Origin: Prochlorococcus sp. scB245a_519A13
GTDB lineage: Bacteria > Cyanobacteriota > Cyanobacteriia > PCC-6307 > Cyanobiaceae
NCBI GenBank assembly: GCA_000634415.1
Contig: JFNH01000167.1
Span: 1 to 61,657, forward strand
Direction of reading: 5' to 3'
DNA length: 61,657 bases
A program made the position numbers and the translations under genes. Each line of letters starts with the position of its first letter. Positions within the stretch are counted from its first letter, which is position 1. Of the stretch, positions 1 through 61,657 are shown in pieces. A model generated the notes under the pieces. That model made no database searches, had not been told where the DNA came from, and worked only from the letters and a program-made list of their open reading frames with translations.

Positions 1-170
1 ATTTAACTATCATAACCTTTTGCGAGCACCAACTAAAAGTTTTTTATTATAATTTTTTTAAATTTCGTCAAATTAAAATTCTTTGGTAAATATTCATTAT
101 CTTTAGATTTATTTTCATTTTTATTTTTATAATAGGAATACATAAATAACTAAATAGAATTAAATAATCT

Positions 171-3100
171 ATGGTAGAGAGTATCAAAAGAATCGTTGGC
201 CCATATAAAGATAGTTATTCCCCAAATGGAATAATTGGGGAGAAAGATGCCTGTGGAGTTGGTTTCATAGCACATGTCAAAGGTATAGAAAGCAACTGGA
301 TACTTAAACAATCACTTAAGGGCCTTAACTGCATGGAGCATAGAGGAGGTTGTGGTGGAGATAGTGACTCAGGAGATGGAGCAGGGATTTTATGTTCAAT
401 TCCATGGGAATACCTAGAAAAGGAAATAGATCTAAAAAATACACAAGGATTGCATAGAGGTTTAGGCATGGTTTTTATGCCTAATAAAGAAGAGAAAATT
501 GAAAAATGTAAATCAATATGCGATCAGGAAGCAGAAAAATTAAAAGTTAACAAAACATCTTGGAGAACAGTACCTGTCAATAACGAAATCTTAGGTCCTT
601 TAGCTAAAGCAAATGCTCCGTTCATCTCTCAGTGGTTTTTATACATAGATAAAAAAGATCATCAGGATATTGAGAGGCTTTTATTTCAATTAAGAAAAAG
701 AATTGAAAAAAAAATAAGAGAAACTTTTAAAAACCATGTTGGGGATTGTGAATTTTATTTTGCCTCACTAAGTTCTCAAACAGTTGTTTATAAAGGCATG
801 GTACGTTCTGAAATATTGTCTGAGTTTTATCAAGATCTAAAAGAAGAGAGTTTTAAAGTCTCATTTTCTGTTTATCATCGTAGATTTAGCACCAATACAC
901 TTCCAAAATGGCCACTAGCTCAGCCCATGAGATTTTTAGGTCATAATGGCGAAATAAATACTCTTTTAGGTAATATCAATTGGGCTAAAGCTTCAGAAAC
1001 ACATATCGATAATTTTTGGGGAGAGTTATCTCAAGAAATCAAGCCCATTGTAGATGTAAACAAAAGTGATTCATCAAATCTTGATGCAACCCTAGAAATT
1101 AATATTCGCTCAGGTCAACCAATAACTGATTCATTATTAAAACTTGTTCCTGAAGCATTTAGAGATCAACCAGAACTTGAGGAGAGAGAGTATATAAAAG
1201 CTTTTTATGAATATTCTGCAAGCCTACAAGAAGCTTGGGATGGTCCAGCACTCCTTGTATTTGCTGATGGAAATTTTGTCGGAGCAACGCTTGATAGAAA
1301 TGGCCTAAGACCAGCAAGATATTCAATCACTAATGATGGTTTTGTAATAATGGGTTCTGAAACAGGAGTAGTAGATCTTGAAGAAGAAAGAGTAATAGAG
1401 AAAGGTCGATTAGGACCGGGACAAATGTTGGCGGTTGATTTTCATCAGAATAGAATCCTAAGAAATTGGGAAGTAAAATCTGAAGCCGCTAAAAGGCATG
1501 ATTATAAAAATCTTCTCAGTAATAGAAGTATAAAAATCGAGAAAAATGCATGGGTTAAAGCCTGCAAACTAAAAGACCTTGAGTTGTTGCAACAACAAAC
1601 TGCATACGGGTTTTCAGCGGAAGATAATGACCTTATCTTAGATTCAATGGCTTCATTAGCTAAAGAGCCAACTTATTGCATGGGCGACGACATCCCATTA
1701 GCAGTTCTTTCATCTAAGCCACATATTTTATACGACTACTTTAAGCAAAGATTTGCGCAAGTTACTAATCCTCCTATTGATCCTCTGAGAGAAAAACTTG
1801 TAATGAGTTTAGAGATGCATCTAGGAGAAAGATGTACACCATTTGAAATTAAAGATGCTAAACCTTTTATTCATTTACAAAGTCCGATTCTCAATGAGGA
1901 AGAACTCATTTCCATCAAAAAATCAAAAATTAAATCTCAGACAATTTCAAGTTTGTTTGATTTAGAGGAAGGTATTCAAGGCTTAGAGAACCAATTAAAA
2001 CTAATCTGCAAACAGAGTGAGCTGTCTATACAAGAAGGTTGCTCTTTAATTATCATTTCTGATAAGGGAATTAATCCTAAAAAGACTTTCATACCTCCTC
2101 TACTTGCTGTTGGAGCAATTCATCATTATCTTCTTAAAAAAGAAATTAGGCTAAAAGCTTCTCTAATAATTGAGACCGGTCAATGTTGGAGCACACATCA
2201 CTTAGCTTGTTTAATTGGATATGGAGCAAGCGCAGTTTGCCCTTGGTTGACCTTCGAAGCGGGTAGACACTGGTTAAAACATCCAAAAACACAAAAACTC
2301 ATTGATAGCAAAAAAATAAATCCATTATCAATAGTTGATGTTCAAGAAAATATTAAAAAAGCTCTAGAAGACGGTCTAAGAAAAATTCTCTCAAAAATAG
2401 GCATCTCACTTTTATCTAGTTATCATGGTGCACAAATTTTTGAAGCTGTAGGCCTTGGATCTGATTTAATAAAAATTGCTTTTGATGGTACAACAAGTCG
2501 TATCGCTGGCATAACATTAAAAGAATTAACTAATGAAACACTTTCAATACATACGAAAGCCTATCCAGAGATCGATTTAAAGAAATTAGAATTTTTAGGA
2601 TTTGTACAATTTAGAAATAATGGAGAATATCATTCCAATAACCCAGAGATGTCCAAAGTCTTACATTCGGCGGTAAAACAAGGGCCAGGATACGATCATT
2701 TTGAAACTTACAAAAAACTTATTAGTAATAGACCGACAACATCTCTTAGAGATTTACTAACAATTAATTCAAAAAGAAAAAGTATCCCATTAGAGGAAGT
2801 TGAAAGTGTTGAATCAATTTGCAAAAGGTTCTGTACTGGAGGAATGAGTTTAGGTGCCTTATCCAGAGAAGCGCATGAAGTTTTAGCAGTTGCAATGAAT
2901 AGAATTGGTGGAAAAAGTAATAGTGGAGAAGGGGGAGAAGATCCAGCTCGTTTTAATGTTTTAAATGATATCGATGAAAATACTAAGTCAGCGACTTTGC
3001 CATTTATTAAAGGCTTAAAGAATGGAGACACCGCATGCTCGGCTATTAAACAAATAGCATCAGGAAGATTTGGAGTTACACCTGAATATCTAAGAAGTGG

Positions 3101-4733
3101 TAAACAACTCGAAATTAAAATGGCTCAAGGTGCAAAACCCGGAGAAGGTGGACAATTACCTGGTCCAAAAGTTGATTCTTACATTGCAAAACTAAGAAAT
3201 AGTAAACCTGGAGTAGCTTTAATATCTCCTCCCCCGCATCATGATATTTATTCAATTGAAGATCTAGCTCAACTTATCCACGACTTACACCAAGTTCATC
3301 CAAAAGCGAAAGTAAGCGTTAAACTTGTTTCTGAAATTGGTATAGGCACTATTGCTGCTGGAGTAAGCAAAGCTAATGCAGATGTAATTCAAATATCAGG
3401 CCATGACGGAGGTACAGGTGCTTCACCCCTGAGTTCTATTAAACATGCAGGTTTACCATGGGAACTTGGTGTTGCTGAGGTTCATAAATCTCTCTTAGAG
3501 AATAACTTACGCGAAAGAGTAATTTTGAGAACTGATGGAGGTCTTAAAACAGGCTGGGACGTAGTTATTGCAGCTTTACTAGGTGCTGAAGAATACGGTT
3601 TTGGTTCTGTAGCGATGATTGCTGAAGGATGCATAATGGCTCGGGTTTGTCATACAAATAAGTGTCCTGTTGGAGTTGCCACTCAAAAAGAAGAATTAAG
3701 AAAAAGATTTAAAGGTATTCCAGAAAATGTCGTCAATTTTTTCTTGTATATTGCTGAAGAAGTAAGACAAATAATGTGTAGTATCGGTGTTTCTAATATG
3801 GAAGAACTGATTGGTAATCAAGAATTTCTTTCTGCAAGAAATATCGATCTTCCAAAAACTTCTAATATTGATCTTTCCTCTTTAGTAAATGAACACTCAA
3901 CCCCGGATAGAGCATGGTTAAAACACTTAAAAACTGCCCATAGTAATGGTTTTGTATTAGAAGACGAGTTTTTGTCTGATACTAAATTTATAAATTCAAT
4001 TAAAAATCACGAAATATTAACCAAAGATATTGAGATAAAAAATACAGATAGAAGTGTTTGTGCGAAAATATCAGGCGAAATCGCAGAACTTCACGGCAAC
4101 ACAGGCTTCAATGGCGAACTCAACTTAAATTTCAAAGGATATGCAGGACAAAGCTTTGGTGCCTTTTTATTGAAAGGAATGAATGTTCAATTAATCGGAG
4201 AAGCAAATGATTATGTTTGTAAAGGAATGAATGGAGGAATACTCACAATAATTCCACCAAAAATAAATGAAATCTCCTCCGAACAAGTCATCCTAGGAAA
4301 TACTTGTCTTTATGGAGCAACAGGTGGAAAATTATTTGCACTAGGAAAATCTGGAGAAAGATTTGCAGTTAGAAATAGTGGTGCTACAGCGGTAACAGAA
4401 GGAGCAGGTGATCATTGTTGTGAGTACATGACTGGAGGGAAAGTTGTTATTCTAGGTTCCACAGGAAGGAATATTGGTGCGGGCATGACTGGTGGAATAG
4501 CTTTTATAATCGATGAAAATAATGATTTAAGTAATAAAGTAAATAAAGAAATAGTAAGCATTCATCAAATAACTTCATCAAAGCAGGAAAATATCTTATT
4601 GGAAATTATTAGAGAATATCAAGCAAAAACAAATAGCTTAAAGGCTGCAAAAATAATTGAAAATTGGTCTCATTTTAAGAGTGCTTTCAAATTGATTGTC
4701 CCCCCAAGCGAAGAAGAGATTCTTGGTTTGTAA
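171..4733 (+). CDS. gltB: Ferredoxin-dependent glutamate synthase
   Basis: Makes two glutamates from glutamine and 2-oxoglutarate using reduced ferredoxin; this is the GOGAT half of ammonium assimilation. The 1520-aa length fits the family. Residues 25-32 read KDACGVGF, where Cys28 should be the N-terminal nucleophile of the glutaminase domain after propeptide removal. The order is glutaminase domain, central domain, FMN-binding barrel (motif GGTGASPLSSIKHAG), the 3Fe-4S cysteine cluster CHTNKCPVG, and a C-terminal GXGXG beta-helix. No gltD follows, which supports the ferredoxin rather than the NADPH type. A YciI-like gene starts 8 nt downstream. The 170 nt upstream hold no gene, and I found no convincing GTA-N8-TAC NtcA site there. 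Confidence 0.97.
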   Translation: MVESIKRIVGPYKDSYSPNGIIGEKDACGVGFIAHVKGIESNWILKQSLKGLNCMEHRGGCGGDSDSGDGAGILCSIPWEYLEKEIDLKNTQGLHRGLGMVFMPNKEEKIEKCKSICDQEAEKLKVNKTSWRTVPVNNEILGPLAKANAPFISQWFLYIDKKDHQDIERLLFQLRKRIEKKIRETFKNHVGDCEFYFASLSSQTVVYKGMVRSEILSEFYQDLKEESFKVSFSVYHRRFSTNTLPKWPLAQPMRFLGHNGEINTLLGNINWAKASETHIDNFWGELSQEIKPIVDVNKSDSSNLDATLEINIRSGQPITDSLLKLVPEAFRDQPELEEREYIKAFYEYSASLQEAWDGPALLVFADGNFVGATLDRNGLRPARYSITNDGFVIMGSETGVVDLEEERVIEKGRLGPGQMLAVDFHQNRILRNWEVKSEAAKRHDYKNLLSNRSIKIEKNAWVKACKLKDLELLQQQTAYGFSAEDNDLILDSMASLAKEPTYCMGDDIPLAVLSSKPHILYDYFKQRFAQVTNPPIDPLREKLVMSLEMHLGERCTPFEIKDAKPFIHLQSPILNEEELISIKKSKIKSQTISSLFDLEEGIQGLENQLKLICKQSELSIQEGCSLIIISDKGINPKKTFIPPLLAVGAIHHYLLKKEIRLKASLIIETGQCWSTHHLACLIGYGASAVCPWLTFEAGRHWLKHPKTQKLIDSKKINPLSIVDVQENIKKALEDGLRKILSKIGISLLSSYHGAQIFEAVGLGSDLIKIAFDGTTSRIAGITLKELTNETLSIHTKAYPEIDLKKLEFLGFVQFRNNGEYHSNNPEMSKVLHSAVKQGPGYDHFETYKKLISNRPTTSLRDLLTINSKRKSIPLEEVESVESICKRFCTGGMSLGALSREAHEVLAVAMNRIGGKSNSGEGGEDPARFNVLNDIDENTKSATLPFIKGLKNGDTACSAIKQIASGRFGVTPEYLRSGKQLEIKMAQGAKPGEGGQLPGPKVDSYIAKLRNSKPGVALISPPPHHDIYSIEDLAQLIHDLHQVHPKAKVSVKLVSEIGIGTIAAGVSKANADVIQISGHDGGTGASPLSSIKHAGLPWELGVAEVHKSLLENNLRERVILRTDGGLKTGWDVVIAALLGAEEYGFGSVAMIAEGCIMARVCHTNKCPVGVATQKEELRKRFKGIPENVVNFFLYIAEEVRQIMCSIGVSNMEELIGNQEFLSARNIDLPKTSNIDLSSLVNEHSTPDRAWLKHLKTAHSNGFVLEDEFLSDTKFINSIKNHEILTKDIEIKNTDRSVCAKISGEIAELHGNTGFNGELNLNFKGYAGQSFGAFLLKGMNVQLIGEANDYVCKGMNGGILTIIPPKINEISSEQVILGNTCLYGATGGKLFALGKSGERFAVRNSGATAVTEGAGDHCCEYMTGGKVVILGSTGRNIGAGMTGGIAFIIDENNDLSNKVNKEIVSIHQITSSKQENILLEIIREYQAKTNSLKAAKIIENWSHFKSAFKLIVPPSEEEILGL

Positions 4734-4741
4734 AAATGTAA

Positions 4742-5035
4742 ATGCCTTTCTTTGTAAAAACTGAAATTATAAAAAAAGAATACTTGATTAATAATGATTT
4801 AAAACGAAAAATAATTAACGAACATATTGATTGGGTAAAAAAATTAAAAAAAGAGGGATTTAATATAAAAAGTGGCTTTTTGGTAGATGAGTTAAATAGG
4901 CCAGGTGACGGCGGATTACTTATTCTTGAGATGAATAATTATAGAAATGCACTAAAAATAATTAAAAATGATCCAATGATTAAAAATGATCTAGTTGAAT
5001 GGAAATTAAATGAGTGGGTAGATCCAAATAAATGA
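4742..5035 (+). CDS. YciI-like small protein
   Basis: A 97-aa protein resembling the YciI/YCII ferredoxin-like alpha-beta fold. It has an N-terminal beta strand, a central helix with HIDWVKKLKKEG, and a Gly/Asp-rich turn (RPGDGGLLILE) in the place of the family's DGPF-type loop. Members are small dimeric proteins, some with dehydrochlorinase-like chemistry, but for most the function is unknown. It starts 8 nt after gltB and is probably co-transcribed with it. Its stop lies 6 nt from the stop of convergent lipA. Family call moderately sure; function unknown. Confidence 0.75.
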   Translation: MPFFVKTEIIKKEYLINNDLKRKIINEHIDWVKKLKKEGFNIKSGFLVDELNRPGDGGLLILEMNNYRNALKIIKNDPMIKNDLVEWKLNEWVDPNK

Positions 5036-5041
5036 GTATTA

Positions 5042-5935
5042 CTATCTTGGATACTTTTTCATAAGTTTTTGAATCTCTTCAGCATGGTAGCTACTACGAG
5101 TTAAAGGAGAACTAACTACTTGCATGAAGTGTAAATCTTTTTCCCCGAACGCTTTAAAGTAGTTAAATTTTGAAGGACTTACAAATCTTTTAACAGGTAA
5201 ATGATTAGGGCCAGGAGATAAATATTGGCCAATAGTAACAATATCAACGAAATTACTTTTTAAATCCTTAAGCAGACTTAAGACCTCCTCGTCTTTTTCC
5301 CCTAAACCAAGCATAAAGCCTGACTTTGTATAAATTTTGGGAGAATAGTCTCTGGTTCTTTTAAGCAACTCAAGAGTTCTTTCATATTTGCCTTGAGGTC
5401 TTACTTTTTTATATAGCGAAGACACAGTCTCAATATTGTGGTTTAAAACGTTTGGATTTGAATCAAGAACTTTTTCAAGCGCTTTCCAGTTACCACAAAG
5501 ATCAGGTATTAAAAGCTCAATAGTAGTTTCAGGAGATTTTTCTCTTATTTGCTGAACACATTGAAAAAATTGAGATGCGCCACCATCCTCAAGATCGTCT
5601 CTATTAACTGATGTGATTACAACATGCTTAAGCTTCATTCTAAAAACAGCTTCGGCTAAACGATATGGTTCAGTTGGGTCTAAGTCTCTCTTAGATTTAT
5701 CAAAATCAATATCGCAATATGGACATGCCCTAGTGCAACCAGGGCCCATTATGAGGAAAGTTGCAGTTCCACTCGCAAAACATTCGCCGATATTTGGACA
5801 GCTTGCTTCTTGACATACGGTATTGAGATTTAAATCATTTAATAAATTTGCAGTATTACCAATTCGTTCAACTTGTGGAGCTTTGACCCTTAACCACTCA
5901 GGTTTTGAAATTAAACTATTAGGATTATTAGTCAC
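5042..5935 (-). CDS. lipA: Lipoyl synthase
   Basis: Radical-SAM enzyme that inserts two sulfurs into octanoyl-carrier domains to form lipoate for pyruvate dehydrogenase and glycine cleavage. Both iron-sulfur motifs are intact: the auxiliary cluster CX4CX5C ([12 protein letters not shown]) and the radical-SAM CX3CX2C (CTRACPYC). The C-terminal RSSYHAEE motif, which supplies the serine ligand of the auxiliary cluster, is present. Its 297 aa are normal length. It converges on the YciI gene with 6 nt between stops. Cyanobacteria often carry two lipoyl synthases; whether a second exists lies outside this window. Confidence 0.96.
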
Positions 5936-6282
5936 ATTAAATCTTCTTGACCTGTAATTTTATTTTACTAAAAACAATATGAATTAACTATTTATAATTT
6001 CAAAGACGAAGCTCATTCAAAAACTGAAGTAACTAAATAAATGAATTCAACTAATCCTTCTGCAATTTAGAAAATCTTCATTAAATTTACACGTTACACA
6101 ACGTTTTTGTTTCATTAACTAAAATTGAATCAGATTTCAGAACGTAATTTTTAATACAGATATAAGAACATACTATTACTAAAATCATAGCTAAAAAAGT
6201 AAAAAATAAAATGATTATTTTGTACTAAAAAGTGTTTTTTTAATTATTTTTTGATACAGTAAAAAATATATGTAATAAAACA
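5936..6282. other. Intergenic region between lipA and the recombinase-like gene
   Basis: About 350 nt without a credible gene. It must hold the lipA promoter (minus strand) and that of the recombinase-like gene (plus strand). An inverted repeat ACGTT-ACAC-AACGT sits at 6091-6104. On the plus strand TTGATA (6251-6256) is followed 16 nt later by TAATAA, a sigma70-like pair, but this would put the transcript start almost on the TTG start codon at 6283. That would make the message leaderless or the annotated start wrong. No tRNA, repeat array or terminator was seen. Confidence 0.5.
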
Positions 6283-6906
6283 TTGACTTTTAAATTTAAA
6301 AGAAAACGTATTTTATTATCGGAAAGAAGTAAAACCTCTAAAGCAGTAGGGTATGCTAGAGCTACTCATAACGAATATGAATATTTAGAAGAGCAAATAA
6401 AAATTTTGAAGGAAGAGGGTTGCAGTTTAGTTTTCTCTGAATTGATAAGTTTAGATGAAGAAATCAAACCCCAACTCAATAAAGCTGTAAATTCCTTATC
6501 AAAAGGCGATCAATTAATAATAACTCAGCTTGATCGAGCATTTAAAAATAAAAAAGAATGTTTGATAACAATAAATAAACTTATAAATAAGGATATTCAA
6601 TTGCGAACTTTGACTGGTTTTTTTGCTGCTAATGAATCTGATAATGCAAATTCTTTAATTTTTAAAATTTTATATGAATTAGATAATTTAGAAGACAAAA
6701 GTTTAGGTGAAAGAAAAAAAGAACAACTATTACGCAGAAAATTATCTGGAAATAATTTGGGAGGAAGGCCCAAAATAAGTCCTCTAAAAGAATCTTTAGT
6801 AATCAGATTGCGTAATGAAGGATATTCTTATCGATCAATCAGATCACAAACAGGAATTGCGTTGTCAACAATAAGAAGAGTAATTTTGGAAGGAGAACTA
6901 ACATAA
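6283..6906 (+). CDS. Degenerate serine-recombinase (resolvase/invertase) family protein
   Basis: A 207-aa protein with the architecture of small serine recombinases. It has a resolvase core beginning GYARAT (residues 23-28), a long connecting helix, and a C-terminal helix-turn-helix (about 170-203) of the Hin/resolvase type. Against gamma-delta resolvase the catalytic serine of YARVS is Thr28. The first active-site arginine (Arg26) and the LDR arginine (Arg85) survive, but the second arginine of LDRLGR is Lys88 and the SGS/R45 region is not recognisable. Recombination activity is therefore doubtful and a DNA-binding role is likelier (inference). The start is TTG with no Shine-Dalgarno and no nearby alternative. 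A 70-aa gene follows after 1 nt. Confidence 0.75.
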   Translation: MTFKFKRKRILLSERSKTSKAVGYARATHNEYEYLEEQIKILKEEGCSLVFSELISLDEEIKPQLNKAVNSLSKGDQLIITQLDRAFKNKKECLITINKLINKDIQLRTLTGFFAANESDNANSLIFKILYELDNLEDKSLGERKKEQLLRRKLSGNNLGGRPKISPLKESLVIRLRNEGYSYRSIRSQTGIALSTIRRVILEGELT

Positions 6907-6907
6907 A

Positions 6908-7120
6908 ATGAAGAGGAAAGAAATTGAAAATTTAATTAAAGAAAATTTTAAAGATACAGCGTTGCGTATTTATGAATTAGATAATGAAGATAGAAAAAGT
7001 TTATTAGCTGAATATAGAGAATGGATTATGAATGATTTAGATTTTGAAGAAGTAATGATGTTGCCTTATGAAGCATATACTGACAAATTAGATTCTAATT
7101 TCTTAGAAGATTCAATTTAG
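6908..7120 (+). CDS. Small acidic hypothetical protein
   Basis: A 70-aa protein I do not recognise. It is rich in Glu, Asp and Lys, predicted helical, with a conserved-looking aromatic/acidic C-terminus (LPYEAYTDKLDSNF). It has no cysteines, membrane segment or signal peptide. The ATG lies 1 nt past the stop of the recombinase-like gene, so the two are almost surely translated from one message and may act together. Its stop is 2 nt from that of the convergent beta-lactamase-fold gene. Confidence 0.7.
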   Translation: MKRKEIENLIKENFKDTALRIYELDNEDRKSLLAEYREWIMNDLDFEEVMMLPYEAYTDKLDSNFLEDSI

Positions 7121-7122
7121 TC

Positions 7123-8025
7123 CTAAATAGTATATTTTTTATTAAATTCATATACTTCTTTTGATATTAATGGTAGGAAAGAAGAATCTTTAGAATATTT
7201 TTCACCATCACAAAAAACAACTAATAAAGTATGTAGAGATTGACTATTAGTCCACCAAGCAGAATCATGTCTAACTTCTGACATTAAACCTGCTTTACTC
7301 CAAAGATTAATGCTTTCTGGTAAGCCTGCACCCAAAAAACCATCTATTTGATTAAGGGAATCGTTTTTAAGAACAACTTTATCTAAATTTCTTTTTAAAA
7401 AACTTCGTAAATTTAAATCATTTCTTTGATAATCAATATGAATCATAATTTCCTCCAAAACCCTTGCAGCCGAATCAGAATTCATAGCGTTTCTATTTTT
7501 ATTATTATGTCCATAAAATTCTTTTTCACGACCAAATGGTCCATCATCCCAGGTCTTCTGACAGCAATTTAAACCACTCAATTCCTCCCAATGTAAATCA
7601 TGTAGCCAATCGTTTATTATACTCCTTTGATATTTCCAATTTTCCCATGATGCGCCCTCAATACTAGGTCCACTTGTTGTTCCAGTAAGTAAATCAATTA
7701 AATAGCTTGTTGCATTATTACTTGAGAAAGATAACATTTTCCTTACAGCATCAATAATTTCATCCGATAATAATAAACTTCCTTTTTTAATCCAATAATA
7801 TGTAGCAAGACCATAAACCAACTTGACTATGCTGGCAGGGTAAAACATTTTTTTATTATTTATGCCAGTGCCAAAACCTTTAAATACACTTTTATTTCCA
7901 CTTTTATAATTAATCCAAGTTATGGCAATATCTTCACTTGAAAAATCTTTATTATAAGAGCATACTCTCCCTAAAATATCATTTAAGGCTAGACCCATCT
8001 CTTCACTTAAATAGTAAAAGGACAT
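7123..8025 (-). CDS. Beta-lactamase-fold serine hydrolase (class A-like)
   Basis: A 300-aa member of the serine beta-lactamase/penicillin-binding superfamily. The three active-site motifs are visible: SxxK as SIVK at residues 65-68, SDN-like SNN at about 102-104, and a KTG-like KAG at 244-246. There is no N-terminal signal peptide, so unlike secreted beta-lactamases it probably stays in the cytoplasm. Its start codon is 3 bp from that of the divergent NlpC/P60 gene, hinting at a shared job in peptidoglycan fragment turnover (inference). A start at Met10 is also possible. True beta-lactam hydrolysis is not implied. Confidence 0.8.
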   Translation of the reverse strand: MSFYYLSEEMGLALNDILGRVCSYNKDFSSEDIAITWINYKSGNKSVFKGFGTGINNKKMFYPASIVKLVYGLATYYWIKKGSLLLSDEIIDAVRKMLSFSSNNATSYLIDLLTGTTSGPSIEGASWENWKYQRSIINDWLHDLHWEELSGLNCCQKTWDDGPFGREKEFYGHNNKNRNAMNSDSAARVLEEIMIHIDYQRNDLNLRSFLKRNLDKVVLKNDSLNQIDGFLGAGLPESINLWSKAGLMSEVRHDSAWWTNSQSLHTLLVVFCDGEKYSKDSSFLPLISKEVYEFNKKYTI

Positions 8026-8028
8026 TGT

Positions 8029-8787
8029 ATGGAAAATTATAAAAATCCTATCTCACTATTTAAACAAACTAATTTTTCAAAAACTATTTGGTGGAAATTA
8101 AAAGTTAATATTTCGGGATATCAAAATGAAACAGAAGATAAATTAGTTACTGAAATACTTAAAAATAGAATTTTTAGGCTTATTTATCCAAATATTTATC
8201 AAAACAATCATAAATTTTCAAGAATACTAGTTCAACTATATGAAGATGGCTATGTCTGTTGGATAAATTTAGATGGATTACTTATTGAGAAATACGAATT
8301 CAGAAAAAATAACAGCTTAGAAAATGAACACTTCTTTATAAAAGATAAGGTTAACTCAATTTTAAAATGGATCAAGGATCAATCTGAGTTAAATAATGAA
8401 TATCTTTGGGGAGGTACATTAGGACCCAATTATGATTGTTCTGGATTAATTCAGACTGCTTTTTTAAAGCATCAAATTTATATACCTCGAGACTCTTTTC
8501 AAATAAAAAGTTTTTGTAAGCATCTTTTTTATTACAAAGAATCGTATGCGGTTCTACGGCCTGGCGATCTTTTATTTTTTGGAAATGAAAAAAAATGTGA
8601 TCATATTGGAATCTACAAAGGAGACGGATTCTATTACCATAGCTCTGGAATGGATTTTGGAAGAAATGGAATAGGATTAGATACCCTAAAAAAGTCTAAT
8701 GATAAAATCTCATTGCATTATAAATCTAAACTTATTTCGGCAGGAAGAGTAGTTAGAAATTATAGATGGGACCGCACTATACGTTAA
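8029..8787 (+). CDS. NlpC/P60 family cell-wall peptidase
   Basis: A 252-aa cysteine peptidase. The C-terminal NlpC/P60 domain shows the catalytic Cys137 in DCSGL, the His192 of DHIGIY and a third polar His204 in YYHSSG. The N-terminal about 90 residues have the look of an SH3b domain, the arrangement of cyanobacterial gamma-D-glutamyl-diamino-acid endopeptidases that trim peptidoglycan stem peptides. There is no signal peptide, which favours a cytoplasmic recycling role over wall cleavage. It is divergent from the beta-lactamase-fold gene with only 3 bp between start codons. Confidence 0.87.
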   Translation: MENYKNPISLFKQTNFSKTIWWKLKVNISGYQNETEDKLVTEILKNRIFRLIYPNIYQNNHKFSRILVQLYEDGYVCWINLDGLLIEKYEFRKNNSLENEHFFIKDKVNSILKWIKDQSELNNEYLWGGTLGPNYDCSGLIQTAFLKHQIYIPRDSFQIKSFCKHLFYYKESYAVLRPGDLLFFGNEKKCDHIGIYKGDGFYYHSSGMDFGRNGIGLDTLKKSNDKISLHYKSKLISAGRVVRNYRWDRTIR

Positions 8788-8851
8788 TTAATAGAGCTCA
8801 ACTTAAAATTTTAAATTAAATTAAAATATCACTTATTCTTTTATTTAGAAA

Positions 8852-9451
8852 TTAACCAGCAGTCCAAATGTTTTTAATGATTGGCATTATGGTATCTAAG
8901 TGTAATGTCCCAACAAGTAACCAAGCAAAAACAGCTCCTCCACATCCTCCTAACCAAAATCCACTGGTAAAATCAGCCCAACCAGCTCTTGTAAATAAGT
9001 CCTTTGGCGGATTATTAACAGTCGCATCTGGAGGTTGAACATTAGGTGCTTTACCAGGTGCATTGTATAGAACAAAAAGTGCTGTCAAAATATGAACAGC
9101 TCCAATAGTAGCGAGAAGTCCAGCTGTTAGAGCAAATTCAGAATTTCTTAATGGGCCAGTCATGGTAAAAGGTCCGTATAGAAGATATCCAAAAGCTGCT
9201 CCAGTTTCTAAACCTCTAAAATTAGGAGAAATACCTTCTCTGTAAAAAGGTAAATTATTTATAAAGGCTTTAGTAAAATAACCACTATTAACTGGAGTAG
9301 CTAAATTACCAACACAAGGATCAGCAACTGTTTTTACGGCCCATTGTTCTGCTACGCCAATATCATTTGGTTGTACAGAAGTATCTATGTATTTCTCATC
9401 AAACTTTATAGAACTTGTTGATTCAGAGAATGATTTTTGAAAGTCGCTCAT
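8852..9451 (-). CDS. psaL: Photosystem I reaction centre subunit XI
   Basis: PsaL, the subunit that holds PSI trimers together. The 199-aa sequence contains the characteristic stromal segment and the segment [19 protein letters not shown], followed by hydrophobic spans around residues 108-130 and 160-185. It has an N-terminal extension typical of Prochlorococcus compared with about 155-aa freshwater PsaL. It sits 27 nt downstream of psaI on the same strand, and the two should be one operon. Confidence 0.96.
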
Positions 9452-9478
9452 TTTTTTAATAGTTTAGTGTTTGATAAT

Positions 9479-9592
9479 TTATTCAGTTGCTGTAATTAAT
9501 CTTCCAATTAATACGATAAAAACAGCAGGCATTGCTATACCAATTAATGGAACAAAAATTGAGGGTAAAAGACTTGGTAAATCAGATGGCAT
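9479..9592 (-). CDS. psaI: Photosystem I subunit VIII
   Basis: A 37-aa single-span membrane protein reading MPSDLPSLLPSIFVP at its start and ending RLITATE. This matches PsaI, which contacts PsaL in the trimer core. It was found by translating the minus strand between psaL and the plus-strand gene at 9685. The ATG at 9592 is preceded by a near-perfect 10-bp tandem repeat (9597-9616). The psaI-psaL order is usual for cyanobacteria. Confidence 0.93.
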   Translation of the reverse strand: MPSDLPSLLPSIFVPLIGIAMPAVFIVLIGRLITATE

Positions 9593-9596
9593 AGTT

Positions 9597-9616
9597 CTTT
9601 AAACATCTTTAAACAC
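9597..9616 (-). repeat. Tandem 10-bp repeat in the psaI leader
   Basis: Two adjacent copies of a decamer (GTGTTTAAAG then ATGTTTAAAG on the minus strand) end 4 nt before the psaI start codon, in the ribosome-binding region. There is no Shine-Dalgarno sequence. A TATAAAT box lies further upstream at about 9627-9633 (minus strand) and could be the -10 element. Confidence 0.55.
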
Positions 9617-9684
9617 TTTAGTATTTATAATCGAAATAATGTTAATTTTATTACTGGATGATATAAAAATTATTAACTTTTTAC

Positions 9685-10077
9685 ATGTTAAATTTTTTCG
9701 CAATTTTACTTATTATTTTTATAGGAATATTACTTCTAGTTTTTAAAAAAAGAAGCCTTAAAAAGTTAATAAATCAAAGCAATTTAAATTCTATTAAATT
9801 AAAGAAAAATAAAAAAAGTAATAATAAATTTCTATTTAAAAAAAATAGTTATTTATACAATCACGAAGAAACAAAGTACTCAGTATTTTATAAAAATTCT
9901 CAAAGAAATAAAATGATTAGTCTTTTTCAGGGTGATACAGAAAATAAATTAAAGGCATTAAAAATTGCGGAAGAATTGGCTGATAAATCAACATTACCAA
10001 TTTTACGAAAAGGCTTAAAAGATATTTCTCCTGAAGTCGTTGAAATTTCGGCTTTATTAATAGGACAGTTCAAGTAA
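9685..10077 (+). CDS. Small membrane-anchored protein with HEAT-like C-terminus
   Basis: A 130-aa protein I cannot name. Residues 2-20 form one hydrophobic span, followed by a very basic Lys/Asn-rich linker (about 22-55). The C-terminal 50 residues (ENKLKALKIAEELADKSTLPILRKGLKD) resemble a single HEAT or Armadillo-type helical repeat. It is probably anchored in a membrane with the basic part in the cytoplasm. It is divergent from psaI and converges on the glycosyltransferase gene with 4 nt between stops. No function is assigned. Confidence 0.7.
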   Translation: MLNFFAILLIIFIGILLLVFKKRSLKKLINQSNLNSIKLKKNKKSNNKFLFKKNSYLYNHEETKYSVFYKNSQRNKMISLFQGDTENKLKALKIAEELADKSTLPILRKGLKDISPEVVEISALLIGQFK

Positions 10078-10081
10078 ACAA

Positions 10082-11044
10082 TCAATTTTGCTTAGCACTG
10101 TTTATTGATCTAATTCTGTAAATTGGACGACTTTGACTTTCATGATATGTCCTAATTAAAAGTTCACTCAATAATCCAAAGCTAAATAATTGAACACCAG
10201 CAATTCCTAAGATTAATGCAAACATTAGCAACGGGCGATTTCCAATATCCTCACCCATTATTTTTAAAACTATCAAATAAGAACTTATCGCAAGGCTAAA
10301 GAAAATACTTATAATGCCAACAAAGCCAAATCCATACATCGGTCTTGTTAAAAATTTAGTCATAAACCAAACAGTTAGTAAATCCATTAAAACTCTAAAA
10401 GTTCTATCAATTCCATATTTACTAGATCCATATTGCCTGCTCCTATGATTTACTTTAATTTCTTTGATTCTTGCACCTTCAATTTTTGCTAATACGGGCA
10501 AAAACCTGTGAAGTTCCCCATATAACTTTATATCTTCTATTATTTCTTTCTTAAATGCTTTTAATGAGCAACCATAGTCATGCAACTTCAAACCTGTTAC
10601 GTGAGCTATTAACTTATTCGCAATTTTTGATGGTATCTTTCTATTAATTAATTTATCTTTTCTATCAAACCTCCAACCACAAACCAAATCATAACCATTA
10701 TTAATTTCTGAAATTAATAAAGGAATATCATTTGGATCATTCTGTAAATCACCATCCAAAGTAATAACAATATCGCCCTTAGAATTATCAAAGCCAGCTG
10801 ACATTGCTGCAGTTTGACCATAATTTTTGCGAAGAGAAATTACTGACAATTCTTTAATTTTGAGAGTTAGTTGCTTTAATACTTGATGAGTATTATCTTT
10901 AGAACCATCATTTACAACAATCAATTCAAAATTAAATTTATGAGAAGACATTACATTTATAACTTCATCCAATAAAAGACCAATACTCTCGCTTTCATTG
11001 AAAACTGGGATGATAATAGAAATTAATTGTTTTATATCTGACAT
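10082..11044 (-). CDS. Family 2 glycosyltransferase, polyprenyl-phosphate type
   Basis: A 320-aa GT-A enzyme of the dolichol-phosphate-mannose synthase/GtrB class, which moves a sugar from a nucleotide donor to a lipid phosphate carrier. Visible are the N-terminal SIIIPVFNE, the VVNDGSKD donor site, the DxD-like LDGDLQ, and RKNYGQTAA. Two C-terminal membrane spans (about 230-260 and 270-295) are typical of GtrB-like proteins. The likely role is cell-envelope glycan or lipid A decoration; the sugar is unknown. It lies downstream of psaB but is separated from it by a terminator. Confidence 0.88.
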   Translation of the reverse strand: MSDIKQLISIIIPVFNESESIGLLLDEVINVMSSHKFNFELIVVNDGSKDNTHQVLKQLTLKIKELSVISLRKNYGQTAAMSAGFDNSKGDIVITLDGDLQNDPNDIPLLISEINNGYDLVCGWRFDRKDKLINRKIPSKIANKLIAHVTGLKLHDYGCSLKAFKKEIIEDIKLYGELHRFLPVLAKIEGARIKEIKVNHRSRQYGSSKYGIDRTFRVLMDLLTVWFMTKFLTRPMYGFGFVGIISIFFSLAISSYLIVLKIMGEDIGNRPLLMFALILGIAGVQLFSFGLLSELLIRTYHESQSRPIYRIRSINSAKQN

Positions 11045-11100
11045 TTATATTTAATAATAATTACACAATTTTAACTTAATTTAGAACTTTGAAATTAAAC

Positions 11101-11129
11101 AAAAAAAATCACCACGTTTGTGGTGATTT
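11101..11129 (-). terminator. Rho-independent terminator of psaA-psaB
   Basis: A perfect 10-bp inverted repeat (aaatcaccac / gtggtgattt) with a 4-nt loop at 11106-11129. On the minus strand it is followed by a run of T residues. It begins about 20 nt past the psaB stop. This is the only textbook intrinsic terminator I found in the window. Confidence 0.85.
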
Positions 11130-11147
11130 AAATTATTTAAGAGAAAT

Positions 11148-13376
11148 TTAACCAAACTTACCTGAAGTAGAAGCGATAACAAATGCCCCAAATGTAAGTA
11201 TGTTTCCAATAGTAAAATGTGCTAATCCAACTAATCGAGCTTGAACAATTGAAAGTGCAACTGGCTTATCTCTCCAGCCAACAAGGTTAGCAATTGGAGT
11301 ACGTTGATGAGCCCAAACTAATGTTTCAATTAACTCTTGCCAGTAACCACGCCATGATATTAAGAACATGAAGCCAGTAGCCCAAACTAAGTGACCGAAT
11401 AGGAACATCCAAGCCCAAGGAGATAGAGAATTTACTCCAAATGGATTATATCCATTAATAAGTTGAGCAGAGTTTAACCAGAGATAATCTCTAAACCAAC
11501 CCATCAGATAAGTTCCTGATTCGTTAAATTGTGCTACGTTACCCTGCCAAATCGCTAGGTGTTTCCAATGCCAGTAGAAAGTTACCCATGCTAGTAAATT
11601 TAATGCCCAGAACATAGCTAAATACATAGCGTCCCATGATGAACTATCACAAGTACCTCCACGTCCTGGTCCATCGCAAGGGAAAGCGTAACCTAAATCT
11701 TTCTTATCGGGAATTAATTTTGTTCCTCTAGCATCAAGTGCACCTTTGATAAGGATTAATGCAGTTGTATGAAGACCTAAAGCGATAGCATGGTGAACTA
11801 AGAAATCTGCTGGGCCGATAGGTAAGAAAGCACTTAATGCATCTTGTCTATTGATAAGATCCATCCAGTAATGATTACCTGGTAATGAATTAGCTGCGAG
11901 AGTTGCTGAACTTGTAGGATCAGATAATAGAGCATTAAAGCCATACATCATCTTACCTTGAGAAGCTTGAACAAATTGAGCAAATACTGGCTCAATTAGA
12001 ATTTGCTTTTCAGGATTACCAAAAGCTACAACAACATCGTTATGAACATAAATTCCAAGAGTATGGAATCCAAGCAACATTGTTACCCAACTAAGGTGAC
12101 TTATCAAAGCTTCCTTTGTTCCAAGAACTCTTGCTAATACATTGTCTTTATTTAATTCCGGATCATAATCTCTTACAAAGAAAATAGCACCATGTGCAAA
12201 TGCGCCAACCATCAAGAACATTGCTATGTACTGATGATGACTATATAAAGCAGATTGTGTAGTGTAGTCCCTAGCAATAAAAGCATAAGAAGGAAGGGCA
12301 CCCATGTGTTGCGCTACAAGAGAAGTTGCTACACCAAGTGATGCTAAAGCTAGTCCAAGTTGGAAATGTAATGAATTATTTACAGTTTCATATATTCCAT
12401 CATGATTAATTCCGAAACTACCTTTATGAGGATCATTAGGATGTCTTGTATTATGAGCTTCTGTAATTTCTTTGAGGCTATGACCAATACCGAAGGTATT
12501 TCTATACATATGACCAGCAATTACAAAAACTGTTCCTATCGCAATATGGTGATGCGCAATATCAGTAAGCCATAATGCTTCACTTTGAGGATGAAGACCG
12601 CCTAAGAAAGTAAAGATTGCTGTTCCTGCTCCCTCTGCTGTGCCAAAAACTTGATCTAGAGAATCAGGATTTTGGGCATATGCTCCCCAGTTTAAAGTAA
12701 AGAAAGGAGCTAATCCTGCAGGGTGTGGAAGGACTGTTAACCAGTTATCCCAACCTACATGCTGTCCTCTTGATTCAGGTATAGCAACATGAACTAAATG
12801 ACCTGTCCAAGCGATACTACTAAAACCAAATAATACAGCTAGATGATGATTTAATCTTGACTCTGCATTTTTAAACCATGCTAAAGAAGGTCTGAATTTT
12901 GGCTGTAAGTGTAACCAACCAGCAAATAAAGTCCAACAAGCCAAAATACTCATAAAAATTGAAGCTTGGAAGAGTTGCTCATTAGTTCTCATTCCAATTG
13001 TGTACCACCAATGGTAGAGACCTGAGTAAGCTATATTTACTGGACCGCTAGCACCAGCTTGTGTCATTGCTTCTGTGATACCAGATCCAAAATGTGGATC
13101 CCAAATAGCATGAGCTATAGGACGAACGTGAGTTGGATCAAGTACAAATTGCTCGAAGTTTCCTTGCCAAGCAATATGAAATAAGTTACCAGCTACCCAG
13201 AGGGCGATTATTGCTAGATGACCAAAATGTGTAGAGAAAAGCTTCTGATAGAGCTTTTCCTCGGTCATACCATCATGACTTTCAAAGTCGTGAGCGGTAG
13301 CTATTCCGTACCATATTCGTCGGGTTGTAGGGTCCTGAGCTAGACCCTGGTTAAATGATGGAAATTTTGTTGCCAT
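11148..13376 (-). CDS. psaB: Photosystem I P700 apoprotein A2
   Basis: PsaB, one half of the PSI core heterodimer that binds P700, A0, A1 and, with PsaA, the FX cluster. The 742-aa length is normal. The FX loop [16 protein letters not shown] carries both cysteine ligands, and the many membrane His residues (for example HHHIAIG) bind chlorophyll. It starts 27 nt after psaA on the same strand and ends at a strong terminator, so it is a two-gene operon. Confidence 0.98.
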
Positions 13377-13403
13377 TGAATTAAAAAGGTGAAGTTCAGG
13401 TAA

Positions 13404-15707
13404 TTAGCCCAAGCCGAAAAGGCGAGCATGGAAGAAAGCCCATGTGGTAGCAATACCACCGACTAAGAAGTGTGTTACTCCTACTGCTCTACCCTGAGTG
13501 ATAGATAAAGCTCTTGGTTGAATAGTTGGAGCAACTTTAAGTTTATTATGTGCCCAAACAATTGATTCGAATAATTCTTGCCAATATCCTCTTCCACTAA
13601 AGAGGAACATTAAGCTAAATGCCCATATGAAGTGAGCTCCTAAGAACATCAAACCATACATGCTTATGGATTGACCATAACTTGTTAATACTTGAGAAGC
13701 TTGTGCCCAAAGGAAATCTCTTAACCAACCATTAATAGTAATGGAGCTTTGTGCGAAATTACCACCAGTAAGTCCCCAAACATCACTCTGCATTTTCCAA
13801 GAGAAGTGGAAAATAACAATTGATAAACAGTTATACATCCAGAAAAGTGCCAAGAATACGTGATCCCATGAAGAAACTTGACATGTACCACCTCTTCCAG
13901 GTCCATCACAAGGGAATCTAAATCCTAAAGAAGCTTTGTCAGGGATCAACCTTGAACTTCTTGCATAAAGTACTCCTTTGAGAAGTATCAAAACAGTTAC
14001 GTGGATTTGGAAAGCATGAATATGATGAATCATTAAATCAGCTGTCCCTAATTGAATTGGAGCTATAGCAACCTTTCCACCAACTTCTACTAAACTTCCA
14101 TTAAAAACTTCACTTAAAGCTTTGTGAGGTAATGCTTCTGCAGTACCTGCTAAAAGAGAAGTTCCAACAGCAGATGCTTGAATACTTTGTACCCATTGAG
14201 CAAAAATTGGCTGAAGTTGGATTGCAGAATCACTAAACATATCTTGAGGTCTTCCCAAAGCTCTCATAGTATCGTTGTGAATATAGAGTCCAAAACTATG
14301 GAATCCTAACCACATACATACCCAATTTAAGTGACTGATTAAGGCATCTCTTGCTTTGAGAATTCTGTCTAATACATTATCAATATGTTTTGCTGGATCA
14401 TAATCTCTAACCATTGCAATTCCAGCATGTGCACCTGCACCTACAATGAATAGTCCACCTATCCACATATGATGGGTAAACAATCCAAGAACTGTCATGT
14501 AGTCAGTAGCTATATATGGATATGGAGGCATCGCATACATGTGATGAGATACAAGTATGCTTATTGATCCAAGCATTGCTAGGTTTACCGCGAGCTGGGC
14601 ATGCCTACTTTCTGCCATGAACTCAAAAAGACCTTGATGACCTTTAGGAGCAGGAAATAAAATTGGGTCACCTTGCTGTGAATCTAATATTTCTTTCATA
14701 CTATGACCAATACCGTAATTGGTTCTATACATATGACCACCAATTATTGCTATTACACCAAAAGCTAAATGATGATGTGAAACATCAGTCATCCATAAAC
14801 TTCCTGTTACAGGATTAAGTCCACCTTTGAAGGTAAGGAAGTCTGAGAAAGCTAACCAATTTAAACTAAAGAAATTACCTGTACCACTTGCTAATCCTGG
14901 AAATATCTGACCGATAATTTGTGGATCACAGAGTTGATGCGGCATAGGCATATCTGCAATGGTTGCTATTTCTTTACCGTTAATGACTAAAGGAGAACCT
15001 GCATCAATTGCATCTAAGAGAGCTGCAGTAGGAGCTCCGATATGAATACAATGACCAGCCCATGCTAAAGATCCTAGTCCTACTAAACCAGCTATATGGT
15101 GATTAAGCATAGACTCGATATCTTGAAACCACTCCATTTTTGGAGCTGCTTTGTGATAATGAAAAATTCCAGCATGAAGCATAAGTGCAGCCATTACTAC
15201 AGCACCTATTGCTAAAGCCATCAATTCACTCTCATTAGTAATTCCCCATGCTCGCCACATGTGGAATATTCCGGAACTGATTTGAATACCGTTGTAGTTA
15301 GCACCAAGATCAGCGTTAAGCATTTCTTGACCAACAATTGCCCATACTTGCTGAGCACCGGGTTTGACATGGGTTGGATCAGCCAACCAGCCTGAATAAT
15401 TAGAAAATCTTGCTCCATGGAAAAATGCAGCACTCATCCATATAAAAATGACTGCAAGATGTCCAAAATGAGCTGAAAAGATTTTTCTTGTTGCTTCTTC
15501 AGCATCGCCTGTGTGCACATCAAAATCATGTGCATCAGCATGCAAATTCCAGATCCAAGTTGTAGTTTTTGGACCCTTAGATAATTTACTTGACCAGAAA
15601 CCTGGCTTATCTAATTTGGCAAAATCAATAGGTCTTGGATCGGCCTTAACGGGATCCTCCAAAACTTTTTTGTTTTTTTCTCCACTTTCTGGTGGGCTGA
15701 TGGTCAT
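13404..15707 (-). CDS. psaA: Photosystem I P700 apoprotein A1
   Basis: PsaA, the partner of PsaB in the PSI reaction centre. It is 767 aa with the FX-binding loop [16 protein letters not shown] and histidine-rich transmembrane helices. The Pro/Lys-rich N-terminal 30 residues are stromal. The ATG at 15707 is preceded by a long AT-rich leader with two inverted repeats (15738-15749 and 15753-15781). It is transcribed away from cobJ. Confidence 0.98.
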
Positions 15708-16041
15708 CTAGCACCTCGAAAATAATTGACATTAAAGCCGATTGATCGGATCTTGAACTTATTGCTAATGATAATGTTCAAGAAAACGAATCCTTCGAAA
15801 CTTTAAATATTCGTTTCAAAAATAATAAGGCAAAGATTCTTTCGTTATGCATTAACGTAACAAATGTTCTAATGATTGTTACTATATGAATATTTTGTTA
15901 AATTCCAGTCCACGACTAAATTATGAGTATTTTTACTCAATTTTTATATAAATTTCTTAAATTTTTTTTTATATTTCAAAGAAAATTTTTTAAATCCAGC
16001 GACAGGATATAATTTCAACATAACTATCAAAAGTTTCTGAT
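15708..16041. promoter_or_regulatory. psaA / cobJ divergent intergenic region
   Basis: About 330 nt with no gene, holding the promoters of psaA (minus) and cobJ (plus). Features seen: the palindrome CCGAT-TG-ATCGG at 15738-15749; a longer stem TTGAAC-TTAT / ATAA-GTTCAA with one bulged T at 15753-15781 in the psaA leader; and an inverted repeat GTAACAA / TTGTTAC with a 12-bp spacer at 15857-15882. The last resembles two opposed half-sites of the TTAC-rich type bound by the light regulator RpaB. It does not match the direct-repeat HLR1 consensus, so the assignment is weak. Confidence 0.45.
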
Positions 16042-17844
16042 TTGAAAGGAATTGCTATAGGTCTATCTAATAATTCAAAAGAAATTCTAAAAAGGCTTAA
16101 AAAAAACGAATTTGTCAAAGATATATATATTGCAAGTTCTTCAAAAGAGGATGGAAAGGAAAATCAACTTATTCAAGTACAAAAACCTAAAAAAATCTTA
16201 CTAAAAAAATGGCAGGAAATAGATTTAATAATTTTTATAGGCTCAATTGCTGCATCAATACGCATAATAAATTCATTTTTAACCTCTAAAGATCAAGATC
16301 CAGGAGTAATAGTTATAGATAACAAATGTTCCAAGATAGTTCCTTTAATTGGCTTACATCAGTCAAATACACAAAATATTGCATTTCAAATTGCTAGTTT
16401 ACTTGGTGGCGAAATAATAGAAACTAATAATTCCAATGATAAAAGATTCTTAAATCTTGATGCATTTGGGAATCAATGGGGTTGGAAAAAATCTGGCAAC
16501 ATAAAGGATTGGTCTAAACTAGTAATTAAACAAGCTAAGAACGAAGAAATATTTTGCAAACAATTATCTGGTAATAGATTATGGAAAAATTCAGAATCTG
16601 GGGAGATTATTAATCAAATTAATGAAAAAGAAATTGAAAAACCAAATTCAATATTTCATGTGAGTATATTCGAAAATCATGAAACCACTTGGCACCCGCC
16701 CGTATTATGGATTGGCATTGGATGTGAAAGAAATACAAGCAAAGAATTAATAGCAAATTCTTTAAATAATTTATTGGAATCGAGAAATTTATCCAAGTAT
16801 TCAATTGCGGGACTTGCAACAGTTGATATTAAAAAAGAGGAGAAAGGAATATTAGAACTTGCTGAAGAAAAAAACTTGCCTATAAAGTTTTTTAGTAAAG
16901 AGGATCTTTCAACAATAATTGTTCCAAATCCTTCAATTGTTGTAGAAAAGGAAATTGGCACCCCTTCTGTCGCGGAAGCCTCTTGCTTAATAGCCGCAGG
17001 AGAAGAATCAAAATTATTAGAAGAAAAAAGAATTTTTAAAAATCAATCTGGGGCAGTAACTATCGCTATAGCAGAATCAAAAAATCAATATAATCCAACA
17101 CATGGCGAAATACATATTATTGGAAGTGGTCCTGGTGATATCTCCTTCCTAACCAGTAATGCAAAAAAAGCACTTTCAAGATGTACTGTTTGGATCGGAT
17201 ACAAAATGTATTTAGATTTAATTAAATCCTTAAAAAGGAATGATCAGGTTTTAATTGAAAGTAAACTTACTGAAGAAAAAGAGCGATGCAGTAAAGCAAT
17301 TAAACTAGCTGAGGAAGGAATAAAAGTGGCTTTAATTTCTTCAGGTGAATCTGGATTTTATGGCATGGCAGGTTTAGTTTTAGAATTACTTCAAAAAATC
17401 AAAAAAGAATACAGACCTTACTTTGAAGTACATCCAGGTATAAGTAGTGTTCAATTAGCGGCTGCGATTAGTGGAGCACCACTCATGAATGACTTTTGTT
17501 CAGTAAGCTTAAGCGATAAATTAACTCCATGGTCTTTAATAAAAAAAAGAATTGAAGGAGCTCTTGTGGGTGACTTTGTAATAGCTTTATTTAATCCTCA
17601 ATCAATTGAAAGAAATTGGCAGCTAAAAAGTGTTATTGATATATGTTTACAAACTAGGCATGGTGATACTCCAGTTTTAATAGCTAGACAAGTAGGGAGA
17701 GAAAATCAAACCAAAAAATTTTTTACTTTAAAAACAGTTCCTTTTAAAGAGATTGATATGTTATCAATAATAATTATTGGCAATTCTCAAACCACATTAA
17801 TAGATGAAATATTTCTTACTCCAAGAGGATATTTACAAGATTAA
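16042..17844 (+). CDS. cobJ: CbiG-CobJ/CbiH fusion, precorrin-3B C17-methyltransferase
   Basis: A 600-aa two-enzyme fusion for ring contraction in corrin (vitamin B12-type) synthesis. Residues about 1-320 match CbiG, the hydrolase that opens the delta-lactone, including a C-terminal CbiG part with SIAGLATVD and GTPSVAEASCLIAAG. Residues about 355-600 are a SAM-dependent tetrapyrrole methylase with the GSGPGD motif and the HPGISSVQLAAA segment. The start is TTG; the resulting MKGIAIGL matches the beta strand that opens CbiG proteins, so the start is credible. It is divergent from psaA. Prochlorococcus makes pseudocobalamin and needs this pathway. Confidence 0.92.
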   Translation: MKGIAIGLSNNSKEILKRLKKNEFVKDIYIASSSKEDGKENQLIQVQKPKKILLKKWQEIDLIIFIGSIAASIRIINSFLTSKDQDPGVIVIDNKCSKIVPLIGLHQSNTQNIAFQIASLLGGEIIETNNSNDKRFLNLDAFGNQWGWKKSGNIKDWSKLVIKQAKNEEIFCKQLSGNRLWKNSESGEIINQINEKEIEKPNSIFHVSIFENHETTWHPPVLWIGIGCERNTSKELIANSLNNLLESRNLSKYSIAGLATVDIKKEEKGILELAEEKNLPIKFFSKEDLSTIIVPNPSIVVEKEIGTPSVAEASCLIAAGEESKLLEEKRIFKNQSGAVTIAIAESKNQYNPTHGEIHIIGSGPGDISFLTSNAKKALSRCTVWIGYKMYLDLIKSLKRNDQVLIESKLTEEKERCSKAIKLAEEGIKVALISSGESGFYGMAGLVLELLQKIKKEYRPYFEVHPGISSVQLAAAISGAPLMNDFCSVSLSDKLTPWSLIKKRIEGALVGDFVIALFNPQSIERNWQLKSVIDICLQTRHGDTPVLIARQVGRENQTKKFFTLKTVPFKEIDMLSIIIIGNSQTTLIDEIFLTPRGYLQD

Positions 17845-17933
17845 ATTTAGGTAATAAATAAATTATCCATAGAATTTATTTTGCTTTTTTTTAATAAGAA
17901 TACTAGTCTTTTAAAAAGGATTAAGAAAATACA

Positions 17934-18722
17934 TTGAAAAATATTGGTTTGATTTTATTTGATATAGATGGTGTAATACGAAGCGTAGAAAATAGTTATA
18001 GACTTTCATTAAAAAAAACAGTCTACAAATTTACCGGATGGGAGCCAAGTTATATAGATATTGATAATGCAAAAAATGAAGGGTTCTGGAATAATGACTG
18101 GGATTTAAGTTTAGAACTTATAAAAAGATGTATAAAAAAAGAGAACTTAAACCTTACAATTCCTCCAAGAGAGGAAATAGTAAAATGTTTTGAAGAGTTT
18201 TACTTTGGTGGAGATCCAAGTAAAGATAGTAAATACTGGTCTGGTTACATAACAAATGAGGAGTTATTAGTTGATAAAAAGTTTTTTGATTTAATTCAAG
18301 GTAATGGAATAATCTGGGGGTTTGTTAGTGGTGCAGAGTCTGCTTCTGCAAAATTTGTTTTAGAAAAAAGACTTGGACTAAAATCACCACCATTAATATC
18401 TATGGGAGATGCCCCTGACAAGCCTGATCCTAAAGGTTTTATTAATTTATCAAAAAAGCTTATTGGAGATAAACTTGGCGAATCAAATATTCCCATTGCA
18501 TATGTAGGAGATACTATTGCAGATGTAAATACAGTTATAAACGCCAGAAAAGAAATACCATCTCAGAAATTCATAAGCATCGGAATAGCTCCCCCTCATT
18601 TACATTTAAGTTCTCGATTAAAAGAACGTAATTCTTACGAAACAAATCTTAGAGATGCAGGCGCTGACTTGATTTTAAATTCTATTTATGACCTTAAAGA
18701 TATTAACCTTAACTTGTTTTAA
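17934..18722 (+). CDS. HAD-superfamily hydrolase (TIGR01548-like)
   Basis: A 262-aa haloacid-dehalogenase fold phosphatase. Motif I is DIDGVIRS near residue 9, with an acid-base pair of two aspartates. Motif II is FVSGAES, and motifs III/IV are represented by KPDPKGF and YVGDTIAD. The family (TIGR01548 type) is common in cyanobacteria; the substrate is not known to me. The start is TTG at the natural N-terminus of the fold. It follows cobJ by about 90 nt and is the last gene before the tRNA-Ser islet. Confidence 0.85.
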   Translation: MKNIGLILFDIDGVIRSVENSYRLSLKKTVYKFTGWEPSYIDIDNAKNEGFWNNDWDLSLELIKRCIKKENLNLTIPPREEIVKCFEEFYFGGDPSKDSKYWSGYITNEELLVDKKFFDLIQGNGIIWGFVSGAESASAKFVLEKRLGLKSPPLISMGDAPDKPDPKGFINLSKKLIGDKLGESNIPIAYVGDTIADVNTVINARKEIPSQKFISIGIAPPHLHLSSRLKERNSYETNLRDAGADLILNSIYDLKDINLNLF

Positions 18723-18755
18723 GACAAATATTAATTAAAAAATTTTTTAAATAAA

Positions 18756-18768
18756 CACGGAGAGGGAG
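18756..18768 (+). repeat. Candidate att site: 13-bp copy of tRNA-Ser 3' end
   Basis: CACGGAGAGGGAG here is identical and in direct orientation to 21046-21058, the 3' end of tRNA-Ser(GCU). With the tRNA on the minus strand its 3' end faces this copy, which is the geometry left by a tyrosine-integrase element inserted at a tRNA 3' end. A 13-bp match is short, so chance or decay is possible. Confidence 0.5.
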
Positions 18769-18784
18769 TTGTTCAGAGTGAACT

Positions 18785-18814
18785 CATATGGAAGCATATG
18801 GAACTATATGGAAG
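18785..18814 (+). repeat. Three tandem 10-bp repeats (CATATGGAAG type)
   Basis: Three consecutive units of consensus CATATGGAAG, one helical turn each, followed by a further CAT. The second unit ends in C rather than G and the third begins with T rather than C. The spacing would place each CATATG or TATATG on the same DNA face. It lies 17 bp from the candidate att copy. Confidence 0.65.
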
Positions 18815-18836
18815 CATAAAAATGAAGAGAGAAGGA

Positions 18837-18860
18837 TTTCCTACCCTAAATCCTACCCCC
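18837..18860 (+). repeat. TTTCCTACCCT motif, left pair
   Basis: One exact TTTCCTACCCT (18837-18847) followed by a degenerate copy ending TCCTACCCCC (18851-18860). The same 11-mer recurs three times on the far side of the export gene. It could be an integrase arm-binding site or other protein site (inference). Confidence 0.55.
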
Positions 18861-19048
18861 TATGTTTTTACTGAAATTTAACCTTTAATTTCAATGGTTT
18901 GGGGATGTATTTGGATAATGGAGATTCAGACCTTTCACTTTGGGACTTATATTTATGATGATTATAAAAAGGATTAACCTAGTTCAAAAATGTTCTTTGA
19001 TCAGGTTCAGCAAAATAATAAAATATTTTTGACTATATAGCTATAAGA

Positions 19049-19075
19049 CTAGAAAGCTAGTAAACTAGAAACTAG
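19049..19075 (+). repeat. Four CTAG-containing short repeats
   Basis: CTAG occurs at 19049, 19057, 19065 and 19072, in units like CTAGAAAG and CTAGTAAA with a period of 7-8 bp. It is preceded by the palindrome TATAGCTATA (about 19036-19045). The block ends 14 bp before the TTG start of the export gene, so it lies in that gene's leader. Confidence 0.5.
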
Positions 19076-19089
19076 ATAATTTCTTATTC

Positions 19090-20817
19090 TTGAGAGTTCA
19101 AAAGAATATTTTTGAGAAATTTTTTAGATTACTTACATTTGAAAGTAATTTTAAATTGCTTTTTATTTTTAATTTTTTAATATCTATTTTTATATTTGAC
19201 CTCGTCAAGGCAGAAAGTGATAATGCAAATTTAAATAGTAATAGTGAGCTTGAAATAGATTATTTAGATTCAAGAAATAAATTAGAAGACCTTAATCTTG
19301 ATTCAGAAACTATTGAACTAATTCTTGAAAATGCGAAAAATAGAGCTGAGATTGATATTGATTATTTAAATCCAAAAAATGAATTGGAGGACTACATTGT
19401 TGATACTGGAGATTCTCTATTAATAGAATTTAAAAATAAACCAAGAGGATTAGGATTAATTGAAAGGGAATATGATCCAAAAAATATATCCTATTTAAAC
19501 CCAAGAAATGACCTTAGAAATTATAAATTAGATGAGGGCGATACTCTAGCAATTAATTTTTTAAAGACTCCGGCGCTAAACGTTAACCAAACAATTGATC
19601 AGGAAGGAGAAATATATCTTTCTCGATTGAAATCAACTTATATAAAAGGTCTCAATATATATCAATTAAAAAATTTATTAGAAGAAAAATATAAAGAATT
19701 CCTTATTGATCCTGAAATTGAGATCCGAATTTCAGGATTTAGATTCATTGGTTCTGGAATATATTCAATAAGTAACGAAGGAGAGATCATGCTCCCACTA
19801 CTTAAAGAAACTTACGTTAGAGGGTTAACTACAAATGAAATATCTAATTTATTAAGTAAAAAATATTTAAATTCGGAATATATTTCTTCAGAAGTAGAAA
19901 TTAGAATAGCTAACTTTAAACCTCAAAGAATCTTAATAACTGGCGAAATAAGAAATCCTGGAATCTATAAATTCCCAGGTTATAGTTCTGGAGAGTTTCT
20001 TGCAGTAGAAAATATAAAAGTTGATACATCTCAAAAAGGAGAAATGGGAAATGAAACTAAAGATTCTATTTCACTAGAAATTGATGGCGAAAACACAACT
20101 GAAGGACAATTGAATAGTCGTGAATCAAAGTTATCTTCAAATCAGAATGCTCAGAACAATACTACAATGCAAAATTTTCAAGTAAAAAGACCATCTGAAA
20201 ATTTCACCACTATATCTAATGCAATTAGAAGAGCAGGAGGAATAACATCTAAAACTGATTTGTCTCGCATCGAAATTATAAGAGATATCCCTATTGGGAA
20301 AGGAGGTGGAAAACAAAGAGCAGTTATAGACTTTACTTCTTTTATAAATGAAAGTGATCCTACTAACGATATTAGATTATTTGATGGAGATAGAATATTT
20401 TTACCAAAGCTTGCAACAGCTTCTAATGATATCATCCCAAAATCAATCCTGAGCGGTCTTTCTCCAAGATTTATAACAGTAGATATTTTTGGTAGAGTCG
20501 AAAATCCTGGAACTGTAAAATTACCTTTAGAAGCTGCATTATCAGACGCAATTAATTTAACTGGACCGATAAAACCTTTATCAGGAAAAATTGTTTTGAT
20601 AAGGTACAACAAAGATGGGACAATTTTGAATAAAAATATTTCATATTCTGCTAGAGCAAAAAGAGGTTCGAGAAAAAATCCTTTTGTAAAAGAAGGTGAT
20701 TTAATATCTGTTAAAAATAGTATTTTAGGAAAAACTACAGGTGTGATTAGAGAACTTACAGCACCATTTATAGGAATTTATTCAACTAAAGAAGTAATTG
20801 AAAGTTTTAATGATTAA
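19090..20817 (+). CDS. Polysaccharide export (Wza/SLBB-like) protein
   Basis: A 575-aa secreted or outer-membrane protein of the polysaccharide biosynthesis/export family. An N-terminal signal sequence (basic start, then hydrophobic about 22-42, ending KAES) is clear. Residues about 50-160 contain three degenerate copies of a YLNPRNDLRNYKLDEGD-type motif. A poly-export domain (about 155-235) follows, then several SLBB-like beta-grasp segments (LITGEIRNPGIYKFPGY; DIFGRVENPGTVKLP). A Ser/Asn/Gln-rich insert lies at about 315-375. The start is TTG. It stands alone inside the tRNA-Ser islet with no polymerase or chain-length partner in view. Confidence 0.85.
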   Translation: MRVQKNIFEKFFRLLTFESNFKLLFIFNFLISIFIFDLVKAESDNANLNSNSELEIDYLDSRNKLEDLNLDSETIELILENAKNRAEIDIDYLNPKNELEDYIVDTGDSLLIEFKNKPRGLGLIEREYDPKNISYLNPRNDLRNYKLDEGDTLAINFLKTPALNVNQTIDQEGEIYLSRLKSTYIKGLNIYQLKNLLEEKYKEFLIDPEIEIRISGFRFIGSGIYSISNEGEIMLPLLKETYVRGLTTNEISNLLSKKYLNSEYISSEVEIRIANFKPQRILITGEIRNPGIYKFPGYSSGEFLAVENIKVDTSQKGEMGNETKDSISLEIDGENTTEGQLNSRESKLSSNQNAQNNTTMQNFQVKRPSENFTTISNAIRRAGGITSKTDLSRIEIIRDIPIGKGGGKQRAVIDFTSFINESDPTNDIRLFDGDRIFLPKLATASNDIIPKSILSGLSPRFITVDIFGRVENPGTVKLPLEAALSDAINLTGPIKPLSGKIVLIRYNKDGTILNKNISYSARAKRGSRKNPFVKEGDLISVKNSILGKTTGVIRELTAPFIGIYSTKEVIESFND

Positions 20818-20853
20818 TTCATCCTTTTGTAGCCATATTTGGCGGGTGTTTTT

Positions 20854-20882
20854 GTCGTGATGCAGGTATACCCTGCTACGAC
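20854..20882 (+). other. Imperfect hairpin downstream of the export gene
   Basis: Arms GTCGT (20854-20858) and GCAGG (20862-20866) pair with CCTGC (20872-20876) and ACGAC (20878-20882) around a TATAC loop, with a small GAT/T internal loop. It is GC-rich against an AT-rich background. It lacks a following T-tract, so it is either a weak terminator or a recombination or protein site of the islet. Confidence 0.5.
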
Positions 20883-20887
20883 TGCAA

Positions 20888-20932
20888 TTTCCTACCCTCT
20901 ACCAAATAATTTCCTACCCTATTTCCTACCCT
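20888..20932 (+). repeat. TTTCCTACCCT motif, right triplet
   Basis: Three exact copies of the 11-mer TTTCCTACCCT at 20888-20898, 20910-20920 and 20922-20932 in the same orientation as the left copy at 18837. A further CTACC lies between the first two. Clustered direct repeats beside a tRNA gene recall integrase arm sites. Confidence 0.65.
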
Positions 20933-21047
20933 CCAAAGATGAAATTCCGTGATACTCTGTGAATGTCTCTGATTTTCCTTTTTCTGCATAAGTATTAGTA
21001 TCACTAGCTTCAGGAACATTATGAACTTCCATGCTCTACCAAAACCA

Positions 21048-21136
21048 CGGAGAGGGAGGGATTCGAACCCTCGACAAAAGTTACCTCCTGTAACTCCTTA
21101 GCAGGGAGCCGCTTTCAACCACTCAGCCACCTCTCC
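21048..21136 (-). tRNA. tRNA-Ser (GCU)
   Basis: An 89-nt class II tRNA on the minus strand. The acceptor stem GGAGAGG pairs with CCTCTCC and the discriminator is G. The D-loop contains GAGTGGTTGAAAG. The anticodon loop is CTGCTAA, giving anticodon GCT, with a 5-bp stem GCTCC/GGAGT. There is a long variable arm and a GGTTCGAATCC T-arm. CCA is not encoded. Its 3' end is the candidate attachment site of the adjacent islet. Confidence 0.95.
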
Positions 21137-21197
21137 AGTTCTTATACATTATCAATTTTTCTGCAAACATTCAAAATTTTTTATTTAATCGAAATGT

Positions 21198-22397
21198 CTA
21201 ATCAACTTGAACTCTAGGTAATCTATTTTTAAAAGAACAAAGAATTTCCCACGGTATAGTATTGGATTTTCTTGCCCATTCAAGAGGAGAAATTGTTTTG
21301 TCTCCATCAGATCCTAGTAATGTTATGGTACTACCAACTTTAATTTCACTTGAACCTGTTATGTCCACCATCATTTGATCCATAGTTATGGATCCAACTT
21401 GAGGATAAAGTTTATGATTATGAATAACGTTTATCTTTCCTGAAAGATTTCTTGGTACTCCATCTGCGTATCCAATACTTAATACAGCCAACTTAGTTTT
21501 TCTACTAGTTACAAACTTTCCTCCATAACTTACACCAACACCTGGATCAATAGTTCTAATAAAAGCTACTTTAGCTTTCAAAAATAAAGCTGGTTTAAGT
21601 GATAAATTTTTATCTATTTTGTCTAAAGGACTGTATCCATACATAGAAAGCCCAACACGTACCATATGAAAATGAAAATCTTTGTTAATAAGCATTCCCG
21701 CAGAATTAGCCAAATGAATCTTAATTTCATTATTTCGATCAAGATTAATTTGCTTTAATAATTCATTAAACTTCATTCTTTGTAATTGTGTAATACTTTT
21801 AGCATCTGATGCGTTAGCTTCATCTGCAGAAGATAAATGACTATATATTCCTTCTATTAAAATGTTCTCAAAAGATTTTATTTTCTCAAATTGCTCAACA
21901 AATTTTTTAGATTCGAATCCTAATCTTGACATTCCAGTATCAACTTTAAGATGTAAGGGAAATTTCAATCCAAATTGCTTACCAATGTTATTGCAAATTA
22001 AACACTCTCTTATACAACTGATAGTTGGCATAAGATCATTTTTAAAACAAATAATAAGATCCCTTTTCCTATAAAGATTTCCGAGGATAAGTATTGGTTT
22101 TTTAACTCCAGAAGAACGAAGCTTTATGCCTTCATTTAATGTGGCAACACCTAATTGAGTTGCTCCACCTTTGATAGCATACTCTGATACTAATTTCGCA
22201 TCATGTCCATATCCATCAGCTTTAACGACTGCCATAAATTGACAATTTTTACTTAATTTTGATCTTAACTGCCTAACGTTTGTTTCTATTTCTTTACCTT
22301 TAACTTCGATCCATGCTCTTTGTTTTAGATCTATATCTTTTTCAAAATTTAGAAATTTGTCAAAATTAAATACCTGATTTGTTTGCCTATTTTGCAT
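21198..22397 (-). CDS. alr: Alanine racemase
   Basis: PLP enzyme that makes D-alanine for peptidoglycan. The PLP lysine is Lys59 in AVVKADGYGHD, and the catalytic tyrosine on the partner subunit is in GVSYGG. The 399 aa are slightly long because of about 25 extra N-terminal residues before RAWIEVKGKEIETN. An internal start is therefore possible but not compelling. It is divergent from the HNH gene. Confidence 0.95.
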   Translation of the reverse strand: MQNRQTNQVFNFDKFLNFEKDIDLKQRAWIEVKGKEIETNVRQLRSKLSKNCQFMAVVKADGYGHDAKLVSEYAIKGGATQLGVATLNEGIKLRSSGVKKPILILGNLYRKRDLIICFKNDLMPTISCIRECLICNNIGKQFGLKFPLHLKVDTGMSRLGFESKKFVEQFEKIKSFENILIEGIYSHLSSADEANASDAKSITQLQRMKFNELLKQINLDRNNEIKIHLANSAGMLINKDFHFHMVRVGLSMYGYSPLDKIDKNLSLKPALFLKAKVAFIRTIDPGVGVSYGGKFVTSRKTKLAVLSIGYADGVPRNLSGKINVIHNHKLYPQVGSITMDQMMVDITGSSEIKVGSTITLLGSDGDKTISPLEWARKSNTIPWEILCSFKNRLPRVQVD

Positions 22398-22465
22398 TAA
22401 ATTTGCACAAATATATGCGCTTATTGAAATATACAGTTAGCATGACATGTAAATTGTATTTTGGC

Positions 22466-22972
22466 ATGGGCCAGACTCTAGTTTTAAATGCATCTTATGA
22501 ACCTTTAAACATCACTTCCTGGAAAAGAGCAGTAATTTTGATGATTAAAGGTAAAGCAGAAAGCTTAGAGGAAGATAAAACATATTCAATTCATAGCGGG
22601 AAAAAGTTGCCGACAGTTATAAGACTTCGTTACTACGTCAAAGTTCCTTTTAGAGAGGTTTCTTTAACAAGAAAAAATATTCTTCTGAGAGATAATAATT
22701 CTTGCCAGTACTGTAACTATAGGGGTAGCGACCTATCAATAGATCATGTTTTACCGAGAAGCAGAGGTGGAACAGATAACTGGGAAAATGTTACTACAGC
22801 ATGTCTAAAATGTAATGTACAAAAAGGTAATCGAACCCCTGAAGAGGCGAATATGCCCTTAAAACGTCGGCCTTATCGTCCATTAAGTAATCTAAATTTT
22901 GAAGCTACAAGACAAATTGATTCTGGCAAGCATAAAGAATGGAGTAAATACGTAATAGGGGTTGCAATCTAA
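22466..22972 (+). CDS. HNH endonuclease family protein
   Basis: A 168-aa protein from the ATG chosen here (MGQTLVLNASYEP). The reading frame is open to 22379, which would overlap the alr start, but the strong conserved start of cyanobacterial homologs is at this ATG. The HNH/zinc finger is complete: CQYC, then LSIDHVLPRSRGG with the HNH His, then CLKCN. The N-terminal about 60 residues are a cyanobacterial extension. Such stand-alone HNH proteins are housekeeping genes in many cyanobacteria; the DNA target is unknown. It converges on prfA. Confidence 0.88.
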   Translation: MGQTLVLNASYEPLNITSWKRAVILMIKGKAESLEEDKTYSIHSGKKLPTVIRLRYYVKVPFREVSLTRKNILLRDNNSCQYCNYRGSDLSIDHVLPRSRGGTDNWENVTTACLKCNVQKGNRTPEEANMPLKRRPYRPLSNLNFEATRQIDSGKHKEWSKYVIGVAI

Positions 22973-22983
22973 TAAAAAAAATC

Positions 22984-24078
22984 TTAATTTACTTCTTTAT
23001 TAAAATCTTCCATCATTTTTTTTTGTTCTTGCGCTATGCATGCATTAATCACTTCTTCTAGTTGACCAGCAAGAACTGGCTCAAGAGAAAAATTAGATCC
23101 TAATCTATGATCAGTTGTCCTGTTATCTTTAAAATTGTAAGTTCTTATTTTTTCGCTTCTATCGCCTGTTCCAACCTGGGAAAGCCTTTGTGATCTCTCT
23201 TTTGCATTGGCTTCTTTTAGTTGAATTTCATACAATTTAGCCCTTAAAATTTCCATGGCTCGTTCGCGATTTTGCAATTGTGATCTCTCTTGAGTACAAA
23301 AAACTCTTATTCCTGTAGGCTTGTGGAGAAGATCAATAGCTGTCTCTACCTTATTAACATTTTGTCCCCCTGCACCTCCTGATCTTGCTGTTCCAACCTC
23401 TAGATCTGTTGGATCAATTTTAACCTCAACAGGATCAGCCTCAGGCATAACAGCAACTGTAGCAGTAGAGGTGTGAACTCTACCTTGAGATTCAGTAGCT
23501 GGAACTCTTTGGACTCTATGTACACCAGCCTCAAATTTAAGTTGACTATATACAGAATCTCCCTTGACGGAGATAACTAACTCCTTAAATCCACCCATAT
23601 CTGACTCGGAAGCACTAACAGGTTTTACAGACCATCCAATTTTTTGTCCATATCTTTCATACATTCTTGCTAAATCACCCGCCCAGATACAAGCCTCGTT
23701 ACCTCCAGCACCCGCTCTGATTTCTAACATTACACTTCTTTCATCTCTTGGGTCTTTTGGTAATAAGGCAATTGTGGTTTTTTGAATCAGTTCACTCTTA
23801 GATTCCTCTAGAGTTATTAACTCCTCATTTATCAAGGATTCCATTTCTTTATCATTTCTATTCTCTTTTAGTAGATTTTTTGAATCTTCGATTTCTTTAT
23901 CAGTATCTAGCAACTTATTAAAATCAATCACTAAAGGTTCCAATTTTGCCCTTTCTTTTGCTATGGATTCTAATTTTTTTGGATCATTAGCTATATCAGG
24001 ATCTGCAAGTTGTACTTCCAAATTTTCAAAACTTTCTGAAGCAGTTTTCAACCTTGCAATTAATGTTGAGTATTCCAA
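22984..24078 (-). CDS. prfA: Peptide chain release factor 1
   Basis: Terminates translation at UAA and UAG. It is 364 aa with the RF1 specificity motif PAT (in RVPATES) and the universal GGQ (GGAGGQN) that triggers peptidyl-tRNA hydrolysis. It lies at the downstream end of the ribosomal supercluster, 27 nt after rpmE, and may share its transcript. Confidence 0.97.
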
Positions 24079-24105
24079 TTGAAATTTTGCTTAATTTTGA
24101 AAATT

Positions 24106-24366
24106 CTATTTTTTAGAATCTTTTTCTTCTTTTTGATCTTTTGATGTGGCTGAATTGGCTGAACCCATTCCATATTTTTTCATAAACCTATCAACCCTAC
24201 CTTCTGTATCAAGAATCTTTTGAGTTCCAGTGAAGAAGGGATGATTTCCACTCCAAACATCAACATGTAATTCAGGCTGAGTAGAGCCAGTAGTCATTAC
24301 AACTTCACCATTACAAATAACTTTTGCATCTGGATACCACTTTGGGTGTATTTCTGATTTTGGCAT
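24106..24366 (-). CDS. rpmE: Ribosomal protein L31
   Basis: An 86-aa L31 of the large subunit. It contains HPKWYPDAKVICNGE and the conserved SGNHPFFTGTQ stretch. Only one cysteine is present, so the four-cysteine zinc site of many L31 proteins is absent and this is the zinc-independent type. A hydrophilic Lys/Glu/Ser tail of about 20 residues extends the C-terminus. It follows rpsI by 12 nt. Confidence 0.95.
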   Translation of the reverse strand: MPKSEIHPKWYPDAKVICNGEVVMTTGSTQPELHVDVWSGNHPFFTGTQKILDTEGRVDRFMKKYGMGSANSATSKDQKEEKDSKK

Positions 24367-24378
24367 AATTTAATTCCT

Positions 24379-24789
24379 TTATCGTTTAGAGAATTGGGGA
24401 GCTTTTCTTGCTTTTTTAAGACCATATTTTCTTCTTTCTTTAGCTCTAGGATCTCTACTGAGATGTCCTTCCGTTTTTAGCGGTTTCCTATTGTCAGGAG
24501 ATAATTCACAAAGTGCTCGAGCTGCACCTTGCTTTATAGCATCTGCTTGGCCAGTCAAACCACCACCAAAAACATTTACCAAAATATCATAAGAATTTTC
24601 AAGGCCTAATGTTTGCAAAGGAGCTTTTATTGAATTTAAGTGCAGAGGATTAAAGTTTAAGTAATCATCTCCAGCACGACCATTAATTTTTATTAGTCCA
24701 TTTCCTGGAATCAAGCGAACTCTAGCCACTGAAGTTTTTCTTCTTCCAGTTCCCCAATACACAGCTTTGTTTTTTATTTGACTATTCAT
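24379..24789 (-). CDS. rpsI: Ribosomal protein S9
   Basis: A 136-aa small-subunit protein with the start [14 protein letters not shown] and the characteristic C-terminal tail ending KAPQFSKR, which reaches the P-site tRNA. It lies 9 nt after rplM, the usual rplM-rpsI pair. Confidence 0.97.
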
Positions 24790-24798
24790 TTTGATAAA

Positions 24799-25230
24799 TT
24801 AACTATTTAATAATACAGGATTCTGAGCAGCATGAGGATGATCAGCACCTTTATAAACTTTTAGTTTTTTAAATTGCTGTCTTCCTAAAGAGTTATGAGG
24901 CAGCATACCCTTAACAGCTTGCTCGATGATTCTTTCAGGAATTCTTTCTTGTAAAGACTCAAATTTTTCAATTTTCATTCCACCTGGTCTTCCAGAATGT
25001 CTCCTGTACAATTTTTGTGATGATTTTTTACCTGTTACCTCAACTTTTTCGGCATTTACTACAATGACAAAATCTCCAGTATCTAGATGAGGTGTAAATG
25101 TTGGTTTATTCTTACCTCTCAATACAGTTGCAATTTCTGTAGCAAGTCTACCAAGCGTCTTATCTTTTGCGTCAACTAAAAACCAATTTCTTTCAATTGT
25201 TTCTAAAGATGGAGTAATTGTTTTATTCAT
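24799..25230 (-). CDS. rplM: Ribosomal protein L13
   Basis: A 143-aa large-subunit protein with the hallmark [17 protein letters not shown] and the C-terminal [15 protein letters not shown]. It is preceded by about 110 nt separating it from truA, where a separate promoter could lie. It pairs with rpsI downstream. Confidence 0.97.
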
Positions 25231-25344
25231 TTACCAAATTTCTGCAAATAAATTTAAATTAGTCTTAAATTCTACCTTATTGAAGGAATATTAAACAACA
25301 GTTTTGAATGATTTACACAAAAAATTCGCTTAATTAAAGCTTAC

Positions 25345-26151
25345 TTAAGAAAAACCCTTAATTAAAAATACAGGGAAAAAATCATTGTTATTAATCTTTT
25401 TAAAAACATTTTCTTCATAAACAGCATTTACAAAACATAACCCCTTAGCTGGAGCAGATTCTTTGACATCATTTTTCTTTTTGTTTACCCATCTATCTGT
25501 AAAAATTTCTGGCGATATTTTGTTTTCTCCAACTAAAACTAGTTGGCCAACAATTAGGCGGACCATTCCATATAGAAAACCGGTAGCTTTAATATCAACA
25601 AAAATCAAATCTTCTACTCTTTTAATATCTATATTTTTTATTTTTGTTATTGAGTTTGGTCTATTACTACCACTTTTCTGAAAAGCAAAAAAATCATGCT
25701 CTCCTATCATTTTCCTGGATGCATTCAACATTAAAACTTCATCTAATACTTTTTGATATCTATGCCATGACCAATTATTGATGAACAAGTTTGGGAATTT
25801 ACTGTTATTGATGACATATCGATAATGTCTATACATTGCTGAATAGCATGCATGCCAATTATCTTTTACCTCAACTGATTCCAAGATCCTAATTGATGAG
25901 GGTAAAAGACTATTTAAAACATCAGAATAACTATTTCCTGGAAGAACAAAATCAATATCAAAGTGTACTACTTGACCTGATGCATGAACCCCAGCATCAG
26001 TCCTACCTGCTGCAAAAGTCTTTACTGTATGATTTGTAATCTTTAAGAGAGCGCTGTCTAAAATTTCTTGAACAGTAGTTGCATTTTTTTGTTTTTGCCA
26101 ACCTGAATAATGAGATCCATCATATTGGACTAGTAAAGCTACCCTTTTCAA
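25345..26151 (-). CDS. truA: tRNA pseudouridine(38-40) synthase
   Basis: Modifies U38-U40 in tRNA anticodon arms. The catalytic aspartate is Asp52 in GRTDAGVH. It has the N-terminal VQYDGSHYSGWQ motif and the GFLYGMVR core motif; 268 aa is normal. It lies within the ribosomal supercluster between rplQ and rplM, an arrangement common in cyanobacteria. Confidence 0.96.
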   Translation of the reverse strand: MKRVALLVQYDGSHYSGWQKQKNATTVQEILDSALLKITNHTVKTFAAGRTDAGVHASGQVVHFDIDFVLPGNSYSDVLNSLLPSSIRILESVEVKDNWHACYSAMYRHYRYVINNSKFPNLFINNWSWHRYQKVLDEVLMLNASRKMIGEHDFFAFQKSGSNRPNSITKIKNIDIKRVEDLIFVDIKATGFLYGMVRLIVGQLVLVGENKISPEIFTDRWVNKKKNDVKESAPAKGLCFVNAVYEENVFKKINNNDFFPVFLIKGFS

Positions 26152-26189
26152 AAGTTATTTTTTAGTAAAAGCCCCTTTAATTTACTAAC

Positions 26190-26540
26190 TTATACAAGTT
26201 CGATTATGGCCATTTGAGCGTTATCACCTTTTCTTGATACAGTTCTGACAATGCGTGTATAACCACCATTTCTATCTCCATATCTTTCCTTTGCTTTTTC
26301 AAATAATGAATGAACTAATTTTTTATCATAAATATATCCAATAGCCCTTCTCCTAGAGGCCAAACTTCCATCTTTGGCGAGTGAAATCATTCTTTCAGCT
26401 TCATTTCTTAAAGCTTTTGCCCTAGCTTTTGTTGTCGTTACTCTACCTTCTCTAATTAATTGTGTAGTTAAACCTCTTAGAAGTGCTTTCCTCTGATCAG
26501 CAGGTTTACTTAATAATGGAATTCTAAGTTGGTGTCTCAT
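26190..26540 (-). CDS. rplQ: Ribosomal protein L17
   Basis: A 116-aa large-subunit protein beginning [17 protein letters not shown] and containing [10 protein letters not shown]. It is 14 nt downstream of rpoA, the conserved rpoA-rplQ pair. Confidence 0.97.
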
Positions 26541-26554
26541 AATCTTAAAAATTG

Positions 26555-27493
26555 TTAAACAGATGTTCTACTTTGTGGAATAGAAATGCCTATGCGCTCA
26601 AGAGCTTCAATAACCTCATCTGCAGATTTAGAGCCAAAGTTCTTAATTTCAAGAAGATCTTCATAGCTGAAGCCCATTAGATCCGAAACTGAGTTAACTT
26701 GCGCCCGTTTCAAACAATTATATGCTCTAACGGACAAGTTTAGTTCCTCAAGAGGAATTTGAGCTTCAGGAGATGGTTCAGGTTCTTCAGGAATTTCTTC
26801 CACCATTGTTACTGTAGCAAGGGGTTGGAAGAGTTCTATTAATTGATTTGCAGCTTCAGCAATAGCATCGTCAGGACTGGTAGAGCCATCTGTAACTACC
26901 TCCATTTTTAATCTTTCTCTTCCCGCTCCCCCTTCTGCTACAGCAGTTTCATCAATCGTAAAGTTCACTCTCTTCACCGGCATAAATACAGCATCTATTT
27001 GAAGCAAATCAATCGCAGTTGTCTCTTCACTCTTTCGGTCAACGGGTCTATATCCAACACCTCTTTCAACATGGATTTCTAGCTCTAAGTTATGACCCTC
27101 CTGGATAGTCGCAATCGGTTTTTCGCCATCAACAATTTCAACTTGAGAGGAGAATTGAATGTCATTAGCCTTCACATCCATTGGACCACTAGCTACTAAT
27201 CTACCGATTTCGAGCTCTGGATTAGTGCTATTTATTGATAGTTGCTTGCAATTAAGAAGAATATCTAAAACGTCTTCTCTAACTCCAGGAATAGTGGCAT
27301 ATTCATGATTAATTCCTGCTATTCTTACTGCAGTAACTGCACTCCCTTCAAGTCCTCCCATCAGGACTCTTCTAAGGGAATTACCCAAAGTTGTAGCTTG
27401 TCCCCTTTCTAGAGGGCCAATTAAAAAAGTTCCTGTTTGGGAGCGATCATCTGCTATTTGATGATCGATTCTGTCAATCTGGTATTGCAACAC
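26555..27493 (-). CDS. rpoA: RNA polymerase alpha subunit
   Basis: A 312-aa alpha subunit. The N-terminal dimer domain has the [14 protein letters not shown] motif. The C-terminal domain (about 240-312) has the helix-hairpin-helix region ([25 protein letters not shown]) that binds UP elements and activators. The linker is Pro/Glu-rich. It is flanked by rpsK and rplQ as in most bacteria. Confidence 0.98.
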
Positions 27494-27544
27494 GGAAAAT
27501 AATGAGGTTAAAAGTTTTTTTGGGGGGTTGAGAATGGTTAAGAC

Positions 27545-27937
27545 CTACACGCGTCTCCGTTTAGGTCTTCTACATCCATTATGAGGTAATGGAGTTACAT
27601 CTCTTATTAGAGTTATTTCTAATCCGGCCACTTGTAAAGCCCTTATGGCCGTTTCCCTACCTGCGCCCGGCCCTCTAACTAGTACTTCTATTTGCCTCAT
27701 ACCTTGATCAAGTGCTCTTCTAGCTGCTGCTTCGGCAGCTGTTTGAGCAGCAAATGGGGTACCTTTCCTAGCTCCTTTAAATCCACTTGCGCCTGCAGAA
27801 GACCAAGAAATTACATGACCAGAGGTGTCAGTAATTGAGACGATAGTATTATTAAATGTGCTTTGGATATGTACCACACCATTAGGTACATTACGTTTAG
27901 ATTTCTTTGAACCTGTTTTTTTTACTGTAGCTGCCAT
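27545..27937 (-). CDS. rpsK: Ribosomal protein S11
   Basis: A 130-aa small-subunit protein with [15 protein letters not shown], the [10 protein letters not shown] region and the conserved C-terminus [11 protein letters not shown]. It is in the rpsM-rpsK-rpoA order typical of the alpha operon. Confidence 0.98.
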
Positions 27938-27981
27938 GATGTTTTAAGTTAATACTTCAATTTGTAAATAGATTTAGTTAT

Positions 27982-28347
27982 TTATTTTTTTCTTCCAGCA
28001 ACTGTTTTCCTAGAACCCCGTCTTGTTCTTGCATTGGTTCTAGTTCTTTGACCCCTCACTGGAAGACTCATTCTATGTCTTCTTCCTCTTACACACCCTA
28101 TATCTTGTAAACGTTTTAAAGCCATTCCCTCTTTTCTTCTCAAATCCCCTTCTAAAGTGAATTCTTCTGTGGCACCTCTTAGTTTTTGCACATCAGAATC
28201 TGAAAGGTCTTTGACACGAGTATCTGGGTTTACACCCGTATTAGCAAGAATTAGCTTTGATCTCGTTAAACCAATTCCATAGACGTATGTAAGTGCAATT
28301 TCAACTCGCTTTTCGCGAGGTATGTCAATTCCTGCAATCCTGGCCAC
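27982..28347 (-). CDS. rpsM: Ribosomal protein S13
   Basis: A 121-aa small-subunit head protein. It shows [20 protein letters not shown] and the basic tail [14 protein letters not shown] that contacts tRNA. It follows rpmJ and precedes rpsK. Confidence 0.98.
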
Positions 28348-28388
28348 GTTTTTTGAATAAGTAAAAGTTTGAATTTGAGGGTTGAAAT

Positions 28389-28505
28389 TTAACCCTGACG
28401 CTGTTTATTGCGAGGTCTTTTCTTGTTAATAACATAGATTTTACCTCTTCTCCTCACGATCTGATCGTCAGGACTAATCTTTTTGACTGAAGATCTGACC
28501 TTCAT
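28389..28505 (-). CDS. rpmJ: Ribosomal protein L36
   Basis: A 38-aa protein, MKVRSSVKK at the start and [12 protein letters not shown] at the end, translated by hand from the gap between rpsM and adk. The usual CX2C-CX4H zinc residues are missing (no cysteine at all), so it is a zinc-free L36. It sits just upstream of rpsM as in other bacteria. Confidence 0.94.
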
Positions 28506-28539
28506 AGGGGTTTAACAAATAAAACGTTAATACTTTATT

Positions 28540-29100
28540 CTACATCATCATCAAGCCATTTTTTTGTTTGATATCAGAGGAAATGGTTTTTAAATCTCTA
28601 TCAGCATCAATATATTCTAACAATGAGAGATCCTTAAAATATTTAATTAATGGTTCTGTAGTTTTTTTATAAATATCAACTCTTGTTCTAATTGTCTCTT
28701 CAGTATCATCTTTTCTCCCTCTTAAAAGCAAACGCTTAATAAGTACTTCTTCTGGAATATCTAAATAAAAAACTAATTCCAAAGGTTGATTTATTTCATT
28801 TAAGACTTCATTTAATGAATTTGCTTGAGATAAATTTCTTGGGTAACCATCTAAAATCCAACCACAATTATCCTTGACTAAATTTTGTCTAACGATCTTT
28901 AATACAAGTTCATCACTAACAAGTTCCCCGCGATTCATAATATCCTTTACCTGAATACCCAGGGAAGTATTCATTTCGATTTCTTTTCTTAATAATGCAC
29001 CAGTAGAAAGGTGTAAGTAAGAATTAGTTTGACTTAACAATTCCGCTTGAGTACCTTTCCCGGCTCCAGGAGCTCCTAAAAATAGTAAATGTTTCTTCAT
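28540..29100 (-). CDS. adk: Adenylate kinase, short form
   Basis: Interconverts AMP, ADP and ATP. The P-loop is [10 protein letters not shown] at residues 9-18; the AMP-binding STGALLR and DGYPRN motifs are present. At 186 aa it is the short form lacking the large LID insert and zinc site. The ATG overlaps the secY stop by 1 nt (TAATG), so translation is probably coupled. Confidence 0.97.
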
Positions 29101-30419
29101 TAATTGTTAATTAGTCCCTCATACCTTTGTGAAATAACATAAGTTTGAATTTGCTTAGCAGTATCTATAGCAACACCCACAAGAATAAGTAATGAAGTTG
29201 CTCCTAAACCTTGAAAGGTCTGAACATTTGTAGCTCTTTCTACTGCAGCTGGGATTATAGCTACTGAACCCAGAAATAACCCTCCCAATAAAGTCAACCT
29301 ATTTTGTATACCTGATAGGTAGTTTGCTGTATTAGTTCCAGGTCTAACTCCTGGTATCGCTACTCCTCCTTTCTTTAAATTTGAAGCTACATCAATTGGA
29401 TTGATAGTAAGAGATGCATAAAAATAAGAGAACCCCAAAATCAAGGAGAAGAATGTAAGAGCATATGGCCATGGATTAGAAGATCCTGGATTTAAACTAC
29501 TGGCTAATTTGATTAAGACTGGATTGCCAGTAACATTTGCAATAGTTATAGGTAAAAAAATTAAAGCAGATGCAAATATGATAGGCATAACTCCTCCTGC
29601 ATTTAATTTTAAAGGTAGATAACTTTGTCTTGTAGGAAGTAGTGTTGCATTTCCTATCTGCCTTTTTGCACTAACAATAGGAATGCGTCTTGCTCCCTCC
29701 TGGACAAAAATGATCCCAACAATTGTCAGTAGAAATACTCCAAGTAAAACTGCTATACCTAAAACATCTCCTCTATCGCCAGTTTGAGCTTTTTCAATGG
29801 TTGAACTTAGAGCCTTAGGTAAAGTCGAAACAATATTCAAAAAAATTACCAGTGAAGCTCCTTGACCTATCCCTTTCTCCGTAATAATTTCACTAAACCA
29901 CATTACTAACATTGAGCCAGTAACCAAAGCAATGGAGGTTTGCAAAACAAATGTAGTTTCGCTTATCCCCTCGATAGCATATTGTCTGAGAATTAAGGAA
30001 AAAATTATACTTTGCAAAAAACCCCATCCTAATGAAACATATCTAGTTATTTGAGCAATTTTTCTTCTCCCGGCTTCTCCTTCATTTTTTTGTAAATCTT
30101 CAAGCACAGGCAATGAAGCTGTGAGAAGCTGGATAATAATTGATGCGTTAATAAAGGGAAGTATGCCTAATGCGAATATTCCTAAGGTTGAAATTCCTCC
30201 TCCAGTAAAAATATCTAAAAAACCTATTAATTGCCCCCCTTGATCAATAAAACTTTTAAAAGCAACCCTATCAATACCAGGCATAGGAATATATATACCA
30301 AGTCTTACTAAAAGGAGAAGACCTAAAGTAGTTAAAACTCTACTCCTTAACTCTTTATTTAAAAATAATTGGGAAAGTATTTCAGAAGCGCTAGGATTTC
30401 TACTTTTGCTGACAAACAT
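29100..30419 (-). CDS. secY: Preprotein translocase subunit SecY
   Basis: Channel subunit of the Sec translocon in plasma and thylakoid membranes. It is 439 aa with about ten hydrophobic spans and the conserved IPMPGID segment near the N-terminus. It sits between rplO and adk, as in the spc operon of most bacteria. Confidence 0.97.
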
Positions 30420-30448
30420 TTTGAAGCTTACCTAAATTTTTAGTAAAT

Positions 30449-30907
30449 TTATTTATTATTTATAAGCTCGCAGGATCCACCTGCGTCCTCAATTTTTTGT
30501 TTTGCAACTTTTGTAAATGCATGAGCTTGGACTTTTAGCTTTACATTAATTTTTCCGTTACCAAGAATTTTTAAAGGAAATTTTGGTTTGAAGATTAATC
30601 CATTCTTAACTAGTGAGTCAAGGTTAACTGTATCATTATCTTTGAAATCATTTAATTTTTCTAAATTAACTATGGAAAAATTCTTTTGATTAATTATTTC
30701 AAAGTGCTTTAATTTTGGAACTCTTCTATATAGCGGCATTTGACCACCTTCAAAACCTGGACGTGTAGGTCTTCCAGAACGTGACTTTTGTCCTCTCATT
30801 CCAAAACCACATGATGCACCCTGACCGGCTGCAATTCCTCTACCCTTTCTTAATTTTTTCTTTCTCGAGCCAGAGTTTGATTTAAGTGTATTTAATGTTG
30901 AAGTCAT
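30449..30907 (-). CDS. rplO: Ribosomal protein L15
   Basis: Large-subunit protein with the Gly/Arg-rich N-terminus ([16 protein letters not shown]) and [15 protein letters not shown] place the start at the second ATG ([13 protein letters not shown]). The frame opens 24 nt earlier at 30931, but that start would lie inside rpsE and adds a non-conserved MNSSILKI. From this start it is 152 aa. Confidence 0.94.
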
Positions 30908-30911
30908 AATT

Positions 30912-31532
30912 TTAAGAATAGAGCTGTTCAAGTGAGATGCCTCTCTCCCTTGAGGCAGATTTGTGTGTTCGTAATTGAGAAAGAGCTACCATAGCAGCTC
31001 TTGCATTATTCAAAGGTGTTTTACTACCCAATCTTTTTGCTAAGACATTTTTTATGCCGGCTAATTCTAAAACTGTTCTTATTGAACCACCAGCAATTAC
31101 ACCTGTACCTGGGGCAGCTGGTCTAATTAGTACATTAGCAGCGCCATCTCGACCTTTAGATAAAGTCGGTATTGAATTATTTGGGGTTAAGGGGACCCTC
31201 ACAAGATTCTTTTTACCATCTGAAACCCCCTTTCTCACCGCACCAATGACATCTCCTGCTTTACCAACTCCAACTCCAACTTGACCTTTCTCATTACCTA
31301 CAACAACAATTGCTCTAAAACTCATTTTTTTACCACCCTTAACAGTCTTTGAAACACGTCGAATTTGAACAACTCTTTCTTGCCAATCAGAATCTCTCTC
31401 TAGATTTTTTGAATCACCTCTTTTATTTCTTTTTCGATCATTACGATTATTCTTTTTTTGTTCTACAGGCATAGCTCCAGGTACGTTATCGTTCTTGGAT
31501 TGAATTTCTTGTTTTGTTGGTGTGTCAGTCAT
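30912..31532 (-). CDS. rpsE: Ribosomal protein S5
   Basis: A 206-aa small-subunit protein. The S5 core starts at about residue 48 ([14 protein letters not shown]), with GKGGKKMSF-type and [10 protein letters not shown] motifs. The first 45 residues are a hydrophilic Lys/Asn-rich extension, common in cyanobacterial S5. It is followed by rplO 4 nt away. Confidence 0.97.
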
Positions 31533-31548
31533 AGTAAAAAATTAAGGG

Positions 31549-31917
31549 TTAGAATTCTAGGCCAGCTTCACGAGCAGCGTCTGCAAGTGCCTTTACTCTA
31601 CCGTGATATAAATTACCTCCACGGTCAAAAATTACTTGCTTAATACCTTTTTTTATCGCTCTCTTTGCTAATAATTTTCCAACAATAGAAGAAGAATTAC
31701 AATTAGAAGATAATTTCTCGGATTTTTCTCTTAGTTCCTTATCAACAGTTGAAGCTGAGCAAATAGTTGTTTGAGCGCTATCATCTATAACCTGGGCATA
31801 AATATGGTTATTAGAGCGAAAAACAGACAATCTTGGACGCGTTGCATCTCCAATTAAGAATCTCCTTAATCTTCTATGTCTTTTTTGGGTTTGTAATTTC
31901 CTGGAAAGTTTGGTCAT
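31549..31917 (-). CDS. rplR: Ribosomal protein L18
   Basis: A 122-aa 5S-rRNA-binding protein with [20 protein letters not shown] and the C-terminal [20 protein letters not shown]. It lies in the normal rplF-rplR-rpsE order. Confidence 0.97.
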
Positions 31918-31931
31918 TTTTTTAAATCAAA

Positions 31932-32471
31932 TTATTTTTTGCCAGATTTACCAGCTTTTCTGAGAATTCTCTCATCATGGTATTTAATTCCTTTTCCTTT
32001 ATATGGCTCTGGAGGTCTAATTGATCTGATTTTTGCTGCTTCGTTGCCAACAATTTCCTTATCAATTCCAGATACGGTAACGTTTGTATTACTCTCAACT
32101 TTGTATGTTATACCATCAGGGGGGATCATTTCTACAGGATGACTATAACCTGCACTTACAACAAGATTTTTACCTTTTACTTGTGCTCTTGATCCAACGC
32201 CAACAATTTCTAATTTCTTTGAAAAACCTTGAGTAACCCCCTCAACCATATTTGCAATTAAGGCTCTACATAAACCATGTCTCTGCCTTGAATATATTTT
32301 GGTTGTGGTAGGACTTACGACAACAGTATTATCTTTCTTATCAAAACTAACTCCCTCGGGCATAAGGCGTTTTAACTCACCCTTTGGGCCTTTCACTGTA
32401 ACTGTTAATCCATCAAAATCAACTGTAACTTTCTCTGGAATAAGTACTGGTGTTTTTCCAATTCTTGACAT
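31932..32471 (-). CDS. rplF: Ribosomal protein L6
   Basis: A 179-aa large-subunit protein beginning [15 protein letters not shown] and ending with the conserved [11 protein letters not shown] region. Two L6 repeats fill the length. It is 12 nt downstream of rpsH. Confidence 0.97.
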
Positions 32472-32483
32472 AATTAATTCTCC

Positions 32484-32885
32484 TTAATAAACATAGCAGA
32501 GGACTTCGCCGCCAATGCCTTGCTTTCTAGCATCGCGATCACTCATAACGCCTTTAGAAGTTGAAATTATGGCAACTCCAAGACCTCCAAGAACTTTTGG
32601 TAAACCTCTAGTATTTTTATATATTCTCAAACCAGGTTTACTAACTCTTTGCATAGACCGGATAGTAGGAAATTTATTTTTACCACTATATTTGAGACCT
32701 AGTATTATTTGTGATTTATAACCTTCACCTTCCTCATTAATATCAGAGATGAATCCCTCTTTTTGAAGCACTTTGGCAATACTTAAAGACATTTTTGAAC
32801 CTGGGATTGTTGTGGTTGTATGCTTTTTTTGACTCGCGTTTCTTATTCGAGTAAGCATATCTGAAATAGGATCGTGATTTGACAT
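32484..32885 (-). CDS. rpsH: Ribosomal protein S8
   Basis: A 133-aa small-subunit protein beginning [17 protein letters not shown] and with the C-terminal [16 protein letters not shown]. In E. coli S8 also represses the spc operon; whether that holds here is unknown. Confidence 0.97.
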
Positions 32886-32894
32886 AGTTTTAAT

Positions 32895-33434
32895 TTAATT
32901 CTTACTAAAAGGCATTCCTAACTCCTGTAGAAGAGCTTTACCTTCTTGATCTGATTTTGCACTAGTGACAATAGTTATATCCATACCTCTTATTGAGTCT
33001 ATTTTATCAAAAGAGATTTCAGGAAAAATCAATTGTTCTTTCACTCCAACGGTATAATTCCCTCTACCATCGAAACTTTTTGGATTAACTCCTCTGAAGT
33101 CTCTTATTCTTGGTAAAGCTAGATTTATAAATCTCTCCAAAAAGGAATACATCCTGTCTCCCCTCAAAGTAACAGTACAACCAATAGGCATTCCCTCACG
33201 AATTTTGAAACCCGCGATAGCTTTCTTAGCCCTAGTTACAAGGGCCTTTTGTCCTGTAATTGTTGCCATTTCATTTAGAGAGGCTTCTAGAGCTTTCGAA
33301 TTTGAAGCTGCCTCACCAAGACCTCTGTTAACGTTGACTTTAACAACTTTAGGTACTTGATGAATATTTTTAAGACCAAGGTCCTTTAAAAGTTTTGGTC
33401 TTATTGATTCTTTGTAGCGATTTTTTAGAGTCAT
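32895..33434 (-). CDS. rplE: Ribosomal protein L5
   Basis: A 179-aa 5S-rRNA-binding protein with [14 protein letters not shown], the [18 protein letters not shown] stretch and RDFRGV. About 75 nt separate it from rplX, longer than other gaps in the cluster, leaving room for an internal promoter. Confidence 0.97.
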
Positions 33435-33509
33435 AATTTTTTCGTTAATTCTGGTCTTTGTCAGAATTGATAAATTAGAAAAAGTTGAAATCTGGTTTCT
33501 GATGAAAAA

Positions 33510-33866
33510 TTAATCAATTACTTCACCAGTTTTCTTCAATCTTCTTTTCTTAACACCCTCTTTATCAATAAAGTATTCAATCTTACTTGTAAGATTTTTA
33601 TCCTTTGAAAAGAACATTACATTTGATGCATGTAAAGATGCTTCTTCTGTAAGTATTCTTCCAGTTTCTCCTTCCTGAGTTGGTTTTACATGTTTAGTCC
33701 TAAGGTTAATTCCCTTTACAACTACTCTATTTTCAAGAGGGATAGTTTTTAAAACTTCACCAGTTTTCCCTTTATCCTTGCCATTAATTACTTTTACCAA
33801 ATCCCCAGTTTTGATTCTCATTTTTATTCTCTGGAAATTTTTCTTTTGTTTTAATGAATCCAACAT
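33510..33866 (-). CDS. rplX: Ribosomal protein L24
   Basis: Large-subunit assembly-initiating protein. The KOW motif region is [20 protein letters not shown]. The ATG at 33866 directly abuts the rplN stop and has a GGAGGT Shine-Dalgarno, so I keep it. A second ATG at 33821 (MRIKTGDL) would match the length of most L24 proteins, so the first 15 residues may be an extension. Confidence 0.95.
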
Positions 33867-34232
33867 TTAAATCACCTCCGGAGCAAGAGAAACAATCTTT
33901 GTATAATTTTTATCCCGCAGTTCTCTAGCTACAGGACCAAAGACTCTCGTACCTTTTGGATTCTTATCTTCATTAATCAAAACTGCAGCATTGTCATCAA
34001 ATCTGATTGAATTACCAGTATTTCTTCTTAATGTTGCTTTAGTTCTGACGATAACAGCTTTAACAACTTCAGATTTCTTAACTCCCATGTTAGGAAGAGC
34101 ATCTTTTACAGTTGCTACGATTACATCTCCGACATGCGCATACCTTCTATTAGAACCTAAAACCCTAATACATTGGAGTCTTTTTGCTCCGCTATTATCG
34201 GCAACTGTTAAATAAGTTTCTTGTTGTATCAT
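33867..34232 (-). CDS. rplN: Ribosomal protein L14
   Basis: A 121-aa large-subunit protein with [17 protein letters not shown] and the [20 protein letters not shown] end. It overlaps rpsQ by 4 nt (ATGA), indicating coupled translation, and has a GGAGGTT Shine-Dalgarno inside rpsQ. Confidence 0.98.
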
Positions 34233-34495
34233 TTTTTAACCTCCTTAGACTGACTTGTTTTATTGAGAATCTCTTCAATTGCCCATCTTTTATGAGCACT
34301 GAGCGGTCTAGTTTCTCTAATTTTAACTCGATCACCTAAAACACATGTATTTTCTGGATCATGCGCCTTATATCGTGTAGTTCTACTTACAATTTTTTTA
34401 TAAGTGGGATGTGGATATCTGTTAATAACAGCAACAACAACTGTTTTATCCATTTTGTCGCTGACAACAGTACCAATTCTTTCTTTAAGTGCCAT
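34229..34495 (-). CDS. rpsQ: Ribosomal protein S17
   Basis: An 88-aa small-subunit protein with [17 protein letters not shown] and the [20 protein letters not shown] segment. It is 9 nt after rpmC and overlaps rplN by 4 nt. Confidence 0.97.
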
Positions 34496-34504
34496 AACTA
34501 ATAA

Positions 34505-34723
34505 TTAATCAGAAGTTGTTTTAGAAGCAGATTGACTCTTACTGAGAGTGAGTAATTGCGCAACTTGTTTCTTGATAATTTTAAATTTATGAGTTTCATT
34601 AAGCTGTCTTGTAGCTTGCTTGAATCTCAAATCAAAAAGATCTTTTCGTAACTGGTCAATCTTTTCAGTAATTTGTTCAGAATTTAATTTTTTAAATTCC
34701 TTAAGTGACTCTGAGTTTTTCAT
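34505..34723 (-). CDS. rpmC: Ribosomal protein L29
   Basis: A 72-aa helical hairpin protein at the exit tunnel, with [19 protein letters not shown]-like core. It overlaps rplP by 4 nt with a GGAGG Shine-Dalgarno inside rplP. Confidence 0.95.
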
Positions 34724-35202
34724 TGTTTAACCTCCTCTTGAGATTTTTTACTATTTTTTGTATTTTCTTGGGAGGAATTTTCTAGATTTTTATCAATGGA
34801 GATGAATTTAGTTTTTACAGGAAGTTTGTATTGAGCCAGACGCATAGCTTCCTTTGCAGTTTCCTCAGTGATATCCTCACCCCCCATTTCAAAAAGTATT
34901 CTGCCAGGTTTTACAACTGCGACCCAAAACTCTGGATTACCTTTACCAGAACCCATTCTGGTTTCGGCAGGTCTCATAGTTACTGGTTTATCTGGAAATA
35001 TTCTTATCCAGATTTGACCACCACGTTTGATATATCTAGTCATAGCTCTTCTGCTTGCTTCAATCTGACGTGCAGTTACCCAGCCACAGTCTTGAGCTTG
35101 GAGAGCAAATTGACCGAATGCAATAGTATTACCTTTTGAGGCTACACCCCTCATTCTGCCTCTATGTTGTTTACGGAATTTAGTTCGTTTTGGACTAAGC
35201 AT
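34720..35202 (-). CDS. rplP: Ribosomal protein L16
   Basis: A 160-aa large-subunit protein with [17 protein letters not shown] and [20 protein letters not shown]. The C-terminus carries about 20 extra polar residues (Asn/Ser/Lys/Glu) beyond the usual about 138. Its start has a GGAGGT Shine-Dalgarno 5-6 nt upstream. Confidence 0.97.
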
Positions 35203-35213
35203 TTTTATACCTC

Positions 35214-35945
35214 CTATGAATTCTCATTTGAACGATCCTCAAATTGCTGAGGTCTTCTACTAACTTTCCTCTTAGGGCTCGCACCCACAGGGATAGTTTG
35301 TTCTTCTTTAGGGAGAACCTCACCTTTGAAAACCCAAACTTTAATGCCTAGAACACCGTAAGTTGTATTAGCTTCACGTGTTGCATAGTCAATTTCAGCT
35401 CTCAATGTATGTAATGGAACTCTACCTTCTCTAGTCCATTCAGTTCTAGCTATTTCAGCACCATTCAACCTTCCCCCTACTTGAATTTTAAGACCTAAGA
35501 CTCCAGCCCTTTGAGCCCTTTGTAAGGCCATCCTTATAGTTCTTCTAAAGGCGACTCTCTTTTCAAGTTGTTGGGCAATATATTCAGCTAGTAAAAAAGC
35601 ATCAGCATCTACGCGTTCAACTTCAACAACGTTTATTCTGACTTGCCTTGTTCTATCACCTATAGTTTTTTGAATGCCAGATCTTAATTCTTCAATACCA
35701 CTTCCTTGTCTTCCAACTATAACTCCTGGTCTTGCTGTTTTTAATTCAAGTTCCAGTTGGTCAGCTTTTCTTGCTATTAAGACATCGCTAATTCCTGCTG
35801 CTCCATATTTTTTTTGTATAAATGTACGAATTTTAAAATCTTCTTGGAGAAGAATTGGATAGGTTTTAGAAGTAGCAAACCACTTAGAGCGATGCTCTTG
35901 TGTAATTCCTAATCTTAGTCCAGAAGGATGTATTTTATGTCCCAT
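35214..35945 (-). CDS. rpsC: Ribosomal protein S3
   Basis: A 243-aa small-subunit protein with the KH domain ([15 protein letters not shown]) and [14 protein letters not shown] at the start. The last 30 residues are a basic/polar tail. Its ATG overlaps the rplV stop by 1 nt and is preceded by a GGAGGT Shine-Dalgarno. Confidence 0.98.
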
Positions 35946-36331
35946 TAGTTTTGTACCTCCGCATTAGTTTGAGTAGGAGCAGACTCAACAGAAATACTGA
36001 TATGGCAAGTCTGTTTTTTAATTGAAAAAGCTCGGCCTTGAGCTCTGGGTCTGTACCTTTTCATTACTGGACCGCTATTAGCCCATGCAGAGGAAATAAC
36101 TAGGGTAGATGGATCCATTCCAAGGTTATGTTCTGCATTAGCAACAGCAGATCTTAGAACTTTAGTAATGGGGTCTGTAGATCTGTAAGGCATAAATTCC
36201 AACATAATCAATGCATCTCTATAAGATCTACCCCTTATCTGATCCAAAACTCTTCTCACTTTAGAGGCTGATCCTCGAACATAATTCCCATGAGCAATTG
36301 CTGTTTTTGTTGTTTCAGGTGTTTTTGTCAT
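35945..36331 (-). CDS. rplV: Ribosomal protein L22
   Basis: A 128-aa tunnel protein with [19 protein letters not shown] and the beta-hairpin region around [13 protein letters not shown]. It overlaps rpsS by 4 nt and rpsC by 1 nt. Confidence 0.98.
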
Positions 36332-36606
36332 GATTTTGCTCCTTTCTTATCTCTTATATGACCTCGGTAAGTGCGTGTAGGAGCAAATTCACCGAGTTTA
36401 TGACCAATCATTTGTTCAGTAATAAATACTGGAATGTGAGTCTTGCCATTATGTACAGCGATTGTGTGACCGATCATTAAAGGTAAAATCGTAGAGGATC
36501 TTGACCAAGTTTTGATAACAGACTTGTCATTATCAGTATTTTGTTTTTCTACCTTCTTGAGCAGGCTATCTGCTATAAAAGGTCCTTTTTTTAGTGAACG
36601 TCCCAT
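36328..36606 (-). CDS. rpsS: Ribosomal protein S19
   Basis: A 92-aa small-subunit head protein, [16 protein letters not shown] to [11 protein letters not shown]. The frame is open back to 36699 inside rplB, but the 31 extra residues are hydrophobic out-of-frame rplB sequence, so the start is the ATG at 36606. It follows rplB by 37 nt. Confidence 0.97.
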
Positions 36607-36643
36607 GATTATGTAATAGAAATTGAAATAAAAAATGAAGTAA

Positions 36644-37507
36644 TCAAGAGTCTCTTCCTCCTCTACTCCTCTTAGAAACGCGACGGCGTCTTCGAACAAC
36701 TAATTTATTACTTGGTTTGTTCTTTTTACGTGTCTTTAGTCCAAGAGCTGGCTTACCCCATGGAGTAACTGGGCCTGCTCTACCAATTGGTGCTTTTCCC
36801 TCTCCTCCTCCATGTGGATGATCACATGGGTTCATTACACTACCTCTTACTTGAGGCCTTCTTCCAAGCCATCTTCTTCTTCCTGCTTTACCTAAGCTAG
36901 TATTTCTTATTTCAGAATTACCTACTTCACCAAGAGTTGCGTAGCATTCTTTTCTTACAAGTCTTACCTCAGTAGATGGGAGTTTTAAAGCAACATAATC
37001 TCCCTCTTTTGCCATAACTTGAGCACTAGCTCCTGCGGATCTAACCATTTGAGCACCCCTACCTGCGTATAACTCAACACAATGAACACTAGATCCTAAT
37101 GGCATAACAGAAAGCGGCATGGCATTTCCATCTTCAATTGGAACACTTTCTCCAGAAATGACATTTTGTCCGACTTTTACTCCTGCTGGAGCGATAATAT
37201 ATCTTTTCTCTCCATCTTCGTAAAATAAAAGTGCCAACCTTGCATTTCTATGAGGATCGTAGTGTATAGCTGCAACCTTAGCGTTGATATTTCTTTTATC
37301 TCTTCTAAAGTCGACCAATCTATATTGCCTTTTGTGACCACCTCCACGATGACGACAAGTGATAACTCCACGATTATTCCTGCCTTTAACTCTATGTTTT
37401 GAAACTATTAGTGATCTTTCAGGTTTTGCACTTGTGATTTCACTAAAGTCAGTAACTACTCTCTGCCTAGTGCCAGGTGTATAAGGTTTAAATTTACGTA
37501 TTGCCAT
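36644..37507 (-). CDS. rplB: Ribosomal protein L2
   Basis: A 287-aa protein central to the peptidyl-transferase centre. It shows the [24 protein letters not shown] and [15 protein letters not shown] motifs, the last containing the essential His. It is in the rplW-rplB-rpsS order. Confidence 0.98.
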
Positions 37508-37519
37508 GATTAAAACTCC

Positions 37520-37822
37520 TTAAGATTCTGGAAATAGTTGGATTTTGTCTCCCTCAGCAAGACGTACAATTGCCTTCTTGACCTGAGAACGTTTACCGGA
37601 AAATTTCCCGACTCTTCTTGTTCTCCTAGGAGGATTCATAGTATTAACTCCTATGACTTTAACACTGAACAAGGCTTCAATGGCTGCCTTTATTTGTGGT
37701 TTAGCCGCTCTATGATCTACTTCGAAAGTATATTGGTTAAGATCTAGTGCATTTGTAGCTTTTTCAGTAATAACTGGCTTTCGTATTACATCGGCCAAAC
37801 GAGAATCGAATAATTTACTCAT
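37520..37822 (-). CDS. rplW: Ribosomal protein L23
   Basis: A 100-aa exit-tunnel protein that docks trigger factor and SRP. It has [20 protein letters not shown] and [15 protein letters not shown]. It overlaps rplD by 4 nt and has an AGGAGG Shine-Dalgarno. Confidence 0.97.
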
Positions 37823-38451
37823 GATGCATAAACCTCCTGAATTTTATCTATCGCTGATTGACCTATTACCAATTTATTAGCATTGAGAATATCAAATACA
37901 TTTAATTGATCGGCGGCGATTAATTTTACTTTCTCAATATTATTAATGGATTTTTTTATAATATCGGAAGGGCTATCGAGAATAACCAAAACTTTTTCAG
38001 TTTTTTGTACACCTAATCGAGCAAGGCCATTGATGATATCACTTGTTTTAGGCTGCTTTAAAGTAGATCCAAAATCTTCAACAGCCTTCATATCAGATAC
38101 TCTGGACATAAGAGCTGTTCTAAGAGCTAATCTACGTTCCTTACGATTCATATCAAGATTGTAAGAACGTGGCTTCGGTCCAAAAATAATTCCGCCACCA
38201 GGTCTTAAAGGTGTCCTTATTGATCCTTGACGAGCTCTTCCTGTACCTTTTTGTTTGTATGGCTTTCTACCGCCCCCGCGCACTTCAGATCTTGTCAAAG
38301 TTGATGCTGTCCCTTGTCTTTTATTTGCTAGCTGTCTAAGGACTGCTCTATGGATTAAGTCTGCCGAAGAAGTTTCTTTAGCAACTGCTAAATCAAGAGT
38401 AACTTTGCCTGATTTTTTACCATCCCACTTTAAAGTTTCAAGTGTTGTCAT
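37819..38451 (-). CDS. rplD: Ribosomal protein L4
   Basis: A 210-aa tunnel protein with the conserved loop [20 protein letters not shown] and the [20 protein letters not shown] stretch. In E. coli L4 represses the S10 operon through its leader RNA, and this operon also has a structured leader. It overlaps rplC by 4 nt, with a GGAGGTGA Shine-Dalgarno. Confidence 0.98.
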
Positions 38452-39101
38452 GATTTTTCACCTCCTTTTTTGCCTACAACATTATTTGGCTTAATGTTGA
38501 CAATTGAGCCGGGCTTACCTGGAACAGAACCCTTTACTACAAGCAAATTCTTCTGATCATCAATTTTTAGAACTAACAATCCTTTGGTAGTTATCTGTTT
38601 TCCACCATATCTTCCTGCCATTCTTTTACCTGGATAAATTCTACCCGGAGTTGTTCCTGCTCCTGTAGATCCTGGTGCTCTATGATTTTTTGAACCATGA
38701 CTCATAGGACCTCTGCTAAAACCATGTCTTTTCTGGTAACCTGCAAAACCTCTACCCATAGATTTGCCACTGATATCAACTTTTTGACCAACCTCAAAGC
38801 TTTTTACAGTTATTTGTTTTCCGATTTCATAAGATGAAGTTTCTTCAACCCTATATTCTTTTAAATGCTTTAAAAGTTCCTCACCTGATTTCAATAAGTG
38901 TCCCTTTTCAGGTTTGCTTAAATGCTTCTCTTTGGACAAGCCATAACCTATCTGAACGGCGGTATAACCATCCAAAGCAGTTGTTTTCAATTGAGTGACG
39001 CGGCACGGACCAGCTTCTATGAGAGTAACTGGTACCGAATTACCTTTGTCATCGAAAAGCTGGGACATGCCCAATTTCTTTCCTAAAATTCCGATAGACA
39101 T
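38448..39101 (-). CDS. rplC: Ribosomal protein L3
   Basis: First gene of the cluster. It has [16 protein letters not shown] at the N-terminus and the [20 protein letters not shown] loop that reaches the peptidyl-transferase centre. I start it at 39101 (MSIGILG); the frame opens 36 nt earlier but those residues are not conserved. From this start it is 217 aa. The absence of rpsJ upstream is normal in cyanobacteria, where rpsJ sits in the str operon. Confidence 0.97.
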
Positions 39102-39193
39102 AAGACTAAAATATGCTAGCTCGTAATAATTTTTCAATTATCTAAACCCTTCAGTTATCAAGGTGAAGTTAATAAAAAAACAATTAGTAAGGT

Positions 39194-39238
39194 CGAGACT
39201 TATCTGAAATAATAGATAGTTTCTCTCGGGATAAACCC
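39194..39238 (-). promoter_or_regulatory. Structured leader upstream of rplC
   Basis: A nested stem-loop: outer arms CGAGA (39194-39198) and TCTCG (39224-39228), inner arms TATCT (39201-39205) and AGATA (39214-39218). It abuts a small GGG-ATAAA-CCC hairpin at 39228-39238. It would lie about 95-140 nt upstream of the rplC ATG in the transcript. Leader structures at this place control r-protein operons in other bacteria; binding of L4 or another r-protein here is only inference. Confidence 0.5.
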
Positions 39239-39284
39239 ACCTGAGTTTTTTAACGAAACGCTAAAAAATGTGAAATTTTCAGAG

Positions 39285-39303
39285 GCTCGGCTAGCTTGCG
39301 AGC
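39285..39303. promoter_or_regulatory. Second hairpin in the rplC/ndhN intergenic region
   Basis: GCTCG (39285-39289) and CGAGC (39299-39303) form a perfect 5-bp stem around a 9-nt loop that itself contains GCTAGC. It is GC-rich in an AT-rich spacer, and on the minus strand lies near the 5' end of the predicted rplC leader. Confidence 0.4.
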
Positions 39304-39320
39304 TTAAAAATTCACTGAGT

Positions 39321-39330
39321 TACAATTGTA
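39321..39330. promoter_or_regulatory. Palindromic -10 shared by ndhN and rplC operon
   Basis: The palindrome TACAATTGTA reads TACAAT, a good -10 hexamer, on both strands. It is 50 nt from the ndhN ATG and about 220 nt from the rplC ATG, which would give rplC a long leader that includes the hairpins. No strong -35 element is seen on either side. Candidate only. Confidence 0.4.
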
Positions 39331-39380
39331 CATCATCAAGTACCATAAAATAAAATAAAATAGAAACAAAGGAAATTTTT

Positions 39381-39857
39381 ATGCCATTACTTCTCTCAGG
39401 GAAAAAGTTTCATAACGATTTAAAAACTAACAAATGTCTCGCAATATTTGCTCCTCTTGAAGGTGGTTATGAAACTCGTCTTTTGAGGAGAATGAGGGCC
39501 AAAGGCTTTAAAACTTATATAACTTCAGCAAGAGGGCTTGGAGATCCAGAAGTTTTCTTGCTCAAATTGCATGGCGTTAGACCTCCTCACCTTGGTCATC
39601 AAAGTGTAGGAAGAAACGGAGCGCTTGGGGAAGTTCAACAAGTAATTCCACAAGCTTCTGAGTTATTTAATGAAAATGATAAAAATAAATTACTTTGGTT
39701 ATTAGAAGGGCAAGTATTATCTCAATCTGAATTAGAGAGCTTAATAGAGATTTGCACTAAGGATAATAAACTAACAATAGTTGTTGAAATGGGGGGTTCA
39801 AGAAAACTTGAATGGAAACCATTAAGTAATTATATTTTGGATGAATTTGAAAGTTAA
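39381..39857 (+). CDS. ndhN: NAD(P)H-quinone oxidoreductase subunit N
   Basis: A 158-aa cyanobacteria/chloroplast-specific subunit of the NDH-1 complex that carries PSI cyclic electron flow and respiration. It has [20 protein letters not shown] and [19 protein letters not shown], characteristic of NdhN, and no membrane span, as expected for a peripheral-arm protein. It is followed 5 nt later by ldpA. Confidence 0.94.
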
Positions 39858-39862
39858 ATTGT

Positions 39863-40861
39863 TTGATTAAAACCAAGAATAAAAAAGATAAATGGATTAA
39901 GTTAATTTGTGGTGCCAGTAATGAAGATATTGTTGCCATAGAAGATTTATGTGCAATTTATACTGCTGCTGGTGTCGACTACATAGATGTTGCAGCAGAA
40001 GAATCTATAGTTTATGCAGCAAAAAAAGGAATCGATTGGGCTAAAAAAGTCTTTAAAAACTCCCCTGGATTAATGATAAGTATTAGTGATGGTAGTGATA
40101 TCCACTTTCGAAAAGCAAAATTTGATCCTTCAAAATGTCCCCCGAGTTGTCCAAGACCATGCGAAAAAGTATGCCCCACCTATGCAATTGATAATTTCGG
40201 AATTAAAGAAAGTAAATGTTATGGATGTGGAAGATGTTTAAATAGTTGTCCTCTAAATCTAATTAGTGAATATGAATATAATTTGTCAAAAAATGATTTA
40301 GCATTAACACTTCAAAAAATAAGGCCTAATGCAGTAGAAATTCATACAGAAATCAATCGCCTAGATTCTTTTACAAAAGTTGTAAGTATCCTTAAAAGTT
40401 CTGGAATGAAATTAGACAAGATATCTATTAGTTGTGGATTAAATCAATCTTTCAAAAAAGCCCAAGAGCCTGAAGATCTTTTGAAAGCTCTTTGGGAAAG
40501 ATATGAAATTCTGAATGAGCTAGATATTCCCCTTATTTGGCAACTAGATGGAAGGCCAATGTCTGGAGATCTTGCTCCTACAACAAGTAGAGATGCTGTT
40601 AAGTTGTTTGAAAAAATCGGTTCAGATCTTCCACCAGGATTAATTCAATTAGCAGGAGGAACAAATGAAAAAACTCATGAATTATTGAATTCAAACAATC
40701 TCCCAGATGGAATAGCATTTGGAAGTGCTGCAAGAAAAATTATGCAGCCCCTTATAGAATTTGCTCACAAAAATAACAAAAAACTCTATGAGTATCCTGA
40801 AATAATGGGTTTGGCGATCAAAAAAGCTCAGAAATTTCTAGAGCCATGGAAATCGAGCTAA
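39863..40861 (+). CDS. ldpA: LdpA-like iron-sulfur protein
   Basis: A 332-aa protein matching LdpA, a redox-sensing iron-sulfur protein that feeds light and redox input to the circadian system in Synechococcus elongatus. Two ferredoxin-type cysteine clusters are visible (CPPSCPRPCEKVCP and CYGCGRCLNSCP). The C-terminal half is a barrel-like domain with PLIWQLDGRPMSGD. The start is TTG 5 nt after ndhN, so the two are one operon. Prochlorococcus lacks kaiA, so this protein's role in clock input may differ (established for the lineage; role inferred). Confidence 0.88.
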   Translation: MIKTKNKKDKWIKLICGASNEDIVAIEDLCAIYTAAGVDYIDVAAEESIVYAAKKGIDWAKKVFKNSPGLMISISDGSDIHFRKAKFDPSKCPPSCPRPCEKVCPTYAIDNFGIKESKCYGCGRCLNSCPLNLISEYEYNLSKNDLALTLQKIRPNAVEIHTEINRLDSFTKVVSILKSSGMKLDKISISCGLNQSFKKAQEPEDLLKALWERYEILNELDIPLIWQLDGRPMSGDLAPTTSRDAVKLFEKIGSDLPPGLIQLAGGTNEKTHELLNSNNLPDGIAFGSAARKIMQPLIEFAHKNNKKLYEYPEIMGLAIKKAQKFLEPWKSS

Positions 40862-40964
40862 TTCAAATAATATTTTTATTTTTCAAAACTAGCGCCATGT
40901 TTATAAAAAATTTGTATTTTTTGGATAGAAAAAAATCTTCTCATGTATTAAAATGGTAATTCAA

Positions 40965-41036
40965 TGGGCCGTCGCCAAGTGGTAAGGCATCGGGTTTTGG
41001 TCTCGACATTCCTAGGTTCGAATCCTAGCGGCCCAG
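40965..41036 (+). tRNA. tRNA-Gln (UUG)
   Basis: A 72-nt tRNA. The acceptor stem is TGGGCCG with CGGCCCA, the anticodon loop TTTTGGT gives anticodon TTG, and the T-arm is CTAGGTTCGAATCCTAG. The discriminator is G and CCA is not encoded. It stands between ldpA and a HAD gene. Confidence 0.95.
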
Positions 41037-41052
41037 TTCTAATATTCAATTG

Positions 41053-41829
41053 GTGTCTTCTCAAAAAATTTTTCTATTTGATTTTGATGGAGTAATAGTT
41101 GATGGAATGCAAGAATATTGGCATAGCTCCTTGCTGACCTGTGAAAGATATTTAAATTCACCCAAAATTACTATTGATCAAAAACTTTATCAAGGAGTAC
41201 CAAATTCTTTCAAAGAAATTAGGCCTTGGGTTAAATATGGTTGGGAAATGATTCTAATTGTTCACGAAATTATAAAAACAGAAAATCCATTAAAAAGTGA
41301 TAATAAAGATGATTTCATTAATAATTATCATCAAAATTGCCAGAAGATATTAAATGAAAATTCCTGGATATCAGAAGATATACAAAAAATGTTAGATAAG
41401 TCTCGCAAGTACCAAATTGATAAAGATTTTAAATCGTGGGTAAATTTACATAAACCTTTTTTTGAAATTATAAATTTTATGAAAGAATTAAGCAAAAGAG
41501 GAATAAAAACTGGAGTCATAACAACTAAAGGTAAAATATTTGCAGAAAAAATTCTTAAACAATTAAATATTTTTCCAGAATTTATTTTTGGTTATGAATC
41601 AGGAACAAAAATCAAAATAGCTGAAAAACTTACACAAACTTATGAAATTTTAGGCTTTATAGAAGATAGAAAAAAAACTCTAATCGATATTAAACAAAAT
41701 TCAGAAACCTCTCACATTCCATGCTTCCTAGCTGATTGGGGATATTTGAAAGAATCAGATAAAAATCAGTTAAGTAATGAAATCAAATTATTAAAATTAG
41801 GAAACCTTGGAGAATTAGTTGCAATTTAA
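41053..41829 (+). CDS. HAD-superfamily hydrolase
   Basis: A roughly 258-aa HAD phosphatase-like protein with motif I LFDFDGVIVDG, motif II VITTKGK and a C-terminal FIEDRKKTL in place of motif IV. Cap-domain helices fill residues 20-130. The start is uncertain: TTG at 41050 and GTG at 41053 are adjacent, and I chose GTG. The substrate is unknown. The gene follows tRNA-Gln and precedes recA. Confidence 0.82.
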   Translation: MSSQKIFLFDFDGVIVDGMQEYWHSSLLTCERYLNSPKITIDQKLYQGVPNSFKEIRPWVKYGWEMILIVHEIIKTENPLKSDNKDDFINNYHQNCQKILNENSWISEDIQKMLDKSRKYQIDKDFKSWVNLHKPFFEIINFMKELSKRGIKTGVITTKGKIFAEKILKQLNIFPEFIFGYESGTKIKIAEKLTQTYEILGFIEDRKKTLIDIKQNSETSHIPCFLADWGYLKESDKNQLSNEIKLLKLGNLGELVAI

Positions 41830-41941
41830 AGATAATCAGCTAGAGTACAGATGTACTATAGTTTGTATTTATGAAGTTTGGTTTAAATAAAAATTTCCAA
41901 ATTTAGAATAATTACAAGAACTTTAACCGATAAATCAAACA

Positions 41942-43039
41942 ATGAGCCTTGAAGAAAAGAAAAAAACTGAATCAAAAGAAAAAGACAAGGCATTAAGTCT
42001 TGTCTTAGGTCAAATAGAAAGAAATTTTGGACGAGGTTCAATAATGAGACTTGGTGACGCCTCAAGAATGAAAGTAGAAACAATATCTACTGGAGCGCTA
42101 ACCTTAGATTTAGCATTAGGAGGAGGCTATCCAAAAGGAAGAGTAGTAGAAGTTTACGGACCAGAAAGTTCAGGAAAAACTACATTAACGCTTCACGCGA
42201 TTGCGGAAGTCCAAAAGAATGGAGGAGTAGCTGCATTTGTAGATGCTGAGCATGCACTCGATCCAGTTTATGCGGCATCTTTAGGTGTTGATGTTGAAAA
42301 TTTGTTAGTTTCACAGCCAGATACTGGTGAAATGGCTCTAGAAATAGTTGACCAACTTATAAGATCGAGTGCGGTAGATCTTGTAGTTGTTGACTCGGTC
42401 GCAGCACTAACTCCAAGAGCCGAGATAGAAGGAGAGATGGGAGATCACGTAATTGGAAGCCAAGCAAGGCTAATGAGCCAAGCAATGAGGAAAATAACAG
42501 GAAATATTGGCAAATCTGGATGTACGGTAATATTCCTGAATCAATTACGCCTAAAAATTGGCGTTACATACGGCAATCCAGAAACAACCACAGGAGGTAA
42601 TGCATTAAAATTTTACGCCTCAGTAAGACTTGATATCAGAAGAATTCAAACTCTTAAGAGAGGTACTGAGGAATATGGCATAAGAGCAAAAGTGAAAGTA
42701 GCAAAAAACAAAGTTGCACCACCATTTAGAATTGCAGAATTTGATATTCTCTTTGGGAAAGGTATTAGTACAACAGGATGCTTATTAGATTTAGCAGAAG
42801 AGACTAATATCATCATAAGGAGAGGTGCTTGGTATAGTTATGAAGGAGAAAATATTGGACAAGGAAGAGATAATACAATTATTTGGCTTGATCAAAACTT
42901 AGAAATCAGAAATAAAGTAGAATCTATGGTTAAAGAGAAATTAACAGAAGGAACTGAAGTTAGTTCTAATTCAATGAAAGCATTAAATAGTAATCCTGCT
43001 AATGCAATCGCTGTTAATGATATAAAAACAGTAGCTTAG
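41942..43039 (+). CDS. recA: Recombinase A
   Basis: A 365-aa RecA for homologous recombination and SOS-type repair. Walker A is GPESSGKTT (residues 73-81) and Walker [13 protein letters not shown]. Loop regions ([19 protein letters not shown]) and the [20 protein letters not shown] segment are canonical. The C-terminal tail is polar. It converges on a DUF2839-like gene with 2 nt between stops. Confidence 0.98.
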
Positions 43040-43041
43040 AT

Positions 43042-43287
43042 TTATAAAGAATCAGCTAAAGTCCACCACCCAGCAGCAGGGCCTATAAATCTCACTACAA
43101 TCCATAAGATTACTAACCCTCCAATTCCAAACCAACTGGCCTTGATACTTAATTTAATTAGGTTATCTCTTTGATTGATTGTAAAGGGAAGCCATTCAAA
43201 TAATCTTGGAGACTCATCAATTTTAGTTTTAGTATTATTTTTTTTTGGAGGTAAACCAAGTGTTTTACGTCTTTTTGCTTCTCCCAT
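43042..43287 (-). CDS. Small cyanobacterial membrane protein (DUF2839-like)
   Basis: An 81-aa protein beginning MGEAKRRKTLGLPPKK, the signature start of the cyanobacterial DUF2839 family. One hydrophobic span lies at about residues 50-72, followed by a short AAGWWTLADSL tail. The N-terminus is basic and should face the cytoplasm. Function unknown. It precedes the DinG-like gene's position on the same strand in reverse order and converges on recA. Confidence 0.8.
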   Translation of the reverse strand: MGEAKRRKTLGLPPKKNNTKTKIDESPRLFEWLPFTINQRDNLIKLSIKASWFGIGGLVILWIVVRFIGPAAGWWTLADSL

Positions 43288-43316
43288 ATTTCTTTAGTTA
43301 TTTACAAAATCATAAC

Positions 43317-44765
43317 CTAATCAAAAGGTAGCATATAGTTAATTTGTTTTGAAGGTTGAATGTTTTGCAAAAGTAATCTTCCCCAGTTTCTTTTATTTGC
43401 TCTTCCATCTAGGATTATTAACTTACCTGAATTTCTTCTTAAAGGAGAAATAGATCTTTCAAGTTTAATTCTAGCTTGAGGAAGAAAGAAGTCTCTAAAC
43501 CAATCTTGAGAAAGCTTCTTTTTATGAGAGACAGTAATTGCATTAATGGGTTCTGACATATTCGGAATCGGAAGTAAAGGAATGATAATTTGTTCTGGAA
43601 TTTGGATTAAATAAGAATTCATTATCCACCAGTCAAAACTAGAGCAAAGGATTTGATTTCTATCTGAGGGAATATTCTCTAGCAATACTCTCTTCCCGTA
43701 AGTAGCAGCTAATTCTGTAGCAAGATTAGTTTTTAAATCAATATCATCAGACAACACTAAAGTTAAACCCTTTCTAAAAAGTATTAACTTTTTGCATTTG
43801 TCCAAGATTGAATTGGTAAAAAGAGGATTATTAGGAAGCAACTGTTTAGAGGGTATATATAAAGAAATCTTTTTCTCTTCAAAATTACTCTTAAAATTAA
43901 TAACCAAGTCAATATCTAAACTATGCTTTTTAAAATACATTTGGAAAAAATTATCTTTTCTCAATGCTGATAAAAAAACAAATTTATTATTTGAAAAAAA
44001 TTCCTTAATTTGAAAAAGTTCATCTATTGGCTGTAAATACAAATTCCAATCTAAATTTGTATCGTTTAACTTTACCCAGCATGCCCAACCTTGAGATAAT
44101 GCTTTGTTGACGCTTAAAAATTTATCAGAAAAAAAAGAATTTTCATGAAAAAAGTTTGACAAGAAACTAATTTCTTTTTCATCTAAATTGATATAACTAT
44201 TTCCTAAGACCTTTCTCAAGAAGAATTTTTTCTTCAACGAATCATATACTTTTATAAATTTTTGATTGATTAATTCAAATTCTTTAAAATTTTTTGTCCA
44301 ATCCTTTTTAAGTAAAGAAATCCTAAAATAATTTTTTAAATCCTGTTTTATATCCTCAATTCCTGAATAAACTATTCGATGATTTCTAAGATTTCGAGAA
44401 TTGGGATCATTAAGAAAATTTTGGATAGTTATCAAGTGAACATGATGATTTGCAAAAATAAATTGATCATTTTTCAAGATGAAATTAAAACCTAGATTTT
44501 TCAATGAATCAATCTGAAATTGGCTTATAAATTGGATTTTTTCTTTAGATAAAATTAAAGTTGAATCCTCTTCCTTTAAAAATAAAGAAATCAAAATTGG
44601 AGGTAACCAATCATAGCTAGAGAAAATTTCTGAATTAATTAGATAGGTAGAATCATTTTCAATACATTTGGAAACTATCCTCCCAAAAGAATATATGTGC
44701 TTCCAATTAATACTTTGATCTCTCAAAAATTTTTTCAAATATTGATGACTTAAAATTTCAAGCAT
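43317..44765 (-). CDS. Degenerate DinG-like helicase-related protein
   Basis: A 482-aa protein whose last about 130 residues resemble the C-terminal domain of DinG/Rad3-type superfamily 2 helicases (SFDWWIMNSYLIQIPEQIII; LIILDGRANKRNWGRLLLQ). No Walker A GxGKT or DEAH box can be found in the N-terminal part, and the motif VI arginine-finger region (normally QGxGRxIR) reads LERSISPLRR. Helicase activity therefore looks lost. It is very rich in Lys, Asn and Phe. It may be a structural remnant under relaxed selection or a repurposed protein. Confidence 0.6.
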   Translation of the reverse strand: MLEILSHQYLKKFLRDQSINWKHIYSFGRIVSKCIENDSTYLINSEIFSSYDWLPPILISLFLKEEDSTLILSKEKIQFISQFQIDSLKNLGFNFILKNDQFIFANHHVHLITIQNFLNDPNSRNLRNHRIVYSGIEDIKQDLKNYFRISLLKKDWTKNFKEFELINQKFIKVYDSLKKKFFLRKVLGNSYINLDEKEISFLSNFFHENSFFSDKFLSVNKALSQGWACWVKLNDTNLDWNLYLQPIDELFQIKEFFSNNKFVFLSALRKDNFFQMYFKKHSLDIDLVINFKSNFEEKKISLYIPSKQLLPNNPLFTNSILDKCKKLILFRKGLTLVLSDDIDLKTNLATELAATYGKRVLLENIPSDRNQILCSSFDWWIMNSYLIQIPEQIIIPLLPIPNMSEPINAITVSHKKKLSQDWFRDFFLPQARIKLERSISPLRRNSGKLIILDGRANKRNWGRLLLQNIQPSKQINYMLPFD

Positions 44766-44860
44766 TTATAATTAATTTAATTTCAAAAACATGCAAAATT
44801 TATGAACCTAATATACAAAAAATTGGTATCAATAAAAGAGGGTCTTGAATTAATTAATTT

Positions 44861-45700
44861 ATGAAAATTGGAATAGTAGGATTAGGATTAATTGGTGGTT
44901 CTTTAGGATTAAAACTCCAAAGTCTAAATCATACAATTTATGGAATAGCAAATAATGAATTTAATGAAAAAAAAGCCAAGGATAAAAAACTTGCAAATTT
45001 TGTTAGCTGTGATCTGAGCTTATTAAAAAAATGTGAGCTAATAATCTTGGCACTGCCTATCAAAGATTTGATCAGTCCATCGCAACAATTAGTAGCATCA
45101 ATACCTAAGGAAACAATACTAACTGATGTAGGGTCTGTAAAAGAACCAATTGTAAATACATGGGAAAATTCACATCCTCTATTTATTGGATCTCATCCAA
45201 TGGCAGGCACAGAAAAAAAAGGGGTTGATTCAGGTTTTGAAGGTCTTTTTAAAAATGCAAAATGGATTATTACCCCAACACAAAATAGTGATTTAAATTC
45301 AGTCAGAACAATTTCCGAGCTCATAAAATCAATGGATTGTGAAATTTGCCAAGCTTCGCCAAAAGAGCATGATGAAGCAGTATCTCTAATTTCTCATTTG
45401 CCTATATTTTTAGCTTCTGCCCTCATAGAAACTGCGCAAACAAAAAATAATCAATCTTTATTAGATCTCTCGCAAAAATTAGCTGCTACAGGATTTGCTG
45501 ACACTTCGAGAGTTGGCGGAGGCAATGAACAACTAGGCCTTGATTTAGCTATTAATAATCAGATTAATGTTTTAAATTCCATAAATAATTTTAAAAATAA
45601 GCTGAATATACTGGAATCTCTTATTAAAGAAAAAAATTGGGATTTACTTTCTAAAAAACTTGCTGAAGCAAAAGAAAACAGACAAAATTTTATAAACTAA
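44861..45700 (+). CDS. tyrA: Prephenate/arogenate dehydrogenase
   Basis: Oxidative decarboxylation leading to tyrosine. The N-terminal Rossmann motif is GLGLIGGSLG (residues 7-16). HPMAGTEKKG and the SLISHLPIFLASAL helix are typical of TyrA. At 279 aa it lacks ACT or chorismate mutase domains. Cyanobacterial enzymes usually prefer arogenate and NADP (known for relatives). The 3' end overlaps that of convergent crtD by 11 nt. Confidence 0.93.
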   Translation: MKIGIVGLGLIGGSLGLKLQSLNHTIYGIANNEFNEKKAKDKKLANFVSCDLSLLKKCELIILALPIKDLISPSQQLVASIPKETILTDVGSVKEPIVNTWENSHPLFIGSHPMAGTEKKGVDSGFEGLFKNAKWIITPTQNSDLNSVRTISELIKSMDCEICQASPKEHDEAVSLISHLPIFLASALIETAQTKNNQSLLDLSQKLAATGFADTSRVGGGNEQLGLDLAINNQINVLNSINNFKNKLNILESLIKEKNWDLLSKKLAEAKENRQNFIN

Positions 45701-47195
45701 AATTTTCTATACCTTTGGAAGCTAAAATTTGCCTTGAAACCATTAATGCAGACTGACTAACACCTGCAGTCCCCTCTCCTGGATAAATCGAATCTCCACA
45801 TAACCATAAACCTTCAAAAGGTGTCCTACTTGATAATCCAAATAAACCAAAAATATCTGGATTTTGACCAAGCCCGCCTACTATTCCATTAGGTCTTTTT
45901 GTCCATTTTTCAAAGCCCAATGGAGTTGCTAATTCTCTATGTAGCCATTTTTCAGGATCAATATCAAATTGACTTTCTAATTCAAGGGATATTTTTTTCA
46001 TGAAACCATTTTTTTTCTTTAAGTAAGTTTGTTTATCTAGATCAAACCAATCTTTAGTTTTGGTAAAGATACTGGCAATTAAAGTAACCTCACCTTTTGG
46101 CGCTCTTCCATCGCCATCATCACTAATTGATACAAATAACGAACAAAATTCTTTTGAAACCAATTGATAATGATTGGAGAATGTTTTTTTAATATGTTCC
46201 TTTTTTAATGCTGAATAAAAAACTACAGCTCCACTTGGATCTGGCAAATTATTAAGTCGATTTTTATAATTTTTTTTTCTTTCTAAAGGATCTTTCAAAT
46301 GCTTGAGCAAAGATTGTGGAGGTGCGGTATAAATCACATCTTTTGCTTGATAAATAAATGATTTTTTTTTCGAATTAGCAGATAGTTGCCAACACATTTT
46401 TTCGTCGTCAAAAGTTATAGAATTAACTTCTTGTCCAAAAATTAAATTAACTCCAGTTTTAATTAATGAACTTTCTAATGCTTCACTTAAAGACTGCATA
46501 GATTTTTTAAGATGCCACAGACCATGTGGCTGTTGACACATCTGAAGAACAGTAGATCCATATAATGCTGCAGTACTATAAACGTCCTCTTGAGAATAAA
46601 GTTTTAGTTGAAGATTTAAGAATTTAATCAAGCGCTCATTCTTGGATAATCCACATATCCGCAATAGATCAAAGATAGTAGATTTAAGTAAGATACCTGT
46701 GACAAGGTTTGAAGGTACTAGTGCTTTGAGAAGTTGAGAAAAATCCCAAAAATTACTTATTGGTAATACAGGATTATTATTAGCAAATATCCAATTACTT
46801 TCATGTATTAGGGTACAAAGCTTCCAAAATCTTTGACTCCCAGGAAACTGCATTTCTCGTTCAGCAATCCATTTACTTTTTTCATACCAAATAGGTATAG
46901 GATTACCACCATCATTTAAATCAACAATGCAAGCAGGGTCTAAAATTGTGGCTTCTGGGGATGGAATATCTAAAAAATCAAAAATTCTAGAATGTATTCC
47001 TCCCTTCTCTAAACCAGCAACCTGAGTTGCGCCAACATCGAAAGTATAATTCTTTCTTTTAAAAGTACCGGCACATCCTCCGGCTTGAGTATGAGATTCG
47101 ATTAAAGTCACTGATAAGCCTTGTTTTGATAAAATCGCTGCAGAAGTTAGTCCTGCTATACCGGCGCCTACAACAATAACTTCAGACTTTTTCAT
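45690..47195 (-). CDS. crtD: CrtD-like carotenoid desaturase / phytoene dehydrogenase family
   Basis: A 501-aa FAD-dependent carotenoid oxidoreductase. The FAD-binding GAGIAGL (residues 10-16) and the C-terminal GLWLCGDSIYPGEGTAGVSQS motif of the CrtI/CrtD/CrtH group are present. Among cyanobacterial members it looks closest to the C-3',4' desaturase CrtD, but CrtH (carotene isomerase) cannot be excluded by eye. The start codon is 4 bp from that of the divergent fructosamine kinase. Confidence 0.8.
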   Translation of the reverse strand: MKKSEVIVVGAGIAGLTSAAILSKQGLSVTLIESHTQAGGCAGTFKRKNYTFDVGATQVAGLEKGGIHSRIFDFLDIPSPEATILDPACIVDLNDGGNPIPIWYEKSKWIAEREMQFPGSQRFWKLCTLIHESNWIFANNNPVLPISNFWDFSQLLKALVPSNLVTGILLKSTIFDLLRICGLSKNERLIKFLNLQLKLYSQEDVYSTAALYGSTVLQMCQQPHGLWHLKKSMQSLSEALESSLIKTGVNLIFGQEVNSITFDDEKMCWQLSANSKKKSFIYQAKDVIYTAPPQSLLKHLKDPLERKKNYKNRLNNLPDPSGAVVFYSALKKEHIKKTFSNHYQLVSKEFCSLFVSISDDGDGRAPKGEVTLIASIFTKTKDWFDLDKQTYLKKKNGFMKKISLELESQFDIDPEKWLHRELATPLGFEKWTKRPNGIVGGLGQNPDIFGLFGLSSRTPFEGLWLCGDSIYPGEGTAGVSQSALMVSRQILASKGIENFSL

Positions 47196-47199
47196 TAAA

Positions 47200-48078
47200 A
47201 TGCAAAAATTATCTCCTATTGAAATTAACGAAATTTGTGAAGAATTAGGTGAAACCTATCCAAAAAGTATTGAACAAGTACATGGTGGCGATATTCATAA
47301 TGCATGGCGAATAGAATTCTCAAACAAAAAGTTATTCCTTAAAAGAAACATTAGAAACAAAAAATTTCTTGAATTTGAAAAATATTGTCTCCAAAATTTG
47401 AGAAAATATATTAATCAAGAAAACTTAGTTATTCCTGAAGTTATTGCATATAAGAATATAAAAAATATAGAGATTCTTTTAATTGAATGGATAGATATGC
47501 ATAACTTTGACCAAAAAAAGCTTGGAAAAGGTTTAGGTGAATTGCACTTGAAATCAGCTGAATCTAACCCCAAAATGTTTGGCTTTCCAGTTGAGGGTTT
47601 TATCGGAACAACAGATCAGAAAAAAGGCTTGGAAGATAATTGGATAGATTGTTTTTTAAACTTAAGGATAATACCTCAATTATTAAGTCTTAAATCAAGA
47701 ATTTTAGATAAAGAAATTATAAATAAAGTTAAAGAAAAAATTCAATCAGAATTGCTGAATCACAAACCAATAAATGCTCTAGTTCATGGTGATTTATGGT
47801 CAGGCAATACAGGAATGGACAGAAATGGAAAGGGGGTTATATTTGACCCTGCATCTTGGTGGGCAGATAATGAAGTAGATATAGCTATGACAAAACTATT
47901 TGGAGGTTTTAGAAAAGAATTTTATGAAGAATACCATAGAATTTTTCCTATAAAAAACGGATTTGAAAAAAGAATTATTATTTATAATTTTTATCACATA
48001 TTGAATCACGCCAACATGTTTGGAGGAGGGTACTTAAACCAAGTTGAAGATTACGTAAAAGCAATTCTTAATATGTAA
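47200..48078 (+). CDS. Fructosamine / ketosamine-3-kinase family protein
   Basis: A 292-aa kinase of the fructosamine-3-kinase family, which phosphorylates glycated amines so that they break down (protein deglycation). Motifs seen: LFLKRN for the ATP lysine, LVHGDLWSGNTG with the catalytic Asp and Asn, and IFDPASWWADNEVDIAM. The start is 4 bp from the divergent crtD start. It converges on the CAAD gene with 7 nt between stops. Confidence 0.9.
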   Translation: MQKLSPIEINEICEELGETYPKSIEQVHGGDIHNAWRIEFSNKKLFLKRNIRNKKFLEFEKYCLQNLRKYINQENLVIPEVIAYKNIKNIEILLIEWIDMHNFDQKKLGKGLGELHLKSAESNPKMFGFPVEGFIGTTDQKKGLEDNWIDCFLNLRIIPQLLSLKSRILDKEIINKVKEKIQSELLNHKPINALVHGDLWSGNTGMDRNGKGVIFDPASWWADNEVDIAMTKLFGGFRKEFYEEYHRIFPIKNGFEKRIIIYNFYHILNHANMFGGGYLNQVEDYVKAILNM

Positions 48079-48085
48079 TCTTTAA

Positions 48086-48451
48086 CTACCCTAAATATGT
48101 CTTCTTAAGATTTTGTACCTTATCTAGAACAGCTTCACGATTTTCACTGGTACGAAGATTTTGCCAGCTCCATTGACCGACAACAATGACCCCTAGCAGT
48201 TCTAGTAAACCAGGAAGAATTGGGAAAAAGTTTATCGTGTCAATGACAACTTTAATTATTATCTGAGCTATTACGACAACAGCAATTATGCCTGCCGCCT
48301 TGCCATACTTGCCCATTTGAGTCCAATCAACATTACCAAGGGTTTCGTTGACTTTTCCCATAACATCAGAGTACTTGTCTGAAAAACTTTTGGTTTCTGA
48401 GCTTGTATCGGAGCCGGAGTCTTGGTTTGACTCTGGAGTGTTATCACTCAT
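48086..48451 (-). CDS. CAAD-domain (CURT1-like) membrane protein
   Basis: A 121-aa protein with an acidic, Ser-rich N-terminus, an amphipathic helix (DWTQMGKYGK), two hydrophobic spans (about 52-72 and 75-95) and a basic C-terminal helix. This is the layout of the CAAD domain, also found attached to cyanobacterial aminoacyl-tRNA synthetases, and of plant CURT1, which bends thylakoid grana. It is likely a thylakoid protein that shapes or clusters in the membrane (inference). The 294 nt upstream contain no gene. Confidence 0.85.
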   Translation of the reverse strand: MSDNTPESNQDSGSDTSSETKSFSDKYSDVMGKVNETLGNVDWTQMGKYGKAAGIIAVVVIAQIIIKVVIDTINFFPILPGLLELLGVIVVGQWSWQNLRTSENREAVLDKVQNLKKTYLG

Positions 48452-48745
48452 GAATTCAGTAAACTTAATATATGAACCAGACAGTATCGGAAAAAACGTC
48501 TATTGACTACCTTTTTGTTGTGCAAAATTCCGAACCGAAACATTTTGTATTTTTTTAGAGGCGTTGGTATATATGCTTTCTAAAGATATTTAAACTTAAA
48601 ATTGATTTATAAAAACTTCACATTATGGTCTTGTTCTAACAAAAACATTAATAAATTAGAGTAATAAGAAAAATTTAAAAGTCTAAAATTTTTATTTTAA
48701 TTATTATATTTTCATAGTTTATCTCGCAAAAATTAAAGGATTTCA

Positions 48746-49909
48746 ATGTCCAAAGATATAAAATTTAATTTCTTAAACTCTGATGAAGAAGAAAGATATC
48801 AAAAACATTTGACCCTCAAAGAGATAGGTTATGAGGGCCAAATAAATCTTAAAAACAGCTCAGTATTATGTATTGGAGCTGGTGGGCTTGGTTCTTCTGT
48901 TTTGCTTTATCTAGCTGCAGCAGGAATTGGGAGAATTGGAATAGTTGATGACGATCAAGTTGAAAAGTCTAATCTCCAGAGACAGATAATTCATGAAACA
49001 AATACTATTGGCAATCTTAAAATTGATTCTGCTCGGGAAAGAATTGAAAAATTCAATCCTAATTGTGAAATATTAACCTTTTCAGAAAGAATTAATCCTA
49101 AAAATGCTCTTGAATTAATAAAAGAGTTTGATGTTATTTGTGATTGCTCGGATAACTTTGGCACAAGATATTTAATAAATGATTCATGCCTGATATTAAA
49201 AAAACCCCTAGTCTTTGGAAGTGTACAAGGCTTTGAAGGGCAAGTGAGTGTTTTCAATTTATATAAAAATAGCCCTAATTTAAGAGACTTACTTCCAGAA
49301 TCACCCACAAAAAATGCTGTCCCTAGTTGTGCAGAATACGGGGTTGTAGGTGTTTCAACAGGTTTAATAGGAATTCTTCAGGTTAATGAAATTATCAAAA
49401 TCATTTTGAAAAAAGGTGAAATTTTAGATGGGAAAATTTTAATTTTTGATCTATTTAATATGAATATGAAAAAATTACATCTAAAAAGTGATCAGTTAAA
49501 TAAACGAATAAAAAATCTGTCTCAGTTTGAGAGCTTTTATAATAGTGATGAATATTGCGGAAAAAACGATGAAATTAAAAGTATTAATGCTAATGAATTT
49601 AATAGTTTATACAAAGCAAAACCTAACAAAATTCTTTTAATTGATGTTAGAGAAAATGAAGAGTTTTCTAAATCCGCGATAGAGGGATCTATCTCAATTC
49701 CCCTGAGTCATTTGAAGCAAGAATCTGACTTAAAATTTATTCAAAAAGAAAGTTTAAATAAAGAGGTTTTCACTATATGTAAATCGGGGAAACGCTCTGA
49801 AAAAGCTTCAAGAATCTTGTCTAAATTCAAAATTCAGTCAAGATCTATTGAAGGCGGCATTGAAAAAATAAAAAAATATTGTGCAAATAATTTTTTAAGA
49901 ATAAGTTAA
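48746..49909 (+). CDS. moeB: MoeB/ThiF-type adenylyltransferase with C-terminal rhodanese domain
   Basis: A 387-aa fusion. The E1-like domain (about 10-250) has the nucleotide loop GAGGLGSS, the arginine finger region NLQRQIIHE and the PSCAEYG cysteine. The rhodanese domain (about 280-387) ends in an active-site loop CKSGKRSEKA. It activates a ubiquitin-like sulfur carrier and thiolates it. The zinc CX2C of E. coli MoeB is replaced by LRDLLPE, as in many rhodanese-fused members. Since high-light Prochlorococcus generally lack nitrate reductase, the role may be thiamine or tRNA thiolation rather than molybdopterin (inference). Confidence 0.9.
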   Translation: MSKDIKFNFLNSDEEERYQKHLTLKEIGYEGQINLKNSSVLCIGAGGLGSSVLLYLAAAGIGRIGIVDDDQVEKSNLQRQIIHETNTIGNLKIDSARERIEKFNPNCEILTFSERINPKNALELIKEFDVICDCSDNFGTRYLINDSCLILKKPLVFGSVQGFEGQVSVFNLYKNSPNLRDLLPESPTKNAVPSCAEYGVVGVSTGLIGILQVNEIIKIILKKGEILDGKILIFDLFNMNMKKLHLKSDQLNKRIKNLSQFESFYNSDEYCGKNDEIKSINANEFNSLYKAKPNKILLIDVRENEEFSKSAIEGSISIPLSHLKQESDLKFIQKESLNKEVFTICKSGKRSEKASRILSKFKIQSRSIEGGIEKIKKYCANNFLRIS

Positions 49910-51066
49910 TAATCAACTCCTCTTTTTAAATCAACTCCCACATTTGCATAATGCTTATGACAAACCATTTCAGAGTAAATATCAGCTAGTTCAAAGTATG
50001 AAGGTTCATTTTTACACCTCCCAGTAATTACAACTTCTGTATCTGCTGGTTTTTTTAAGAGCGTTTGATGTATTGATTCCACAGGTAACAACTCTAAATC
50101 AACAGTTGGATTCAATTCATCTAAAATGATTGTTTTATACAAGCCAGACAAAATAGCAGCTTTAGCAATTTCCCATGCTCTTTCAGCCTCAACATAATCA
50201 ATTGGTTGTTGTTGACCTCTCCATACGATGGCATCTCTGCCTGAACGCAAATGATCTACTAAATGAGGGTAACTCTCTCTCAAAGCTTCTATGGCAGCAT
50301 CTTCGGTATATCCATTTCCACCTTTTAACCACTGTAATATTAAAACTCTATGACTTTTATCTTGAGATATTCCTTTACCAATCGCTTGAAGAGCCTTACC
50401 AAGTGCACTTGTGGATTTACCCTTTCCTTCACCTGTATAAATCTCAATTCCACCACTAGAACTACTTTGTTTGGATAGTTCTGATAAGTCTCCTATCAAA
50501 CGTGGTCTCATTTCTGAGTGGAGTTGAGATATTCTTACCAAAGAGGGTGGGGCTGCCCTTCCAGTAATAATTATTTCTAATCCATCTGGACGATTTTGCA
50601 GAGTATCAACTACTTCATTGATATCAAGCATTCCTAAATCAAGAACTGGATTTAACTCATCAAGTACAACTACAGAATAAAGAGAACTAGCAATTGCTCC
50701 TTTAGCAATATTCCAACCTCTTTCGGCCTCACCAACATCAAACTTTGTAACTTGGTCAGCAGTGAAAAATTCGGATCTTCCTGTCCTTACATGATCAATT
50801 AAATGTGGAAAGCCTCTTTGTAAAGCCTCTATAGCTGAATCCTCGTCATATGGTCTCTCAGGGCCTTTTAAAAATCTTAGAAGTAAAACTCTTGACTGTC
50901 TTTTTTCGCATATTCCTAATCCTATTGTCCTGAGAACTACTCCCAAAGCAGCCTGACTTTTCCCCTTACCCTCTCCATCATAAATATGTAATTGACCTTT
51001 TGATCTCTCTTGACTGTCACTTGCTGTGACAATTCCAATTCCTCTATTTCTACTCGTATTCGTCAA
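49906..51066 (-). CDS. Duplicated CobO-like P-loop protein
   Basis: A 386-aa protein made of two tandem copies of a CobO/BtuR-like P-loop domain. Each copy has its own Walker A (GEGKGKSQAALG near residue 31, GEGKGKSTSALG near 212) and matching blocks: EDAAIEALRESYPHLVDHLR, WEIAKAAILSGLYKTIILDE and TEVVITGR. Single-domain CobO adenosylates corrinoids; both P-loops here look intact. No HTH or membrane part. It overlaps moeB tail to tail by 4 nt. It might act as an intramolecular dimer (inference). Confidence 0.85.
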   Translation of the reverse strand: MTNTSRNRGIGIVTASDSQERSKGQLHIYDGEGKGKSQAALGVVLRTIGLGICEKRQSRVLLLRFLKGPERPYDEDSAIEALQRGFPHLIDHVRTGRSEFFTADQVTKFDVGEAERGWNIAKGAIASSLYSVVVLDELNPVLDLGMLDINEVVDTLQNRPDGLEIIITGRAAPPSLVRISQLHSEMRPRLIGDLSELSKQSSSSGGIEIYTGEGKGKSTSALGKALQAIGKGISQDKSHRVLILQWLKGGNGYTEDAAIEALRESYPHLVDHLRSGRDAIVWRGQQQPIDYVEAERAWEIAKAAILSGLYKTIILDELNPTVDLELLPVESIHQTLLKKPADTEVVITGRCKNEPSYFELADIYSEMVCHKHYANVGVDLKRGVDY

Positions 51067-51174
51067 TTGAACAAAATTAGTAAATTTAATCTAAGATATA
51101 GATAAGAATATTATTAAAGATTTAATAATAAATTCAACCTATTCATAGGTAATTTGAATTTTAAAGTAATTAGC

Positions 51175-51999
51175 ATGTTCAATCAACTAGAAATTCTCTC
51201 TGATGAACAAAGTGAAAAGCTTTATACAATTAGAAGATACATTAAGAATCTTAATAGTGTTTGTATTGCTTATTCCGGAGGAGTTGACAGTACATTAGTA
51301 GCATCATTAGCATTCGAGCAATTAGGTAGCAAAGCAATTGCCATAACTGGAATTTCTCCTGCATTAGCCACTACTCTTCGTGAAGAAGCAAGAAGGCAAG
51401 CAAAATGGATTGGAGTAAAGCATGTAGAGATTAAAACATCAGAATTAGACCAATCAAGTTACAGTAAAAATCCTAAGGATAGGTGCTTTGCATGCAAAAA
51501 AGAGCTCCACAAACATACAACCTACCTCTCTAAAAAACTTAATTACAAGATAGTTTTAGATGGGGTCAATCTAGATGACCTTAAAGATTACAGACCAGGT
51601 ATACAAGCCTCAAAACAAGCAGGAGTTATCTCTCCCCTAGCAAAATTTAAAGTCTCAAAACAAGACATTAGGGATATATCAAGAGCATTGGGTTTTCCTT
51701 GGTGGGATAAACCTGCTCAACCTTGTTTATCATCAAGATTTCCTTATGGCCATGAAATAACTAGTGAAAGGCTAAAAATGGTTGAGAAAGCAGAAGAATA
51801 TCTTAAAGAATGTGGAATATCGGAGGTTAGAGTTAGATGCCAAGGCTCAACTGCAAGAATAGAAATTCCCCAAGATGAATTAAAGCATTTTTTTAACAAA
51901 TATAATTTAAGTGAGTTAGTTCAATATTTTTCTAATTTAGGATTTAATTGCACAAGTTTAGATCTTGAGGGACTTGTAAGCGGAAAATTAAATAGGTAA
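51175..51999 (+). CDS. larE: LarE-like ATP-dependent sulfur transferase
   Basis: A PP-loop ATPase of the LarE family, whose best-known member donates sulfur to build the nickel-pincer cofactor of lactate racemase. The PP-loop is SGGVDST, the adenylation site follows, and KPAQPCLSSRFPYG carries the cysteine aligned with the sacrificial Cys176 of Lactobacillus LarE. A second CX2C (RCFACKK) is present, as in members that hold a 4Fe-4S cluster instead. I start at ATG 51175 (MFNQLEIL); the frame also opens at TTG 51154. No larA, larB or larC is in the window. Confidence 0.88.
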   Translation: MFNQLEILSDEQSEKLYTIRRYIKNLNSVCIAYSGGVDSTLVASLAFEQLGSKAIAITGISPALATTLREEARRQAKWIGVKHVEIKTSELDQSSYSKNPKDRCFACKKELHKHTTYLSKKLNYKIVLDGVNLDDLKDYRPGIQASKQAGVISPLAKFKVSKQDIRDISRALGFPWWDKPAQPCLSSRFPYGHEITSERLKMVEKAEEYLKECGISEVRVRCQGSTARIEIPQDELKHFFNKYNLSELVQYFSNLGFNCTSLDLEGLVSGKLNR

Positions 52000-52005
52000 A
52001 TATTG

Positions 52006-52440
52006 TCAAACAACTGTTCTGATCTGATTAGAGACTGATGAAGGTGGATTTCGCTTAATGACACGCAAAGAATGTTCTTTAGCCATCAAAGATTCAATTA
52101 AATATTGACTAGCTAGTTCAGGCATCATATTTTGACCACATGTAAAAATATCGACTGCCGAATAATTAGATTCAGGCCAAGTATGTATTGAAATATGAGA
52201 TTCTGCCAGTAGTGCAATTGCCGTAACCCCCTGAGGCTCAAATTGATTACTTATCAAATTCAAAACTGTTGCATTTGCCAATTTAGCAGCTCTATTTAAA
52301 ATACAGCGCAAAAAGGATTCGTCATTTAATTTTTCGCGATCGCATCTATAAAGTTCCAACAAAAGGTGTTTACTTTGATGAATTAATTTTTGCTCATTAC
52401 TTAACGAATTTAAAATTTGACTTTTTTTGTAGATTTCCAT
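52006..52440 (-). CDS. speD: S-adenosylmethionine decarboxylase proenzyme
   Basis: Makes decarboxylated SAM for spermidine synthesis. The self-cleavage site is Glu80-Ser81 in LLAESHISIHTWPE, where Ser81 becomes the pyruvoyl group, and the downstream DIFTCG has the catalytic cysteine. The 144-aa length matches the small bacterial class. The start ATG at 52440 precedes recF's downstream end by about 50 nt. Its stop is 6 nt from that of larE. Confidence 0.94.
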   Translation of the reverse strand: MEIYKKSQILNSLSNEQKLIHQSKHLLLELYRCDREKLNDESFLRCILNRAAKLANATVLNLISNQFEPQGVTAIALLAESHISIHTWPESNYSAVDIFTCGQNMMPELASQYLIESLMAKEHSLRVIKRNPPSSVSNQIRTVV

Positions 52441-52491
52441 TTCAGAAATTTATATGAAATTAAGATTAGCTAAAAAAATGCTTTTTAAAAA

Positions 52492-53583
52492 TTATAAGTG
52501 AATCATTTGTGAAGAGCCTAAGAAAGACTGATTAAATTTATCTAAATGTGTCGCACTAATAAAACATTGACTATCTTTTCCAACAGAATTTAATAATAAA
52601 TTTTGCCTGGTTAAATCTAATTCCGCCAAGACATCATCCAATATAAGTATTGGAGGAACATTTAGTGTTTTAGTTAATAAATCGAGTTCAGCCATCTTTA
52701 AAGCTAAGATAAAAGTCCTTTGCTGTCCTGAGGAACCATATTTTCTTACTGAAACATTATTAATTAGAAACTCAATATCATCACGATGAGGGCCAAAATT
52801 ACATTTACCAGTTAATGCTTCTATTGAACGCTGATTTAAGAGTTGTTCTGCTATTTTTTTACTAATAACTTCTTCTTCTTCTTCTTCTGGACTTATATTT
52901 TGTATCCCCGATAAATAATTTATGTCTATTTGCTCTTGAGATTTACTTAAATGATTATGCCAATATTCAACATATGGTTTTATTTTTAATAAAGCTCTTC
53001 TTCTGCGCCGAAAAATTCTTGTACTTATTATTGACATTTGAATATCAAAGCTTTCAACAATATCTGTGGATTGGGTTTTTAAGAAAGTTTCCGAACGCCA
53101 AAAATGACTTCTTTGTTTTAAAAGCCTATTAAATCTACTTATCAGATCTAAATATACTGGTTCAAGCTGAGATACTACTTTATCAATCCATGTTCTTCTA
53201 TAACTTGGTTCACTTCTAACAATATCTATATCATTAGAACAGAAACATACACTCCGAATATAATTCTTTATTTCACTCTGTTTTTTCAAGATTGAATCAT
53301 TAACATAAATTCTTTTAGGCCCTTTACGAAATAAATTTAACTTTAAATCGTCTTTAAAATTTATCTGTCCTATAACTACAGCCATATCACTATCGTTCTC
53401 TATTAAATCTTTATCACTTAGAGCTCTATTAGATTGTAATTGACTTAAAAATTCAACTGATTCAAGTAAATTTGATTTACCAATACCATTGCAGCCAAGA
53501 ACAATTGCTCTTTGCTCTTTTAGATCAATTTCAAAACTTTTATGGTTCCGAAAATTTTTAATTTTTAATTTATTTAAAAAAAT
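52492..53583 (-). CDS. recF: DNA replication and repair protein RecF (start on rare codon or frameshift)
   Basis: SMC-like ATPase that loads RecA at gaps. From the first ATG (53385) the product is only 297 aa and lacks the Walker A. By hand translation the frame stays open upstream and encodes the true N-terminus: FLNKLKIKNFRNHKSFEIDL, then Walker A GCNGIGKSN, then ESVEFLSQLQSNRALS. From the ATT at 53583 the protein is 363 aa, normal for RecF. The signature LSSGQQRTF-like SSGQQRTF and Walker B ILILDDVLAELD are downstream. No in-frame ATG, GTG or TTG exists near the natural start. An ATG at 53596 would be in frame if the A8T7 run at 53576-53590 were one base shorter. Residues near 170 include a run of six glutamates. 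Confidence 0.88.
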   Translation of the reverse strand: MFLNKLKIKNFRNHKSFEIDLKEQRAIVLGCNGIGKSNLLESVEFLSQLQSNRALSDKDLIENDSDMAVVIGQINFKDDLKLNLFRKGPKRIYVNDSILKKQSEIKNYIRSVCFCSNDIDIVRSEPSYRRTWIDKVVSQLEPVYLDLISRFNRLLKQRSHFWRSETFLKTQSTDIVESFDIQMSIISTRIFRRRRRALLKIKPYVEYWHNHLSKSQEQIDINYLSGIQNISPEEEEEEVISKKIAEQLLNQRSIEALTGKCNFGPHRDDIEFLINNVSVRKYGSSGQQRTFILALKMAELDLLTKTLNVPPILILDDVLAELDLTRQNLLLNSVGKDSQCFISATHLDKFNQSFLGSSQMIHL

Positions 53584-53660
53584 TTTTTTTGTGCATTCAT
53601 TAATTAAATTAGCTAAGTTTAAAATATTTAGATTTTCTTTAAAGAAATTGAAAAATTAAA

Positions 53661-53734
53661 GGGCATGTAGCTCAGTTGGATAGAGCATCAGATTCCGGTT
53701 CTGAGAGTCGGGGGTTCGAATCCCTCCATGCTCG
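53661..53734 (+). tRNA. tRNA-Arg (CCG)
   Basis: A 74-nt tRNA. The acceptor stem is GGGCATG with CATGCTC, the anticodon stem TCAGA/TCTGA surrounds the loop TTCCGGT (anticodon CCG), and the T-arm reads GGGGGTTCGAATCCCTC. The discriminator is G. It lies between recF and a GNAT-like gene. Confidence 0.95.
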
Positions 53735-53745
53735 TAAAATGATTT

Positions 53746-54192
53746 TTAAAGTTTATATCCCATTACTCTTATTCCATTTGGATCTAGTATGAATCCAATT
53801 TCCTCTAAACTTATAAATGAAGATACTGGAGCCTGTACAGAAATACTGCATCCAGGCATTTCTCTATTTATTTTCTCAAGAGTTACTTGAAGCAAAATTG
53901 AATAATAAAGTTGCTGATTATTCCCTGGCAATGCGCTTAAATTCCACAAGTTAGCATTCAATCCCCTGTCGGATGTAACCCTTACAAAGCCATATAATTT
54001 ATTTTTTAATTCACTCTGTATGGTAAAAAAGAAATTACTTTTCTGAATAGCCTCAGAAAGAGGCTTGATTGGAAATGTCTCACAACCACATTTCGCTAAA
54101 AGTTTGTTAACTTCTTTAGCTAATGGGATTTGAGAAGAGTTAACAAAATAACCTTCTGGGAGAACAAGTTTTTTTTTAGAAAAATATTGCAA
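53746..54192 (-). CDS. GNAT-like hypothetical protein
   Basis: A 148-aa protein with a probable GNAT acetyltransferase fold. It has an N-terminal helix pair, a strand LYGFVRVTSDRGLNANLWNLSALPG that fits GNAT beta4-beta5, a helix (SILLQVTLEKINREMPG), and a closing strand where the tail reads GFILDPNGIRVMGYKL. The acetyl-CoA P-loop (R/Q-xxGxG/A) is not clear, so acetyl transfer is unproven. It ends 11 nt from tRNA-Arg and starts 3 nt past ppc on the same strand, so the two may be one operon. Confidence 0.6.
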   Translation of the reverse strand: MQYFSKKKLVLPEGYFVNSSQIPLAKEVNKLLAKCGCETFPIKPLSEAIQKSNFFFTIQSELKNKLYGFVRVTSDRGLNANLWNLSALPGNNQQLYYSILLQVTLEKINREMPGCSISVQAPVSSFISLEEIGFILDPNGIRVMGYKL

Positions 54193-54195
54193 TTA

Positions 54196-57165
54196 TCAAC
54201 CTGTATTTCTCATACCAGCTGCTATCCCATTAATAGTTAAAAGTGCCCCCCTCAATAGTTCACTTCTGCTGTAAGCTCTTCTAGATTCATCTTTATCTAT
54301 GAAGAATTCGCTTATTGGAGGTTGTCTTGTTTGGTCTCTTAATCTCCTTAGAAGTGAAACCTGCAAAAACCCTAATGGAATAATTGTCTTATTTCTCAAG
54401 CTTACTGATGATTTCAAGTCTCTATCAGATTCTAGTAGCTTATTTTTTCCAGTAATTTCAAGTATTAATGATTTTGTAAGATTATATTCTTTAGAAATTA
54501 CTTCAAAAATATCATCAAAAGAATCTTTATTTTCTTTACTGCCAAGAGTATCAACATAATATCTAGCAACTTCCAGATCCACCTTCGATAATGTCATTTC
54601 CACTTTGGATATAAGCATCCTAAAAAATGGCCATCTTTGATGCAGCACTCTTAATAGTTCAATTTGTTGTGGATCTGAATTTAATTCAGATGACAATGCA
54701 GTGCCTACTCCAAACCAACTTGGCAAAAGAAATCTACTTTGTGTCCAACCAAATACCCATGGAATAGCTCTTAAACTTGAGAGATCTTTTGCACCTTTTT
54801 TTCTTCTAGCAGGCCTACTAGATATCTGTAACTTACTTATTTCTTCTATTGGAGTGACCTCTTGAAAGAAATTTAACAAGTCAGGATTCTCATGCACTAA
54901 TTTTCTATAATGAGACCTTGATGTTTCTGCCAACCTAGACATTAATTGATTCCATTCTGGAGTAGCGTCAAGTCTATTATTTACCAAACTATTTTGAATT
55001 ACCGCTGTAGTTACAGTCTCAAGATTGTACAAAGCCAGTTCTGGAAGACTATATTTAGAAGCTAAAACTTCACCTTGTTCTGTTATTTTTATTCGCCCTT
55101 TTAACGTGCCGCTTGGTTGAGCCAATATTGCCTGATAGGCTGGGCCTCCTCCTCTCCCTACGGAACCACCTCTTCCATGAAAAAGTCTTAGCAATATGTT
55201 ATTTCTACTTGAGAGATTTTGAAGAGCTATTTGAGCTCTATGAATTTCCCAATTACTAGAAACAAATCCTGAATCTTTATTACTATCAGAATATCCAAGC
55301 ATTAACTCTTGCAGGGGTTTAAAAGATTCTCCTACTTTTGGCAATAATGATTTATAGAAATCTAATTTAAACAACTTTTCCATTACTTCCGGTGCTCTTT
55401 TAAGGTCTTCAACAGTTTCAAAAAGAGGAACAACTAATAATTTTGACTTTTGTGAATTTTGATCAAGAAGTCCCATTTCTTTTGCTAGTAAGAGAACTTC
55501 AAGCAAATCAGATGCACTATGACTCATTGAAATTACATAAGAATGACAAATGCGACTTCCAAATTCTTGCTGTAGTCTCTTAACCATTTTAAAAACTGAA
55601 AAGGTTTCTTCTGTAGTTTTTGTCCAGTTAACGTCAGATGGAATTAAAGGCCTTTTTGTATTTAATTCGTCTATAAGCCATTTAATTTTCTCCTCCTCAG
55701 ACATTTGGTCATATTGAACCGATAAATCAAGATAATTGGTTAGCTCTTGTAAAGCGTCACTATGCCTTGTGCTCTCTTGACGAATATCTAAACTTGCTAA
55801 AGAAAATCCAAAAATATGAACCTGAGTAAGTAGGGTGTTTACGGACTCACAAGTTAAATCTGTACTAATTAGGCTATTTTTAATTAGTTCTAGATCATAA
55901 GTAAATTCGTTTACTGACTTGTAATATAAGTTTTCAACTTTATCTAGATTTTTGTTATTAATTTCTCCCTCCAAGTCAAATTTCCACCCACTATCAGCTA
56001 ATAAATTATTTCTTTCTTGTGTTAACCTTAATTTTTCTAAAATATAACTTAATTTTAATCTGTAGGGTTCTGATCTATACCTTGTAGCTCTAGCTTCATA
56101 TATTTCAGGGAACTTAACCCTGTCAGTTTCAAGTGACTCTAATAAGGAGGAACTTACTTGACTCCATTGCATCGAGACACTTAATTGATCTCTAAGATTA
56201 GAAGTCGCAATAATATATCTTTCCAACATCAACTGCCTTTGGTAGCAAGCAGTTCTCCATGTTATCTCCGGAGTTACTGATGGATTTCCGTCCCTATCAG
56301 AGCCTACCCAAGAACCGAAGTTACAAAAAGATTCTGGGGGCAACTGAACATCTGGATAATTTTCGGTAAGTGCTTCAGCGATCCTGCCCCTCAATTGAGG
56401 CATCGCATTAAATAAAACTTGCTGAAAATAATGCAAGGCATAATCAACTTCATCTAAAACTGAAGGTTTAAATTGATGCAATTCATCTGTTCTCCACCAA
56501 AGTCTTACTTCCTCTTTTAATTGTGTTTTCAAAGAAATTTTTTCTTCTTTTGCTAGAAATTGTTCAATCTGTATTTTTTTTAACAAATTTGCTACTCTTG
56601 TTTGCTTATGTCTAATCGTATGTCTTACTATCTCCGTAGGATGTGCAGTAAAAACTAAACGAATATCCATTTCCTGTAATAACTCCTCTAATTTTCCTGG
56701 TGGTACATTTAATTTTCTCAACCTATAAAATAATTCTCTAAAAGTTACTGGAGCATTTTGCCTAGCCAATGCTGGGGCAAAAGGATCAAGATTATCGGGC
56801 GATTTTTGAACATCCTTATTGGTAAAGCTATGAATATATCTATCTTCCTCAACTCTTTGTTCCAAAATATTCACGAGTTGAAAATATAATGAAAACGCCC
56901 TTGCTGCAGCTATAGATTCTGCTAAATCCATAGAATTTACAATATCAACTATTTCATTTTTAAAAGTTTTTGAACTATCTCCATCAATTTGTTTTGAATA
57001 ACTTAATTCTTTAAGCTGTATCAATCTCTCTGCTTGATCATCTGGGCATTCTTCTCTAAGCACAGATTCCCAGAGATCTTCAATTAAAAGACGATTTTTA
57101 TCAAGTGGATCATTGTTACTTATCAGATCCACGTTATTATTTTTTATCTCTCGAAAAGATTCCAT
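54196..57165 (-). CDS. ppc: Phosphoenolpyruvate carboxylase
   Basis: Forms oxaloacetate from PEP and bicarbonate; anaplerotic carbon for the incomplete TCA cycle. It is 989 aa. Catalytic motifs are intact: [14 protein letters not shown] with the essential His, [24 protein letters not shown], and the conserved C-terminal AAGMRNTG. The first about 30 residues are variable. The plant-type phosphorylatable N-terminal serine motif is not seen. It is followed by the GNAT-like gene 3 nt downstream. Confidence 0.98.
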
Positions 57166-57226
57166 ATAATCATTATGTCATAAGTGAAAATGTTCAGATA
57201 AATGTTTATTTAAATAATCAAACATT

Positions 57227-58336
57227 CTAGGCCTCACTCCTAATCATATCTTCGATAGAAATTTCCATTATCTGCTCAATAGAAAGACCTTTTTGATATT
57301 GATTTATCCATTTCATAGATTGATTGCCTTCTTCAAGCACTTTATAGATAGGATCTAAAAGATGTTTCATACCAAAATTTTCTGCTGTGGATGATAAATC
57401 TGATAATAAGTTTTGAATCCATTCTCTACAAATAACTCTTTTGCCATCTTGCCAGTGAATTAATTCTGAATTCAGACTGTCTTTAGCAGCATTAATTTCA
57501 TTTTGATCACATATTTCTGACAACTTATCCATAGAAAAAGTACTAGCATTCAAAGGATCTAAGGTATTTAAATTTTCAAAAAGATTTAAAATCCTTAGTT
57601 CTATCATGGCCGTTATCCCTAAAAGTAGATTAATATCGTGAACAAAATCACAAATTCTTAATTCCAAACGATCAAGAATTAAAGGTCTTTGGGGACCATT
57701 TGGTCGTATTGACGACCAAAAATGCCTAATATTTTGCATGTTTTTATTAGATATATTTTCCTCTATCCAGTCGATATAAGAATTATGATTTACAAAAAAA
57801 GGGACCCTACTTGGTGTTTTAGGAAACTGGATCCATCTCTGAGAGTGATTATTCGTAATTTTATTATTTAAAAAAGGAGAACTAGCACTTAGTGATAGAT
57901 ATAGAGCAGCCTCAGATCTTACAAGTCTTATAGCTGTAAAAAGTTTATCTAAATCATCTATTCCTATGTTTATATGGACACTTGAAGTTGCAATAGATAT
58001 TCCATAATTATCTTGAATAAATTGATGATAGACGTTGTCAATATCAGATCTTTGAAAATTAATATCGTGTTTAAAACAAAGAGTGGATGAAGGAATGATT
58101 GTTAAATTTTTAGTATTTAGCCACTTCCTTAACTTTTTTCTTGGAGTTATTAATTTCTCATACAACGAACCGTAGTCTTTTTCAGGTGTTGTTATGTATT
58201 CAATGTTTCTATTATCTGGCTCCTTTACAAAATCAGGAAATTTTTTCTCAATTTCGGCCGAAACACCAATATGAGAATTTAAAGAACCTGTGAAAAGTTC
58301 CACCTCAAAACCTTTATAAAGATTATTTTGACTCAT
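57227..58336 (-). CDS. gshA: Glutamate-cysteine ligase, cyanobacterial type
   Basis: First step of glutathione synthesis. The 369-aa protein begins with KGFEVELFTGSL and contains SSVHINIG and RSEAALYLSLSASSPFLN, matching the cyanobacterial GshA group (GCS2-like fold) rather than the E. coli enzyme. It starts immediately after trpE (stop and start abut), so the two are co-transcribed. Confidence 0.88.
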   Translation of the reverse strand: MSQNNLYKGFEVELFTGSLNSHIGVSAEIEKKFPDFVKEPDNRNIEYITTPEKDYGSLYEKLITPRKKLRKWLNTKNLTIIPSSTLCFKHDINFQRSDIDNVYHQFIQDNYGISIATSSVHINIGIDDLDKLFTAIRLVRSEAALYLSLSASSPFLNNKITNNHSQRWIQFPKTPSRVPFFVNHNSYIDWIEENISNKNMQNIRHFWSSIRPNGPQRPLILDRLELRICDFVHDINLLLGITAMIELRILNLFENLNTLDPLNASTFSMDKLSEICDQNEINAAKDSLNSELIHWQDGKRVICREWIQNLLSDLSSTAENFGMKHLLDPIYKVLEEGNQSMKWINQYQKGLSIEQIMEISIEDMIRSEA

Positions 58337-59857
58337 TTATTTATCCAAACAGGCTAATGCCTTAAGTATCCCCTTTGCTTTATTTATCGTCTCTTGATAT
58401 TCATTTTCAGGAAAAGAATCAGCAACTATTCCAGCTCCTGCTTGCACTGATACATCATATTTACCATCTCTTGAGGGTTTAACTATCATGGTTCTTATCG
58501 TAATTGCTGTATTTAATGCACCATTAATATCAATAGATCCGTATACACCAGCATAAGGTCCTCTAGCATCTTTTTCAAAATGCTTAATCAATTGCATAGC
58601 TCTTATTTTTGGGGCGCCAGTTACTGTTCCAGCGGGAAAGGATGCTTTGAGCAAATCCCATACATCAGCATTATTTTTTAAGATTCCCTCAACTTGGCTG
58701 ACTATATGCATAACATGTGAATATTTCTCAATAACCATTAAATCCTTGACCTTGACAGTACCAATTTCACAAACTCTTCCAAGATCATTTCTCCCAAGAT
58801 CAATTAGCATTACATGCTCAGCTATCTCTTTTGGATCATTTAATAATTCCTTTTCTAATTCCAAGTCTTGATGATTATCTATACCTCTAGGTCTTGTGCC
58901 AGCAATTGGTCTTAAGCTTGCAACAATCTGACTATTTTTATTTTTTTCTGCTTTAACCATTACTTCAGGACTCGAACCTATTAGATACCATGAGCCAAAA
59001 TCAAAAAATGACATGTATGGAGAAGGATTAACCATCCTCAAACTTCTATATAAATTAAAGGGATCATTATTGACTTGAGTTTGGAATCTCTGACTTATAA
59101 CTATTTGGAAGATATCTCCCTTTTTTATGTATTCTTTTGCAGAGAGAACTGCATCCTCAAAATCTTTTTTCTTCCAATTACTCTCAAGATCTAAATTCAG
59201 ATTCTCATTTTCATTCCAATCTAAAAACTCATTTTCTTTAAGAGGAACTCTCATTAAATTTCTAATTGTCTGAATTTTAGAAATTGAGTTTAGATACAAC
59301 TCTTCAATCGAAGACTCTTTTGAAGAAGTAGTATCTGCATAAACCACTGCAGTAATACATCTTTTTATTTGATCAAAAACAACTAATTGATCAAAAAACA
59401 TCCATGAACCATAAGGGATATTGTTTTCTGAAATTTCATTTATTGGAACGCTTGGTTCTATTCGATTTATTAATTCATAACCCCAAGAGCCATATAACTG
59501 TCCAATTGATGGTAAGTCATCAAGCATGGTTGACCTATATTCCTTTGTCCAACTTCTTAAGATATCAAAAGGATCACCTTTATGTGTTTCAGTTTTACCA
59601 TGATTCCAAGTTTTAACTATATCTTCTCCATAACAAACGGCTTCCCAAAGAGGTCTAGTAGCGACAATACTCCACCTACCCAAACTTTCTCCACCTTCAA
59701 CAGATTCAAGAAAAACACCATGGGAATCTTTTGAGGATAATTTTAACCAAGTTGATAATGGAGTCTCTAAATCTGCTGGCCAAGTTTGATTGATAGGTAT
59801 AAAATTTTTACCTTCTTTGTAAGCCTTTATAAAACTATCTTTTTGTGAGCTGATCAT
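58337..59857 (-). CDS. trpE: Anthranilate synthase component I
   Basis: Converts chorismate to anthranilate, first step of tryptophan synthesis. The 506-aa protein has the tryptophan-binding FLESVEGGE motif near residue 50 and the chorismate-binding core (IAGTRPRG, LIDLGRNDLGRVC, SFPAGTVTGAPKIRAM). TrpG is not adjacent. It lies between psaD upstream and gshA immediately downstream. No trp leader peptide or attenuator is apparent in the 59 nt upstream. Confidence 0.96.
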   Translation of the reverse strand: MISSQKDSFIKAYKEGKNFIPINQTWPADLETPLSTWLKLSSKDSHGVFLESVEGGESLGRWSIVATRPLWEAVCYGEDIVKTWNHGKTETHKGDPFDILRSWTKEYRSTMLDDLPSIGQLYGSWGYELINRIEPSVPINEISENNIPYGSWMFFDQLVVFDQIKRCITAVVYADTTSSKESSIEELYLNSISKIQTIRNLMRVPLKENEFLDWNENENLNLDLESNWKKKDFEDAVLSAKEYIKKGDIFQIVISQRFQTQVNNDPFNLYRSLRMVNPSPYMSFFDFGSWYLIGSSPEVMVKAEKNKNSQIVASLRPIAGTRPRGIDNHQDLELEKELLNDPKEIAEHVMLIDLGRNDLGRVCEIGTVKVKDLMVIEKYSHVMHIVSQVEGILKNNADVWDLLKASFPAGTVTGAPKIRAMQLIKHFEKDARGPYAGVYGSIDINGALNTAITIRTMIVKPSRDGKYDVSVQAGAGIVADSFPENEYQETINKAKGILKALACLDK

Positions 59858-59916
59858 ATTAATAATCTCAACCCAAATTATAATTATTTTCCTCTTTTAT
59901 ATCAACTTTAAGGAAG

Positions 59917-60339
59917 TTAATCAAAAGTATTCTTAGTTGTAAATTTCAAACCAGCTGGATTAGGATTCTCACCTATTCTTCTTGGATTATGGCCTACTTT
60001 CTCTCTGCCTTCATTTACTTTTTCAGAGAAAACGCCATCTTTTGGGTGTAAAAATTCAATATCTCCACCTGGGAAAATTCGATAGATTTTAAAATCTTCA
60101 ATTCTTGGTTTAAAGGCTCTTAATTGTGTCCCTAATGCGAGGCATTGTTCTTTTCTTGCAAAGTACATTAGATTATCACCTTCATGCATAATAGCTGCTC
60201 CACCGGTGGGCAATTCAAATGCTTGTTCCTTGGAACTTTTCCATACAATTGCATATTTTTCTTCGGTTTCTGCTGAGTTTAATAAACCCCCGGTACTTCC
60301 TATATGCTTTGGAAATTGACCAACTAAAGTTTCAGTCAT
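59917..60339 (-). CDS. psaD: Photosystem I reaction centre subunit II
   Basis: PsaD, the stromal subunit that docks ferredoxin on PSI. The 140-aa protein has GGSTGGLL-like [18 protein letters not shown], the [25 protein letters not shown] core and the basic C-terminal segment [17 protein letters not shown]. It has no membrane span. It is preceded by about 110 nt that should hold its promoter and is followed by trpE 59 nt downstream. Confidence 0.96.
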
Positions 60340-60450
60340 CCTTGATTTCGAGTTATTTCTTATAAGAAATTAGCATTCATATTTTGCAAAATTACAAATT
60401 TACAAGAAATTTTCTACATTATTTAATATTAAGGAGAATTATTTCTCATT

Positions 60451-61657
60451 TTACTTTGAATCTGAAATAGGAAAAAATACTGTTAAACCTGTATCACGCC
60501 TTTCTGTGACATGCCCTCCTAAGCTAGCCAACAACTTTTGAGTAGCATTTTGACTTAGTTGTAAACTACCTGTTTGAGGGTTCCAATTTAAAACAGGTCC
60601 AATATCAGAGCCTTTCTCTTTTTTTGGAATTTCTTTTTGATTACTTTCTAATTTTTTTACTTTTAATTGAAGTTTAAGTTTTTGACCAGCTGGTCTTAAC
60701 TCTAAAATTAATGTACTACCTTCTTTTAATCCTCTAGTATTTTTATTAATTAATCCACTTAACATTAATTCCAATTTTTCAGAATCACTCAAAATTTGCG
60801 GAAGTTGATTGGGAATATCAATCTTTAAAGAAATCCCACGCCGATTTAATTGTTTATTCCATAAAGGAGCAAGCTTTTTAAAAATTTCGGCTAAGTTAAT
60901 CTTTGCCAAGTTATTTAATGACGGAACTTCATTACTAACTAATTCTGCTGCATTAAAAATTAAACCAAACCTATCAATTTGTTCATTACATTCATTGTCT
61001 ATTTGAATTAAACGATTTTTCATTGATTCGTCCATCTTATATTTTTTTAAAGTAGAACTTATAAGGGTTTTTATTGTTGTCAAAGGCGTTCTTACTTGAT
61101 GAGATATTGCACGTAATAATTTTGCTTCAGTTATTTGCACATTTTTGTCATCATTTTTCACAGAATTCTTTATGTTATGACTTGGCGTATTATTTGCTAA
61201 TTTTGCAGATAATATTGGCCAAAATAATTTTTCAAATTTATTGTTAATTTTAAGGTCACCTAAATTATTGATTGCATTACAAAATTTTACTCCTTCCTCA
61301 AAATTTTCTTGATTTAATTTTGCATGCATTAATTCAATTGACAGTTTCAGGCTTTCTTCATCACACTTCATTAATAGAATTTTCTTATCTTTTTCTCCTA
61401 CAATTGATAATACGCATTGAAAATTTGGGGTGATTATCATTAAAAAAGGTTCATAGCCATCATCCTGACAAAGATTTAAGACTTTATAATTACTAGCTAA
61501 ATCGAAATCTTTTTTTATCTTTTCTGAATTATTGACTGGTAAAAAACCTGCATTCTCATTTTGAAAGTATGGAAACCCCTCAGGAGACCATAGCCATCCA
61601 TGAAATTGATTTAAAAATTTTTTTTCATTAAAAGCTGGCAAAGGCGAGGCAACCCAG
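60451..61657 (-). CDS. Histidine-kinase-like protein, 5' end cut by window
   Basis: The frame runs off the window edge; the first TTG inside is at 61641 but the coding frame continues upstream (CLA before PAFNEKK), so the true start is likely outside. It has no membrane spans. A dimerisation/H-box is clear (LLRAISHQVRTPLTTIK, His in SHQVRTP). The ATP-binding part is weak: no DxGxG box is visible, and the N-box region reads SGLINKNTRGL. It ends with GLTVFFPIS. The N-terminal about 150 residues form an unknown sensor region. It sits upstream of psaD on the same strand. It may be a pseudo-kinase or phosphotransfer protein. Confidence 0.75.
   Translation of the reverse strand, partial: WVASPLPAFNEKKFLNQFHGWLWSPEGFPYFQNENAGFLPVNNSEKIKKDFDLASNYKVLNLCQDDGYEPFLMIITPNFQCVLSIVGEKDKKILLMKCDEESLKLSIELMHAKLNQENFEEGVKFCNAINNLGDLKINNKFEKLFWPILSAKLANNTPSHNIKNSVKNDDKNVQITEAKLLRAISHQVRTPLTTIKTLISSTLKKYKMDESMKNRLIQIDNECNEQIDRFGLIFNAAELVSNEVPSLNNLAKINLAEIFKKLAPLWNKQLNRRGISLKIDIPNQLPQILSDSEKLELMLSGLINKNTRGLKEGSTLILELRPAGQKLKLQLKVKKLESNQKEIPKKEKGSDIGPVLNWNPQTGSLQLSQNATQKLLASLGGHVTERRDTGLTVFFPISDSK

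Follow-up and report, generated by a model that had tools for sequence, protein, structure and literature searches.

An apparently mobile, integrase-less DNA element with one polysaccharide-export gene and putative integrase-binding sites at a tRNA-Ser gene of Prochlorococcus

Genes and repeats at the tRNA-Ser locus

The window, i.e. the whole stretch of 61,657 nucleotides of Prochlorococcus DNA that was analysed, carries an intact tRNA-Ser(GCT) gene on the minus strand (21047-21137; ARAGORN, Rfam RF00005). This gene is the target of the insertion described here. Two core genes flank the insertion from outside: a HAD hydrolase gene (17934-18722, plus strand, PF00702) and, on the minus strand, a gene at 21198-22397 which, following an earlier note on this DNA, we take to be alr, encoding alanine racemase. 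The latter was used as anchor and found a match in 123 of 151 genomes. The sequence CACGGAGAGGGAG forms an exact 13-bp direct repeat at 18756-18768 and 21046-21058, both copies on the plus strand, just as the earlier note had claimed. The tRNA-side att copy (21046-21058) is the 3' end of the tRNA-Ser(GCT) gene, and the distal att copy (18756-18768) is its duplicate. By arithmetic, about 0.002 exact matches of a random 13-mer are expected in the window; chance repetition is irrelevant here because comparison across genomes shows a shared boundary. This genuine repeat delimits an integrated element of 2290 bp, measured from core to core (18757-21046, no strand assigned).

The element has one long gene (19090-20817, plus strand, TTG start as listed), which encodes a Wza-like polysaccharide export protein of 575 aa with Poly_export and SLBB domains (PF02563, E 3.8e-21; PF10531, E 8.3e-14; PF22461, E 6.3e-8). 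It is the only gene of at least 60 aa in a non-overlapping ORF scan of the element, and no integrase was found within 18757-21046, in line with the single export gene and missing integrase of the earlier note. As an outer-membrane polysaccharide exporter, Wza probably alters the cell surface. Cargo appears to have been lost upstream of it. Alignments with L139 and L145 identify an TGGAGATT microhomology (18919-18926, plus strand) as the putative junction of a deletion that removed CopG and DUF3804 genes, and comparison with the intact gene of L068 reveals a 3' relic of the DUF3804 gene at 18920-18958 (plus strand), coding for GDSDLSLWDLYL followed by a stop. CopG and DUF3804 genes are both present in L068, L143, L145 and L147. 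Since L143, L145 and L147 have DUF3804 as well as wza, deletion in a larger ancestral element was preferred to a simple exchange of the one gene for the other.

The unusual abundance of short repeats reported earlier is borne out; these repeats consist mostly of TTTCCTACCC motifs (18836-18858 and 20887-20931) and a CATATGGAAG array (18785-18818). The former are 10-12 bp long; two copies lie some 80 bp in from the distal end, and three lie 125-160 bp in from the tRNA end. On the plus strand they make up a distal pair (ATTTCCTACCC, period 12, 18836-18858), a first tRNA-side copy (20887-20897) and a pair of second and third tRNA-side copies (ATTTCCTACCCTATTTCCTACCC, 20909-20931), all putative arm-type sites. 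The spacing between this set and the att copies is fixed, and related elements have the set as well. Several copies of one motif thus flank the core on both sides (two distal, three tRNA-side), a feature of lambda-type attP, and from their layout the motifs look like arm-type sites which an integrase would bind and which were kept without the integrase. This layout, missed in the earlier note, is the most informative feature of the element. Between the att core and the distal arm sites, the CATATGGAAG array (10-bp unit, plus strand) possibly comprises sites for an excisionase or accessory protein; repeats like it are visible by eye in other left ends. An RNA element as source of the short repeats was rejected: above thresholds, Rfam matched tRNAs only, all other matches being sub-threshold.

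Occupancy of the site and relatives of the element

Occupancy was scored in detail in 61 loci, namely the window and 60 fetched loci, within a genus set of 266 genomes. The fetched loci were chosen first by the quality of the alr match, given sufficient contig, and then from near-complete genomes; G023 and G053 were left out at this stage, since alr lies at the contig end. Among the fetched loci, 59 have the HAD gene next to the site; for the remaining genome it was seen via L125. Presence and absence prove to be site-specific: the site is empty, with one att copy, in 34/61 loci and filled with varied inserts in 27/61, so that the window's element is replaced by different inserts in 26. Strains with an empty or differently filled interval, for which the earlier note had suggested looking, do exist, and the uniform content without precise gain or loss that it had named as speaking against integration was checked for and is not what these loci display. 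This polymorphism supports its proposal of a tRNA-targeted, integrase-less element with a surface-glycan export gene, as a partly decayed one.

A left core beside HAD is recognisable in 20 of the 27 filled loci, 36-52 bp past the last HAD codon (59 bp and two mismatches in L073), at the position of the single core copy in empty genomes. The other seven (L036, L050, L055, L063, L070, L076 and L090) have none with up to two mismatches. Tandem elements with a core copy in between occur in L079, L048, L127, G049 and L122; apparent cores within coding sequence (e.g. L122 at 10737) were not taken as boundaries. In 23 of the 27 filled loci tblastn (E 1e-5) found no match to the L039-type integrase, nor was an integrase seen by eye in those 23 fills in the ORF list (26 scanned fills). 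Related wza genes are also located at other sites, e.g. adjoining tRNA-Cys in L144 and L152-L154.

The window's distal arm pair is found at the same position in eight other elements, with no integrase in the available sequence; it is degenerate in L143 and the first element of L127, and lies about 20 bp nearer the core in integrase-bearing L122. For scoring, 37 elements were picked by hand from filled loci. This selection omits L036, L050, L055, L063, L070 and L090 (tRNA-side core only), L073 and L076 in their distal parts, the poorly delimited inserts at the distal side of L122, L124 and L126, and any loci that turned up later. A period-12 pair stands at the expected place in 29/37 left and 30/35 right ends, against means of 0.36 and 0.60 (maxima 2 and 3) in shuffled-sequence controls. 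A clear pair is missing in 8/37 left and 5/35 right ends, the pair of L122 lying outside the scored stretch. Clear pairs at both ends are present in 27 of the 37 elements; for the 24 that remain without three cargo-less minis, left and right motif units match in 21, and the observed mean was reached in 0/2000 permutations of random left-right pairing. The ends are unlike in 3/24, 16/24 have a third copy on the tRNA side, and several cargo-only elements have perfect 10/10 arm pairs. Throughout the 266 genomes, the TTTCCTACMC pair occurs six times, in five genomes, against 0 for a reversed-pattern control; each of the six lies at tRNA-Ser(GCT) (five tRNA-side arrays, one left array of a second element). 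The TTATCCCCT pair has 17 places in 15 genomes (control 0), with a core copy adjoining the pair in 17/17.

L122 combines a tyrosine integrase, a left end of the window's arm class and an export gene homologous to wza; its left end and that of the window are 81% identical over 103 bp. The right end of this element (6686-11384) is of a different arm class, and it may be read, like L057 with its unlike ends, as a composite of two elements. L122 is the one of ten elements of the window's arm class which encodes an integrase, L145 being cut by the contig end. Similarly, cargo-only L041 and integrase-bearing L123 are homologous at both ends (81% over 101 bp, 77% over 91 bp), TTCGCCACACC ends being the predicted match of the L123 integrase. 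No integrase-bearing element of the TTATCCCCT class, the commonest among cargo-only elements, was seen in the 3-kb loci, the integrase of G049 belonging to the adjacent element. The A1 integrase family as a whole occupies 25 places in 22/266 genomes, at tRNA-Ser, GCT and CGA; nothing in the genome from which the window comes, which is 67% complete, matches an A1-type integrase. The arm-binding Pfam domain Arm-DNA-bind_3 was detected, below its curated cut-off, in two of five scanned integrases, that of L039 and that of L122 (L105, 1498-2733). That the integrase clade dictates the arm motif was considered, L098-L101 sharing a motif, but rejected, as the Mantel test on seven elements was not significant (p 0.15 for the N-terminus, 0.31 for the whole and 0.35 for the rest). 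The integrase tree has 15 rows, since ORF picking missed 10/25 integrases, five of the ten with known arm class. A small serine recombinase lies near the integrase in L039 and L123.

Proposed origin and movement of the element

The locus holds what looks like a small piece of mobile DNA with one surface sugar-export gene, lacking an enzyme to move itself and keeping apparent landing sites. We favour, at a probability of roughly 0.7, a non-autonomous, CIME-like integrative element, which is moved by a helper in trans and has been shortened by deletion. A tyrosine integrase would insert it by recombining the element's core of 12-13 bp with the same sequence at the tRNA-Ser(GCT) 3' end, ACGGAGAGGGAG being the predicted recombination site, and the tRNA would stay intact. 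The element has no integrase gene but would retain the remainder of an attachment site of the lambda kind: two distal and three tRNA-side arm-type sites. Because these lie near both cores, the element could be acted on in trans by a helper integrase whose N-terminus binds arm sites and which is encoded by another element with that arm class. The ancestral cargo would have been larger, CopG/DUF3804 plus Wza and in one relative also Wzz; by short-repeat deletion, the window's copy would have lost the first genes and kept Wza.

Identities between genomes bear on this reading. In L143, cobG, HAD and alr are 74-77% identical to those of the window, against 88% for wza. L143 is collinear with L145 (86% over 2925 bp), flanking genes between the clades being 74-76% identical. 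The integrase-less unit is thus far more alike between clades than its flanks, and neither L143 nor L145 has any trace of A1 integrases. From this we infer a transfer of the unit from clade to clade in integrase-less form; alternatively, the integrase may have been lost independently in both clades.

A dead remnant is the next explanation to be weighed: after a single insertion, an autonomous element would have lost its integrase on the spot and passed to relatives by vertical descent, immobile ever since and with fossil arm sites. Such decay would account for the deletion in the window's copy, the seven filled loci in which no left core was recognised beside HAD and the rarity of helper integrases, and between the window and L140 the element (88-91%) is no more alike than the core genes (92-95%). 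Vertical descent is at odds with the patchiness of the element (34 empty versus 27 filled) and with a collinear integrase-less copy that also occurs in a clade with core genes 74-77% identical. Likewise, L139 and L127 are 96-97% identical in core genes and only 79-87% in their elements, which suggests that these were gained separately, and the arm pairs of several cargo-only elements are perfect. We regard a dead remnant as unlikely, at about one chance in four.

Still less probable is spread by ordinary homologous recombination through the HAD, cobG and alr flanks, with the tRNA site marking an old insertion. The flanks are syntenic in the sampled loci and could move an insert between close relatives, but the flanks of L143 remain 74-77% identical to the window's where wza reaches 88%, and HAD ends no more than about 50 bp from the core. 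Moreover, the integrase-bearing elements of L039 and L124 share 94% identity across 2983 bp, compared with 76% for HAD and alr, and the tandem elements with a core in between point to site-specific insertion. Practically no credence is due to a stable chromosomal gene flanked by a sequence that happens to match the tRNA end. The shortness of the repeat and a plausible core function of the gene might be cited in its favour, but related wza genes lie elsewhere (as beside tRNA-Cys), alternative inserts occupy the same boundary, and the empty sites rule out a chance repeat. A phage or satellite carrier was unsupported: IMG/VR gave 0 exact matches to the arm pair and no close relatives of Wza or the L105 integrase, 11 records of the phage collection match the query, each across the tRNA part only, and no packaging or capsid-interference gene was found in the element.

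The favoured trans-mobilised element might be part of something larger. As a tentative and rather doubtful extension, we propose a Prochlorococcus cassette system at one tRNA-Ser locus, in which a small pool of helper integrases would insert, stack, trim and remove many small cargo-only elements, several with surface glycan, adhesin or envelope genes. The arm motif would be the address tag that assigns a cassette to its helper, and recombination between arm arrays could drop the cargo, the remaining attP scar of 214-218 bp being movable or refillable. Prochlorococcus genomes are small and streamlined, yet draw on a very large shared gene pool. The locus offers a bounded, testable case of gain and loss of single genes, at one tRNA gene with precise empty sites and integrase-less units down to 214 bp, in which sequence tags would predict which integrase moves which unit. 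The annotatable cargo is largely surface-related, of the kind expected under selection by phages and grazers. The arm motifs provide a simple DNA query for such elements in genomes and metagenomes, even where no integrase is present.

Comparison with known systems

Replication genes are a hallmark of tycheposons, the elements to which the earlier note had likened this one. None is present in the element, wza being its sole gene of at least 60 aa in the ORF scan. Tycheposons, originally described by Hackl et al. 2023, share the Prochlorococcus host group, tRNA anchoring and the carriage of cargo. In the available excerpts of the account, they measure 4-200 kb, have a tyrosine recombinase and insert at seven tRNA genes (PMC10872708); the element sits at tRNA-Ser(GCT), and its 2290 bp and lack of a recombinase do not support membership.

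Many Dehalococcoides islands at ssrA also stand in tandem at one RNA gene; 15 have no integration module, they carry adaptive genes, and their authors propose cis-mobilizable elements (PMC3146451, in excerpt). They use a CcrB-type serine recombinase, in contrast to the tyrosine integrase, arm-like sites and tRNA-Ser target here. The tyrosine integrases of variable islands in Prochlorococcus and Synechococcus often have a small serine recombinase close by, like those of L039 and L123, and are set apart by their targets, tRNA-Phe or tRNA-Cys, from the present family at tRNA-Ser (GCT, CGA) (PMC10187409, in excerpt). MITEs and integrase-less cassette arrays (CALIN) are likewise non-autonomous, keep recognition sites and need the enzyme of a relative, and MITEs resemble the cargo-less 214-218 bp forms; here a tRNA-specific tyrosine integrase with arm-like sites would replace transposase or attC recombination (PMC11389934, in excerpt). 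Apart from the original description of tycheposons, the literature searched, including the portions available of PMC10872708, PMC5704250, PMC3146451, PMC10187409, PMC11389934 and PMC2784084, held no integrase-less elements at tRNA-Ser.

CIMEs (cis-mobilizable elements) are defined as decayed ICEs or IMEs which keep attL and attR and miss integration and transfer genes (PMC5704250, in excerpt). Both att sites are kept here, as the exact 13-bp repeat at the edges of the empty/filled polymorphism, and the element has one long gene, wza, and no integration or transfer genes; conjugation genes were not noticed in passing. As to descent from an ICE or IME, integrase-bearing L122 is a relative that shares the left end. 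As to accretion (PMC5704250, in excerpt), relatives stand in tandem with integrase-bearing elements at one tRNA gene. Unlike CIMEs, the elements described here are small (0.2-5 kb) and have whole arm-type arrays that fall into distinct classes, and the action in trans which we propose for them would go beyond accretion.

Occupancy of the tRNA-Ser(GCT) site

Positions 18756-18768 of the window carry the 13-bp sequence CACGGAGAGGGAG, and an exact repeat of it at 21046-21058 forms the 3' end of tRNA-Ser(GCT). The one long gene between these core copies is a polysaccharide-export gene of the Wza type (Poly_export/SLBB), and gene and domain scans of this interval detected no integrase. The duplicated tRNA end and the single export gene without an integrase, as described in the earlier note, are thereby confirmed.

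With the neighbouring alanine racemase gene (alr) as query, a match was found in 123 of 151 genomes of the genus, and the region was fetched from 60, giving 61 loci together with the window. The comparison across Prochlorococcus genomes that the earlier note had proposed reveals at sequence level an insertion polymorphism. In 34 of the 61 loci the site is empty, with one core copy and the intact tRNA end 32-43 bp after the HAD hydrolase gene (L031 reads 62, since its HAD match ends 8 residues early). The other 27 carry an insert of 255 bp to approximately 10.7 kb at the same point (locus L059 was completed using L125). An integrase is encoded in four of the 27 filled loci (L039, L048, L053, L059).

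Candidate arm-type sites

In most inserts a repeated motif, read here as candidate integrase arm-type sites, lies close to each end: one pair is about 70-92 bp inward of the distal core, beside the HAD gene, and another about 132-149 bp inward of the tRNA-side core. The motif defines arm classes; the window has TTTCCTACCC, other inserts have TTATCCCCT, TTGTCCCC, TTCGCCACACC, TCCCAACAAC, TTTACCCACC, TTTCATCCCC or CGTCACAAC. Among 37 hand-delimited elements, a period-12 pair (at least 8/10, in the expected 70-bp stretch) was detected at 29 of 37 left and 30 of 35 right ends, as compared to means of 0.36 (maximum 2) and 0.60 (maximum 3) in 100 dinucleotide shuffles. In three minis one pair does duty for both ends. 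Setting these aside leaves 24 elements in which both ends show a clear pair. In 21 of them the left unit agrees with the right one (at least 75%); the observed mean was reached by 0 of 2000 random pairings, and 16 of the 24 have a third tRNA-side copy.

The motif is a predictor of location: TTTCCTACMC pairs (6 places, 5 of 266 genomes; reversed control 0) all lie at the tRNA-Ser(GCT) locus and TTATCCCCT pairs (17 places, 15 of 266 genomes; control 0) adjoin a Ser(GCT)-type core in 17/17 loci, the tRNA itself being found by ARAGORN in 12. Between core and distal arm sites of the window lies a 10-bp tandem array (CATATGGAAG, 18785-18818), which could represent excisionase sites; inspection by eye shows comparable repeats at further left ends, e.g. 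those of L041 and L123.

We propose that a helper integrase, supplied by another element of the same arm class, would bind arm and core sites of an integrase-less element and excise or insert it at the tRNA-Ser 3' end, leaving the tRNA intact. What the sequences show is the insertion polymorphism, the motif layout, the sharing of arm classes and the high similarity between clades; that an integrase binds the motifs, that it acts in trans and how the elements pass from cell to cell are inferred.

Integrase-bearing relatives, cargo and decay

L039 and L048 encode tyrosine integrases with PF00589 just under its cut-off and a SAM-like match; that of L039 also matches a PHROG integrase family and, weakly, Arm-DNA-bind_3, and is followed by a resolvase-like gene. 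A profile built from both found 25 places, distributed over 22 of 266 genomes. The integrase is at the Ser(GCT) locus in nine genomes (L039, L048, L053, G049, L122, L123, L124, L126, L127), and the fetched stretch of three other integrase loci (L129, L137, L138) contains tRNA-Ser(CGA).

Arm classes are shared between integrase-bearing and cargo-only elements. The left end of L122, which encodes an integrase (7148-8383) directly followed by a Wza homologue (8452-9708), belongs to the window's TTTCCTACCC class (81% identity to the window left end over 103 bp); the right end has arms of class TTGTCCCC, and the unit is therefore read as a composite. L123 combines an integrase with TTCGCCACACC arms, and cargo-only L041 is of the same class and homologous at both ends. 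Arm class and integrase clade were not significantly linked among 7 elements (Mantel p 0.15-0.35). The L122 integrase has matches at E 1e-40 in 19 of 300 genomes drawn from the family (20 loci, 12 with tRNA-Ser(CGA)). At least one tandem pair lies in the 1500 bp upstream of 11 of the 20 versus 2.3 expected from simple shuffles, which lends the arm-site reading weak support, since pair positions vary and some resemble low-complexity repeats.

Cargo includes a polysaccharide lyase (L043), a YadA-type adhesin (L057), a sulfotransferase (L070), a carbamoyltransferase (L086), DUF3804 (L068) and, by weaker matches, AlgX- and GDSL-like proteins (L076, L086); many insert ORFs went unnamed. A set of 3-4 kb inserts (L063, L070, L075, L078, L086, L050, L055, L090), often with a decayed distal end, carries sulfotransferase- or carbamoyltransferase-type genes, several with TTTACCCACC-type arms; they give the impression of having occupied this site for longer. 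By eye, the Wza N-terminal region holds a repeated unit (motif like YLNPRNDLxxYxLDxGD), apparently variable in number; the proteins of related elements measure 415, 575 and 700 aa (L127 1930-4576, window 19090-20817, L139). Wza homologues 54-78% identical to that of the window lie directly upstream of a tRNA-Cys gene in L144, L152, L153 and L154 and may be the chromosomal source of wza cargo; in picocyanobacteria, PMC10187409 ties tRNA-Phe and tRNA-Cys to another integrase family. L190 (G157:C1 around 1403064) has a second tRNA-Ser(GCT) gene at a distance of about 1.1 kb from the first; both adjoin alr sequence, which is partial in one case, and the DNA separating them contains one TTATCCCCT arm pair. 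An insert seems here to have imported the tRNA and a portion of alr, or to have duplicated them.

From the window element the CopG-like gene and most of DUF3804 are missing, and the left end meets the last 39 bp of the DUF3804 gene at a TGGAGATT microhomology (18919-18958); L068 has both genes and no wza. L042 carries a 218-bp element that can be aligned from one end to the other with the first element of G049 (1006 bp), at about 98% identity in matched parts, but lacks everything between the two arm arrays. Together with further 214-218 bp units (L076, L080, L203), this suggests that arm arrays may be hot spots for cargo loss.

Probable spread between clades and known systems

The window's arm class comprises ten elements (window, L068, second element of L079, L122, first element of L127, L139, L140, L143, L145, L147), eight with a Wza homologue and one with an integrase; L145 ends at a contig end. 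L143 and the window share 74% identity in cobG and 77% in both HAD and alr, but 88% in wza. The elements of L143 and L145 are collinear, with 86% identity along 2925 bp counted inward from the core and a shared gene order (CopG-like, DUF3804, Wza), versus 74% for cobG and 76% for HAD of this pair, and neither element holds a trace of integrases of the L039/L048 family. Transfer of an integrase-less unit between clades is the simplest explanation of this similarity; two independent integrase losses, one per clade, are possible. For comparison, the integrase-bearing L039 and L124 share 94% identity over 2983 bp (HAD and alr 76%). Counting against transfer, in some within-clade pairs (window/L140) the element is no more alike than the core.

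In the literature searched, we found no description of these integrase-less tRNA-Ser elements. A 42-kb island with an integrase, bounded by a tRNA-Ser, is reported in Synechococcus RS9917 (PMC2784084). The earlier suggestion of an element of the tycheposon kind does not hold against the recombinase and size features described in PMC10872708, the one source used for this comparison, from which the window element differs. The concept of cis-mobilizable elements (CIMEs), as set out in PMC5704250, fits the Prochlorococcus tRNA-Ser element, as does that of the Dehalococcoides ssrA islands without an integration module, as presented in PMC3146451.
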